Origin: Parapristionchus giblindavisi | Lineage: Eukaryota > Nematoda > Chromadorea > Rhabditida > Diplogasteridae | Direction of reading: 5' to 3' | Assembly: GCA_943737045.1 (NCBI GenBank) | Contig: CALSFV010000210.1 | Span: forward strand, 1,799,001 to 1,863,000 | Length of the DNA stretch: 64,000 nt | Shown: positions 1 through 64,000 of the stretch, in pieces | Numbering within the stretch: position 1 is the stretch's first letter | Layout: every line of letters starts with the position of its first letter | Translations under genes and position numbers: made by a program | Notes under the pieces: model-generated | Told to the model about the DNA's origin: nothing | What the model saw: the letters and a program-made list of their open reading frames with translations, nothing else | Databases searched by the model: none

Positions 1-873
1 CTACTTGAATATTCGCCGATCAGAATTACGCTCTAGCGCACTCTCTAGCGCACTCTCTCACAGTCTCTAGATGCAAATTGAGCAATGATGTGTCTATGCA
101 AATGACAATGATGACTTGGCAGTTCTTTCTTCATTCTCTCCTCTCATTCAACTTCATGACACGTATGTCACTTCTCGCTGCTATTTCAAACTTTATTATC
201 ATTATATCGTGTACAGCTCATGCTTCTATGTCATTCACACGTTTACCTATTCTTCTCTCACCATCTATTGCTCGTCAAGTCCGAATATATCGTGTATCTC
301 TCACGAATTGTCCATATATTCTGTTTGTCTATAACCTATCAACTCTAGTCTTTCGCTCGTTGATGTCCTTTCCATTCCTTTTCCTCTCTCGATGTTCGTC
401 CTCTTAGCCGTCGTTCATTGATGTCCTTTTCGTTCCTTTTTCGCTCTTCATCGATGCCCTATTTGTTCCGTCATCACTCCTCTTCTTGATGTCGTCTTCG
501 CTCTGCATTCCTATCATCCTTGTATCCCTTTGATAGTCTTGCCCCCTTTGTTCTTTCGCTATTCATATCATTATTGTGCGAATCGTTCATTCCCCGTTTG
601 CTCCCTATTTCATTATTGTTGTTTAATTACCCAAGTTTGAGGTGTAAGTCGAGATGTCCTAAGGCAAGTCCAAAACAGGACGTCCTAATCTATACATCTG
701 CGGCGTCACTATCATCAAGCTTGTATTGGTTGTAAACCTAACTTTTATTGCTTATATCTTTTTGTATAACTAGTCTCCTGAAACGATAAAATTGTATAAT
801 CAATTAGAAATCGTATTTGCTAGTATACATCTAAGCCACACACCGAAAAGTCCCTCGAGACTTATTCGCTATA
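1..873 (+). repeat. 5' LTR, left end outside the window
   Basis: Identical to 3921-4793 apart from the missing first 17 bases. It ends CTATA immediately before the primer-binding site. LTR ends TGTAG and CTATA form a short imperfect inverted repeat. It contains the SL1-like sequence at 620-641. Small ORFs inside it recur in the other LTR simply because the LTRs are identical; none looks like a gene. Confidence 0.92.
620..641 (+). other. SL1 spliced-leader-like sequence in the 5' LTR
   Basis: Bases 621-641 match 21 of the 22 bases of nematode SL1 (core TTACCCAAGTTTGAG); only the first base differs (T for G). The next bases are GTGTAAG, so a splice-donor GT sits exactly where SL RNA is cut. 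Downstream, 654-660 can pair with 677-683 (one G-U pair). I see no convincing Sm site at the spacing of SL RNA; the nearest pyrimidine-rich candidate is around 739-748. It may be an SL RNA-derived piece, a cis splice leader of the element, or the start of its transcript. Confidence 0.85.
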
Positions 874-890
874 TGGTGCAAAGGCTAAAC
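874..890 (+). promoter_or_regulatory. Primer-binding site of the retrotransposon
   Basis: TGGTGCAAAGGC starts at the base after the LTR end. TGG is complementary to the CCA end of a tRNA; the priming tRNA would end GCCTTTGCACCA. I cannot name the tRNA from this window. Confidence 0.7.
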
Positions 891-987
891 TATTAATCCA
901 ATTCCGCGTGGCAGGCAACAAATTCTCCTCTAGCCCAAGTAGGCAATAGTCATCTACTGTCCTAGCAGGCAACCAACTCTTCTCTAC

Positions 988-1137
988 TATCCTATAAAGG
1001 AACCTTCTATCCTATAAAGGAAACCTATAAACCTATCCTGTAAAGGAGCCTATCCTGTAAAGGAGCCTATCCTGTAAAGGAGCCTATCCTGTAAAGGAGC
1101 CTATCCTGTAAAGGAGCCTATCCTGTAAAGGACTCTA
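988..1137 (+). repeat. 17-bp minisatellite in the retrotransposon leader
   Basis: About six tandem copies of TATCCTGTAAAGGAGCC run from 1034 to 1135, preceded by two diverged copies with CTATAAAGGAACC from about 988. It lies between the primer-binding site and the ORF start. Confidence 0.85.
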
Positions 1138-1190
1138 TCCAACCTATTAAGTACTTCACTATCCTATCACTTCGATCGATATCCTATAAG

Positions 1191-3560
1191 ATGACTTTCA
1201 CAACCGAATACGGTGCGATCTATGCAGAATTACATGAAGCTCTTTCATTCATTGTAGCCAAATGTTCAGAGATGAGAAATCTCATAGACGATATCGATCA
1301 CTGCTATTCTATTGATTACTTTAATGGTCTATCCTTTCAATATCGATCACTATCATCCAGTTTAGAATTGAAATTATCCTATTACAGACTCCACCACGAC
1401 GAGATTTCTCTTTTGATTACTGAAAGTAACTCTCCAGATGAGTCTGAATATTTACATCAATATCAGAAGTCTCGTGATCCAACCAATACAACAACACGAT
1501 CATCGTTATCGGTCAGTTCACTTGTAGAATCCCTGATATGTGATGCTACATTAGCTATTGACAGTACCCAAAGCTATCTCCTCTCTAAAATAGAACGAAC
1601 TAGATCGTCTACTAGTATGACTAGACGACGTCGTCGTAGGAAAATCGATACGGCTCGACCTGATACTACTCTTAGATCTATCGATAATGTCATTCCAACA
1701 CCTTTGCCAATAACGTCTATAGCATCAACTAGTCCAATCGATAATAGCTTTCCCACACCTATGCCTAGACAGTCTATCAATACATCATCAAATATTCAAT
1801 CAACGAAACCATCGATTGATTCAGATAATTCTTATCGTTTGAACAAACCCATAGATACTCCTAATGATGATATCACCTCACATATTAATCATGTCTCTAT
1901 TCATTCCGATAGTGAACAGTTAATAGATGAACTATCGATTGACTCAACTAGCTTGTTAAATGATAATGATGTCATTACTACAAAGGAAATATCCTTAGCT
2001 ATCGAACCAATATCTCAACTAGAAACTGTGGCAGAGAATCAAGTGAGAGAACATGAAGATGCTATTGCTGATTCTCCTTTATCTGATACCATTCAATATA
2101 ATTATAATGAATATGCAGTCAAGTATTGTCTACGAGACAATAATCTCTCTGATAATTATAATAATTATGCAAAGGCATACAAATGTCTAGAGCACAATTT
2201 GACTAAACTATCCAAGATTCAAGACTATCGATCGTTTTATGATCAATTGATAAGAGACCAACAATCCATAGGTCAAATTGAAGAACTATCAAGATATCGA
2301 TTTCATCGTCTTATTATCCATTACTTAGCTGATCAATCAGTTCTTCCTCCAGATAAGATAACTATACCATTATGGATTAATTATCTATATTCATCATCAT
2401 CTCACGATAATATCATAGACTATCGATTCACTGTAACTTCATTAGATATTAATCAATCACCATATACTCTCATCAAGACTATTCAATATTATTTGAATAA
2501 GGCTAAAGCAGATCATGGTAATGACCCGACAATATCTCAAATAGACCATTCTAGTTATATCGATAAATTGTTGTTGTCAGCTGATGATACAGATACTTCA
2601 TTACATACTAAGAGCAAACTGATCTTAGGACAGATTCCTAGTCTACCATGGAATACAACTAATGATATTTTATCGATTAAGTTTCCGAAGCTATCTCAAC
2701 CATCTCATGATACCAAGAGATTAGTCTCTTCAATTATATCCTCATCATGTTATCCATTACAAATCATTTCTCCTCTTGTTCTCAATACATGCTTATCCTT
2801 AAGATTCGTTTGGGAGCCTAGTATTGATTGGGACTTGAAACTATTCGATCATTCTCATATTGCTTGGATAAAGCTAATGGATGGTACAAATTCTGCTGTA
2901 CTGTACATTCCTCGTAAAGCTAGACTATCTATATGTAAATCATCCACATCATTAAATTCGAGAAAAGCATTACAAGATAAGAAAGAATCACGTCCTGTTA
3001 TTTCTTCTCCAATCATTAAATCTCCATCTATTCAAGAATCTTCAAATAAGTCATATCACTTACTTATTTCGTTAAAAATATCAATTAGTACAAGTAATCC
3101 ACATTCTTATGATAGTACTACAACTCCTAATCATGATATGGGAGAAGTAGTGAAACAGAAGACGAGTGTTATGATGGCCTGGTCTAAGGTGAAGTCGTAT
3201 AAAGCCACTTTAAGACTATCTGATTGGACTACTCTTTCTGTAGTCATCATTAGTGCCGTCCTCTATCATATAATCTCTTCTGTCATTACATCTAACCTTT
3301 CTTTATTATATAATCATCAACTCTTACTCTATTCAAGTACCATTCTACTGCATTCTCATCTCTACTATCTTATCCTCTATCTCTACTATTCAATACAGCT
3401 AGATAACTTCCAATTACATACTATCAAGTTATCACACTATTCTTGTAGTGGGGAGGAAGTCTACTCCTATGAAGGATTATCCTTTACCATACCATACTAT
3501 AAGTGTCTTATTCGATTTCAAAGTTCTACCGTATACTATTCAAGATTATTCATAAAGTAA
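1191..3560 (+). pseudogene. Broken BEL/Pao gag/pol-derived ORF, 789 codons
   Basis: The ORF is open for 789 codons, far shorter than a complete BEL/Pao gag-pol. Residues 1-300 are Ser/Thr/Ile/Asp-rich with an Arg run at 144-150 and may be a gag remnant. Residues 318-395 match the start of BEL/Pao reverse transcriptase (NLSDNYNNYAKAYKCLEHNL, then DQLIRDQQSIGQIEEL and a YLADQSVLPP block). Residues 411-475 match the palm, but the expected YxDD reads YIDK (456-459), and the motif A region before it is missing. Residues 480-560 match the downstream connection block (PWNTTNDIL, KRLVSSII, IISPLVLN, WEPSIDWD). No protease, RNase H or integrase is visible. Residues 676-735 are strongly hydrophobic and may be a membrane or env remnant. 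It cannot encode an active transcriptase. Confidence 0.78.
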
Positions 3561-3893
3561 TGGTTACTCCATGAAGTTCAATCATTTGCCTTTTTAAACT
3601 TAATAGTATTTCTACGAGTATTCACTATGATTCACCTCAAGGCGATGCTATGATCTCTATAAGCGTATGAACGTTTCTTATATCTCATATCAACACTTCA
3701 TTCCTAATCATCGTTTCCTACATATAGTCATCTATGATTAATAATCTTTGATCTTTATCCTTACATAGTTGATATAAATATCTTTCTTCTTTACCTATTT
3801 ATGTATTTTCAATACAAGATTAGTCGATCATCCTTATCCAACATCAATACCTTCGCGTATTTTCATCTGTTCTCGGTGCTCTACTCCTTTTCT
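3561..3893 (+). other. Non-coding 3' part of the retrotransposon interior
   Basis: AT-rich stretch between the ORF stop and the polypurine tract. No ORF or RNA gene was recognised; it is probably degraded 3' coding sequence of the parent element. Confidence 0.5.
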
Positions 3894-3903
3894 GGGGCGG
3901 GAG
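3894..3903 (+). promoter_or_regulatory. Polypurine tract
   Basis: GGGGCGGGAG lies directly before the TG that begins the 3' LTR, the position of the plus-strand primer in LTR elements. One C interrupts it. Confidence 0.75.
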
Positions 3904-4793
3904 TGTAGCGATTATGATCACTACTTGAATATTCGCCGATCAGAATTACGCTCTAGCGCACTCTCTAGCGCACTCTCTCACAGTCTCTAGATGCAAATTG
4001 AGCAATGATGTGTCTATGCAAATGACAATGATGACTTGGCAGTTCTTTCTTCATTCTCTCCTCTCATTCAACTTCATGACACGTATGTCACTTCTCGCTG
4101 CTATTTCAAACTTTATTATCATTATATCGTGTACAGCTCATGCTTCTATGTCATTCACACGTTTACCTATTCTTCTCTCACCATCTATTGCTCGTCAAGT
4201 CCGAATATATCGTGTATCTCTCACGAATTGTCCATATATTCTGTTTGTCTATAACCTATCAACTCTAGTCTTTCGCTCGTTGATGTCCTTTCCATTCCTT
4301 TTCCTCTCTCGATGTTCGTCCTCTTAGCCGTCGTTCATTGATGTCCTTTTCGTTCCTTTTTCGCTCTTCATCGATGCCCTATTTGTTCCGTCATCACTCC
4401 TCTTCTTGATGTCGTCTTCGCTCTGCATTCCTATCATCCTTGTATCCCTTTGATAGTCTTGCCCCCTTTGTTCTTTCGCTATTCATATCATTATTGTGCG
4501 AATCGTTCATTCCCCGTTTGCTCCCTATTTCATTATTGTTGTTTAATTACCCAAGTTTGAGGTGTAAGTCGAGATGTCCTAAGGCAAGTCCAAAACAGGA
4601 CGTCCTAATCTATACATCTGCGGCGTCACTATCATCAAGCTTGTATTGGTTGTAAACCTAACTTTTATTGCTTATATCTTTTTGTATAACTAGTCTCCTG
4701 AAACGATAAAATTGTATAATCAATTAGAAATCGTATTTGCTAGTATACATCTAAGCCACACACCGAAAAGTCCCTCGAGACTTATTCGCTATA
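3904..4793 (+). repeat. 3' LTR, complete, 890 bp
   Basis: It begins TGTAGCG after the polypurine tract and ends CTATA. Bases 3921-4793 repeat 1-873, and the boundary after 4793 is where the two copies diverge. Confidence 0.92.
4540..4561 (+). other. SL1 spliced-leader-like sequence in the 3' LTR
   Basis: Second copy of the 620-641 sequence, with the same T for G at the first position and the same GTGTAAG following. Confidence 0.85.
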
Positions 4794-5208
4794 CTTACCG
4801 TATGCCGCGCTATCCGTATCCATCTCGCTCCATCGTCCCCATGGTCCCTCCTCTCTCTTACGGTACCGTAACCCGCTTTGACCGTTCGTGGGGTACTCCC
4901 GGTTGCGGGCAATTGATACGGCTCACCGGGTTTACTCTATGTACGCCTGGGTGTGGTGTCGCGGATAGATTAGTGTTGTATTTCGTGTTTTTTTTTGCAT
5001 GAGTATCATGTATTAGCGCTCTTATCCTCTACCGTAGATATCTTCCTTTTTGCCCTTCGTCACATCTCTTCATCACATCCCCCAGTTTGTTCCATTTTCT
5101 AAGTTACTTTTTGCTCTTTGCACTTCATTCTATCGTTCTTTGTCCTTATTTCCTATATAATTGCAAAATATTTTTCAGAAGCTGCAACCATTCTTGATCG
5201 ATTGAGAT
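4794..5208. other. Intergenic, nothing recognised
   Basis: Host flank of the retrotransposon. A 96-codon reading frame starting in the LTR runs to about 5000, but it is low in similarity to anything I know and its start lies in the LTR, so I do not call it a gene. Confidence 0.5.
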
Positions 5209-5339
5209 TATCCATGAACGTTCGCAAACCGTTTGCCGGCAAATTTGACGTCACAAGCAGGAGGATCTCTGGCGAACGCCTCCGCCTATGCTTGTGACGT
5301 CACGTTTGCCAGCAAAGGGTTTGCCAACGTTCATGGATA
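5209..5339. repeat. 131-bp hairpin, possible TA-flanked MITE
   Basis: Arms 5209-5259 and 5289-5339 are inverted copies with a few mismatches around a 29-base loop. The outer sequence is TA followed by TCCATGAACG on both ends, as expected for an element inserted at TA. Each arm contains the palindrome TGACGTCA. No coding capacity. Confidence 0.8.
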
Positions 5340-7131
5340 CGGCCTCTACTCTACCGCTTGGCCGTCCCGGATCAACGACTCCTCGATTCTGAATGGCCAA
5401 GATAGCGGACGTCAATCCCTAATGGAGATGGTCTACTCTGAAAGGTAAGGAAAGGTATTTCTCTCCGGCCATATCGTGTTCAAAAATGCTTTATTGTCCA
5501 CTTTAGTTTTCGGAAATGTGAAATCGTTGTCGACTATACAAATCTATGAATCTATGATATTCTCTAATTTTACAGGTAGACTCTTTGTTTCATCGTCGTC
5601 GCCATTGTTGATGAGCCACCCAAGCGGATTCTGGAGGCGACATCGATGCGACGTCGACCTTTGCGTCACTGGAGTTCAGACTACTACTACACTCAACTAC
5701 TACTCGGTATCGTTGCTTGCAATTAGAATGCTGTCCTTGGAATTATCGAATAATTGTTCATTATAACGGCCGAATCGTCGTGTCATCAGCTTTGAGATCG
5801 TCCGAGGAAGGCTGTCATCGTCGGGAGATGGTGAATACACTCGACGGACGTCTGAAGGTGGATGGGCTTCTCTCACATTTGCTCTCCAATTTGAGTAAAG
5901 ATTTTGGGGGTTATGTATGTCTACAAGCGGTGTCCAAGCCCGCGAAATTAAATGGGCGGAGTCACTAGGTAAGCGCGATTAAGCCGATTTGGCGGAGCTA
6001 CATATCACTGGGCTCGAGAGTTTATGGAAGGTTTACATATCATAACGTGGCCAAGTGGATCGGAGAATTACTGACGATTACTTCAGTATTTCAAAATTAC
6101 AAAAATTGAGAGATCTACAAAAGTGTATGAGCGCTCTCCCTGTGTTAGAGCAGAAACGCTGTGTATGTAACGTGTATGTATGTATGTAGCAGACTATTGA
6201 GAGACGAGAGAGAGAAGATAGTGTACTTTATTTTTGCTTATTGCTGATTCGTCTCAATCCACTATCAAAGAGAAAAGATTGTGTTGTGTGGAAGAGAGTG
6301 GGACGAATTGTTGAGGATATGTATGTGACATTTCATCCAGTGCCCCCAGAGCACACTCTGATATCGCTTTTCTATTTCCACTTTTCCGCCGCTTTATACT
6401 TTATATTCGTATTACAATGGATTAAAAATGTATACGTTTACAACAACGAAAATCAGGAAAAGATGGATCGATAATAGACACAATCGATAATAAATGGATT
6501 ACGGTAGTTTTCCTGTTGAGAAACAACAAAAAGGAGAGATACAATGACTGAGTGTTTCATGAATGTGAAAAAAGCGAAAAAATGTGAATATATTATAAAA
6601 AAGTACTTATGAATACTGTAACAGCGTAGATTAAATAAGCAGACAGGGGTACGGTGACTACTGTAAATCGGAGCATATTGATTCATTGGAGGGCGGCAGC
6701 GATCCGATAAGTGTAGTGATGGAGACGTGCATCGCATCTGAAGAGAGAATATCGATTAGTTCGAGTGGTTACGGTAGACGGTGGAGGCAATCAATCAATA
6801 CAATGCCTGTACGGTACCGCCCCTTAGAATCACAATGCAAACTACAAACGACAAAAAAATATTCATAATGTACACATACAAAAGTCCCCGTAAAATATTC
6901 AAATCATTTGATAAGTAAAATGAGTGAGATTCAAGAAAAATATTGATTAGATTTACATGCAACAAGGATACAATAAGTGAGTATGAGAGATGAGAATTGA
7001 GAGATCAAAGGTCAAAGATCAAAGATCAAAGATTCAGGAGAGCTAGGATTTTTTCTGTGAGTCTATTACCCTGCAAAAACGGAGTAGCTCGAATAGGCTT
7101 GCATAGCGGATTCTACTCATCATTAAACGTT
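5340..7131. other. Non-coding or unrecognised DNA
   Basis: No gene could be supported. A donor-like AAAGGTAAGG near 5445 and an acceptor-like TTTTACAG near 5575 exist, but joining the frames gives an immediate stop. A short GTAT microsatellite lies near 6173-6188. A run of GATCAAAG-type repeats lies near 7003-7033. Confidence 0.5.
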
Positions 7132-7139
7132 GTTCATAC

Positions 7140-7566
7140 CAGGGCTGTGCGGCATGAGTATATTTTCGGCATACGGCATAACGGCATACGTCGAATATTT
7201 TTTTTCGGCAAATTTCGGCATAAAAACGGCATATTCGGCATAAGTTTCCAAAGCATTATTGATCCGCTGTTTATTATTATAATATTTCAATGTTTTAGGA
7301 GAAAACATTAAAATGCTTTTCTGTTAATCGATGTTTAAGAATTAGTTACGGTATACCTTATGTAAAAAAACTGAAGAACTACGTAAAAAATTTATTTCCG
7401 TATTTTAATATTGAAAAAATACTGAAATTTTGAGATATGGCTAGTAGTTTTGTGCCGAAAAAATTTCAAATTTTCATGCCGTTTTCGGCACGGCATAAGC
7501 GGCATGAAAAAAACCGGCATAAACGGCATATTCGGCATACCGGCATAGCTATGCCGCACAGCCCTG
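7140..7566. mobile_element. hAT-type MITE, 427 bp
   Basis: Perfect 16-bp terminal inverted repeats CAGGGCTGTGCGGCAT lie at 7140-7155 and 7551-7566. The flanking 8-mers GTTCATAC (7132-7139) and GTACATAC (7567-7574) match at 7 of 8 positions, fitting the 8-bp target duplication of hAT elements. Both ends carry many direct copies of CGGCATA, a pattern like sub-terminal transposase-binding repeats. There is no transposase, so it must move in trans. Confidence 0.88.
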
Positions 7567-7574
7567 GTACATAC

Positions 7575-8258
7575 TGTTAACGCTAGTCACAAGAAAATTA
7601 AGCCGAGGATAAATTCGGTTCTGAGTTGCAGAGGGGTTGCATTATCACTACGAAATAATTCAGAGGAATCATAACCTTCCAAAAAAACCTTCCAAAACAT
7701 GAGCCCGATTGCTCATCTGATTTTGCAGTTTTTGGCGAATACTTTAGACTGCTAACGTGGATCGAAAGAAACAGCTTGACCGGTTGTCCGAATATTTCGC
7801 CTGCCTGATCTAGATTTTATGAAACATAGATGCAACTAAGAAATTATTTAGCCTAACCTAAATGGAATACTCCTTCTTCTAAAAGCATATTTTATAGTCT
7901 GTATATTATAGAATTAAAACTGTCCGAACAATACAAATTCCGCTCTTTGCTGCGCAATACTCAGACTCCGCCCACTTCTTCGCGCGACATTCCTTTTTCT
8001 CTTATTTTATCGAATTTTATGGCGTGCTCTCGTCATTTCATTGGGCTTTCAGTAAAATTAAAAATATATGCATTGAAAAAACGTTCGAAAAAAACCTTCC
8101 GAAAATTTGGAGTGCGTTTTTCTCAACGGTGGAGAAGATTACTAAATTCGGCATTTGGCGCGGTGTGTGCAAAACTTTTGTAATTCTATAATAACTGTAT
8201 CTCGGTTGCACAATCGTTTAAAATGCATGCACCAAACAGATGATATGCTATCAGCAAA
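7575..8258. other. Intergenic, nothing recognised
   Basis: AT-rich, with homopolymer A runs. No conserved ORF or RNA gene was seen on either strand. Confidence 0.5.
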
Positions 8259-8264
8259 TTTATT
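8259..8264 (-). terminator. Poly(A) signal of the kinase gene
   Basis: AATAAA on the minus strand, 64 bases past the proposed stop codon at 8328-8330. Confidence 0.65.
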
Positions 8265-8327
8265 TCCTGAGTAGCGCGGGATAAAGATGTGACTAATCGA
8301 TCATCTTTGTAGTATCGGGTCGCCTCC

Positions 8328-8366
8328 TCATTGTGCAGGGACTCGACTTGCACGACTACGAGCTGT
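8328..8366 (-). CDS. Kinase exon k with stop codon
   Basis: Short tail TARSRASRVPAQ and TGA. Acceptor TATTTGCAG. The same stop is used whether or not the preceding 60 bases are spliced out. Confidence 0.65.
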   Translation of the reverse strand, partial: TARSRASRVPAQ

Positions 8367-11300
8367 CTGCAAATAAATACAATTTAAACTAAGCTCCGCT
8401 AAGCTAAGCCCCAAGATCCAAACCACTGGAGGTCCATTGATTCCGATGGGATCAGCCTTGAAGAAGTCCTCGGCATCTACCCAATCTGGTCTCTTCGTTG
8501 GCTTAGGCTAAATTTAAATAATGTCATCAAATATCGATTAGTTATCTTACAATTTTTCCTTTCTTCTCCCACTCATAGGGATCGTCGTGATGGACTTTGT
8601 ATCTGCAAGAGGACCGTAAAGTAGACAGGACGAATTCGAAGCCGGAAAGTAGAATCAAAGACGAACCTCTTCATTACTTCAATCATTGCCTGATAGATGG
8701 CGAGGTAATCGGGACGGGTATAACAGGTATTCTTCCGAAGTGCAGGAATTATTGAACGGAGTTCCTCTGAGAGTTTCAAGATCAAAGATCAAACTACATA
8801 TGGAGACTAACTTGGCATATTAATCATCAAGTCCTCGTCCTTCATATTGCACTTGAGCATCTCGATGCGTGATTTCTCACGCGTTGTCTGCAATAGATCA
8901 AAGATCAACCTAGAGTTCAAAGATCAACCTAGAGTTCAAAGTTCATTATCGCACCTGCCAAGGCAGACCACAATGAAGCTCGAAGAGGACGTAGATCAAT
9001 GACCATATGTCATCGTGACGTCCCTTAAAAATTCAACGTTCGAAAGTTCAAAGATCAAAGATCATCACTCACTTGTTCTTGGCCGTAATGAACATTTGGA
9101 GAGCAGTAGCGAGTTGCTCCGCTGAAGGAAATCTGCGCTTTTCCTTGCGATTCTGTGACCCAACCGCCATTTTTCTGAATTAGATTACGGTATTTGAGTA
9201 CGGTAGTTCAATCTGGTCAAACGCATGATTACCTTAAAGGCGTAGCTGCGTGAGAGTCCAAAGTCGAGGATGTAGACCACTCGGGATTTCTCGCCGTCAT
9301 GCGGATCGCCGACGACGAAATTGTTCGGCTTGATGTCTCTATAATGTGCACATATGTACCTTATACCCTCTACAGATACCGTATACCCTCTACAGATACC
9401 GTATACCCTCTACAGATACCGTATACCCTCTACAGATACCGTATACCCTCTACAGATACCGTATACCCTCTACTAGGGTTGCCGTTGCGTAGGCGTAGCC
9501 GAATTTACCGCGCCCTCTTCCCATTTCTTGTCCCTCTCTCGGCATTTCCCGCACGACAGATTAGTGACAGCCGGAGGGTGCGTAGTCCCCGCACCTTTGC
9601 GGGGACTACGCACACTTTCTCGCCTCTCCCTGACCCTATCCCTACTCTCTCTTCACTCAACCCGACTCGCCCCCATTGAGGCACGTTTGAAGACATATCC
9701 AACTCCCCTCTCATCTGAGAGCTTGGCAGTCAACAGCAAAGTTGTAGCTCACATCGATCCAGTTCTGATTATTTTTTGGAAGAGTCGATTCGATCAAAAC
9801 AAACGAAATTACATTCGTTCTACGGTTTCACATGGAAATCGAAACAATTACCGTTGAAATATCTATTTCAATTGGCTATTAACGATATTTATCGGTGGAC
9901 CGTTGTAAACCAACTATCTTTGTCAGCTCCTAAATGTAATGTAATCCATATTGGCTCCCGATCACTCATATCCCAGTACTTCATAAATGATAATCCTCTC
10001 ACTGTTCTTCCACTTGTTTGTGACTTAGGAGTCCAAGTCGATTCCTCCCTAAGACCTACTGCCTCCATTCATGATAGAATATCCAAAGCCCAAGTTGCCC
10101 TCCATCTTTTACTCAAGGCTGTATCAGTAAATCGCCCTTTAATTTTAGTCAAATGTTATACTACTTACATTCTACCCCATCTCTCTTTCGCCTCATCCTT
10201 TTGGTATCCTATTACCTCAAAAGATTGTAATGCACTTGAGAAAGTTCAAAGATTATTCACTCGTATAGTCTATTATCGATGTTTCAATATCTCCTCTTAT
10301 TCATCTCTTCCCTCGTATCATGATCGATTGAGCGCACTCTCTATGAAGCCACTTAATGAAATGAGAGTTATCAGTGATCTTCTCCTTGCGAGAAAGATCC
10401 TGTACAATGAATCTATCATACAAAGAGAACAAATGTTTTCTTTCGACTTATCTCGTTCTCGTACATATACTTTTGGAATGCATATTGAATTCACCAAAAA
10501 CAACATACGGTACAATTCATTCCCATTGAGAGTCAGTCGTTGGCTGAATCAACTACCACCTAGTATACATAATGCCCACTCTTTTGCTGACTTCAAGAGA
10601 AAACTGATTACAAGTGAATACCCTTCCATTTTCGCGGCCTGAACTTTGATCCCTCACAGTTCCCCCATAGCACCTACCATTACCCAATTGTGTCTCCATT
10701 GTGACGTGTCGTCTTGGTCATTCTCACTATCATCGACTGCAGTACTGGTCCTCTTCCCAGCAGACTCAAGAACTCCTCCATTCACTCATACGATATACAT
10801 GAGTAACTACACGATGCTATGAGAGGGACGGCTAGCTCACATGAGACTTCCCACCCCATTTGCCACATCCATCATCTTAATCTTTATCTACCGTTCTTGA
10901 GAGTATATTGATTAATTATTACTTCACAATTTTTCGACTGTATCGTTCATGCGTGAGCATGTGATAAATATATAAATAAGTGTTGGTGTGGACAAAAAAT
11001 CCACACTAAAAACACTTATATAATAAATACTGCATCAAGACCGTGAAAAATGAAAACAATGTAACAGTCTCGGACACCGGGTCATCGTATATTTATGGTA
11101 TGCGAATTTTTATTGATCTGTCATAGATAATCTCACAACCAGCAGAGCGACGAGAGTGGAAGAGCGGACCATGAGAGGTTAACAATGTCCATCTCGAGAC
11201 ATTGAATCATTGAAATGAAAAATAGATGGAATGACAGGAACTCAACATAATAAATATTCAAGGGGAAATCTGATTCCTATGATCATTGAGAGAAATTCAA

Positions 11301-12767
11301 ATGTCCACACCAACACTTATTTCAACGGTAATTGTTTCGATTTCCATGTGAAACCGTAGAACGAATGTAATTTCGTTTGTTTTGATCGAATCGACTCTTC
11401 CAAAAAATAATCAGAACTGGATCGATGTGAGCTACAACTTTGCTGTTAACTGATAAGCTCTCAGATGAGAGGGGAGTTGGATATGTCTTCAAACGTGCCT
11501 CAATGGGGGCGAGTCGGGTTGAGCGAAGAGAGGGATAGGATCAGGGACTACGCACTCTCTCGCAGTGATAGGCCAAACTACGAATTTAGGAAGGGAGAGA
11601 GTGTCTCTCACGGGCGATTGCTAGAGAGAAGGGAAGGGATAGCAATTGGGTGCGTAGAATTCGCCCCCGTTCCTGCAACCCTACCCTCTACAGATACCGT
11701 ATACCCTCTACAGATACCGTATACCCTCTACAGATACCATATACCCTCTACAGATACCGTATACCCTCTACAGATACCGTATACCCTCTACAGATACCGT
11801 ATACCCTCTACAGATACCGTATACCCTCTACAGATACCGTATACCCTCTACAGATACCGTATACCCTCTACAGATATCGTATACCCTCTACAGATACCGT
11901 ATACCCTCTACAGATACCGTATACCCTCTACAGATACCGTATACCCTCTACAGATATCGTATACCCTCTACAGATATCGTATACCCACTACAGATACCGT
12001 ATACCCTCTACAGATACCGTATACCCTCTACAGATACCGTATACCCTCTACAGATATCGTATACCCTCTACAGATACCGTATACCCTCTACAGATACCGT
12101 ATACCCTCTACAGATACCGTATACCCTCTACAGATACCGTATACCCTCTACAGGTACCGTACTCTCTACAGATACCGTATACCCTCTACAGATACCGTAT
12201 ACCCTCTACAGATACCGTATACCCTCTACAGATACCGTACACCCTAGACAGATAGTTTATATCGTATATGATTACCGTACCTGTGGATATATCCATTGTC
12301 ATGGACCGTCTTGATTGCGTAGAGGCATTGGATGCATAATCGTATCCAGGTAGAAACTGGAGTGTTGTCCACGGATCTCCAGGCTTCTCCTTTTTGTCTC
12401 CCTTAATTAGTATGTCTGTATGTACTGAGACCGTAATCTATCGACCAATGCAGTATCCTAAAATACCGTACAATTCGGAGCTTTTTAAAGATGGGGCCGA
12501 GCAGAGTCATGATCATATATGAATAACGCTTGTGCTTCGCAGCGTGGAAAACCTGAGATATCAAGGATCAAAGCGACATCCCAAGATAATTTGAAACTCT
12601 CCGCTCTGGCCACACTCTCTCGCTTTTTTTCTACGAGAGAGTATTGCCAATGCGGAGAGTAAAATTGGCTTGGATGTGCCTTTAAAAGAGCAAGACACAG
12701 TTGGTAATCTTACGAATGGAACATGGACAGCGTCTCCTTTCGGATTGATTGCCCTAATGACCTCGAT
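8328..12767 (-). CDS. CK1/TTBK-like serine/threonine kinase gene, 5' exons missing
   Basis: Predicted protein kinase of the casein kinase 1 / tau-tubulin kinase-like group, which is greatly expanded in nematodes. Eleven exons join in frame with GT/AG borders (12714-12767, 12467-12552, 12281-12397, 9233-9338, 9073-9174, 8955-9023, 8812-8887, 8667-8766, 8551-8602, 8427-8507, 8328-8366), giving about 294 residues. The catalytic loop IHRDIKPNN is split by the large intron; DFG is in ILDFGLSR; the CK1-type activation segment reads ATRYCSPNVH; helix F reads DDIWSLIYVLFEL. All catalytic residues in this part are intact and there is no frameshift. The glycine-rich loop and the ATP-anchoring lysine should lie upstream of 12767, but only 45 bases of intron remain before the 5S-U5 array begins. 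It is either a truncated gene or one with the array in an intron. Substrate unknown. Confidence 0.85.
8427..8507 (-). CDS. Kinase exon j
   Basis: 27 codons of C-terminal tail, PKPTKRPDWVDAEDFF onward. Acceptor ATTTAG. The donor at CCA/GTGGTT is provisional: the 60-base intron that follows is also open in frame, so it could be retained. Confidence 0.7.
8551..8602 (-). CDS. Kinase exon i
   Basis: Encodes YKVHHDDPYEWEKKGKI, the end of the kinase domain (the DDPYEWE pattern is common in nematode TTBK-like kinases). Acceptor TTGCAG, donor GTAAGA. Confidence 0.88.
8667..8766 (-). CDS. Kinase exon h
   Basis: C-lobe segment with CYTRPDYLAIYQAMIEVMK, matching the RPDY block near the end of CK1/TTBK kinase domains. 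Acceptor CTCTCAG; donor GTTCGT is non-consensus but keeps frame. Confidence 0.88.
8812..8887 (-). CDS. Kinase exon g
   Basis: C-lobe segment beginning TTREKSRIEMLK. Acceptor TTGCAG, donor GTTAGT, phase 1. Confidence 0.85.
8955..9023 (-). CDS. Kinase exon f
   Basis: 23 codons, GRHDDIWSLIYVLFELHCG then LPWQ: helix F and the LPW motif of CK1-group kinases. Acceptor TTTTAAG, donor GTGCGA. Confidence 0.9.
9073..9174 (-). CDS. Kinase exon e
   Basis: 34 codons covering the activation segment, with FSGATRYCSPNVHYGQEQ at the end. Acceptor ATTCAG, donor GTGAGT. Confidence 0.9.
9233..9338 (-). CDS. Kinase exon d
   Basis: Completes HRDIKPNN and encodes ILDFGLSRSYAFK. Acceptor ATTATAG, donor GTAATC. 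It is separated from the previous exon by a 2.9-kb intron filled with repeats. Confidence 0.92.
9362..9474. repeat. 20-bp minisatellite, left block
   Basis: About six copies of ACCCTCTACAGATACCGTAT in the large kinase intron, cut on the right by the inverted-repeat element. Confidence 0.92.
9475..9860 (+). repeat. Left arm of the inverted-repeat element
   Basis: 386 bases. The last 150 or so are nearly identical to the inverse of 11319-11470; the outer 200 are more diverged and contain the extra hairpin at 9578-9613. Confidence 0.8.
9578..9613. repeat. Perfect 16-bp hairpin in the left arm
   Basis: GTGCGTAGTCCCCGCA, loop CCTT, then its exact inverse complement. The right arm has only one half (GTAGTCCC type) at the corresponding place. 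Confidence 0.9.
9861..10642 (+). pseudogene. Non-LTR retrotransposon reverse transcriptase, C-terminal fragment
   Basis: Open frame whose 260 residues resemble the thumb and C-terminus of CR1/jockey-like reverse transcriptases: AINDIYRW, LSLSAPKCNVIHIGS, DLGVQVDSSL, YTTYILPHLSFASSFWYP, LEKVQRLFTRIV, YHDRLSALSMKPL. The catalytic palm is absent. The apparent start codon at 9776 lies in the element's inverted-repeat arm, so the first 28 codons of the open frame are a chimera. It ends at a normal stop, suggesting a 5'-truncated insertion. Confidence 0.85.
10643..10973 (+). other. Probable 3' UTR of the captured retroposon
   Basis: Non-coding sequence ending in an AT-rich GATAAATATATAAATA stretch, possibly the retroposon tail. 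No other feature was recognised. Confidence 0.45.
10974..11322. repeat. Nested 20-bp inverted repeat flanking 309 bases
   Basis: A perfect inverted pair lies at 10974-10993 and 11303-11322 (core GTGTTGGTGTGGAC). A second inverted copy with changes at about 11000-11017 makes a local hairpin with the left one. No ORF inside. Confidence 0.8.
11319..11682 (-). repeat. Right arm of the inverted-repeat element
   Basis: 364 bases, the inverse of 9475-9860, best conserved over 11319-11545. Confidence 0.8.
11683..12250. repeat. 20-bp minisatellite, right block
   Basis: About 28 copies of ACCCTCTACAGATACCGTAT, with a few T-for-C variants (GATATCG) and one shortened copy near 12155-12168. Long ORFs here are only translations of the repeat. 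Confidence 0.95.
12281..12397 (-). CDS. Kinase exon c
   Basis: Encodes helix E and the start of the catalytic loop (WIRLCIQCLYAIKTVHDNGY, then IH and part of R). The donor ACAG/GTACGG is clear. The acceptor is less certain (GGGAG at 12398-12402, or AAG four bases upstream in another phase). Confidence 0.8.
12467..12552 (-). CDS. Kinase exon b
   Basis: Encodes VFHAAKHKRYSYMIMTLLGP and following residues, the beta 4-beta 5 and hinge region typical of CK1/TTBK kinases. Acceptor ATCTCAG. The donor GTATTTT is chosen to keep frame with the next exon; the alternative GTACGG five bases earlier would break it. Confidence 0.8.
12714..12767 (-). CDS. Kinase exon a (first visible)
   Basis: 18 codons, phase 0 at both ends, ending INPKGDAVHVPF. 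This fits helix C to beta 4 of the kinase N-lobe. Acceptor TTGTAG, donor GTAAGA. An in-frame stop directly upstream shows that the coding part cannot extend further without splicing. Confidence 0.75.
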
Positions 12768-13025
12768 CTACAATCATTTTTTCAGAAACATTTTCTACGT
12801 CAACATGAGTAAACACACTAATTACTGTAACAACACACATAGACCCCCACATGTCAGTACTGTATTTGAGTAATAACGCACAGATAATGCCATGAAAAGG
12901 TGTCTAACTCTGTTATTTCTTCATCGTGCCTTAGATATTTCTTGTTTAGCTTCAAAAGTTGCACAAACAGCAACAATTTATATTGATAAGGCGTAAAAAA
13001 TCGGCAAAATGTCTAAAACATTTTG

Positions 13026-13040
13026 TAAAAATCGCAAAAG
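13026..13040 (-). terminator. Pol III terminator of 5S copy 1
   Basis: On the minus strand a T4 run (13036-13039) follows two bases after the 5S end, and a T5 run follows about six bases later. The same arrangement occurs in every unit. Confidence 0.75.
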
Positions 13041-13159
13041 TGCTTACAACACCCAGGATTCCCAAGCCGTCTCCGATCCAAGTACTAACTGGGCCCACCG
13101 TTGCTTAACTTGGCAGATCGGACGGGATGCCGTGTTCTCAACGAGGTATGGTCGTAAGC
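13041..13159 (-). rRNA. 5S: 5S rRNA, copy 1
   Basis: 119-nt 5S rRNA of the large ribosomal subunit. It begins GCTTACGACC and ends GTTGTAAGC plus one base, so the ends pair as helix I. It contains CATCCCGTCCGATC, the box A AAGTTAAGCAACG and the box C region GGATCGGAGACGGC, the internal TFIIIA/TFIIIC promoter. It differs from C. elegans 5S at few positions as I recall that sequence. Confidence 0.98.
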
Positions 13160-13395
13160 GAGAGAGGGAGTGTGCGAGGATGGGGACTATTCGCCACTCG
13201 CCACGAGTAAACGTACATCTAGATTGAGAAAGAAAAAGAGGAAAAGAAAAATGAACTTTGATCTTTGATCTTTGATCCTTATCCCATTCACCAGATCTGG
13301 TAGATCTGCAATTTCTCTCTTTCTTCTGTCTGAGAAACGGAAATAGAAAATAAATTATAAACATGTACTGTCAATGTTTGCCTTTCCAATGTTTT

Positions 13396-13519
13396 ATCCC
13401 GCTCTTCCGAGGGGATTCCAAAAAATGAGTACTACTCATAGTTTGATCCTCTGCACGGAAATCTTTAGTAAAAGGCGAAAGATTTTCTCGGATAATTGCA
13501 GAGGATCCAGAGATAGTAT
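13396..13519 (-). ncRNA. U5: U5 spliceosomal snRNA, copy 1
   Basis: About 124 nt. The invariant loop I, CTTTCGCCTTTTACTAAAG, aligns exons in the spliceosome. It is closed by AAATCTTT/AAAGATTT and a GATCCTCTGCA/TGCAGAGGATC stem. Then come the Sm site ATTTTTTGG and a 3' hairpin (TCCCCTC, GGAA, GAGCGGGA). The 5' end is placed at ATACTATC because TACTA can pair with TAGTA before the Sm site; it could shift by a few bases. Confidence 0.95.
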
Positions 13520-13564
13520 TGTCTACTGACAGATGTAGCCTATTTGGTTTCGCGGCCAATCTCT

Positions 13565-13584
13565 GCCGGGTTTGGTTGCCGGTC
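13565..13584 (-). promoter_or_regulatory. Candidate proximal sequence element of U5
   Basis: On the minus strand GACCGGCAACCAAACCCGGC lies 46-65 bases before the U5 start, where nematode snRNA genes carry their PSE. It is the most GC-rich block in this spacer and is kept in all units. Assigned by position only. Confidence 0.5.
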
Positions 13585-14013
13585 TTCTCTTCATCTCTAA
13601 TCAATCAATTATATCTGTAGGTGTCATAGTGATCTGACAAGAAGTGATTATATATTCAATTTCAATTTCGCTCTCATTTACAACAAAAAGAAAGGATATC
13701 ACGCGAGTTTATCTCTGTGTTTTTGTCACTCCGAGAATCCGATCCAATCAATAAACTGATGGTGTGTGCATGTATTGATTGATCAACACACTAATTACTG
13801 TAACAACACACATAGACCCCCACATGTCAGTACTGTATTTGAGTTATAACGCACAGATAATGCCATGAAAAGGTGTCTAACTCTGTTATTTCTTCATCAT
13901 GCCTTAGATATTTCTTGTTTAGCTTCAAAAGTAGCACAAACAGCAACAATTTATATTGATAAGGCGTAAAAAATCGGCAAAATGTCTAAAACATTTTGTA
14001 AAAATCGCAAAAG

Positions 14014-14132
14014 TGCTTACAACACCCAGGATTCCCAAGCCGTCTCCGATCCAAGTACTAACTGGGCCCACCGTTGCTTAACTTGGCAGATCGGACGGGA
14101 TGCCGTGTTCTCAACGAGGTATGGTCGTAAGC
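14014..14132 (-). rRNA. 5S: 5S rRNA, copy 2
   Basis: Same as copy 1; unit step 973. Confidence 0.97.
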
Positions 14133-14368
14133 GAGAGAGGGAGTGTGCGAGGATGGGGACTATTCGCCACTCGCCACGAGTAAACGTACATCTAGATTGA
14201 GAAAGAAAAAGAGGAAAAGAAAAATGAACTTTGATCTTTGATCTTTGATCCTTATCCCATTCACCAGATCTGGTAGATCTGCAATTTCTCTCTTTCTTCT
14301 GTCTGAGAAACGGAAATAGAAAATAAATTATAAACATGTACTGTCAATGTTTGCCTTTCCAATGTTTT

Positions 14369-14492
14369 ATCCCGCTCTTCCGAGGGGATTCCAAAAAATG
14401 AGTACTACTCATAGTTTGATCCTCTGCACGGAAATCTTTAGTAAAAGGCGAAAGATTTTCTCGGATAATTGCAGAGGATCCAGAGATAGTAT
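14369..14492 (-). ncRNA. U5: U5 snRNA, copy 2
   Basis: Full-length, loop I and Sm site intact. Confidence 0.94.
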
Positions 14493-14986
14493 TGTCTACT
14501 GACAGATGTAGCCTATTTGGTTTCGCGGCCAATCTCTGCCGGGTTTGGTTGCCGGTCTTCTCTTCATCTCTAATCAATCAATTATATCTGTAGGTGTCAT
14601 AGTGATCTGACAAGAAGTGATTATATATTCAATTTCAATTTCGCTCTCATTTACAACAAAAAGAAAGGATATCACGCGAGTTTATCTCTGTGTTTTTGTC
14701 ACTCCGAGAATCCGATCCAATCAATAAACTGATGGTGTGTGCATGTATTGATTGATCAACACACTAATTACTGTAACAACACACATAGACCCCCACATGT
14801 CAGTACTGTATTTGAGTTATAACGCACAGATAATGCCATGAAAAGGTGTCTAACTCTGTTATTTCTTCATCATGCCTTAGATATTTCTTGTTTAGCTTCA
14901 AAAGTAGCACAAACAGCAACAATTTATATTGATAAGGCGTAAAAAATCGGCAAAATGTCTAAAACATTTTGTAAAAATCGCAAAAG

Positions 14987-15105
14987 TGCTTACAACACCC
15001 AGGATTCCCAAGCCGTCTCCGATCCAAGTACTAACTGGGCCCACCGTTGCTTAACTTGGCAGATCGGACGGGATGCCGTGTTCTCAACGAGGTATGGTCG
15101 TAAGC
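14987..15105 (-). rRNA. 5S: 5S rRNA, copy 3
   Basis: Unit step 973. Confidence 0.97.
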
Positions 15106-15341
15106 GAGAGAGGGAGTGTGCGAGGATGGGGACTATTCGCCACTCGCCACGAGTAAACGTACATCTAGATTGAGAAAGAAAAAGAGGAAAAGAAAAATGA
15201 ACTTTGATCTTTGATCTTTGATCCTTATCCCATTCACCAGATCTGGTAGATCTGCAATTTCTCTCTTTCTTCTGTCTGAGAAACGGAAATAGAAAATAAA
15301 TTATAAACATGTACTGTCAATGTTTGCCTTTCCAATGTTTT

Positions 15342-15465
15342 ATCCCGCTCTTCCGAGGGGATTCCAAAAAATGAGTACTACTCATAGTTTGATCCTCTGC
15401 ACGGAAATCTTTAGTAAAAGGCGAAAGATTTTCTCGGATAATTGCAGAGGATCCAGAGATAGTAT
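15342..15465 (-). ncRNA. U5: U5 snRNA, copy 3
   Basis: Full-length. Confidence 0.94.
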
Positions 15466-15959
15466 TGTCTACTGACAGATGTAGCCTATTTGGTTTCGCG
15501 GCCAATCTCTGCCGGGTTTGGTTGCCGGTCTTCTCTTCATCTCTAATCAATCAATTATATCTGTAGGTGTCATAGTGATCTGACAAGAAGTGATTATATA
15601 TTCAATTTCAATTTCGCTCTCATTTACAACAAAAAGAAAGGATATCACGCGAGTTTATCTCTGTGTTTTTGTCACTCCGAGAATCCGATCCAATCAATAA
15701 ACTGATGGTGTGTGCATGTATTGATTGATCAACACACTAATTACTGTAACAACACACATAGACCCCCACATGTCAGTACTGTATTTGAGTTATAACGCAC
15801 AGATAATGCCATGAAAAGGTGTCTAACTCTGTTATTTCTTCATCATGCCTTAGATATTTCTTGTTTAGCTTCAAAAGTAGCGCAAACAGCAACAATTTAT
15901 ATTGATAAGGCGTAAAAAATCGGCAAAATGTCTAAAACATTTTGTAAAAATCGCAAAAG

Positions 15960-16078
15960 TGCTTACAACACCCAGGATTCCCAAGCCGTCTCCGATCCAA
16001 GTACTAACTGGGCCCACCGTTGCTTAACTTGGCAGATCGGACGGGATGCCGTGTTCTCAACGAGGTATGGTCGTAAGC
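15960..16078 (-). rRNA. 5S: 5S rRNA, copy 4
   Basis: Unit has one private change upstream of the gene (CGTCACGAG). Confidence 0.97.
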
Positions 16079-16314
16079 GAGAGAGGGAGTGTGCGAGGAT
16101 GGGGACTATTCGCCACTCGTCACGAGTAAACGTACATCTAGATTGAGAAAGAAAAAGAGGAAAAGAAAAATGAACTTTGATCTTTGATCTTTGATCCTTA
16201 TCCCATTCACCAGATCTGGTAGATCTGCAATTTCTCTCTTTCTTCTGTCTGAGAAACGGAAATAGAAAATAAATTATAAACATGTACTGTCAATGTTTGC
16301 CTTTCCAATGTTTT

Positions 16315-16438
16315 ATCCCGCTCTTCCGAGGGGATTCCAAAAAATGAGTACTACTCATAGTTTGATCCTCTGCACGGAAATCTTTAGTAAAAGGCGAAAG
16401 ATTTTCTCGGATAATTGCAGAGGATCCAGAGATAGTAT
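16315..16438 (-). ncRNA. U5: U5 snRNA, copy 4
   Basis: Full-length. Confidence 0.94.
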
Positions 16439-16932
16439 TGTCTACTGACAGATGTAGCCTATTTGGTTTCGCGGCCAATCTCTGCCGGGTTTGGTTGCCG
16501 GTCTTCTCTTCATCTCTAATCAATCAATTATATCTGTAGGTGTCATAGTGATCTGACAAGAAGTGATTATATATTCAATTTCAATTTCGCTCTCATTTAC
16601 AACAAAAAGAAAGGATATCACGCGAGTTTATCTCTGTGTTTTTGTCACTCCGAGAATCCGATCCAATCAATAAACTGATGGTGTGTGCATGTATTGATTG
16701 ATCAACACACTAATTACTGTAACAACACACATAGACCCCCACATGTCAGTACTGTATTTGAGTTATAACGCACAGATAATGCCATGAAAAGGTGTCTAAC
16801 TCTGTTATTTCTTCATCATGCCTTAGATATTTCTTGTTTAGCTTCAAAAGTAGCACAAACAGCAACAATTTATATTGATAAGGCGTAAAAAATCGGCAAA
16901 ATGTCTAAAACATTTTGTAAAAATCGCAAAAG

Positions 16933-17051
16933 TGCTTACAACACCCAGGATTCCCAAGCCGTCTCCGATCCAAGTACTAACTGGGCCCACCGTTGCTTAA
17001 CTTGGCAGATCGGACGGGATGCCGTGTTCTCAACGAGGTATGGTCGTAAGC
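16933..17051 (-). rRNA. 5S: 5S rRNA, copy 5
   Basis: Unit step 973. Confidence 0.97.
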
Positions 17052-17287
17052 GAGAGAGGGAGTGTGCGAGGATGGGGACTATTCGCCACTCGCCACGAGT
17101 AAACGTACATCTAGATTGAGAAAGAAAAAGAGGAAAAGAAAAATGAACTTTGATCTTTGATCTTTGATCCTTATCCCATTCACCAGATCTGGTAGATCTG
17201 CAATTTCTCTCTTTCTTCTGTCTGAGAAACGGAAATAGAAAATAAATTATAAACATGTACTGTCAATGTTTGCCTTTCCAATGTTTT

Positions 17288-17411
17288 ATCCCGCTCTTCC
17301 GAGGGGATTCCAAAAAATGAGTACTACTCATAGTTTGATCCTCTGCACGGAAATCTTTAGTAAAAGGCGAAAGATTTTCTCGGATAATTGCAGAGGATCC
17401 AGAGATAGTAT
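17288..17411 (-). ncRNA. U5: U5 snRNA, copy 5
   Basis: Full-length. Confidence 0.94.
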
Positions 17412-17905
17412 TGTCTACTGACAGATGTAGCCTATTTGGTTTCGCGGCCAATCTCTGCCGGGTTTGGTTGCCGGTCTTCTCTTCATCTCTAATCAATCAA
17501 TTATATCTGTAGGTGTCATAGTGATCTGACAAGAAGTGATTATATATTCAATTTCAATTTCGCTCTCATTTACAACAAAAAGAAAGGATATCACGCGAGT
17601 TTATCTCTGTGTTTTTGTCACTCCGAGAATCCGATCCAATCAATAAACTGATGGTGTGTGCATGTATTGATTGATCAACACACTAATTACTGTAACAACA
17701 CACATAGACCCCCACATGTCAGTACTGTATTTGAGTTATAACGCACAGATAATGCCATTAAAAGGTGTCTAACTCTGTTATTTCTTCATCATGCCTTAGA
17801 TATTTCTTGTTTAGCTTCAAAAGTAGCACAAACAGCAACAATTTATATTGATAAGGCGTAAAAAATCGGCAAAATGTCTAAAACATTTTGTAAAAATCGC
17901 AAAAG

Positions 17906-18024
17906 TGCTTACAACACCCAGGATTCCCAAGCCGTCTCCGATCCAAGTACTAACTGGGCCCACCGTTGCTTAACTTGGCAGATCGGACGGGATGCCGTGT
18001 TCTCAACGAGGTATGGTCGTAAGC
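17906..18024 (-). rRNA. 5S: 5S rRNA, copy 6
   Basis: First unit with the GGGTGTG flank 10 bases upstream of the gene (others GGGAGTG). Confidence 0.97.
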
Positions 18025-18259
18025 GAGAGAGGGTGTGTGCGAGGATGGGGACTATTCGCCACTCGCCACGAGTAAACGTACATCTAGATTGAGAAAGAAA
18101 AGAGGAAAAGAAAAATGAACTTTGATCTTTGATCTTTGATCCTTATCCCATTCACCAGATCGGGTAGATCTGCAATTTCTCTCTTTCTTCTGTCTGAGAA
18201 ACGGAATTAGAAAATAAATTATAAACATGTACTGTCAATGTTTGCCTTTCCAATGTTTT

Positions 18260-18383
18260 ATCCCGCTCTTCCGAGGGGATTCCAAAAAATGAGTACTACT
18301 CATAGTTTGATCCTCTGCACGGAAATCTTTAGTAAAAGGCGAAAGATTTTCTCGGATAATTGCAGAGGATCCAGAGATAGTAT
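18260..18383 (-). ncRNA. U5: U5 snRNA, copy 6
   Basis: Full-length; upstream flank carries CCCATTTGG in place of CCTATTTGG. Confidence 0.94.
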
Positions 18384-18873
18384 TGTCTACTGACAGATGT
18401 AGCCCATTTGGTTTCGCGGCCAATCTCTGCCGGGTTTGGTTGCCGGTCTTCTCCTCATCTCTAATCAATCAATTGTATCTGTAGGTGTCATAGTGATCTG
18501 ACAAGAAGTGATTATATATTCAATTTCAATTTCGCTCTCATTTACAACAAAAGAAAGGATATCACGCGAGTTTATCTCTGTGTTTTTGTCACTCCGAGAA
18601 TCCGATCCAATCAACAAACTGATGGTGTGTGCATGTATTGATTGATCAACACACTAATTACTGTAACAACACACATGACCCACATGTCAGTACTGTATTT
18701 GAGTTATAACGCACAGATAATGCCATAAAAAGTGTCTAACTCTGTTATTTCTTCATCATGCCTTAGATATTTCTTGTTTAGCTTCAAAAGTAGCACAAAC
18801 AGCAACAATTTATATTGATAAGGCGTAAAAAATCGGCAAAAATGTCTAAAACATTTTGTAAAAATCGCAAAAG

Positions 18874-18992
18874 TGCTTACAACACCCAGGATTCCCAAGC
18901 CGTCTCCGATCCAAGTACTAACTGGGCCCACCGTTGCTTAACTTGGCAGATCGGACGGGATGCCGTGTTCTCAACGAGGTATGGTCGTAAGC
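18874..18992 (-). rRNA. 5S: 5S rRNA, copy 7
   Basis: Second half of dimer 6-7; 968 from copy 6. Confidence 0.97.
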
Positions 18993-19228
18993 GAGAGAGG
19001 GAGTGTGCGAGGATGGGGACTATTCGCCACTCGCCACGAGTAAACGTACATCTAGATTGAGAAAGAAAAAGAGGAAAAGAAAAATGAACTTTGATCTTTG
19101 ATCTTTGATCCTTATCCCATTCACCAGATCTGGTAGATCTGCAATTTCTCTCTTTCTTCTGTCTGAGAAACGGAAATAGAAAATAAATTATAAACATGTA
19201 CTGTCAATGTTTGCCTTTCCAATGTTTT

Positions 19229-19352
19229 ATCCCGCTCTTCCGAGGGGATTCCAAAAAATGAGTACTACTCATAGTTTGATCCTCTGCACGGAAATCTTTA
19301 GTAAAAGGCGAAAGATTTTCTCGGATAATTGCAGAGGATCCAGAGATAGTAT
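19229..19352 (-). ncRNA. U5: U5 snRNA, copy 7
   Basis: Full-length. Confidence 0.94.
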
Positions 19353-19846
19353 TGTCTACTGACAGATGTAGCCTATTTGGTTTCGCGGCCAATCTCTGCC
19401 GGGTTTGGTTGCCGGTCTTCTCTTCATCTCTAATCAATCAATTATATCTGTAGGTGTCATAGTGATCTGACAAGAAGTGATTATATATTCAATTTCAATT
19501 TCGCTCTCATTTACAACAAAAAGAAAGGATATCACGCGAGTTTATCTCTGTGTTTTTGTCACTCCGAGAATCCGATCCAATCAATAAACTGATGGTGTGT
19601 GCATGTATTGATTGATCAACACACTAATTACTGTAACAACACACATAGACCCCCACATGTCAGTACTGTATTTGAGTTATAACGCACAGATAATGCCATT
19701 AAAAGGTGTCTAACTCTGTTATTTCTTCATCATGCCTTAGATATTTCTTGTTTAGCTTCAAAAGTAGCACAAACAGCAACAATTTATATTGATAAGGCGT
19801 AAAAAATCGGCAAAATGTCTAAAACATTTTGTAAAAATCGCAAAAG

Positions 19847-19965
19847 TGCTTACAACACCCAGGATTCCCAAGCCGTCTCCGATCCAAGTACTAACTGGGC
19901 CCACCGTTGCTTAACTTGGCAGATCGGACGGGATGCCGTGTTCTCAACGAGGTATGGTCGTAAGC
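19847..19965 (-). rRNA. 5S: 5S rRNA, copy 8
   Basis: GGGTGTG flank; starts dimer 8-9. Confidence 0.97.
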
Positions 19966-20200
19966 GAGAGAGGGTGTGTGCGAGGATGGGGACTATTCGC
20001 CACTCGCCACGAGTAAACGTACATCTAGATTGAGAAAGAAAAGAGGAAAAGAAAAATGAACTTTGATCTTTGATCTTTGATCCTTATCCCATTCACCAGA
20101 TCGGGTAGATCTGCAATTTCTCTCTTTCTTCTGTCTGAGAAACGGAATTAGAAAATAAATTATAAACATGTACTGTCAATGTTTGCCTTTCCAATGTTTT

Positions 20201-20324
20201 ATCCCGCTCTTCCGAGGGGATTCCAAAAAATGAGTACTACTCATAGTTTGATCCTCTGCACGGAAATCTTTAGTAAAAGGCGAAAGATTTTCTCGGATAA
20301 TTGCAGAGGATCCAGAGATAGTAT
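20201..20324 (-). ncRNA. U5: U5 snRNA, copy 8
   Basis: Full-length; CCCATTTGG flank. Confidence 0.94.
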
Positions 20325-20814
20325 TGTCTACTGACAGATGTAGCCCATTTGGTTTCGCGGCCAATCTCTGCCGGGTTTGGTTGCCGGTCTTCTCCTCATC
20401 TCTAATCAATCAATTGTATCTGTAGGTGTCATAGTGATCTGACAAGAAGTGATTATATATTCAATTTCAATTTCGCTCTCATTTACAACAAAAGAAAGGA
20501 TATCACGCGAGTTTATCTCTGTGTTTTTGTCACTCCGAGAATCCGATCCAATCAACAAACTGATGGTGTGTGCATGTATTGATTGATCAACACACTAATT
20601 ACTGTAACAACACACATGACCCACATGTCAGTACTGTATTTGAGTTATAACGCACAGATAATGCCATAAAAAGTGTCTAACTCTGTTATTTCTTCATCAT
20701 GCCTTAGATATTTCTTGTTTAGCTTCAAAAGTAGCACAAACAGCAACAATTTATATTGATAAGGCGTAAAAAATCGGCAAAAATGTCTAAAACATTTTGT
20801 AAAAATCGCAAAAG

Positions 20815-20933
20815 TGCTTACAACACCCAGGATTCCCAAGCCGTCTCCGATCCAAGTACTAACTGGGCCCACCGTTGCTTAACTTGGCAGATCGGACGGG
20901 ATGCCGTGTTCTCAACGAGGTATGGTCGTAAGC
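20815..20933 (-). rRNA. 5S: 5S rRNA, copy 9
   Basis: 968 from copy 8. Confidence 0.97.
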
Positions 20934-21169
20934 GAGAGAGGGAGTGTGCGAGGATGGGGACTATTCGCCACTCGCCACGAGTAAACGTACATCTAGATTG
21001 AGAAAGAAAAAGAGGAAAAGAAAAATGAACTTTGATCTTTGATCTTTGATCCTTATCCCATTCACCAGATCTGGTAGATCTGCAATTTCTCTCTTTCTTC
21101 TGTCTGAGAAACGGAAATAGAAAATAAATTATAAACATGTACTGTCAATGTTTGCCTTTCCAATGTTTT

Positions 21170-21293
21170 ATCCCGCTCTTCCGAGGGGATTCCAAAAAAT
21201 GAGTACTACTCATAGTTTGATCCTCTGCACGGAAATCTTTAGTAAAAGGCGAAAGATTTTCTCGGATAATTGCAGAGGATCCAGAGATAGTAT
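21170..21293 (-). ncRNA. U5: U5 snRNA, copy 9
   Basis: Full-length. Confidence 0.94.
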
Positions 21294-21787
21294 TGTCTAC
21301 TGACAGATGTAGCCTATTTGGTTTCGCGGCCAATCTCTGCCGGGTTTGGTTGCCGGTCTTCTCTTCATCTCTAATCAATCAATTATATCTGTAGGTGTCA
21401 TAGTGATCTGACAAGAAGTGATTATATATTCAATTTCAATTTCGCTCTCATTTACAACAAAAAGAAAGGATATCACGCGAGTTTATCTCTGTGTTTTTGT
21501 CACTCCGAGAATCCGATCCAATCAATAAACTGATGGTGTGTGCATGTATTGATTGATCAACACACTAATTACTGTAACAACACACATAGACCCCCACATG
21601 TCAGTACTGTATTTGAGTTATAACGCACAGATAATGCCATTAAAAGGTGTCTAACTCTGTTATTTCTTCATCATGCCTTAGATATTTCTTGTTTAGCTTC
21701 AAAAGTAGCACAAACAGCAACAATTTATATTGATAAGGCGTAAAAAATCGGCAAAATGTCTAAAACATTTTGTAAAAATCGCAAAAG

Positions 21788-21906
21788 TGCTTACAACACC
21801 CAGGATTCCCAAGCCGTCTCCGATCCAAGTACTAACTGGGCCCACCGTTGCTTAACTTGGCAGATCGGACGGGATGCCGTGTTCTCAACGAGGTATGGTC
21901 GTAAGC
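21788..21906 (-). rRNA. 5S: 5S rRNA, copy 10
   Basis: Unit step 973. Confidence 0.97.
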
Positions 21907-22142
21907 GAGAGAGGGAGTGTGCGAGGATGGGGACTATTCGCCACTCGCCACGAGTAAACGTACATCTAGATTGAGAAAGAAAAAGAGGAAAAGAAAAATG
22001 AACTTTGATCTTTGATCTTTGATCCTTATCCCATTCACCAGATCTGGTAGATCTGCAATTTCTCTCTTTCTTCTGTCTGAGAAACGGAAATAGAAAATAA
22101 ATTATAAACATGTACTGTCAATGTTTGCCTTTCCAATGTTTT

Positions 22143-22266
22143 ATCCCGCTCTTCCGAGGGGATTCCAAAAAATGAGTACTACTCATAGTTTGATCCTCTG
22201 CACGGAAATCTTTAGTAAAAGGCGAAAGATTTTCTCGGATAATTGCAGAGGATCCAGAGATAGTAT
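22143..22266 (-). ncRNA. U5: U5 snRNA, copy 10
   Basis: Full-length. Confidence 0.94.
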
Positions 22267-22760
22267 TGTCTACTGACAGATGTAGCCTATTTGGTTTCGC
22301 GGCCAATCTCTGCCGGGTTTGGTTGCCGGTCTTCTCTTCATCTCTAATCAATCAATTATATCTGTAGGTGTCATAGTGATCTGACAAGAAGTGATTATAT
22401 ATTCAATTTCAATTTCGCTCTCATTTACAACAAAAAGAAAGGATATCACGCGAGTTTATCTCTGTGTTTTTGTCACTCCGAGAATCCGATCCAATCAATA
22501 AACTGATGGTGTGTGCATGTATTGATTGATCAACACACTAATTACTGTAACAACACACATAGACCCCCACATGTCAGTACTGTATTTGAGTTATAACGCA
22601 CAGATAATGCCATTAAAAGGTGTCTAACTCTGTTATTTCTTCATCATGCCTTAGATATTTCTTGTTTAGCTTCAAAAGTAGCACAAACAGCAACAATTTA
22701 TATTGATAAGGCGTAAAAAATCGGCAAAATGTCTAAAACATTTTGTAAAAATCGCAAAAG

Positions 22761-22879
22761 TGCTTACAACACCCAGGATTCCCAAGCCGTCTCCGATCCA
22801 AGTACTAACTGGGCCCACCGTTGCTTAACTTGGCAGATCGGACGGGATGCCGTGTTCTCAACGAGGTATGGTCGTAAGC
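22761..22879 (-). rRNA. 5S: 5S rRNA, copy 11
   Basis: Unit step 973. Confidence 0.97.
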
Positions 22880-23115
22880 GAGAGAGGGAGTGTGCGAGGA
22901 TGGGGACTATTCGCCACTCGCCACGAGTAAACGTACATCTAGATTGAGAAAGAAAAAGAGGAAAAGAAAAATGAACTTTGATCTTTGATCTTTGATCCTT
23001 ATCCCATTCACCAGATCTGGTAGATCTGCAATTTCTCTCTTTCTTCTGTCTGAGAAACGGAAATAGAAAATAAATTATAAACATGTACTGTCAATGTTTG
23101 CCTTTCCAATGTTTT

Positions 23116-23239
23116 ATCCCGCTCTTCCGAGGGGATTCCAAAAAATGAGTACTACTCATAGTTTGATCCTCTGCACGGAAATCTTTAGTAAAAGGCGAAA
23201 GATTTTCTCGGATAATTGCAGAGGATCCAGAGATAGTAT
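23116..23239 (-). ncRNA. U5: U5 snRNA, copy 11
   Basis: Full-length. Confidence 0.94.
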
Positions 23240-23733
23240 TGTCTACTGACAGATGTAGCCTATTTGGTTTCGCGGCCAATCTCTGCCGGGTTTGGTTGCC
23301 GGTCTTCTCTTCATCTCTAATCAATCAATTATATCTGTAGGTGTCATAGTGATCTGACAAGAAGTGATTATATATTCAATTTCAATTTCGCTCTCATTTA
23401 CAACAAAAAGAAAGGATATCACGCGAGTTTATCTCTGTGTTTTTGTCACTCCGAGAATCCGATCCAATCAATAAACTGATGGTGTGTGCATGTATTGATT
23501 GATCAACACACTAATTACTGTAACAACACACATAGACCCCCACATGTCAGTACTGTATTTGAGTTATAACGCACAGATAATGCCATTAAAAGGTGTCTAA
23601 CTCTGTTATTTCTTCATCATGCCTTAGATATTTCTTGTTTAGCTTCAAAAGTAGCACAAACAGCAACAATTTATATTGATAAGGCGTAAAAAATCGGCAA
23701 AATGTCTAAAACATTTTGTAAAAATCGCAAAAG

Positions 23734-23852
23734 TGCTTACAACACCCAGGATTCCCAAGCCGTCTCCGATCCAAGTACTAACTGGGCCCACCGTTGCTTA
23801 ACTTGGCAGATCGGACGGGATGCCGTGTTCTCAACGAGGTATGGTCGTAAGC
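23734..23852 (-). rRNA. 5S: 5S rRNA, copy 12
   Basis: Unit step 973. Confidence 0.97.
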
Positions 23853-24088
23853 GAGAGAGGGAGTGTGCGAGGATGGGGACTATTCGCCACTCGCCACGAG
23901 TAAACGTACATCTAGATTGAGAAAGAAAAAGAGGAAAAGAAAAATGAACTTTGATCTTTGATCTTTGATCCTTATCCCATTCACCAGATCTGGTAGATCT
24001 GCAATTTCTCTCTTTCTTCTGTCTGAGAAACGGAAATAGAAAATAAATTATAAACATGTACTGTCAATGTTTGCCTTTCCAATGTTTT

Positions 24089-24212
24089 ATCCCGCTCTTC
24101 CGAGGGGATTCCAAAAAATGAGTACTACTCATAGTTTGATCCTCTGCACGGAAATCTTTAGTAAAAGGCGAAAGATTTTCTCGGATAATTGCAGAGGATC
24201 CAGAGATAGTAT
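24089..24212 (-). ncRNA. U5: U5 snRNA, copy 12
   Basis: Full-length. Confidence 0.94.
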
Positions 24213-24706
24213 TGTCTACTGACAGATGTAGCCTATTTGGTTTCGCGGCCAATCTCTGCCGGGTTTGGTTGCCGGTCTTCTCTTCATCTCTAATCAATCA
24301 ATTATATCTGTAGGTGTCATAGTGATCTGACAAGAAGTGATTATATATTCAATTTCAATTTCGCTCTCATTTACAACAAAAAGAAAGGATATCACGCGAG
24401 TTTATCTCTGTGTTTTTGTCACTCCGAGAATCCGATCCAATCAATAAACTGATGGTGTGTGCATGTATTGATTGATCAACACACTAATTACTGTAACAAC
24501 ACACATAGACCCCCACATGTCAGTACTGTATTTGAGTTATAACGCACAGATAATGCCATTAAAAGGTGTCTAACTCTGTTATTTCTTCATCATGCCTTAG
24601 ATATTTCTTGTTTAGCTTCAAAAGTAGCACAAACAGCAACAATTTATATTGATAAGGCGTAAAAAATCGGCAAAATGTCTAAAACATTTTGTAAAAATCG
24701 CAAAAG

Positions 24707-24825
24707 TGCTTACAACACCCAGGATTCCCAAGCCGTCTCCGATCCAAGTACTAACTGGGCCCACCGTTGCTTAACTTGGCAGATCGGACGGGATGCCGTG
24801 TTCTCAACGAGGTATGGTCGTAAGC
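24707..24825 (-). rRNA. 5S: 5S rRNA, copy 13
   Basis: GGGTGTG flank; starts dimer 13-14. Confidence 0.97.
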
Positions 24826-25060
24826 GAGAGAGGGTGTGTGCGAGGATGGGGACTATTCGCCACTCGCCACGAGTAAACGTACATCTAGATTGAGAAAGAA
24901 AAGAGGAAAAGAAAAATGAACTTTGATCTTTGATCTTTGATCCTTATCCCATTCACCAGATCGGGTAGATCTGCAATTTCTCTCTTTCTTCTGTCTGAGA
25001 AACGGAATTAGAAAATAAATTATAAACATGTACTGTCAATGTTTGCCTTTCCAATGTTTT

Positions 25061-25184
25061 ATCCCGCTCTTCCGAGGGGATTCCAAAAAATGAGTACTAC
25101 TCATAGTTTGATCCTCTGCACGGAAATCTTTAGTAAAAGGCGAAAGATTTTCTCGGATAATTGCAGAGGATCCAGAGATAGTAT
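25061..25184 (-). ncRNA. U5: U5 snRNA, copy 13
   Basis: Full-length; CCCATTTGG flank. Confidence 0.94.
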
Positions 25185-25674
25185 TGTCTACTGACAGATG
25201 TAGCCCATTTGGTTTCGCGGCCAATCTCTGCCGGGTTTGGTTGCCGGTCTTCTCCTCATCTCTAATCAATCAATTGTATCTGTAGGTGTCATAGTGATCT
25301 GACAAGAAGTGATTATATATTCAATTTCAATTTCGCTCTCATTTACAACAAAAGAAAGGATATCACGCGAGTTTATCTCTGTGTTTTTGTCACTCCGAGA
25401 ATCCGATCCAATCAACAAACTGATGGTGTGTGCATGTATTGATTGATCAACACACTAATTACTGTAACAACACACATGACCCACATGTCAGTACTGTATT
25501 TGAGTTATAACGCACAGATAATGCCATAAAAAGTGTCTAACTCTGTTATTTCTTCATCATGCCTTAGATATTTCTTGTTTAGCTTCAAAAGTAGCACAAA
25601 CAGCAACAATTTATATTGATAAGGCGTAAAAAATCGGCAAAAATGTCTAAAACATTTTGTAAAAATCGCAAAAG

Positions 25675-25793
25675 TGCTTACAACACCCAGGATTCCCAAG
25701 CCGTCTCCGATCCAAGTACTAACTGGGCCCACCGTTGCTTAACTTGGCAGATCGGACGGGATGCCGTGTTCTCAACGAGGTATGGTCGTAAGC
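25675..25793 (-). rRNA. 5S: 5S rRNA, copy 14
   Basis: 968 from copy 13. Confidence 0.97.
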
Positions 25794-26029
25794 GAGAGAG
25801 GGAGTGTGCGAGGATGGGGACTATTCGCCACTCGCCACGAGTAAACGTACATCTAGATTGAGAAAGAAAAAGAGGAAAAGAAAAATGAACTTTGATCTTT
25901 GATCTTTGATCCTTATCCCATTCACCAGATCTGGTAGATCTGCAATTTCTCTCTTTCTTCTGTCTGAGAAACGGAAATAGAAAATAAATTATAAACATGT
26001 ACTGTCAATGTTTGCCTTTCCAATGTTTT

Positions 26030-26153
26030 ATCCCGCTCTTCCGAGGGGATTCCAAAAAATGAGTACTACTCATAGTTTGATCCTCTGCACGGAAATCTTT
26101 AGTAAAAGGCGAAAGATTTTCTCGGATAATTGCAGAGGATCCAGAGATAGTAT
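26030..26153 (-). ncRNA. U5: U5 snRNA, copy 14
   Basis: Full-length. Confidence 0.94.
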
Positions 26154-26647
26154 TGTCTACTGACAGATGTAGCCTATTTGGTTTCGCGGCCAATCTCTGC
26201 CGGGTTTGGTTGCCGGTCTTCTCTTCATCTCTAATCAATCAATTATATCTGTAGGTGTCATAGTGATCTGACAAGAAGTGATTATATATTCAATTTCAAT
26301 TTCGCTCTCATTTACAACAAAAAGAAAGGATATCACGCGAGTTTATCTCTGTGTTTTTGTCACTCCGAGAATCCGATCCAATCAATAAACTGATGGTGTG
26401 TGCATGTATTGATTGATCAACACACTAATTACTGTAACAACACACATAGACCCCCACATGTCAGTACTGTATTTGAGTTATAACGCACAGATAATGCCAT
26501 TAAAAGGTGTCTAACTCTGTTATTTCTTCATCATGCCTTAGATATTTCTTGTTTAGCTTCAAAAGTAGCACAAACAGCAACAATTTATATTGATAAGGCG
26601 TAAAAAATCGGCAAAATGTCTAAAACATTTTGTAAAAATCGCAAAAG

Positions 26648-26766
26648 TGCTTACAACACCCAGGATTCCCAAGCCGTCTCCGATCCAAGTACTAACTGGG
26701 CCCACCGTTGCTTAACTTGGCAGATCGGACGGGATGCCGTGTTCTCAACGAGGTATGGTCGTAAGC
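26648..26766 (-). rRNA. 5S: 5S rRNA, copy 15
   Basis: GGGTGTG flank; starts dimer 15-16. Confidence 0.97.
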
Positions 26767-27001
26767 GAGAGAGGGTGTGTGCGAGGATGGGGACTATTCG
26801 CCACTCGCCACGAGTAAACGTACATCTAGATTGAGAAAGAAAAGAGGAAAAGAAAAATGAACTTTGATCTTTGATCTTTGATCCTTATCCCATTCACCAG
26901 ATCGGGTAGATCTGCAATTTCTCTCTTTCTTCTGTCTGAGAAACGGAATTAGAAAATAAATTATAAACATGTACTGTCAATGTTTGCCTTTCCAATGTTT
27001 T

Positions 27002-27125
27002 ATCCCGCTCTTCCGAGGGGATTCCAAAAAATGAGTACTACTCATAGTTTGATCCTCTGCACGGAAATCTTTAGTAAAAGGCGAAAGATTTTCTCGGATA
27101 ATTGCAGAGGATCCAGAGATAGTAT
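27002..27125 (-). ncRNA. U5: U5 snRNA, copy 15
   Basis: Full-length; CCCATTTGG flank. Confidence 0.94.
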
Positions 27126-27615
27126 TGTCTACTGACAGATGTAGCCCATTTGGTTTCGCGGCCAATCTCTGCCGGGTTTGGTTGCCGGTCTTCTCCTCAT
27201 CTCTAATCAATCAATTGTATCTGTAGGTGTCATAGTGATCTGACAAGAAGTGATTATATATTCAATTTCAATTTCGCTCTCATTTACAACAAAAGAAAGG
27301 ATATCACGCGAGTTTATCTCTGTGTTTTTGTCACTCCGAGAATCCGATCCAATCAACAAACTGATGGTGTGTGCATGTATTGATTGATCAACACACTAAT
27401 TACTGTAACAACACACATGACCCACATGTCAGTACTGTATTTGAGTTATAACGCACAGATAATGCCATAAAAAGTGTCTAACTCTGTTATTTCTTCATCA
27501 TGCCTTAGATATTTCTTGTTTAGCTTCAAAAGTAGCACAAACAGCAACAATTTATATTGATAAGGCGTAAAAAATCGGCAAAAATGTCTAAAACATTTTG
27601 TAAAAATCGCAAAAG

Positions 27616-27734
27616 TGCTTACAACACCCAGGATTCCCAAGCCGTCTCCGATCCAAGTACTAACTGGGCCCACCGTTGCTTAACTTGGCAGATCGGACGG
27701 GATGCCGTGTTCTCAACGAGGTATGGTCGTAAGC
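27616..27734 (-). rRNA. 5S: 5S rRNA, copy 16
   Basis: 968 from copy 15. Confidence 0.97.
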
Positions 27735-27970
27735 GAGAGAGGGAGTGTGCGAGGATGGGGACTATTCGCCACTCGCCACGAGTAAACGTACATCTAGATT
27801 GAGAAAGAAAAAGAGGAAAAGAAAAATGAACTTTGATCTTTGATCTTTGATCCTTATCCCATTCACCAGATCTGGTAGATCTGCAATTTCTCTCTTTCTT
27901 CTGTCTGAGAAACGGAAATAGAAAATAAATTATAAACATGTACTGTCAATGTTTGCCTTTCCAATGTTTT

Positions 27971-28094
27971 ATCCCGCTCTTCCGAGGGGATTCCAAAAAA
28001 TGAGTACTACTCATAGTTTGATCCTCTGCACGGAAATCTTTAGTAAAAGGCGAAAGATTTTCTCGGATAATTGCAGAGGATCCAGAGATAGTAT
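27971..28094 (-). ncRNA. U5: U5 snRNA, copy 16
   Basis: Full-length. Confidence 0.94.
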
Positions 28095-28588
28095 TGTCTA
28101 CTGACAGATGTAGCCTATTTGGTTTCGCGGCCAATCTCTGCCGGGTTTGGTTGCCGGTCTTCTCTTCATCTCTAATCAATCAATTATATCTGTAGGTGTC
28201 ATAGTGATCTGACAAGAAGTGATTATATATTCAATTTCAATTTCGCTCTCATTTACAACAAAAAGAAAGGATATCACGCGAGTTTATCTCTGTGTTTTTG
28301 TCACTCCGAGAATCCGATCCAATCAATAAACTGATGGTGTGTGCATGTATTGATTGATCAACACACTAATTACTGTAACAACACACATAGACCCCCACAT
28401 GTCAGTACTGTATTTGAGTTATAACGCACAGATAATGCCATTAAAAGGTGTCTAACTCTGTTATTTCTTCATCATGCCTTAGATATTTCTTGTTTAGCTT
28501 CAAAAGTAGCACAAACAGCAACAATTTATATTGATAAGGCGTAAAAAATCGGCAAAATGTCTAAAACATTTTGTAAAAATCGCAAAAG

Positions 28589-28707
28589 TGCTTACAACAC
28601 CCAGGATTCCCAAGCCGTCTCCGATCCAAGTACTAACTGGGCCCACCGTTGCTTAACTTGGCAGATCGGACGGGATGCCGTGTTCTCAACGAGGTATGGT
28701 CGTAAGC
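28589..28707 (-). rRNA. 5S: 5S rRNA, copy 17
   Basis: GGGTGTG flank; starts dimer 17-18. Confidence 0.97.
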
Positions 28708-28942
28708 GAGAGAGGGTGTGTGCGAGGATGGGGACTATTCGCCACTCGCCACGAGTAAACGTACATCTAGATTGAGAAAGAAAAGAGGAAAAGAAAAATG
28801 AACTTTGATCTTTGATCTTTGATCCTTATCCCATTCACCAGATCGGGTAGATCTGCAATTTCTCTCTTTCTTCTGTCTGAGAAACGGAATTAGAAAATAA
28901 ATTATAAACATGTACTGTCAATGTTTGCCTTTCCAATGTTTT

Positions 28943-29066
28943 ATCCCGCTCTTCCGAGGGGATTCCAAAAAATGAGTACTACTCATAGTTTGATCCTCTG
29001 CACGGAAATCTTTAGTAAAAGGCGAAAGATTTTCTCGGATAATTGCAGAGGATCCAGAGATAGTAT
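28943..29066 (-). ncRNA. U5: U5 snRNA, copy 17
   Basis: Full-length; CCCATTTGG flank. Confidence 0.94.
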
Positions 29067-29556
29067 TGTCTACTGACAGATGTAGCCCATTTGGTTTCGC
29101 GGCCAATCTCTGCCGGGTTTGGTTGCCGGTCTTCTCCTCATCTCTAATCAATCAATTGTATCTGTAGGTGTCATAGTGATCTGACAAGAAGTGATTATAT
29201 ATTCAATTTCAATTTCGCTCTCATTTACAACAAAAGAAAGGATATCACGCGAGTTTATCTCTGTGTTTTTGTCACTCCGAGAATCCGATCCAATCAACAA
29301 ACTGATGGTGTGTGCATGTATTGATTGATCAACACACTAATTACTGTAACAACACACATGACCCACATGTCAGTACTGTATTTGAGTTATAACGCACAGA
29401 TAATGCCATAAAAAGTGTCTAACTCTGTTATTTCTTCATCATGCCTTAGATATTTCTTGTTTAGCTTCAAAAGTAGCACAAACAGCAACAATTTATATTG
29501 ATAAGGCGTAAAAAATCGGCAAAAATGTCTAAAACATTTTGTAAAAATCGCAAAAG

Positions 29557-29675
29557 TGCTTACAACACCCAGGATTCCCAAGCCGTCTCCGATCCAAGTA
29601 CTAACTGGGCCCACCGTTGCTTAACTTGGCAGATCGGACGGGATGCCGTGTTCTCAACGAGGTATGGTCGTAAGC
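29557..29675 (-). rRNA. 5S: 5S rRNA, copy 18
   Basis: 968 from copy 17. Confidence 0.97.
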
Positions 29676-29911
29676 GAGAGAGGGAGTGTGCGAGGATGGG
29701 GACTATTCGCCACTCGCCACGAGTAAACGTACATCTAGATTGAGAAAGAAAAAGAGGAAAAGAAAAATGAACTTTGATCTTTGATCTTTGATCCTTATCC
29801 CATTCACCAGATCTGGTAGATCTGCAATTTCTCTCTTTCTTCTGTCTGAGAAACGGAAATAGAAAATAAATTATAAACATGTACTGTCAATGTTTGCCTT
29901 TCCAATGTTTT

Positions 29912-30035
29912 ATCCCGCTCTTCCGAGGGGATTCCAAAAAATGAGTACTACTCATAGTTTGATCCTCTGCACGGAAATCTTTAGTAAAAGGCGAAAGATT
30001 TTCTCGGATAATTGCAGAGGATCCAGAGATAGTAT
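29912..30035 (-). ncRNA. U5: U5 snRNA, copy 18
   Basis: Full-length. Confidence 0.94.
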
Positions 30036-30529
30036 TGTCTACTGACAGATGTAGCCTATTTGGTTTCGCGGCCAATCTCTGCCGGGTTTGGTTGCCGGTC
30101 TTCTCTTCATCTCTAATCAATCAATTATATCTGTAGGTGTCATAGTGATCTGACAAGAAGTGATTATATATTCAATTTCAATTTCGCTCTCATTTACAAC
30201 AAAAAGAAAGGATATCACGCGAGTTTATCTCTGTGTTTTTGTCACTCCGAGAATCCGATCCAATCAATAAACTGATGGTGTGTGCATGTATTGATTGATC
30301 AACACACTAATTACTGTAACAACACACATAGACCCCCACATGTCAGTACTGTATTTGAGTTATAACGCACAGATAATGCCATGAAAAGGTGTCTAACTCT
30401 GTTATTTCTTCATCATGCCTTAGATATTTCTTGTTTAGCTTCAAAAGTAGCGCAAACAGCAACAATTTATATTGATAAGGCGTAAAAAATCGGCAAAATG
30501 TCTAAAACATTTTGTAAAAATCGCAAAAG

Positions 30530-30648
30530 TGCTTACAACACCCAGGATTCCCAAGCCGTCTCCGATCCAAGTACTAACTGGGCCCACCGTTGCTTAACTT
30601 GGCAGATCGGACGGGATGCCGTGTTCTCAACGAGGTATGGTCGTAAGC
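30530..30648 (-). rRNA. 5S: 5S rRNA, copy 19
   Basis: Spacer shares the GTAGCGCAA variant with copies 4 and 21. Confidence 0.97.
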
Positions 30649-30884
30649 GAGAGAGGGAGTGTGCGAGGATGGGGACTATTCGCCACTCGCCACGAGTAAA
30701 CGTACATCTAGATTGAGAAAGAAAAAGAGGAAAAGAAAAATGAACTTTGATCTTTGATCTTTGATCCTTATCCCATTCACCAGATCTGGTAGATCTGCAA
30801 TTTCTCTCTTTCTTCTGTCTGAGAAACGGAAATAGAAAATAAATTATAAACATGTACTGTCAATGTTTGCCTTTCCAATGTTTT

Positions 30885-31008
30885 ATCCCGCTCTTCCGAG
30901 GGGATTCCAAAAAATGAGTACTACTCATAGTTTGATCCTCTGCACGGAAATCTTTAGTAAAAGGCGAAAGATTTTCTCGGATAATTGCAGAGGATCCAGA
31001 GATAGTAT
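30885..31008 (-). ncRNA. U5: U5 snRNA, copy 19
   Basis: Full-length. Confidence 0.94.
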
Positions 31009-31502
31009 TGTCTACTGACAGATGTAGCCTATTTGGTTTCGCGGCCAATCTCTGCCGGGTTTGGTTGCCGGTCTTCTCTTCATCTCTAATCAATCAATTA
31101 TATCTGTAGGTGTCATAGTGATCTGACAAGAAGTGATTATATATTCAATTTCAATTTCGCTCTCATTTACAACAAAAAGAAAGGATATCACGCGAGTTTA
31201 TCTCTGTGTTTTTGTCACTCCGAGAATCCGATCCAATCAATAAACTGATGGTGTGTGCATGTATTGATTGATCAACACACTAATTACTGTAACAACACAC
31301 ATAGACCCCCACATGTCAGTACTGTATTTGAGTTATAACGCACAGATAATGCCATGAAAAGGTGTCTAACTCTGTTATTTCTTCATCATGCCTTAGATAT
31401 TTCTTGTTTAGCTTCAAAAGTAGCACAAACAGCAACAATTTATATTGATAAGGCGTAAAAAATCGGCAAAATGTCTAAAACATTTTGTAAAAATCGCAAA
31501 AG

Positions 31503-31621
31503 TGCTTACAACACCCAGGATTCCCAAGCCGTCTCCGATCCAAGTACTAACTGGGCCCACCGTTGCTTAACTTGGCAGATCGGACGGGATGCCGTGTTCT
31601 CAACGAGGTATGGTCGTAAGC
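31503..31621 (-). rRNA. 5S: 5S rRNA, copy 20
   Basis: Unit step 973. Confidence 0.97.
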
Positions 31622-31857
31622 GAGAGAGGGAGTGTGCGAGGATGGGGACTATTCGCCACTCGCCACGAGTAAACGTACATCTAGATTGAGAAAGAAAAAG
31701 AGGAAAAGAAAAATGAACTTTGATCTTTGATCTTTGATCCTTATCCCATTCACCAGATCTGGTAGATCTGCAATTTCTCTCTTTCTTCTGTCTGAGAAAC
31801 GGAAATAGAAAATAAATTATAAACATGTACTGTCAATGTTTGCCTTTCCAATGTTTT

Positions 31858-31981
31858 ATCCCGCTCTTCCGAGGGGATTCCAAAAAATGAGTACTACTCA
31901 TAGTTTGATCCTCTGCACGGAAATCTTTAGTAAAAGGCGAAAGATTTTCTCGGATAATTGCAGAGGATCCAGAGATAGTAT
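31858..31981 (-). ncRNA. U5: U5 snRNA, copy 20
   Basis: Full-length. Confidence 0.94.
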
Positions 31982-32475
31982 TGTCTACTGACAGATGTAG
32001 CCTATTTGGTTTCGCGGCCAATCTCTGCCGGGTTTGGTTGCCGGTCTTCTCTTCATCTCTAATCAATCAATTATATCTGTAGGTGTCATAGTGATCTGAC
32101 AAGAAGTGATTATATATTCAATTTCAATTTCGCTCTCATTTACAACAAAAAGAAAGGATATCACGCGAGTTTATCTCTGTGTTTTTGTCACTCCGAGAAT
32201 CCGATCCAATCAATAAACTGATGGTGTGTGCATGTATTGATTGATCAACACACTAATTACTGTAACAACACACATAGACCCCCACATGTCAGTACTGTAT
32301 TTGAGTTATAACGCACAGATAATGCCATGAAAAGGTGTCTAACTCTGTTATTTCTTCATCATGCCTTAGATATTTCTTGTTTAGCTTCAAAAGTAGCGCA
32401 AACAGCAACAATTTATATTGATAAGGCGTAAAAAATCGGCAAAATGTCTAAAACATTTTGTAAAAATCGCAAAAG

Positions 32476-32594
32476 TGCTTACAACACCCAGGATTCCCAA
32501 GCCGTCTCCGATCCAAGTACTAACTGGGCCCACCGTTGCTTAACTTGGCAGATCGGACGGGATGCCGTGTTCTCAACGAGGTATGGTCGTAAGC
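32476..32594 (-). rRNA. 5S: 5S rRNA, copy 21
   Basis: Unit step 973; GTAGCGCAA spacer variant. Confidence 0.97.
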
Positions 32595-32830
32595 GAGAGA
32601 GGGAGTGTGCGAGGATGGGGACTATTCGCCACTCGCCACGAGTAAACGTACATCTAGATTGAGAAAGAAAAAGAGGAAAAGAAAAATGAACTTTGATCTT
32701 TGATCTTTGATCCTTATCCCATTCACCAGATCTGGTAGATCTGCAATTTCTCTCTTTCTTCTGTCTGAGAAACGGAAATAGAAAATAAATTATAAACATG
32801 TACTGTCAATGTTTGCCTTTCCAATGTTTT

Positions 32831-32954
32831 ATCCCGCTCTTCCGAGGGGATTCCAAAAAATGAGTACTACTCATAGTTTGATCCTCTGCACGGAAATCTT
32901 TAGTAAAAGGCGAAAGATTTTCTCGGATAATTGCAGAGGATCCAGAGATAGTAT
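32831..32954 (-). ncRNA. U5: U5 snRNA, copy 21
   Basis: Full-length. Confidence 0.94.
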
Positions 32955-33448
32955 TGTCTACTGACAGATGTAGCCTATTTGGTTTCGCGGCCAATCTCTG
33001 CCGGGTTTGGTTGCCGGTCTTCTCTTCATCTCTAATCAATCAATTATATCTGTAGGTGTCATAGTGATCTGACAAGAAGTGATTATATATTCAATTTCAA
33101 TTTCGCTCTCATTTACAACAAAAAGAAAGGATATCACGCGAGTTTATCTCTGTGTTTTTGTCACTCCGAGAATCCGATCCAATCAATAAACTGATGGTGT
33201 GTGCATGTATTGATTGATCAACACACTAATTACTGTAACAACACACATAGACCCCCACATGTCAGTACTGTATTTGAGTTATAACGCACAGATAATGCCA
33301 TGAAAAGGTGTCTAACTCTGTTATTTCTTCATCATGCCTTAGATATTTCTTGTTTAGCTTCAAAAGTAGCACAAACAGCAACAATTTATATTGATAAGGC
33401 GTAAAAAATCGGCAAAATGTCTAAAACATTTTGTAAAAATCGCAAAAG

Positions 33449-33567
33449 TGCTTACAACACCCAGGATTCCCAAGCCGTCTCCGATCCAAGTACTAACTGG
33501 GCCCACCGTTGCTTAACTTGGCAGATCGGACGGGATGCCGTGTTCTCAACGAGGTATGGTCGTAAGC
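33449..33567 (-). rRNA. 5S: 5S rRNA, copy 22
   Basis: Unit step 973. Confidence 0.97.
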
Positions 33568-33803
33568 GAGAGAGGGAGTGTGCGAGGATGGGGACTATTC
33601 GCCACTCGCCACGAGTAAACGTACATCTAGATTGAGAAAGAAAAAGAGGAAAAGAAAAATGAACTTTGATCTTTGATCTTTGATCCTTATCCCATTCACC
33701 AGATCTGGTAGATCTGCAATTTCTCTCTTTCTTCTGTCTGAGAAACGGAAATAGAAAATAAATTATAAACATGTACTGTCAATGTTTGCCTTTCCAATGT
33801 TTT

Positions 33804-33927
33804 ATCCCGCTCTTCCGAGGGGATTCCAAAAAATGAGTACTACTCATAGTTTGATCCTCTGCACGGAAATCTTTAGTAAAAGGCGAAAGATTTTCTCGGA
33901 TAATTGCAGAGGATCCAGAGATAGTAT
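33804..33927 (-). ncRNA. U5: U5 snRNA, copy 22
   Basis: Full-length. Confidence 0.94.
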
Positions 33928-34421
33928 TGTCTACTGACAGATGTAGCCTATTTGGTTTCGCGGCCAATCTCTGCCGGGTTTGGTTGCCGGTCTTCTCTTC
34001 ATCTCTAATCAATCAATTATATCTGTAGGTGTCATAGTGATCTGACAAGAAGTGATTATATATTCAATTTCAATTTCGCTCTCATTTACAACAAAAAGAA
34101 AGGATATCACGCGAGTTTATCTCTGTGTTTTTGTCACTCCGAGAATCCGATCCAATCAATAAACTGATGGTGTGTGCATGTATTGATTGATCAACACACT
34201 AATTACTGTAACAACACACATAGACCCCCACATGTCAGTACTGTATTTGAGTTATAACGCACAGATAATGCCATGAAAAGGTGTCTAACTCTGTTATTTC
34301 TTCATCATGCCTTAGATATTTCTTGTTTAGCTTCAAAAGTAGCACAAACAGCAACAATTTATATTGATAAGGCGTAAAAAATCGGCAAAATGTCTAAAAC
34401 ATTTTGTAAAAATCGCAAAAG

Positions 34422-34540
34422 TGCTTACAACACCCAGGATTCCCAAGCCGTCTCCGATCCAAGTACTAACTGGGCCCACCGTTGCTTAACTTGGCAGATC
34501 GGACGGTATGCCGTGTTCTCAACGAGGTATGGTCGTAAGC
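34422..34540 (-). rRNA. 5S: 5S rRNA, copy 23, variant
   Basis: Plus-strand T at 34507 replaces G, changing the conserved CATCCCGTCCG to CATACCGTCCG. Possibly a non-functional copy. Confidence 0.92.
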
Positions 34541-34775
34541 GAGAGAGGGTGTGTGCGAGGATGGGGACTATTCGCCACTCGCCACGAGTAAACGTACATC
34601 TAGATTGAGAAAGAAAAGAGGAAAAGAAAAATGAACTTTGATCTTTGATCTTTGATCCTTATCCCATTCACCAGATCGGGTAGATCTGCAATTTCTCTCT
34701 TTCTTCTGTCTGAGAAACGGAATTAGAAAATAAATTATAAACATGTACTGTCAATGTTTGCCTTTCCAATGTTTT

Positions 34776-34899
34776 ATCCCGCTCTTCCGAGGGGATTCCA
34801 AAAAATGAGTACTACTCATAGTTTGATCCTCTGCACGGAAATCTTTAGTAAAAGGCGAAAGATTTTCTCGGATAATTGCAGAGGATCCAGAGATAGTAT
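34776..34899 (-). ncRNA. U5: U5 snRNA, copy 23
   Basis: Full-length. The unit is mosaic: GGGTGTG flank at 5S but CCTATTTGG flank at U5. Confidence 0.94.
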
Positions 34900-35393
34900 T
34901 GTCTACTGACAGATGTAGCCTATTTGGTTTCGCGGCCAATCTCTGCCGGGTTTGGTTGCCGGTCTTCTCTTCATCTCTAATCAATCAATTATATCTGTAG
35001 GTGTCATAGTGATCTGACAAGAAGTGATTATATATTCAATTTCAATTTCGCTCTCATTTACAACAAAAAGAAAGGATATCACGCGAGTTTATCTCTGTGT
35101 TTTTGTCACTCCGAGAATCCGATCCAATCAATAAACTGATGGTGTGTGCATGTATTGATTGATCAACACACTAATTACTGTAACAACACACATAGACCCC
35201 CACATGTCAGTACTGTATTTGAGTTATAACGCACAGATAATGCCATGAAAAGGTGTCTAACTCTGTTATTTCTTCATCATGCCTTAGATATTTCTTGTTT
35301 AGCTTCAAAAGTAGCACAAACAGCAACAATTTATATTGATAAGGCGTAAAAAATCGGCAAAATGTCTAAAACATTTTGTAAAAATCGCAAAAG

Positions 35394-35512
35394 TGCTTAC
35401 AACACCCAGGATTCCCAAGCCGTCTCCGATCCAAGTACTAACTGGGCCCACCGTTGCTTAACTTGGCAGATCGGACGGGATGCCGTGTTCTCAACGAGGT
35501 ATGGTCGTAAGC
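35394..35512 (-). rRNA. 5S: 5S rRNA, copy 24
   Basis: GGGTGTG flank; 972 from copy 23. Confidence 0.97.
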
Positions 35513-35747
35513 GAGAGAGGGTGTGTGCGAGGATGGGGACTATTCGCCACTCGCCACGAGTAAACGTACATCTAGATTGAGAAAGAAAAGAGGAAAAGAA
35601 AAATGAACTTTGATCTTTGATCTTTGATCCTTATCCCATTCACCAGATCGGGTAGATCTGCAATTTCTCTCTTTCTTCTGTCTGAGAAACGGAATTAGAA
35701 AATAAATTATAAACATGTACTGTCAATGTTTGCCTTTCCAATGTTTT

Positions 35748-35871
35748 ATCCCGCTCTTCCGAGGGGATTCCAAAAAATGAGTACTACTCATAGTTTGATC
35801 CTCTGCACGGAAATCTTTAGTAAAAGGCGAAAGATTTTCTCGGATAATTGCAGAGGATCCAGAGATAGTAT
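35748..35871 (-). ncRNA. U5: U5 snRNA, copy 24
   Basis: Full-length; CCCATTTGG flank. Confidence 0.94.
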
Positions 35872-36361
35872 TGTCTACTGACAGATGTAGCCCATTTGGT
35901 TTCGCGGCCAATCTCTGCCGGGTTTGGTTGCCGGTCTTCTCCTCATCTCTAATCAATCAATTGTATCTGTAGGTGTCATAGTGATCTGACAAGAAGTGAT
36001 TATATATTCAATTTCAATTTCGCTCTCATTTACAACAAAAGAAAGGATATCACGCGAGTTTATCTCTGTGTTTTTGTCACTCCGAGAATCCGATCCAATC
36101 AACAAACTGATGGTGTGTGCATGTATTGATTGATCAACACACTAATTACTGTAACAACACACATGACCCACATGTCAGTACTGTATTTGAGTTATAACGC
36201 ACAGATAATGCCATAAAAAGTGTCTAACTCTGTTATTTCTTCATCATGCCTTAGATATTTCTTGTTTAGCTTCAAAAGTAGCACAAACAGCAACAATTTA
36301 TATTGATAAGGCGTAAAAAATCGGCAAAAATGTCTAAAACATTTTGTAAAAATCGCAAAAG

Positions 36362-36480
36362 TGCTTACAACACCCAGGATTCCCAAGCCGTCTCCGATCC
36401 AAGTACTAACTGGGCCCACCGTTGCTTAACTTGGCAGATCGGACGGGATGCCGTGTTCTCAACGAGGTATGGTCGTAAGC
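36362..36480 (-). rRNA. 5S: 5S rRNA, copy 25
   Basis: GGGAGTG flank at the gene but CCCATTTGG at U5: mosaic unit. Confidence 0.97.
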
Positions 36481-36716
36481 GAGAGAGGGAGTGTGCGAGG
36501 ATGGGGACTATTCGCCACTCGCCACGAGTAAACGTACATCTAGATTGAGAAAGAAAAAGAGGAAAAGAAAAATGAACTTTGATCTTTGATCTTTGATCCT
36601 TATCCCATTCACCAGATCGGGTAGATCTGCAATTTCTCTCTTTCTTCTGTCTGAGAAACGGAATTAGAAAATAAATTATAAACATGTACTGTCAATGTTT
36701 GCCTTTCCAATGTTTT

Positions 36717-36840
36717 ATCCCGCTCTTCCGAGGGGATTCCAAAAAATGAGTACTACTCATAGTTTGATCCTCTGCACGGAAATCTTTAGTAAAAGGCGAA
36801 AGATTTTCTCGGATAATTGCAGAGGATCCAGAGATAGTAT
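36717..36840 (-). ncRNA. U5: U5 snRNA, copy 25
   Basis: Full-length; CCCATTTGG flank. Confidence 0.94.
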
Positions 36841-37330
36841 TGTCTACTGACAGATGTAGCCCATTTGGTTTCGCGGCCAATCTCTGCCGGGTTTGGTTGC
36901 CGGTCTTCTCCTCATCTCTAATCAATCAATTGTATCTGTAGGTGTCATAGTGATCTGACAAGAAGTGATTATATATTCAATTTCAATTTCGCTCTCATTT
37001 ACAACAAAAGAAAGGATATCACGCGAGTTTATCTCTGTGTTTTTGTCACTCCGAGAATCCGATCCAATCAACAAACTGATGGTGTGTGCATGTATTGATT
37101 GATCAACACACTAATTACTGTAACAACACACATGACCCACATGTCAGTACTGTATTTGAGTTATAACGCACAGATAATGCCATAAAAAGTGTCTAACTCT
37201 GTTATTTCTTCATCATGCCTTAGATATTTCTTGTTTAGCTTCAAAAGTAGCACAAACAGCAACAATTTATATTGATAAGGCGTAAAAAATCGGCAAAAAT
37301 GTCTAAAACATTTTGTAAAAATCGCAAAAG

Positions 37331-37449
37331 TGCTTACAACACCCAGGATTCCCAAGCCGTCTCCGATCCAAGTACTAACTGGGCCCACCGTTGCTTAACT
37401 TGGCAGATCGGACGGGATGCCGTGTTCTCAACGAGGTATGGTCGTAAGC
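37331..37449 (-). rRNA. 5S: 5S rRNA, copy 26
   Basis: 969 from copy 25. Confidence 0.97.
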
Positions 37450-37685
37450 GAGAGAGGGAGTGTGCGAGGATGGGGACTATTCGCCACTCGCCACGAGTAA
37501 ACGTACATCTAGATTGAGAAAGAAAAAGAGGAAAAGAAAAATGAACTTTGATCTTTGATCTTTGATCCTTATCCCATTCACCAGATCTGGTAGATCTGCA
37601 ATTTCTCTCTTTCTTCTGTCTGAGAAACGGAAATAGAAAATAAATTATAAACATGTACTGTCAATGTTTGCCTTTCCAATGTTTT

Positions 37686-37809
37686 ATCCCGCTCTTCCGA
37701 GGGGATTCCAAAAAATGAGTACTACTCATAGTTTGATCCTCTGCACGGAAATCTTTAGTAAAAGGCGAAAGATTTTCTCGGATAATTGCAGAGGATCCAG
37801 AGATAGTAT
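37686..37809 (-). ncRNA. U5: U5 snRNA, copy 26
   Basis: Full-length. Confidence 0.94.
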
Positions 37810-38300
37810 TGTCTACTGACAGATGTAGCCTATTTGGTTTCGCGGCCAATCTCTGCCGGGTTTGGTTGCCGGTCTTCTCTTCATCTCTAATCAATCAATT
37901 ATATCTGTAGGTGTCATAGTGATCTGACAAGAAGTGATTATATATTCAATTTCAATTTCGCTCTCATTTACAACAAAAAGAAAGGATATCACGCGAGTTT
38001 ATCTCTGTGTTTTTGTCACTCCGAGAATCCGATCCAATCAATAAACTGATGGTGTGTGCATGTATTGATTGATCAACACACTAATTACTGTAACAACACA
38101 CATGACCCACATGTCAGTACTGTATTTGAGTTATAACGCACAGATAATGCCATGAAAAGGTGTCTAACTCTGTTATTTCTTCATCATGCCTTAGATATTT
38201 CTTGTTTAGCTTCAAAAGTAGCACAAACAGCAACAATTTATATTGATAAGGCGTAAAAAATCGGCAAAATGTCTAAAACATTTTGTAAAAATCGCAAAAG

Positions 38301-38419
38301 TGCTTACAACACCCAGGATTCCCAAGCCGTCTCCGATCCAAGTACTAACTGGGCCCACCGTTGCTTAACTTGGCAGATCGGACGGGATGCCGTGTTCTCA
38401 ACGAGGTATGGTCGTAAGC
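38301..38419 (-). rRNA. 5S: 5S rRNA, copy 27
   Basis: 970 from copy 26. Confidence 0.97.
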
Positions 38420-38655
38420 GAGAGAGGGAGTGTGCGAGGATGGGGACTATTCGCCACTCGCCACGAGTAAACGTACATCTAGATTGAGAAAGAAAAAGAG
38501 GAAAAGAAAAATGAACTTTGATCTTTGATCTTTGATCCTTATCCCATTCACCAGATCTGGTAGATCTGCAATTTCTCTCTTTCTTCTGTCTGAGAAACGG
38601 AAATAGAAAATAAATTATAAACATGTACTGTCAATGTTTGCCTTTCCAATGTTTT

Positions 38656-38779
38656 ATCCCGCTCTTCCGAGGGGATTCCAAAAAATGAGTACTACTCATA
38701 GTTTGATCCTCTGCACGGAAATCTTTAGTAAAAGGCGAAAGATTTTCTCGGATAATTGCAGAGGATCCAGAGATAGTAT
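38656..38779 (-). ncRNA. U5: U5 snRNA, copy 27
   Basis: Full-length; upstream flank AGATGCAGCC, shared only with copy 30. Confidence 0.94.
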
Positions 38780-39268
38780 TGTCTACTGACAGATGCAGCC
38801 TATTTGGTTTCGCGGCCAATCTCTGCCGGGTTTGGTTGCCGGTCTTCTCTTCATCTCTAATCAATCAATTATATCTGTAGGTGTCATAGTGATCTGACAA
38901 GAAGTGATTATATATTCAATTTCAATTTCGCTCTCATTTACAACAAAAGAAAGGATATCACGCGAGTTTATCTCTGTGTTTTTGTCACTCCGAGAATCCG
39001 ATCCAATCAACAAACTGATGGTGTGTGCATGTATTGATTGATCAACACACTAATTACTGTAACAACACACATGACCCACATGTCAGTACTGTATTTGAGT
39101 TATAACGCACAGATAATGCCATAAAAAGTGTCTAACTCTGTTATTTCTTCATCATGCCTTAGATATTTCTTGTTTAGCTTCAAAAGTAGCACAAACAGCA
39201 ACAATTTATATTGATAAGGCGTAAAAAATCGGCAAAATGTCTAAAACATTTTGTAAAAATCGCAAAAG

Positions 39269-39387
39269 TGCTTACAACACCCAGGATTCCCAAGCCGTCT
39301 CCGATCCAAGTACTAACTGGGCCCACCGTTGCTTAACTTGGCAGATCGGACGGGATGCCGTGTTCTCAACGAGGTATGGTCGTAAGC
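39269..39387 (-). rRNA. 5S: 5S rRNA, copy 28
   Basis: GGGTGTG flank. Confidence 0.97.
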
Positions 39388-39622
39388 GAGAGAGGGTGTG
39401 TGCGAGGATGGGGACTATTCGCCACTCGCCACGAGTAAACGTACATCTAGATTGAGAAAGAAAAGAGGAAAAGAAAAATGAACTTTGATCTTTGATCTTT
39501 GATCCTTATCCCATTCACCAGATCGGGTAGATCTGCAATTTCTCTCTTTCTTCTGTCTGAGAAACGGAATTAGAAAATAAATTATAAACATGTACTGTCA
39601 ATGTTTGCCTTTCCAATGTTTT

Positions 39623-39746
39623 ATCCCGCTCTTCCGAGGGGATTCCAAAAAATGAGTACTACTCATAGTTTGATCCTCTGCACGGAAATCTTTAGTAAAA
39701 GGCGAAAGATTTTCTCGGATAATTGCAGAGGATCCAGAGATAGTAT
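39623..39746 (-). ncRNA. U5: U5 snRNA, copy 28
   Basis: Full-length; CCCATTTGG flank. Confidence 0.94.
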
Positions 39747-40236
39747 TGTCTACTGACAGATGTAGCCCATTTGGTTTCGCGGCCAATCTCTGCCGGGTTT
39801 GGTTGCCGGTCTTCTCCTCATCTCTAATCAATCAATTGTATCTGTAGGTGTCATAGTGATCTGACAAGAAGTGATTATATATTCAATTTCAATTTCGCTC
39901 TCATTTACAACAAAAGAAAGGATATCACGCGAGTTTATCTCTGTGTTTTTGTCACTCCGAGAATCCGATCCAATCAACAAACTGATGGTGTGTGCATGTA
40001 TTGATTGATCAACACACTAATTACTGTAACAACACACATGACCCACATGTCAGTACTGTATTTGAGTTATAACGCACAGATAATGCCATAAAAAGTGTCT
40101 AACTCTGTTATTTCTTCATCATGCCTTAGATATTTCTTGTTTAGCTTCAAAAGTAGCACAAACAGCAACAATTTATATTGATAAGGCGTAAAAAATCGGC
40201 AAAAATGTCTAAAACATTTTGTAAAAATCGCAAAAG

Positions 40237-40355
40237 TGCTTACAACACCCAGGATTCCCAAGCCGTCTCCGATCCAAGTACTAACTGGGCCCACCGTTGC
40301 TTAACTTGGCAGATCGGACGGGATGCCGTGTTCTCAACGAGGTATGGTCGTAAGC
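40237..40355 (-). rRNA. 5S: 5S rRNA, copy 29
   Basis: 968 from copy 28. Confidence 0.97.
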
Positions 40356-40591
40356 GAGAGAGGGAGTGTGCGAGGATGGGGACTATTCGCCACTCGCCAC
40401 GAGTAAACGTACATCTAGATTGAGAAAGAAAAAGAGGAAAAGAAAAATGAACTTTGATCTTTGATCTTTGATCCTTATCCCATTCACCAGATCTGGTAGA
40501 TCTGCAATTTCTCTCTTTCTTCTGTCTGAGAAACGGAAATAGAAAATAAATTATAAACATGTACTGTCAATGTTTGCCTTTCCAATGTTTT

Positions 40592-40715
40592 ATCCCGCTC
40601 TTCCGAGGGGATTCCAAAAAATGAGTACTACTCATAGTTTGATCCTCTGCACGGAAATCTTTAGTAAAAGGCGAAAGATTTTCTCGGATAATTGCAGAGG
40701 ATCCAGAGATAGTAT
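40592..40715 (-). ncRNA. U5: U5 snRNA, copy 29
   Basis: Full-length. Confidence 0.94.
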
Positions 40716-41206
40716 TGTCTACTGACAGATGTAGCCTATTTGGTTTCGCGGCCAATCTCTGCCGGGTTTGGTTGCCGGTCTTCTCTTCATCTCTAATCAA
40801 TCAATTATATCTGTAGGTGTCATAGTGATCTGACAAGAAGTGATTATATATTCAATTTCAATTTCGCTCTCATTTACAACAAAAAGAAAGGATATCACGC
40901 GAGTTTATCTCTGTGTTTTTGTCACTCCGAGAATCCGATCCAATCAATAAACTGATGGTGTGTGCATGTATTGATTGATCAACACACTAATTACTGTAAC
41001 AACACACATGACCCACATGTCAGTACTGTATTTGAGTTATAACGCACAGATAATGCCATGAAAAGGTGTCTAACTCTGTTATTTCTTCATCATGCCTTAG
41101 ATATTTCTTGTTTAGCTTCAAAAGTAGCACAAACAGCAACAATTTATATTGATAAGGCGTAAAAAATCGGCAAAATGTCTAAAACATTTTGTAAAAATCG
41201 CAAAAG

Positions 41207-41325
41207 TGCTTACAACACCCAGGATTCCCAAGCCGTCTCCGATCCAAGTACTAACTGGGCCCACCGTTGCTTAACTTGGCAGATCGGACGGGATGCCGTG
41301 TTCTCAACGAGGTATGGTCGTAAGC
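41207..41325 (-). rRNA. 5S: 5S rRNA, copy 30
   Basis: 2906 from copy 27, which it resembles (three-unit period). Confidence 0.97.
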
Positions 41326-41561
41326 GAGAGAGGGAGTGTGCGAGGATGGGGACTATTCGCCACTCGCCACGAGTAAACGTACATCTAGATTGAGAAAGAA
41401 AAAGAGGAAAAGAAAAATGAACTTTGATCTTTGATCTTTGATCCTTATCCCATTCACCAGATCTGGTAGATCTGCAATTTCTCTCTTTCTTCTGTCTGAG
41501 AAACGGAAATAGAAAATAAATTATAAACATGTACTGTCAATGTTTGCCTTTCCAATGTTTT

Positions 41562-41685
41562 ATCCCGCTCTTCCGAGGGGATTCCAAAAAATGAGTACTA
41601 CTCATAGTTTGATCCTCTGCACGGAAATCTTTAGTAAAAGGCGAAAGATTTTCTCGGATAATTGCAGAGGATCCAGAGATAGTAT
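41562..41685 (-). ncRNA. U5: U5 snRNA, copy 30
   Basis: Full-length; AGATGCAGCC flank. Confidence 0.94.
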
Positions 41686-42174
41686 TGTCTACTGACAGAT
41701 GCAGCCTATTTGGTTTCGCGGCCAATCTCTGCCGGGTTTGGTTGCCGGTCTTCTCTTCATCTCTAATCAATCAATTATATCTGTAGGTGTCATAGTGATC
41801 TGACAAGAAGTGATTATATATTCAATTTCAATTTCGCTCTCATTTACAACAAAAGAAAGGATATCACGCGAGTTTATCTCTGTGTTTTTGTCACTCCGAG
41901 AATCCGATCCAATCAACAAACTGATGGTGTGTGCATGTATTGATTGATCAACACACTAATTACTGTAACAACACACATGACCCACATGTCAGTACTGTAT
42001 TTGAGTTATAACGCACAGATAATGCCATAAAAAGTGTCTAACTCTGTTATTTCTTCATCATGCCTTAGATATTTCTTGTTTAGCTTCAAAAGTAGCACAA
42101 ACAGCAACAATTTATATTGATAAGGCGTAAAAAATCGGCAAAATGTCTAAAACATTTTGTAAAAATCGCAAAAG

Positions 42175-42293
42175 TGCTTACAACACCCAGGATTCCCAAG
42201 CCGTCTCCGATCCAAGTACTAACTGGGCCCACCGTTGCTTAACTTGGCAGATCGGACGGGATGCCGTGTTCTCAACGAGGTATGGTCGTAAGC
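42175..42293 (-). rRNA. 5S: 5S rRNA, copy 31
   Basis: First of seven successive GGGTGTG units (31-37). Confidence 0.97.
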
Positions 42294-42528
42294 GAGAGAG
42301 GGTGTGTGCGAGGATGGGGACTATTCGCCACTCGCCACGAGTAAACGTACATCTAGATTGAGAAAGAAAAGAGGAAAAGAAAAATGAACTTTGATCTTTG
42401 ATCTTTGATCCTTATCCCATTCACCAGATCGGGTAGATCTGCAATTTCTCTCTTTCTTCTGTCTGAGAAACGGAATTAGAAAATAAATTATAAACATGTA
42501 CTGTCAATGTTTGCCTTTCCAATGTTTT

Positions 42529-42652
42529 ATCCCGCTCTTCCGAGGGGATTCCAAAAAATGAGTACTACTCATAGTTTGATCCTCTGCACGGAAATCTTTA
42601 GTAAAAGGCGAAAGATTTTCTCGGATAATTGCAGAGGATCCAGAGATAGTAT
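42529..42652 (-). ncRNA. U5: U5 snRNA, copy 31
   Basis: Full-length; CCCATTTGG flank. Confidence 0.94.
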
Positions 42653-43141
42653 TGTCTACTGACAGATGTAGCCCATTTGGTTTCGCGGCCAATCTCTGCC
42701 GGGTTTGGTTGCCGGTCTTCTCCTCATCTCTAATCAATCAATTGTATCTGTAGGTGTCATAGTGATCTGACAAGAAGTGATTATATATTCAATTTCAATT
42801 TCGCTCTCATTTACAACAAAAGAAAGGATATCACGCGAGTTTATCTCTGTGTTTTTGTCACTCCGAGAATCCGATCCAATCAACAAACTGATGGTGTGTG
42901 CATGTATTGATTGATCAACACACTAATTACTGTAACAACACACATGACCCACATGTCAGTACTGTATTTGAGTTATAACGCACAGATAATGCCATAAAAA
43001 GTGTCTAACTCTGTTATTTCTTCATCATGCCTTAGATATTTCTTGTTTAGCTTCAAAAGTAGCACAAACAGCAACAATTTATATTGATAAGGCGTAAAAA
43101 ATCGGCAAAATGTCTAAAACATTTTGTAAAAATCGCAAAAG

Positions 43142-43260
43142 TGCTTACAACACCCAGGATTCCCAAGCCGTCTCCGGTCCAAGTACTAACTGGGCCCACC
43201 GTTGCTTAACTTGGCAGATCGGACGGGATGCCGTGTTCTCAACGAGGTATGGTCGTAAGC
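43142..43260 (-). rRNA. 5S: 5S rRNA, copy 32, variant
   Basis: Plus-strand G at 43177 replaces A, changing GGATCGGAGACGG to GGACCGGAGACGG in the box C region. Confidence 0.92.
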
Positions 43261-43495
43261 GAGAGAGGGTGTGTGCGAGGATGGGGACTATTCGCCACTC
43301 GCCACGAGTAAACGTACATCTAGATTGAGAAAGAAAAGAGGAAAAGAAAAATGAACTTTGATCTTTGATCTTTGATCCTTATCCCATTCACCAGATCGGG
43401 TAGATCTGCAATTTCTCTCTTTCTTCTGTCTGAGAAACGGAATTAGAAAATAAATTATAAACATGTACTGTCAATGTTTGCCTTTCCAATGTTTT

Positions 43496-43619
43496 ATCCC
43501 GCTCTTCCGAGGGGATTCCAAAAAATGAGTACTACTCATAGTTTGATCCTCTGCACGGAAATCTTTAGTAAAAGGCGAAAGATTTTCTCGGATAATTGCA
43601 GAGGATCCAGAGATAGTAT
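43496..43619 (-). ncRNA. U5: U5 snRNA, copy 32
   Basis: Full-length; CCCATTTGG flank. Confidence 0.94.
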
Positions 43620-44108
43620 TGTCTACTGACAGATGTAGCCCATTTGGTTTCGCGGCCAATCTCTGCCGGGTTTGGTTGCCGGTCTTCTCCTCATCTCTAA
43701 TCAATCAATTGTATCTGTAGGTGTCATAGTGATCTGACAAGAAGTGATTATATATTCAATTTCAATTTCGCTCTCATTTACAACAAAAGAAAGGATATCA
43801 CGCGAGTTTATCTCTGTGTTTTTGTCACTCCGAGAATCCGATCCAATCAACAAACTGATGGTGTGTGCATGTATTGATTGATCAACACACTAATTACTGT
43901 AACAACACACATGACCCACATGTCAGTACTGTATTTGAGTTATAACGCACAGATAATGCCATAAAAAGTGTCTAACTCTGTTATTTCTTCATCATGCCTT
44001 AGATATTTCTTGTTTAGCTTCAAAAGTAGCACAAACAGCAACAATTTATATTGATAAGGCGTAAAAAATCGGCAAAATGTCTAAAACATTTTGTAAAAAT
44101 CGCAAAAG

Positions 44109-44227
44109 TGCTTACAACACCCAGGATTCCCAAGCCGTCTCCGATCCAAGTACTAACTGGGCCCACCGTTGCTTAACTTGGCAGATCGGACGGGATGCCG
44201 TGTTCTCAACGAGGTATGGTCGTAAGC
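44109..44227 (-). rRNA. 5S: 5S rRNA, copy 33
   Basis: GGGTGTG flank; unit is mosaic in the spacer towards U5. Confidence 0.97.
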
Positions 44228-44463
44228 GAGAGAGGGTGTGTGCGAGGATGGGGACTATTCGCCACTCGCCACGAGTAAACGTACATCTAGATTGAGAAAG
44301 AAAAAGAGGAAAAGAAAAATGAACTTTGATCTTTGATCTTTGATCCTTATCCCATTCACCAGATCTGGTAGATCTGCAATTTCTCTCTTTCTTCTGTCTG
44401 AGAAACGGAATTAGAAAATAAATTATAAACATGTACTGTCAATGTTTGCCTTTCCAATGTTTT

Positions 44464-44587
44464 ATCCCGCTCTTCCGAGGGGATTCCAAAAAATGAGTAC
44501 TACTCATAGTTTGATCCTCTGCACGGAAATCTTTAGTAAAAGGCGAAAGATTTTCTCGGATAATTGCAGAGGATCCAGAGATAGTAT
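44464..44587 (-). ncRNA. U5: U5 snRNA, copy 33
   Basis: Full-length. Confidence 0.94.
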
Positions 44588-45076
44588 TGTCTACTGACAG
44601 ATGTAGCCCATTTGGTTTCGCGGCCAATCTCTGCCGGGTTTGGTTGCCGGTCTTCTCCTCATCTCTAATCAATCAATTGTATCTGTAGGTGTCATAGTGA
44701 TCTGACAAGAAGTGATTATATATTCAATTTCAATTTCGCTCTCATTTACAACAAAAGAAAGGATATCACGCGAGTTTATCTCTGTGTTTTTGTCACTCCG
44801 AGAATCCGATCCAATCAACAAACTGATGGTGTGTGCATGTATTGATTGATCAACACACTAATTACTGTAACAACACACATGACCCACATGTCAGTACTGT
44901 ATTTGAGTTATAACGCACAGATAATGCCATAAAAAGTGTCTAACTCTGTTATTTCTTCATCATGCCTTAGATATTTCTTGTTTAGCTTCAAAAGTAGCAC
45001 AAACAGCAACAATTTATATTGATAAGGCGTAAAAAATCGGCAAAATGTCTAAAACATTTTGTAAAAATCGCAAAAG

Positions 45077-45195
45077 TGCTTACAACACCCAGGATTCCCA
45101 AGCCGTCTCCGATCCAAGTACTAACTGGGCCCACCGTTGCTTAACTTGGCAGATCGGACGGGATGCCGTGTTCTCAACGAGGTATGGTCGTAAGC
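45077..45195 (-). rRNA. 5S: 5S rRNA, copy 34
   Basis: 968 from copy 33. Confidence 0.97.
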
Positions 45196-45430
45196 GAGAG
45201 AGGGTGTGTGCGAGGATGGGGACTATTCGCCACTCGCCACGAGTAAACGTACATCTAGATTGAGAAAGAAAAGAGGAAAAGAAAAATGAACTTTGATCTT
45301 TGATCTTTGATCCTTATCCCATTCACCAGATCGGGTAGATCTGCAATTTCTCTCTTTCTTCTGTCTGAGAAACGGAATTAGAAAATAAATTATAAACATG
45401 TACTGTCAATGTTTGCCTTTCCAATGTTTT

Positions 45431-45554
45431 ATCCCGCTCTTCCGAGGGGATTCCAAAAAATGAGTACTACTCATAGTTTGATCCTCTGCACGGAAATCTT
45501 TAGTAAAAGGCGAAAGATTTTCTCGGATAATTGCAGAGGATCCAGAGATAGTAT
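45431..45554 (-). ncRNA. U5: U5 snRNA, copy 34
   Basis: Full-length. Spacer has a private GAAATTATATC change near 45724. Confidence 0.94.
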
Positions 45555-46043
45555 TGTCTACTGACAGATGTAGCCCATTTGGTTTCGCGGCCAATCTCTG
45601 CCGGGTTTGGTTGCCGGTCTTCTCCTCATCTCTAATCAATCAATTGTATCTGTAGGTGTCATAGTGATCTGACAAGAAGTGATTATATATTCAATTTCAA
45701 TTTCGCTCTCATTTACAACAAAAGAAATTATATCACGCGAGTTTATCTCTGTGTTTTTGTCACTCCGAGAATCCGATCCAATCAACAAACTGATGGTGTG
45801 TGCATGTATTGATTGATCAACACACTAATTACTGTAACAACACACATGACCCACATGTCAGTACTGTATTTGAGTTATAACGCACAGATAATGCCATAAA
45901 AAGTGTCTAACTCTGTTATTTCTTCATCATGCCTTAGATATTTCTTGTTTAGCTTCAAAAGTAGCACAAACAGCAACAATTTATATTGATAAGGCGTAAA
46001 AAATCGGCAAAATGTCTAAAACATTTTGTAAAAATCGCAAAAG

Positions 46044-46162
46044 TGCTTACAACACCCAGGATTCCCAAGCCGTCTCCGATCCAAGTACTAACTGGGCCCA
46101 CCGTTGCTTAACTTGGCAGATCGGACGGGATGCCGTGTTCTCAACGAGGTATGGTCGTAAGC
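46044..46162 (-). rRNA. 5S: 5S rRNA, copy 35
   Basis: 967 from copy 34. Confidence 0.97.
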
Positions 46163-46397
46163 GAGAGAGGGTGTGTGCGAGGATGGGGACTATTCGCCAC
46201 TCGCCACGAGTAAACGTACATCTAGATTGAGAAAGAAAAGAGGAAAAGAAAAATGAACTTTGATCTTTGATCTTTGATCCTTATCCCATTCACCAGATCG
46301 GGTAGATCTGCAATTTCTCTCTTTCTTCTGTCTGAGAAACGGAATTAGAAAATAAATTATAAACATGTACTGTCAATGTTTGCCTTTCCAATGTTTT

Positions 46398-46521
46398 ATC
46401 CCGCTCTTCCGAGGGGATTCCAAAAAATGAGTACTACTCATAGTTTGATCCTCTGCACGGAAATCTTTAGTAAAAGGCGAAAGATTTTCTCGGATAATTG
46501 CAGAGGATCCAGAGATAGTAT
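46398..46521 (-). ncRNA. U5: U5 snRNA, copy 35
   Basis: Full-length. Confidence 0.94.
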
Positions 46522-47010
46522 TGTCTACTGACAGATGTAGCCCATTTGGTTTCGCGGCCAATCTCTGCCGGGTTTGGTTGCCGGTCTTCTCCTCATCTCT
46601 AATCAATCAATTGTATCTGTAGGTGTCATAGTGATCTGACAAGAAGTGATTATATATTCAATTTCAATTTCGCTCTCATTTACAACAAAAGAAAGGATAT
46701 CACGCGAGTTTATCTCTGTGTTTTTGTCACTCCGAGAATCCGATCCAATCAACAAACTGATGGTGTGTGCATGTATTGATTGATCAACACACTAATTACT
46801 GTAACAACACACATGACCCACATGTCAGTACTGTATTTGAGTTATAACGCACAGATAATGCCATAAAAAGTGTCTAACTCTGTTATTTCTTCATCATGCC
46901 TTAGATATTTCTTGTTTAGCTTCAAAAGTAGCACAAACAGCAACAATTTATATTGATAAGGCGTAAAAAATCGGCAAAATGTCTAAAACATTTTGTAAAA
47001 ATCGCAAAAG

Positions 47011-47129
47011 TGCTTACAACACCCAGGATTCCCAAGCCGTCTCCGATCCAAGTACTAACTGGGCCCACCGTTGCTTAACTTGGCAGATCGGACGGGATGC
47101 CGTGTTCTCAACGAGGTATGGTCGTAAGC
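47011..47129 (-). rRNA. 5S: 5S rRNA, copy 36
   Basis: 967 from copy 35. Confidence 0.97.
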
Positions 47130-47364
47130 GAGAGAGGGTGTGTGCGAGGATGGGGACTATTCGCCACTCGCCACGAGTAAACGTACATCTAGATTGAGAA
47201 AGAAAAGAGGAAAAGAAAAATGAACTTTGATCTTTGATCTTTGATCCTTATCCCATTCACCAGATCGGGTAGATCTGCAATTTCTCTCTTTCTTCTGTCT
47301 GAGAAACGGAATTAGAAAATAAATTATAAACATGTACTGTCAATGTTTGCCTTTCCAATGTTTT

Positions 47365-47488
47365 ATCCCGCTCTTCCGAGGGGATTCCAAAAAATGAGTA
47401 CTACTCATAGTTTGATCCTCTGCACGGAAATCTTTAGTAAAAGGCGAAAGATTTTCTCGGATAATTGCAGAGGATCCAGAGATAGTAT
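47365..47488 (-). ncRNA. U5: U5 snRNA, copy 36
   Basis: Full-length. Confidence 0.94.
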
Positions 47489-47977
47489 TGTCTACTGACA
47501 GATGTAGCCCATTTGGTTTCGCGGCCAATCTCTGCCGGGTTTGGTTGCCGGTCTTCTCCTCATCTCTAATCAATCAATTGTATCTGTAGGTGTCATAGTG
47601 ATCTGACAAGAAGTGATTATATATTCAATTTCAATTTCGCTCTCATTTACAACAAAAGAAAGGATATCACGCGAGTTTATCTCTGTGTTTTTGTCACTCC
47701 GAGAATCCGATCCAATCAACAAACTGATGGTGTGTGCATGTATTGATTGATCAACACACTAATTACTGTAACAACACACATGACCCACATGTCAGTACTG
47801 TATTTGAGTTATAACGCACAGATAATGCCATAAAAAGTGTCTAACTCTGTTATTTCTTCATCATGCCTTAGATATTTCTTGTTTAGCTTCAAAAGTAGCA
47901 CAAACAGCAACAATTTATATTGATAAGGCGTAAAAAATCGGCAAAATGTCTAAAACATTTTGTAAAAATCGCAAAAG

Positions 47978-48096
47978 TGCTTACAACACCCAGGATTCCC
48001 AAGCCGTCTCCGATCCAAGTACTAACTGGGCCCACCGTTGCTTAACTTGGCAGATCGGACGGGATGCCGTGTTCTCAACGAGGTATGGTCGTAAGC
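47978..48096 (-). rRNA. 5S: 5S rRNA, copy 37
   Basis: 967 from copy 36; last GGGTGTG unit. Confidence 0.97.
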
Positions 48097-48331
48097 GAGA
48101 GAGGGTGTGTGCGAGGATGGGGACTATTCGCCACTCGCCACGAGTAAACGTACATCTAGATTGAGAAAGAAAAGAGGAAAAGAAAAATGAACTTTGATCT
48201 TTGATCTTTGATCCTTATCCCATTCACCAGATCGGGTAGATCTGCAATTTCTCTCTTTCTTCTGTCTGAGAAACGGAATTAGAAAATAAATTATAAACAT
48301 GTACTGTCAATGTTTGCCTTTCCAATGTTTT

Positions 48332-48455
48332 ATCCCGCTCTTCCGAGGGGATTCCAAAAAATGAGTACTACTCATAGTTTGATCCTCTGCACGGAAATCT
48401 TTAGTAAAAGGCGAAAGATTTTCTCGGATAATTGCAGAGGATCCAGAGATAGTAT
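48332..48455 (-). ncRNA. U5: U5 snRNA, copy 37
   Basis: Full-length. Confidence 0.94.
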
Positions 48456-48944
48456 TGTCTACTGACAGATGTAGCCCATTTGGTTTCGCGGCCAATCTCT
48501 GCCGGGTTTGGTTGCCGGTCTTCTCCTCATCTCTAATCAATCAATTGTATCTGTAGGTGTCATAGTGATCTGACAAGAAGTGATTATATATTCAATTTCA
48601 ATTTCGCTCTCATTTACAACAAAAGAAAGGATATCACGCGAGTTTATCTCTGTGTTTTTGTCACTCCGAGAATCCGATCCAATCAACAAACTGATGGTGT
48701 GTGCATGTATTGATTGATCAACACACTAATTACTGTAACAACACACATGACCCACATGTCAGTACTGTATTTGAGTTATAACGCACAGATAATGCCATAA
48801 AAAGTGTCTAACTCTGTTATTTCTTCATCATGCCTTAGATATTTCTTGTTTAGCTTCAAAAGTAGCACAAACAGCAACAATTTATATTGATAAGGCGTAA
48901 AAAATCGGCAAAATGTCTAAAACATTTTGTAAAAATCGCAAAAG

Positions 48945-49063
48945 TGCTTACAACACCCAGGATTCCCAAGCCGTCTCCGATCCAAGTACTAACTGGGCCC
49001 ACCGTTGCTTAACTTGGCAGATCGGACGGGATGCCGTGTTCTCAACGAGGTATGGTCGTAAGC
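48945..49063 (-). rRNA. 5S: 5S rRNA, copy 38
   Basis: GGGAGTG flank returns. Confidence 0.97.
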
Positions 49064-49299
49064 GAGAGAGGGAGTGTGCGAGGATGGGGACTATTCGCCA
49101 CTCGCCACGAGTAAACGTACATCTAGATTGAGAAAGAAAAAGAGGAAAAGAAAAATGAACTTTGATCTTTGATCTTTGATCCTTATCCCATTCACCAGAT
49201 CTGGTAGATCTGCAATTTCTCTCTTTCTTCTGTCTGAGAAACGGAAATAGAAAATAAATTATAAACATGTACTGTCAATGTTTGCCTTTCCAATGTTTC

Positions 49300-49423
49300 A
49301 TCCCGCTCTTCCGAGGGGATTCCAAAAAATGAGTACTACTCATAGTTTGATCCTCTGCACGGAAATCTTTAGTAAAAGGCGAAAGATTTTCTCGGATAAT
49401 TGCAGAGGATCCAGAGATAGTAT
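49300..49423 (-). ncRNA. U5: U5 snRNA, copy 38
   Basis: Full-length; base just past the 3' hairpin changed (TTTCATCC), as in copies 39 and 42. Confidence 0.94.
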
Positions 49424-49917
49424 TGTCTACTGACAGATGTAGCCTATTTGGTTTCGCGGCCAATCTCTGCCGGGTTTGGTTGCCGGTCTTCTCTTCATCT
49501 CTAATCAATCAATTATATCTGTAGGTGTCATAGTGATCTGACAAGAAGTGATTATATATTCAATTTCAATTTCGCTCTCATTTACAACAAAAAGAAAGGA
49601 TATCACGCGAGTTTATCTCTGTGTTTTTGTCACTCCGAGAATCCGATCCAATCAATAAACTGATGGTGTGTGCATGTATTGATTGATCAACACACTAATT
49701 ACTGTAACAACACACATAGACCCCCACATGTCAGTACTGTATTTGAGTTATAACGCACAGATAATGTCATGAAAAGGTGTCTAACTCTGTTATTTCTTCA
49801 TCATGCCTTAGATATTTCTTGTTTAGCTTCAAAAGTAGCACAAACAGCAACAATTTATATTGATAAGGCGTAAAAAATCGGCAAAATGTCTAAAACATTT
49901 TGTAAAAATCGCAAAAG

Positions 49918-50036
49918 TGCTTACAACACCCAGGATTCCCAAGCCGTCTCCGATCCAAGTACTAACTGGGCCCACCGTTGCTTAACTTGGCAGATCGGAC
50001 GGGATGCCGTGTTCTCAACGAGGTATGGTCGTAAGC
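49918..50036 (-). rRNA. 5S: 5S rRNA, copy 39
   Basis: Starts trimer 39-41. Confidence 0.97.
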
Positions 50037-50272
50037 GAGAGAGGGAGTGTGCGAGGATGGGGACTATTCGCCACTCGCCACGAGTAAACGTACATCTAGA
50101 TTGAGAAAGAAAAAGAGGAAAAGAAAAATGAACTTTGATCTTTGATCTTTGATCCTTATCCCATTCACCAGATCTGGTAGATCTGCAATTTCTCTCTTTC
50201 TTCTGTCTGAGAAACGGAAATAGAAAATAAATTATAAACATGTACTGTCAATGTTTGCCTTTCCAATGTTTC

Positions 50273-50396
50273 ATCCCGCTCTTCCGAGGGGATTCCAAAA
50301 AATGAGTACTACTCATAGTTTGATCCTCTGCACGGAAATCTTTAGTAAAAGGCGAAAGATTTTCTCGGATAATTGCAGAGGATCCAGAGATAGTAT
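50273..50396 (-). ncRNA. U5: U5 snRNA, copy 39
   Basis: Full-length; TTTCATCC 3' flank. Confidence 0.94.
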
Positions 50397-50890
50397 TGTC
50401 TACTGACAGATGTAGCCTATTTGGTTTCGCGGCCAATCTCTGCCGGGTTTGGTTGCCGGTCTTCTCTTCATCTCTAATCAATCAATTATATCTGTAGGTG
50501 TCATAGTGATCTGACAAGAAGTGATTATATATTCAATTTCAATTTCGCTCTCATTTACAACAAAAAGAAAGGATATCACGCGAGTTTATCTCTGTGTTTT
50601 TGTCACTCCGAGAATCCGATCCAATCAATAAACTGATGGTGTGTGCATGTATTGATTGATCAACACACTAATTACTGTAACAACACACATAGACCCCCAC
50701 ATGTCAGTACTGTATTTGAGTTATAACGCACAGATAATGTCATGAAAAGGTGTCTAACTCTGTTATTTCTTCATCATGCCTTAGATATTTCTTGTTTAGC
50801 TTCAAAAGTAGCACAAACAGCAACAATTTATATTGATAAGGCGTAAAAAATCGGCAAAATGTCTAAAACATTTTGTAAAAATCGCAAAAG

Positions 50891-51009
50891 TGCTTACAAC
50901 ACCCAGGATTCCCAAGCCGTCTCCGATCCAAGTACTAACTGGGCCCACCGTTGCTTAACTTGGCAGATCGGACGGGATGCCGTGTTCTCAACGAGGTATG
51001 GTCGTAAGC
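50891..51009 (-). rRNA. 5S: 5S rRNA, copy 40
   Basis: Unit step 973. Confidence 0.97.
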
Positions 51010-51245
51010 GAGAGAGGGAGTGTGCGAGGATGGGGACTATTCGCCACTCGCCACGAGTAAACGTACATCTAGATTGAGAAAGAAAAAGAGGAAAAGAAAA
51101 ATGAACTTTGATCTTTGATCTTTGATCCTTATCCCATTCACCAGATCTGGTAGATCTGCAATTTCTCTCTTTCTTCTGTCTGAGAAACGGAAATAGAAAA
51201 TAAATTATAAACATGTACTGTCAATGTTTGCCTTTCCAATGTTTT

Positions 51246-51361
51246 ATCCCGCTCTTCCGAGGGGATTCCAAAAAATGAGTACTACTGATCCTCTGCACGG
51301 AAATCTTTAGTAAAAGGCGAAAGATTTTCTCGGATAATTGCAGAGGATCCAGAGATAGTAT
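51246..51361 (-). ncRNA. U5: U5 snRNA, copy 40, 8-base deletion
   Basis: 116 nt. Eight bases (AAACTATG in RNA sense) are missing between the main stem and the Sm site. Loop I and the Sm site remain. Confidence 0.88.
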
Positions 51362-51856
51362 TGTCTACTGACAGATGTAGCCTATTTGGTTTCGCGGCCA
51401 ATCTCTGCCGGGTTTGGTTGCCGGTCTTCTCTTCATCTCTAATCAATCAATTATATCTGTAGGTGTCATAGTGATCTGACAAGAAGTGATTATATATTCA
51501 ATTTCAATTTCGCTCTCATTTACAACAAAAAGAAAGGATATCACGCGAGTTTATCTCTGTGTTTTTGTCACTCCGAGAATCCGATCCAATCAATAAACTG
51601 ATGGTGTGTGCATGTATTGATTGATCAACACACTAATTACTGTAACAACACACATAGACCCCCACATGTCAGTACTGTATTTGAGTTATAACGCACAGAT
51701 AATGCCATGAAAAGGTGTCTAACTCTGTTATTTCTTCATCATGCCTTAGATATTTCTTGTTTAGCTTCAAAAGTAGCACAAACAGCAACAATTTATATTG
51801 ATAAGGCGTAAAAAATCGACAAAAATGTCTAAAACATTTTGTAAAAATCGCAAAAG

Positions 51857-51975
51857 TGCTTACAACACCCAGGATTCCCAAGCCGTCTCCGATCCAAGTA
51901 CTAACTGGGCCCACCGTTGCTTAACTTGGCAGATCGGACGGGATGCCGTGTTCTCAACGAGGTATGGTCGTAAGC
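51857..51975 (-). rRNA. 5S: 5S rRNA, copy 41
   Basis: 966 from copy 40, as expected from the deletion plus one extra A. Confidence 0.97.
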
Positions 51976-52211
51976 GAGAGAGGGAGTGTGCGAGGATGGG
52001 GACTATTCGCCACTCGCCACGAGTAAACGTACATCTAGATTGAGAAAGAAAAAGAGGAAAAGAAAAATGAACTTTGATCTTTGATCTTTGATCCTTATCC
52101 CATTCACCAGATCTGGTAGATCTGCAATTTCTCTCTTTCTTCTGTCTGAGAAACGGAAATAGAAAATAAATTATAAACATGTACTGTCAATGTTTGCCTT
52201 TCCAATGTTTT

Positions 52212-52327
52212 ATCCCGCTCTTCCGAGGGGATTCCAAAAAATGAGTACTACTGATCCTCTGCACGGAAATCTTTAGTAAAAGGCGAAAGATTTTCTCGGA
52301 TAATTGCAGAGGATCCAGAGATAGTAT
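52212..52327 (-). ncRNA. U5: U5 snRNA, copy 41, 8-base deletion
   Basis: Same deletion as copy 40. Confidence 0.88.
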
Positions 52328-52821
52328 TGTCTACTGACAGATGTAGCCTATTTGGTTTCGCGGCCAATCTCTGCCGGGTTTGGTTGCCGGTCTTCTCTTC
52401 ATCTCTAATCAATCAATTATATCTGTAGGTGTCATAGTGATCTGACAAGAAGTGATTATATATTCAATTTCAATTTCGCTCTCATTTACAACAAAAAGAA
52501 AGGATATCACGCGAGTTTATCTCTGTGTTTTTGTCACTCCGAGAATCCGATCCAATCAATAAACTGATGGTGTGTGCATGTATTGATTGATCAACACACT
52601 AATTACTGTAACAACACACATAGACCCCCACATGTCAGTACTGTATTTGAGTTATAACGCACAGATAATGCCATGAAAAGGTGTCTAACTCTGTTATTTC
52701 TTCATCATGCCTTAGATATTTCTTGTTTAGCTTCAAAAGTAGCACAAACAGCAACAATTTATATTGATAAGGCGTAAAAAATCGGCAAAATGTCTAAAAC
52801 ATTTTGTAAAAATCGCAAAAG

Positions 52822-52940
52822 TGCTTACAACACCCAGGATTCCCAAGCCGTCTCCGATCCAAGTACTAACTGGGCCCACCGTTGCTTAACTTGGCAGATC
52901 GGACGGGATGCCGTGTTCTCAACGAGGTATGGTCGTAAGC
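52822..52940 (-). rRNA. 5S: 5S rRNA, copy 42
   Basis: Starts trimer 42-44, 2904 from copy 39. Confidence 0.97.
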
Positions 52941-53176
52941 GAGAGAGGGAGTGTGCGAGGATGGGGACTATTCGCCACTCGCCACGAGTAAACGTACATC
53001 TAGATTGAGAAAGAAAAAGAGGAAAAGAAAAATGAACTTTGATCTTTGATCTTTGATCCTTATCCCATTCACCAGATCTGGTAGATCTGCAATTTCTCTC
53101 TTTCTTCTGTCTGAGAAACGGAAATAGAAAATAAATTATAAACATGTACTGTCAATGTTTGCCTTTCCAATGTTTC

Positions 53177-53300
53177 ATCCCGCTCTTCCGAGGGGATTCC
53201 AAAAAATGAGTACTACTCATAGTTTGATCCTCTGCACGGAAATCTTTAGTAAAAGGCGAAAGATTTTCTCGGATAATTGCAGAGGATCCAGAGATAGTAT
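53177..53300 (-). ncRNA. U5: U5 snRNA, copy 42
   Basis: Full-length; TTTCATCC 3' flank. Confidence 0.94.
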
Positions 53301-53794
53301 TGTCTACTGACAGATGTAGCCTATTTGGTTTCGCGGCCAATCTCTGCCGGGTTTGGTTGCCGGTCTTCTCTTCATCTCTAATCAATCAATTATATCTGTA
53401 GGTGTCATAGTGATCTGACAAGAAGTGATTATATATTCAATTTCAATTTCGCTCTCATTTACAACAAAAAGAAAGGATATCACGCGAGTTTATCTCTGTG
53501 TTTTTGTCACTCCGAGAATCCGATCCAATCAATAAACTGATGGTGTGTGCATGTATTGATTGATCAACACACTAATTACTGTAACAACACACATAGACCC
53601 CCACATGTCAGTACTGTATTTGAGTTATAACGCACAGATAATGTCATGAAAAGGTGTCTAACTCTGTTATTTCTTCATCATGCCTTAGATATTTCTTGTT
53701 TAGCTTCAAAAGTAGCACAAACAGCAACAATTTATATTGATAAGGCGTAAAAAATCGGCAAAATGTCTAAAACATTTTGTAAAAATCGCAAAAG

Positions 53795-53913
53795 TGCTTA
53801 CAACACCCAGGATTCCCAAGCCGTCTCCGATCCAAGTACTAACTGGGCCCACCGTTGCTTAACTTGGCAGATCGGACGGGATGCCGTGTTCTCAACGAGG
53901 TATGGTCGTAAGC
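53795..53913 (-). rRNA. 5S: 5S rRNA, copy 43
   Basis: 2904 from copy 40. Confidence 0.97.
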
Positions 53914-54149
53914 GAGAGAGGGAGTGTGCGAGGATGGGGACTATTCGCCACTCGCCACGAGTAAACGTACATCTAGATTGAGAAAGAAAAAGAGGAAAAG
54001 AAAAATGAACTTTGATCTTTGATCTTTGATCCTTATCCCATTCACCAGATCTGGTAGATCTGCAATTTCTCTCTTTCTTCTGTCTGAGAAACGGAAATAG
54101 AAAATAAATTATAAACATGTACTGTCAATGTTTGCCTTTCCAATGTTTT

Positions 54150-54265
54150 ATCCCGCTCTTCCGAGGGGATTCCAAAAAATGAGTACTACTGATCCTCTGC
54201 ACGGAAATCTTTAGTAAAAGGCGAAAGATTTTCTCGGATAATTGCAGAGGATCCAGAGATAGTAT
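54150..54265 (-). ncRNA. U5: U5 snRNA, copy 43, 8-base deletion
   Basis: Same deletion as copy 40. Confidence 0.88.
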
Positions 54266-54760
54266 TGTCTACTGACAGATGTAGCCTATTTGGTTTCGCG
54301 GCCAATCTCTGCCGGGTTTGGTTGCCGGTCTTCTCTTCATCTCTAATCAATCAATTATATCTGTAGGTGTCATAGTGATCTGACAAGAAGTGATTATATA
54401 TTCAATTTCAATTTCGCTCTCATTTACAACAAAAAGAAAGGATATCACGCGAGTTTATCTCTGTGTTTTTGTCACTCCGAGAATCCGATCCAATCAATAA
54501 ACTGATGGTGTGTGCATGTATTGATTGATCAACACACTAATTACTGTAACAACACACATAGACCCCCACATGTCAGTACTGTATTTGAGTTATAACGCAC
54601 AGATAATGCCATGAAAAGGTGTCTAACTCTGTTATTTCTTCATCATGCCTTAGATATTTCTTGTTTAGCTTCAAAAGTAGCACAAACAGCAACAATTTAT
54701 ATTGATAAGGCGTAAAAAATCGACAAAAATGTCTAAAACATTTTGTAAAAATCGCAAAAG

Positions 54761-54879
54761 TGCTTACAACACCCAGGATTCCCAAGCCGTCTCCGATCCA
54801 AGTACTAACTGGGCCCACCGTTGCTTAACTTGGCAGATCGGACGGGATGCCGTGTTCTCAACGAGGTATGGTCGTAAGC
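54761..54879 (-). rRNA. 5S: 5S rRNA, copy 44
   Basis: 2904 from copy 41. Confidence 0.97.
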
Positions 54880-55115
54880 GAGAGAGGGAGTGTGCGAGGA
54901 TGGGGACTATTCGCCACTCGCCACGAGTAAACGTACATCTAGATTGAGAAAGAAAAAGAGGAAAAGAAAAATGAACTTTGATCTTTGATCTTTGATCCTT
55001 ATCCCATTCACCAGATCTGGTAGATCTGCAATTTCTCTCTTTCTTCTGTCTGAGAAACGGAAATAGAAAATAAATTATAAACATGTACTGTCAATGTTTG
55101 CCTTTCCAATGTTTT

Positions 55116-55231
55116 ATCCCGCTCTTCCGAGGGGATTCCAAAAAATGAGTACTACTGATCCTCTGCACGGAAATCTTTAGTAAAAGGCGAAAGATTTTCT
55201 CGGATAATTGCAGAGGATCCAGAGATAGTAT
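55116..55231 (-). ncRNA. U5: U5 snRNA, copy 44, 8-base deletion
   Basis: Same deletion as copy 40. Confidence 0.88.
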
Positions 55232-55725
55232 TGTCTACTGACAGATGTAGCCTATTTGGTTTCGCGGCCAATCTCTGCCGGGTTTGGTTGCCGGTCTTCT
55301 CTTCATCTCTAATCAATCAATTATATCTGTAGGTGTCATAGTGATCTGACAAGAAGTGATTATATATTCAATTTCAATTTCGCTCTCATTTACAACAAAA
55401 AGAAAGGATATCACGCGAGTTTATCTCTGTGTTTTTGTCACTCCGAGAATCCGATCCAATCAATAAACTGATGGTGTGTGCATGTATTGATTGATCAACA
55501 CACTAATTACTGTAACAACACACATAGACCCCCACATGTCAGTACTGTATTTGAGTTATAACGCACAGATAATGCCATGAAAAGGTGTCTAACTCTGTTA
55601 TTTCTTCATCATGCCTTAGATATTTCTTGTTTAGCTTCAAAAGTAGCACAAACAGCAACAATTTATATTGATAAGGCGTAAAAAATCGGCAAAATGTCTA
55701 AAACATTTTGTAAAAATCGCAAAAG

Positions 55726-55844
55726 TGCTTACAACACCCAGGATTCCCAAGCCGTCTCCGATCCAAGTACTAACTGGGCCCACCGTTGCTTAACTTGGCA
55801 GATCGGACGGGATGCCGTGTTCTCAACGAGGTATGGTCGTAAGC
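55726..55844 (-). rRNA. 5S: 5S rRNA, copy 45
   Basis: 965 from copy 44. Confidence 0.97.
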
Positions 55845-56080
55845 GAGAGAGGGAGTGTGCGAGGATGGGGACTATTCGCCACTCGCCACGAGTAAACGTA
55901 CATCTAGATTGAGAAAGAAAAAGAGGAAAAGAAAAATGAACTTTGATCTTTGATCTTTGATCCTTATCCCATTCACCAGATCTGGTAGATCTGCAATTTC
56001 TCTCTTTCTTCTGTCTGAGAAACGGAAATAGAAAATAAATTATAAACATGTACTGTCAATGTTTGCCTTTCCAATGTTTT

Positions 56081-56204
56081 ATCCCGCTCTTCCGAGGGGA
56101 TTCCAAAAAATGAGTACTACTCATAGTTTGATCCTCTGCACGGAAATCTTTAGTAAAAGGCGAAAGATTTTCTCGGATAATTGCAGAGGATCCAGAGATA
56201 GTAT
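56081..56204 (-). ncRNA. U5: U5 snRNA, copy 45
   Basis: Full-length. Confidence 0.94.
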
Positions 56205-56698
56205 TGTCTACTGACAGATGTAGCCTATTTGGTTTCGCGGCCAATCTCTGCCGGGTTTGGTTGCCGGTCTTCTCTTCATCTCTAATCAATCAATTATATC
56301 TGTAGGTGTCATAGTGATCTGACAAGAAGTGATTATATATTCAATTTCAATTTCGCTCTCATTTACAACAAAAAGAAAGGATATCACGCGAGTTTATCTC
56401 TGTGTTTTTGTCACTCCGAGAATCCGATCCAATCAATAAACTGATGGTGTGTGCATGTATTGATTGATCAACACACTAATTACTGTAACAACACACATAG
56501 ACCCCCACATGTCAGTACTGTATTTGAGTTATAACGCACAGATAATGCCATGAAAAGGTGTCTAACTCTGTTATTTCTTCATCATGCCTTAGATATTTCT
56601 TGTTTAGCTTCAAAAGTAGCACAAACAGCAACAATTTATATTGATAAGGCGTAAAAAATCGGCAAAATGTCTAAAACATTTTGTAAAAATCGCAAAAG

Positions 56699-56817
56699 TG
56701 CTTACAACACCCAGGATTCCCAAGCCGTCTCCGATCCAAGTACTAACTGGGCCCACCGTTGCTTAACTTGGCAGATCGGACGGGATGCCGTGTTCTCAAC
56801 GAGGTATGGTCGTAAGC
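56699..56817 (-). rRNA. 5S: 5S rRNA, copy 46
   Basis: Starts block 46-48, repeated at 49-51 with a 2918 shift. Confidence 0.97.
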
Positions 56818-57053
56818 GAGAGAGGGAGTGTGCGAGGATGGGGACTATTCGCCACTCGCCACGAGTAAACGTACATCTAGATTGAGAAAGAAAAAGAGGA
56901 AAAGAAAAATGAACTTTGATCTTTGATCTTTGATCCTTATCCCATTCACCAGATCGGGTAGATCTGCAATTTCTCTCTTTCTTCTGTCTGAGAAACGGAA
57001 TTAGAAAATAAATTATAAACATGTACTGTCAATGTTTGCCTTTCCAATGTTTT

Positions 57054-57177
57054 ATCCCGCTCTTCCGAGGGGATTCCAAAAAATGAGTACTACTCATAGT
57101 TTGATCCTCTGCACGGAAATCTTTAGTAAAAGGCGAAAGATTTTCTCGGATAATTGCAGAGGATCCAGAGATAGTAT
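57054..57177 (-). ncRNA. U5: U5 snRNA, copy 46
   Basis: Full-length; CCCATTTGG flank. Confidence 0.94.
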
Positions 57178-57671
57178 TGTCTACTGACAGATGTAGCCCA
57201 TTTGGTTTCGCGGCCAATCTCTGCCGGGTTTGGTTGCCGGTCTTCTCTTCATCTCTAATCAATCAATTGTTTCTGTAGGTGTCATAGTGATCTGACAAGA
57301 AGTGATTATATATTCAATTTCAATTTCGCTCTCATTTACAACAAAAGAAAGGATATCACGCGAGTTTATCTCTGTGTTTTTGTCACTCCGAGAATCCGAT
57401 CCAATCAATAAACTGATGGTGTGTGCATGTATTGATTGATCAACACACTAATTACTATAACAACACACATAGACCCCCACATGTCAGTACTGTATTTGAG
57501 TTATAACGCACAGATAATGCCATGAAAAGGTGTCTAACTCTGTTATTTCTTCATCATGCCTTAGATATTTCTTGTTTAGCTTCAAAAGTAGCACAAACAG
57601 CAACAATTTATATTGATAAGGCGTAAAAAATCGACAAAAATGTCTAAAACATTTTGTAAAAATCGCAAAAG

Positions 57672-57790
57672 TGCTTACAACACCCAGGATTCCCAAGCCG
57701 TCTCCGATCCAAGTACTAACTGGGCCCACCGTTGCTTAACTTGGCAGATCGGACGGGATGCCGTGTTCTCAACGAGGTATGGTCGTAAGC
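57672..57790 (-). rRNA. 5S: 5S rRNA, copy 47
   Basis: Downstream spacer reads TCGACAAAAATG, shared with copies 41, 44, 50, 52 and 53. Confidence 0.97.
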
Positions 57791-58026
57791 GAGAGAGGGA
57801 GTGTGCGAGGATGGGGACTATTCGCCACTCGCCACGAGTAAACGTACATCTAGATTGAGAAAGAAAAAGAGGAAAAGAAAAATGAACTTTGATCTTTGAT
57901 CTTTGATCCTTATCCCATTCACCAGATCTGGTAGATCTGCAATTTCTCTCTTTCTTCTGTCTGAGAAACGGAAATAGAAAATAAATTATAAACATGTACT
58001 GTCAATGTTTGCTTTTCCAATGTTTT

Positions 58027-58150
58027 ATCCCGCTCTTCCGAGGGGATTCCAAAAAATGAGTACTACTCATAGTTTGATCCTCTGCACGGAAATCTTTAGT
58101 AAAAGGCGAAAGATTTTCTCGGATAATTGCAGAGGATCCAGAGATAGTAT
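58027..58150 (-). ncRNA. U5: U5 snRNA, copy 47
   Basis: Full-length; 3' flank TTTGCTTTTCC, shared with copies 50, 52 and 53. Confidence 0.94.
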
Positions 58151-58643
58151 TGTCTACTGACAGATGTAGCCCATTTGGTTTCGCGGCCAATCTCTGCCGG
58201 GTTTGGTTGCCGGTCTTCTCTTCATCTCTAATCAATCAATTGTATCTGTAGGTGTCATAGTGATCTGACAAGAAGTGATTATATATTCAATTTCAATTTC
58301 GCTCTCATTTACAACAAAAGAAAGGATATCACGCGAGTTTATCTCTGTGTTTTTGTCACTCCGAGAATCCGATCCAATCAATAAACTGATGGTGTGTGCA
58401 TGTATTGATTGATCAACACACTAATTACTGTAACAACACACATAGACCCCCACATGTCAGTACTGTATTTGAGTTATAACGCACAGATAATGCCATGAAA
58501 AGGTGTCTAACTCTGTTATTTCTTCATCATGCCTTAGATATTTCTTGTTTAGCTTCAAAAGTAGCACAAACAGCAACAATTTATATTGATAAGGCGTAAA
58601 AAATCGGCAAAATGTCTAAAACATTTTGTAAAAATCGCAAAAG

Positions 58644-58762
58644 TGCTTACAACACCCAGGATTCCCAAGCCGTCTCCGATCCAAGTACTAACTGGGCCCA
58701 CCGTTGCTTAACTTGGCAGATCGGACGGGATGCCGTGTTCTCAACGAGGTATGGTCGTAAGC
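58644..58762 (-). rRNA. 5S: 5S rRNA, copy 48
   Basis: 972 from copy 47. Confidence 0.97.
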
Positions 58763-58998
58763 GAGAGAGGGAGTGTGCGAGGATGGGGACTATTCGCCAC
58801 TCGCCACGAGTAAACGTACATCTAGATTGAGAAAGAAAAAGAGGAAAAGAAAAATGAACTTTGATCTTTGATCTTTGATCCTTATCCCATTCACCAGATC
58901 TGGTAGATCTGCAATTTCTCTCTTTCTTCTGTCTGAGAAACGGAAATAGAAAATAAATTATAAACATGTACTGTCAATGTTTGCCTTTCCAATGTTTT

Positions 58999-59122
58999 AT
59001 CCCGCTCTTCCGAGGGGATTCCAAAAAATGAGTACTACTCATAGTTTGATCCTCTGCACGGAAATCTTTAGTAAAAGGCGAAAGATTTTCTCGGATAATT
59101 GCAGAGGATCCAGAGATAGTAT
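58999..59122 (-). ncRNA. U5: U5 snRNA, copy 48
   Basis: Full-length; CCTATTTGG flank. Confidence 0.94.
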
Positions 59123-59616
59123 TGTCTACTGACAGATGTAGCCTATTTGGTTTCGCGGCCAATCTCTGCCGGGTTTGGTTGCCGGTCTTCTCTTCATCTC
59201 TAATCAATCAATTATATCTGTAGGTGTCATAGTGATCTGACAAGAAGTGATTATATATTCAATTTCAATTTCGCTCTCATTTACAACAAAAAGAAAGGAT
59301 ATCACGCGAGTTTATCTCTGTGTTTTTGTCACTCCGAGAATCCGATCCAATCAATAAACTGATGGTGTGTGCATGTATTGATTGATCAACACACTAATTA
59401 CTGTAACAACACACATAGACCCCCACATGTCAGTACTGTATTTGAGTTATAACGCACAGATAATGCCATGAAAAGGTGTCTAACTCTGTTATTTCTTCAT
59501 CATGCCTTAGATATTTCTTGTTTAGCTTCAAAAGTAGCACAAACAGCAACAATTTATATTGATAAGGCGTAAAAAATCGGCAAAATGTCTAAAACATTTT
59601 GTAAAAATCGCAAAAG

Positions 59617-59735
59617 TGCTTACAACACCCAGGATTCCCAAGCCGTCTCCGATCCAAGTACTAACTGGGCCCACCGTTGCTTAACTTGGCAGATCGGACG
59701 GGATGCCGTGTTCTCAACGAGGTATGGTCGTAAGC
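59617..59735 (-). rRNA. 5S: 5S rRNA, copy 49
   Basis: 2918 from copy 46. Confidence 0.97.
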
Positions 59736-59971
59736 GAGAGAGGGAGTGTGCGAGGATGGGGACTATTCGCCACTCGCCACGAGTAAACGTACATCTAGAT
59801 TGAGAAAGAAAAAGAGGAAAAGAAAAATGAACTTTGATCTTTGATCTTTGATCCTTATCCCATTCACCAGATCGGGTAGATCTGCAATTTCTCTCTTTCT
59901 TCTGTCTGAGAAACGGAATTAGAAAATAAATTATAAACATGTACTGTCAATGTTTGCCTTTCCAATGTTTT

Positions 59972-60095
59972 ATCCCGCTCTTCCGAGGGGATTCCAAAAA
60001 ATGAGTACTACTCATAGTTTGATCCTCTGCACGGAAATCTTTAGTAAAAGGCGAAAGATTTTCTCGGATAATTGCAGAGGATCCAGAGATAGTAT
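59972..60095 (-). ncRNA. U5: U5 snRNA, copy 49
   Basis: Full-length; CCCATTTGG flank. Confidence 0.94.
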
Positions 60096-60589
60096 TGTCT
60101 ACTGACAGATGTAGCCCATTTGGTTTCGCGGCCAATCTCTGCCGGGTTTGGTTGCCGGTCTTCTCTTCATCTCTAATCAATCAATTGTTTCTGTAGGTGT
60201 CATAGTGATCTGACAAGAAGTGATTATATATTCAATTTCAATTTCGCTCTCATTTACAACAAAAGAAAGGATATCACGCGAGTTTATCTCTGTGTTTTTG
60301 TCACTCCGAGAATCCGATCCAATCAATAAACTGATGGTGTGTGCATGTATTGATTGATCAACACACTAATTACTATAACAACACACATAGACCCCCACAT
60401 GTCAGTACTGTATTTGAGTTATAACGCACAGATAATGCCATGAAAAGGTGTCTAACTCTGTTATTTCTTCATCATGCCTTAGATATTTCTTGTTTAGCTT
60501 CAAAAGTAGCACAAACAGCAACAATTTATATTGATAAGGCGTAAAAAATCGACAAAAATGTCTAAAACATTTTGTAAAAATCGCAAAAG

Positions 60590-60708
60590 TGCTTACAACA
60601 CCCAGGATTCCCAAGCCGTCTCCGATCCAAGTACTAACTGGGCCCACCGTTGCTTAACTTGGCAGATCGGACGGGATGCCGTGTTCTCAACGAGGTATGG
60701 TCGTAAGC
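60590..60708 (-). rRNA. 5S: 5S rRNA, copy 50
   Basis: 2918 from copy 47. Confidence 0.97.
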
Positions 60709-60944
60709 GAGAGAGGGAGTGTGCGAGGATGGGGACTATTCGCCACTCGCCACGAGTAAACGTACATCTAGATTGAGAAAGAAAAAGAGGAAAAGAAAAA
60801 TGAACTTTGATCTTTGATCTTTGATCCTTATCCCATTCACCAGATCTGGTAGATCTGCAATTTCTCTCTTTCTTCTGTCTGAGAAACGGAAATAGAAAAT
60901 AAATTATAAACATGTACTGTCAATGTTTGCTTTTCCAATGTTTT

Positions 60945-61068
60945 ATCCCGCTCTTCCGAGGGGATTCCAAAAAATGAGTACTACTCATAGTTTGATCCTC
61001 TGCACGGAAATCTTTAGTAAAAGGCGAAAGATTTTCTCGGATAATTGCAGAGGATCCAGAGATAGTAT
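60945..61068 (-). ncRNA. U5: U5 snRNA, copy 50
   Basis: Full-length; TTTGCTTTTCC 3' flank. Confidence 0.94.
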
Positions 61069-61561
61069 TGTCTACTGACAGATGTAGCCCATTTGGTTTC
61101 GCGGCCAATCTCTGCCGGGTTTGGTTGCCGGTCTTCTCTTCATCTCTAATCAATCAATTGTATCTGTAGGTGTCATAGTGATCTGACAAGAAGTGATTAT
61201 ATATTCAATTTCAATTTCGCTCTCATTTACAACAAAAGAAAGGATATCACGCGAGTTTATCTCTGTGTTTTTGTCACTCCGAGAATCCGATCCAATCAAT
61301 AAACTGATGGTGTGTGCATGTATTGATTGATCAACACACTAATTACTGTAACAACACACATAGACCCCCACATGTCAGTACTGTATTTGAGTTATAACGC
61401 ACAGATAATGCCATGAAAAGGTGTCTAACTCTGTTATTTCTTCATCATGCCTTAGATATTTCTTGTTTAGCTTCAAAAGTAGCACAAACAGCAACAATTT
61501 ATATTGATAAGGCGTAAAAAATCGGCAAAATGTCTAAAACATTTTGTAAAAATCGCAAAAG

Positions 61562-61680
61562 TGCTTACAACACCCAGGATTCCCAAGCCGTCTCCGATCC
61601 AAGTACTAACTGGGCCCACCGTTGCTTAACTTGGCAGATCGGACGGGATGCCGTGTTCTCAACGAGGTATGGTCGTAAGC
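61562..61680 (-). rRNA. 5S: 5S rRNA, copy 51
   Basis: Resembles copies 46 and 49. Confidence 0.97.
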
Positions 61681-61916
61681 GAGAGAGGGAGTGTGCGAGG
61701 ATGGGGACTATTCGCCACTCGCCACGAGTAAACGTACATCTAGATTGAGAAAGAAAAAGAGGAAAAGAAAAATGAACTTTGATCTTTGATCTTTGATCCT
61801 TATCCCATTCACCAGATCGGGTAGATCTGCAATTTCTCTCTTTCTTCTGTCTGAGAAACGGAATTAGAAAATAAATTATAAACATGTACTGTCAATGTTT
61901 GCCTTTCCAATGTTTT

Positions 61917-62040
61917 ATCCCGCTCTTCCGAGGGGATTCCAAAAAATGAGTACTACTCATAGTTTGATCCTCTGCACGGAAATCTTTAGTAAAAGGCGAA
62001 AGATTTTCTCGGATAATTGCAGAGGATCCAGAGATAGTAT
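61917..62040 (-). ncRNA. U5: U5 snRNA, copy 51
   Basis: Full-length; CCCATTTGG flank. Confidence 0.94.
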
Positions 62041-62534
62041 TGTCTACTGACAGATGTAGCCCATTTGGTTTCGCGGCCAATCTCTGCCGGGTTTGGTTGC
62101 CGGTCTTCTCTTCATCTCTAATCAATCAATTGTTTCTGTAGGTGTCATAGTGATCTGACAAGAAGTGATTATATATTCAATTTCAATTTCGCTCTCATTT
62201 ACAACAAAAGAAAGGATATCACGCGAGTTTATCTCTGTGTTTTTGTCACTCCGAGAATCCGATCCAATCAATAAACTGATGGTGTGTGCATGTATTGATT
62301 GATCAACACACTAATTACTATAACAACACACATAGACCCCCACATGTCAGTACTGTATTTGAGTTATAACGCACAGATAATGCCATGAAAAGGTGTCTAA
62401 CTCTGTTATTTCTTCATCATGCCTTAGATATTTCTTGTTTAGCTTCAAAAGTAGCACAAACAGCAACAATTTATATTGATAAGGCGTAAAAAATCGACAA
62501 AAATGTCTAAAACATTTTGTAAAAATCGCAAAAG

Positions 62535-62653
62535 TGCTTACAACACCCAGGATTCCCAAGCCGTCTCCGATCCAAGTACTAACTGGGCCCACCGTTGCTT
62601 AACTTGGCAGATCGGACGGGATGCCGTGTTCTCAACGAGGTATGGTCGTAAGC
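62535..62653 (-). rRNA. 5S: 5S rRNA, copy 52
   Basis: Resembles copies 47 and 50. Confidence 0.97.
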
Positions 62654-62889
62654 GAGAGAGGGAGTGTGCGAGGATGGGGACTATTCGCCACTCGCCACGA
62701 GTAAACGTACATCTAGATTGAGAAAGAAAAAGAGGAAAAGAAAAATGAACTTTGATCTTTGATCTTTGATCCTTATCCCATTCACCAGATCTGGTAGATC
62801 TGCAATTTCTCTCTTTCTTCTGTCTGAGAAACGGAAATAGAAAATAAATTATAAACATGTACTGTCAATGTTTGCTTTTCCAATGTTTT

Positions 62890-63013
62890 ATCCCGCTCTT
62901 CCGAGGGGATTCCAAAAAATGAGTACTACTCATAGTTTGATCCTCTGCACGGAAATCTTTAGTAAAAGGCGAAAGATTTTCTCGGATAATTGCAGAGGAT
63001 CCAGAGATAGTAT
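62890..63013 (-). ncRNA. U5: U5 snRNA, copy 52
   Basis: Full-length; TTTGCTTTTCC 3' flank. Confidence 0.94.
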
Positions 63014-63507
63014 TGTCTACTGACAGATGTAGCCCATTTGGTTTCGCGGCCAATCTCTGCCGGGTTTGGTTGCCGGTCTTCTCTTCATCTCTAATCAATC
63101 AATTGTATCTGTAGGTGTCATAGTGATCTGACAAGAAGTGATTATATATTCAATTTCAATTTCGCTCTCATTTACAACAAAAGAAAGGATATCACGCGAG
63201 TTTATCTCTGTGTTTTTGTCACTCCGAGAATCCGATCCAATCAATAAACTGATGGTGTGTGCATGTATTGATTGATCAACACACTAATTACTGTAACAAC
63301 ACACATAGACCCCCACATGTCAGTACTGTATTTGAGTTATAACGCACAGATAATGCCATGAAAAGGTGTCTAACTCTGTTATTTCTTCATCATGCCTTAG
63401 ATATTTCTTGTTTAGCTTCAAAAGTAGCACAAACAGCAACAATTTATATTGATAAGGCGTAAAAAATCGACAAAAATGTCTAAAACATTTTGTAAAAATC
63501 GCAAAAG

Positions 63508-63626
63508 TGCTTACAACACCCAGGATTCCCAAGCCGTCTCCGATCCAAGTACTAACTGGGCCCACCGTTGCTTAACTTGGCAGATCGGACGGGATGCCGT
63601 GTTCTCAACGAGGTATGGTCGTAAGC
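63508..63626 (-). rRNA. 5S: 5S rRNA, copy 53
   Basis: Last 5S in the window. Confidence 0.97.
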
Positions 63627-63862
63627 GAGAGAGGGAGTGTGCGAGGATGGGGACTATTCGCCACTCGCCACGAGTAAACGTACATCTAGATTGAGAAAGA
63701 AAAAGAGGAAAAGAAAAATGAACTTTGATCTTTGATCTTTGATCCTTATCCCATTCACCAGATCTGGTAGATCTGCAATTTCTCTCTTTCTTCTGTCTGA
63801 GAAACGGAAATAGAAAATAAATTATAAACATGTACTGTCAATGTTTGCTTTTCCAATGTTTT

Positions 63863-63986
63863 ATCCCGCTCTTCCGAGGGGATTCCAAAAAATGAGTACT
63901 ACTCATAGTTTGATCCTCTGCACGGAAATCTTTAGTAAAAGGCGAAAGATTTTCTCGGATAATTGCAGAGGATCCAGAGATAGTAT
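63863..63986 (-). ncRNA. U5: U5 snRNA, copy 53
   Basis: Full-length, but its upstream promoter region lies outside the window. Confidence 0.94.
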
Positions 63987-64000
63987 TGTCTACTGACAGA

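What the first reader, a model, noticed from the sequence alone, without database searches (positions are those of the whole stretch)
620..641. SL1 spliced-leader sequence embedded in a retrotransposon LTR, with its splice donor
21 of 22 SL1 bases in both LTRs (also 4540-4561) cannot be chance. The following GT shows it is not the remnant of an already trans-spliced RNA, which would lack the donor. Inference: if element transcripts start here they would carry SL1 without trans-splicing, might gain the SL cap and its translation benefits, or use the LTR leader as a cis-splice exon. Trans-splicing of SL1 onto element RNA would then also regenerate, rather than destroy, the R-region homology needed for strand transfer. 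This is a possible retroelement mimicry of the trans-splicing system.
Basis: partly seen in the sequence, partly recalled or inferred. Interest (0 to 1): 0.9.

Follow-up and report, generated by a model that had tools for sequence, protein, structure and literature searches.

The report
Host spliced leader inside retrotransposon LTRs
In this worm genome many BEL/Pao retrotransposons carry an exact 20-base stretch of the nematode spliced leader SL1 at one fixed place in their long terminal repeats, and different repeat halves are joined exactly there, so the leader likely marks the start of the element's RNA and would act as the landing spot when new DNA strands jump between RNAs.

Summary
Confirmed, and wider than reported. 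SL1 (21 of 22 bases) sits in both LTRs of a non-autonomous BEL/Pao element. Genome-wide, 455 exact 20-nt SL1 cores were counted (one class unsearched; SL RNA genes included); 16 of 45 Pao-peptidase genes are flanked on both sides by same-strand SL1, while 14 of 28 fully judged ones have none. In an SL1-blind set of related LTRs, SL1 plus GT is the longest invariant block (23 nt; 0 of 100,000 shuffles).

New here: U3 and R-U5 modules swap at SL1. Six elements have LTRs with different R-U5; U3 is identical in the five where it was read. Five were checked for 5-bp target duplications and all match (one weakly), so reverse transcription is the simplest cause: RNA begins with SL1 and strong-stop cDNA jumps there. 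SL1 base 1 is hypervariable, as at a cDNA end.

The splice-donor reading is weak: GT is kept (54 of 60 contexts), but no fitting acceptor was seen. Initiation versus trans-splicing needs RNA 5' ends. SL1 beside Pao elements is in print for Brugia malayi (PMC7181701), read as captured leaders; seven searches of an open library showed no report of LTR module swapping at SL1.

The parts
1..873 (+). 5' LTR of the element (first 17 bases lie before the window)
   Evidence: identical to 3904-4793 where both are in the window
620..641 (+). SL1 in the 5' LTR (21 of 22; nt 1 is T); predicted start of R
   Evidence: longest invariant block of related LTRs
642..643 (+). GT directly after SL1; kept in 54 of 60 contexts, donor use not supported
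785..790 (+). GATAAA, a poly(A)-signal-like hexamer 143 nt after SL1 (role inferred)
874..885 (+). TGGTGCAAAGGC, presumed primer binding site directly after the 5' LTR (by eye)
1191..3560 (+). 789-aa ORF with a partial Pao peptidase domain (residues 508-578)
3894..3903 (+). GGGGCGGGAG, presumed polypurine tract (by eye)
3904..4793 (+). 3' LTR, 890 bp, TGTAGCGA...TTCGCTATA
4540..4561 (+). SL1 in the 3' LTR (21 of 22)
4562..4563 (+). GT directly after the 3' LTR's SL1
4794..4798 (+). CTTAC, 3' copy of the target site duplication

Best explanation
Many BEL/Pao LTRs of this genome carry SL1 between U3 and R-U5, and SL1 likely is the first 21-22 nt of the element RNA, so that strong-stop cDNA would end in SL1 and could jump to the SL1 near the 3' end of any RNA that has one. 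Shown by sequence: the fixed position, the exact conservation, module swaps at SL1, and discordant LTR pairs with matching target duplications. Inferred: that RNA starts at SL1 (initiation is slightly preferred over splicing because nt 1 is mostly T, not the G of SL1); that the jump uses SL1; that in discordant elements the recipient's own 5' end was copied as well, which would leave a native 5' LTR and a foreign R-U5 in the 3' LTR. Weakest step, inferred: why SL1 stays equal to the host leader. The element would likely gain RNA that passes as a trans-spliced mRNA; an internal start element, as recalled for Ascaris SL RNA genes, is the alternative.
For: SL1 nt 2-22 plus GT is the longest invariant run (23 columns) of an SL1-blind set. 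Same place in families with U3 of about 117, 296, 506 and 584-638 nt. Sixteen pairs of contexts share U3 but not R-U5 and two the reverse; L022/L023 are identical for 588 nt up to SL1, then 50% and 30% alike. Five of 34 tagged LTR pairs are discordant, plus C11; target duplications match in 5 of 5 checked. C7's 3' R-U5 is identical over 150 nt to that of C205, which carries a Pao peptidase in a 2062-aa frame. In C205's LTR U3 is shortened to about 117 nt and ends at SL1. Nt 1 differs in 12 of 31 pairs with near-identical upstream sequence, nt 2 in none, any other position in at most 6.
Against: No RNA data. 24 of 64 left-high and 9 of 11 right-high change points lie outside the SL1 block, and the invariant block itself draws change points. 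Rows and pairs are related, so counts overstate independence. The conserved GT is unexplained. No SL-RNA-type promoter likeness upstream. 14 of 28 judged Pao-peptidase hits have no exact SL1 core within 10 kb, so SL1 is not needed by all BEL/Pao elements. C84's supposed donor C149 matches only at the start (75 of 147 ungapped).
Confidence: 0.55

Rival explanations
1. Trans-splicing refresh: each element RNA receives SL1 from the host SL RNA, perhaps at an acceptor formed by the end of the encoded SL1 (TTTGAG|G); strong-stop cDNA then rewrites SL1 in both LTRs every cycle, so SL1 needs no selection to stay exact.
For: SL1-headed RNAs are reverse-transcribed in this genome: cytochrome c retrocopy L030 and repeats that begin at SL1 next to differing DNA. 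Nt 1 repeatedly reads G, the host base, on otherwise TG backgrounds. Brugia authors read SL1 at Pao elements as added leaders (PMC7181701, passages).
Against: TG outnumbers GG 38 to 13 of 60 contexts, though copied leaders should give GG. The needed acceptor would be poor (inference). GT retention is not predicted. In C. elegans the full-length 8-kb Cer1 RNA, a Ty3-type element, was not SL1 trans-spliced (PMC3315495, passages).
Confidence: 0.25
2. Passive relic plus DNA-level exchange: an ancestral LTR captured SL1 once; later gene conversion between LTRs used SL1 as one of few shared blocks.
For: Capture of trans-spliced RNA does occur here (L030). Some change points lie outside SL1.
Against: SL1 plus GT stays invariant while flanks diverge. 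In C7 and C319 the differing segment runs from SL1 to a different LTR terminus beside unique DNA, which conversion would need further homology to achieve. Matching target duplications speak against crossing-over.
Confidence: 0.12
3. Cis-splice leader: the encoded SL1 is a first exon whose GT is spliced to internal acceptors, giving SL1-headed subgenomic mRNAs.
For: GT in 54 of 60 contexts, GC in 3. C. elegans Cer1 does make a spliced 2.4-kb mRNA (PMC3315495, passages).
Against: No wider donor consensus across families; acceptor scan: none in four of six elements, one weak match 540 nt before the ORF (L023) and one inside the coding region (L003) in the other two. It does not explain the module swaps.
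Confidence: 0.06

Closest known systems
SL1 sequences beside PAO retrotransposons in Brugia malayi (PMC7181701; passages read)
   Same: 120 SL1 copies outside SL RNA arrays, 60 within 1 kb of PAO elements, sometimes two on the same strand flanking one element.
   Different: There read as leaders added to expressed elements and integrated. In the passages seen there is nothing on LTR position, the retained GT, conservation against flanks, or module swapping.
SL-containing transposable elements in Schistosoma mansoni (PMC5832876; passages read)
   Same: Six exonic SL sequences merged with transposable elements; trans-spliced, retro-transcribed elements suggested.
   Different: Few cases and an assembly artefact not excluded by the authors; no LTR role.
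Cer1 of C. elegans (PMC3315495; passages read)
   Same: Nematode LTR retrotransposon with an SL1 trans-spliced mRNA.
   Different: Ty3/Gypsy type; SL1 comes from the host by trans-splicing onto the 2.4-kb spliced RNA only; no SL1 in the LTR is mentioned in the passages seen.
Terminal hairpins of non-trans-spliced C. elegans mRNAs (PMC9984361; passages read)
   Same: RNA 5' ends said to mimic the SL structure; several LTR families here can pair the SL1 3' half with a downstream arm.
   Different: There the hairpin is the gene's own sequence, not SL1; the window's family lacks the pairing (p 0.79).
Intermolecular strand transfer in retroviruses and LTR retrotransposons (recalled)
   Same: Strong-stop cDNA jumping between RNAs at the R region.
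   Different: Here the shared R start is a host leader common to otherwise different families.

Membership tests
BEL/Pao LTR retrotransposon | Pao-type peptidase/polyprotein between LTRs | tested here: met
   Window ORF matches PF05380 partially, E 8.8e-07; 16 of 45 strong genomic hits are flanked on both sides by SL1.
BEL/Pao LTR retrotransposon | Two LTRs with a short target site duplication | tested here: met
   Identical LTRs, TSD CTTAC.
BEL/Pao LTR retrotransposon | Own reverse transcriptase and integrase (autonomous member) | tested here: not met
   The window ORF gives only the partial peptidase at E up to 1: a non-autonomous derivative.
SL1 RNA gene | Full-length SL RNA (Rfam RF00198) | tested here: not met
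   L005 and L014 match RF00198 1-103 at 36.1 and 34.4 bits (below gathering); LTR loci L022 and L031 do not match at E <= 5.
Retrocopy of a trans-spliced mRNA | SL1 at the 5' edge of the copy, followed directly by the mRNA | tested here: not met
   SL1 is internal to the LTR and followed by GT; L030 shows the true pattern.
R region with strand-transfer role | Element RNA 5' end at this base | not testable with these tools
   No RNA data; only indirect marks.
Cis-splice leader exon | GT with donor context and a usable acceptor | tested here: inconclusive
   GT kept; no wider donor consensus; no fitting acceptor in a crude scan of six elements.

The most novel reading that the evidence does not exclude
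A host spliced leader serves as a universal R region: every SL1-bearing retroelement RNA shares the same 5' end, copied or renewed from the host's own SL1, so that all families form one pool whose U3 and R-U5 segments reassort at SL1 during reverse transcription. Non-autonomous elements thereby borrow R-U5 ends from autonomous ones, and every element RNA passes as a trans-spliced host mRNA.
Probability: 0.3. Interest if true: 0.92.

Novelty: new variant of a known kind. Interest (0 to 1): 0.77.

Why it matters
SL1 beside Pao elements had been explained as capture of leaders. Here SL1 is the most conserved block of the LTRs compared, sits at one place in families whose flanks differ, and is a junction between LTR halves. 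If true, a host RNA-processing sequence is part of a retrotransposon's replication cycle, the shuffling of LTR halves between families is explained, and mimicry of trans-spliced mRNA by a transposon becomes directly testable.

Tried and rejected
Promoter shared with SL RNA genes: 100 nt upstream of two SL RNA genes against ten LTRs stayed within shuffles in 20 comparisons (fewest shuffles reaching the score: 9 of 200); the two SL RNA genes score 21 against each other.

ACC...GGU hairpin as the reason for the retained GGT: predicted pairing is near 0 in 10 of the 13 LTR families folded other than the window group and its kin, where it ranges from 0.33 to 0.86; not a general explanation.

A host SL variant with one more T (as in C205's LTRs): 5 copies and no array, so not a host leader.

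R hairpin (SL1 3' half with a downstream CTCGGACTTG-like arm): p under 0.05 in 6 of 19 representatives (D01, D04, D10, D12, D15, D17), not in the other 13, which include six of the window's group (window p 0.79), nor in five controls; real SL1 halves beat shuffled halves (2 of 500 as good). The test window was chosen after seeing the folds, and arms may share ancestry: exploratory.

Homologues of the 789-aa ORF: of 7994 scored candidates none at E <= 0.001. Rfam at gathering found no hammerhead or SL RNA in 15 loci; 'hammerhead-type' rests on a recalled motif. The species was not identified; that it is a nematode rests on SL1 and its SL RNA genes.

Literature searches behind 'not found': (open-licence PMC library only).

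Full report
Observation. SL1 with one mismatch (T for G at nt 1) lies at 620-641 and 4540-4561, the only matches with up to 3 mismatches in the window; shuffles gave none. The element around it has 890-bp LTRs (TGTAGCGA...TTCGCTATA), a PBS-like TGGTGCAAAGGC directly after the 5' LTR, a purine-rich tract before the 3' LTR and the TSD CTTAC. Its one long ORF (789 aa) holds a partial Pao peptidase domain and no other Pfam match at E up to 1, so it is read as a non-autonomous BEL/Pao derivative. Both LTRs are identical over the 750 nt compared, which suggests a recent insertion (inference).

Not a one-off. In the window's own 251-Mb genome SL1 with up to 2 mismatches occurs 711 times. The exact 20-nt core TTTAATTACCCAAGTTTGAG is followed by GTG 96 times, GTA[AGT] 117, GT[CT] 208, GG-non-T 18 and non-G 16, so GT in 421 of 455. 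The class GTAC, which holds an SL RNA gene array, was not searched, and the 455 include other SL RNA genes and other retroelements. I took the 45 strongest of 66 Pao-peptidase hits: 16 are flanked on both sides by a same-strand core within 10 kb and 3 on one side. On contigs where the listing was complete but for GTAC, 14 of 28 have a core and 14 have none; on the opposite strand 3 of 28 have one. SL1-LTRs are thus a large part, not all, of this genome's Pao elements.

Conservation. A similarity search with window 540-760, itself holding SL1 but not requiring it, gave 40 scored hits at 84-100% identity; 30 were fetched and 15 were unique. All 30 hold the exact core. The longest invariant run is SL1 nt 2-22 plus GT, 23 columns once L047 (a 2-nt insertion) is dropped; the next run is 8; 0 of 100,000 column shuffles reach 23. 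Rows are related, so this measures constraint only roughly.

Position. SL1 stands between U3 and R-U5 in several families: U3 about 117 nt (C205), 296 (L002/L003), 506 (L012/L013), 584-588 (L022/L023, L027/L028) and about 597-638 (window type), with outliers such as L004 (474) and L058 (736); PBS-like TGGTGC follows 233-391 nt after SL1 in the seven loci where it was found. AATAAA-like hexamers lie 125-150 nt after SL1 in two family groups and were not found in L002, L003, L012, L013.

Module swapping. Among 60 unique contexts, 16 pairs share U3 (at least 97% over 108 nt) but not R-U5 (under 70% over 80 nt), 2 pairs the reverse, and 7 share both. The break is abrupt. L022/L023 have 588 identical nt before the core, then 50% and 30%, recovering to 67-90% further on. 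L051/L060 are 100% back to -400 and 95% in the next 100 nt, then 60% in the first 10 nt after SL1 and 47-85% further on. L038/L114 and L046/L095 are 100% over the 150 nt read, then 44-68%. L111/L114 are the mirror image: unrelated before, 98-100% after. With unanchored alignments, 40 of 64 left-high change points fall in the SL1 block; 24 lie elsewhere (peaks near +38 and +56), and only 2 of 11 right-high ones are in it. The invariant block itself draws change points to its end, so the long-range comparisons carry more weight.

Discordant LTR pairs. The 100 listed places form 34 non-overlapping two-LTR pairs; 5 have different sequence after SL1 (C7, C33, C84, C209, C319), and C11 is a sixth. 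U3 is identical between the two LTRs over 588 nt (C11), 200 (C7), 150 (C209), 147 (C319) and 93 (C33); for C84 the sequence before SL1 of the first LTR was not fetched. Target duplications were checked in five and match in five: GTTAG (C7), GAAAG (C319), ACATC (C209), AGATC (C11) and TTATT (C84, in a microsatellite and weak); C33 was not checked. So these look like single insertions whose discordance was most simply made before integration. In C7 and C319 the 3' LTR has another terminus (ATTACA instead of CTATA). C7's 3' R-U5 is identical over 150 nt to that of C205, which carries a Pao peptidase in a 2062-aa frame. C84's 3' tag GTAACAG recurs at C149 near a Pao-peptidase hit, but only the start agrees (75 of 147 ungapped), so that donor is not established. 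A native 5' LTR with a foreign 3' R-U5 is what follows if strong-stop cDNA made on a second RNA jumps to the 3' SL1 of the recipient while the recipient's own 5' end is copied later (inference). Of the 17 pairs compared on both sides, none breaks on the U3 side at SL1; L058/L059 differ in U3 beyond 170 nt.

First base. In 31 pairs with near-identical upstream sequence, nt 1 differs in 12, nt 2 in none, and no other upstream position in more than 6 (46 mismatches over 148 positions). Ten of the twelve are T/G, two are C/T. The pairs overlap in membership. This is what a cDNA end would leave: a G copied from a trans-spliced leader or from a cap. Because TG outnumbers GG (38 to 13 of 60, one GG being the cytochrome c copy), I lean to initiation at the encoded SL1, without being able to decide.

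GT. It follows SL1 in 54 of 60 contexts, GC in 3 (the 60 include L030). There is no further donor consensus across families, and the acceptor scan found no fitting site in six elements: no match in four, TTTAAG 540 nt before the ORF in L023, TTTAAAG inside the coding region in L003. Its role is open.

Other SL1 carriers. L030 is an intronless cytochrome c frame (PF00034, E 1.3e-07) with SL1 directly before a short leader and GG, not GT, after it: a retrocopy of a trans-spliced mRNA. Several repeats with a hammerhead-like motif (recalled; not confirmed by Rfam) begin at SL1 next to differing DNA. SL1-headed RNAs thus do get reverse-transcribed here, which makes capture by trans-splicing a plausible origin of the LTR copies. 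Two loci with full-length matches to the SL1 RNA model, below its gathering score, are the likely SL RNA genes.

Prior work. In Brugia malayi 120 SL1 copies outside SL RNA arrays were reported, 60 within 1 kb of PAO elements, and read as leaders added to expressed elements (PMC7181701, passages). Schistosoma mansoni has six SL sequences merged with transposable elements (PMC5832876, passages). The seven searches named in Tried and rejected listed no report of SL1 as an LTR module junction; most subscription journals are not held. The internal promoter role of SL in Ascaris SL RNA genes is recalled, not read.

Verdict. The finding is real and understated. Best reading: SL1 is the start of R and the strand-transfer handle of many BEL/Pao elements in this genome. 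Shown by sequence: position, constraint, junctions, discordant pairs with matching duplications. Inferred: RNA start, jump mechanism, benefit.

Noticed in passing
window 13041-63982, - strand: Tandem array of about 0.97-kb units, each with a 5S rRNA gene and a U5 snRNA gene (53 5S and 53 U5 matches).
   Followed up: no
L030 (G000:C15:1218043): Intronless cytochrome c frame with a complete SL1 at its 5' end: a retrocopy of a trans-spliced mRNA.
   Followed up: partly
L019, L020, L021, L024, L025, L026, L029, L120, L130: Repeats with a CTGATGA...GAAAC hammerhead-like motif (recalled) directly after SL1; L019 and L020 are palindromic around SL1. Rfam gave no hammerhead match at gathering.
   Followed up: partly
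L092-L128, R-U5 modules: In several LTR families the SL1 3' half can pair with a downstream CTCGGACTTG-like arm; exploratory statistics. The window family lacks it.
   Followed up: partly
window 654-662 and kin: A start-Ser-stop mini-ORF (ATGTCCTAA) 12 nt after SL1 recurs in several R-U5 variants of the window's group.
   Followed up: no
G000:C205:2072832 and 2081900: Both LTRs of a 9-kb Pao element have a U3 of only about 117 nt that ends at SL1, and SL1 has one extra T.
   Followed up: partly
G000:C33:317822 and 317945 (L138): SL1 and its surroundings occur twice, 123 bp apart, in one LTR.
   Followed up: no
window 5209-5339: Inverted repeat with 51-nt arms, 90% complementary, 29 nt apart; looks like a small palindromic transposon.
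   Followed up: no
G000:C145:26449-82876: Large array of exact SL1 copies spaced about 1.16-1.17 kb, presumably SL RNA genes.
   Followed up: no
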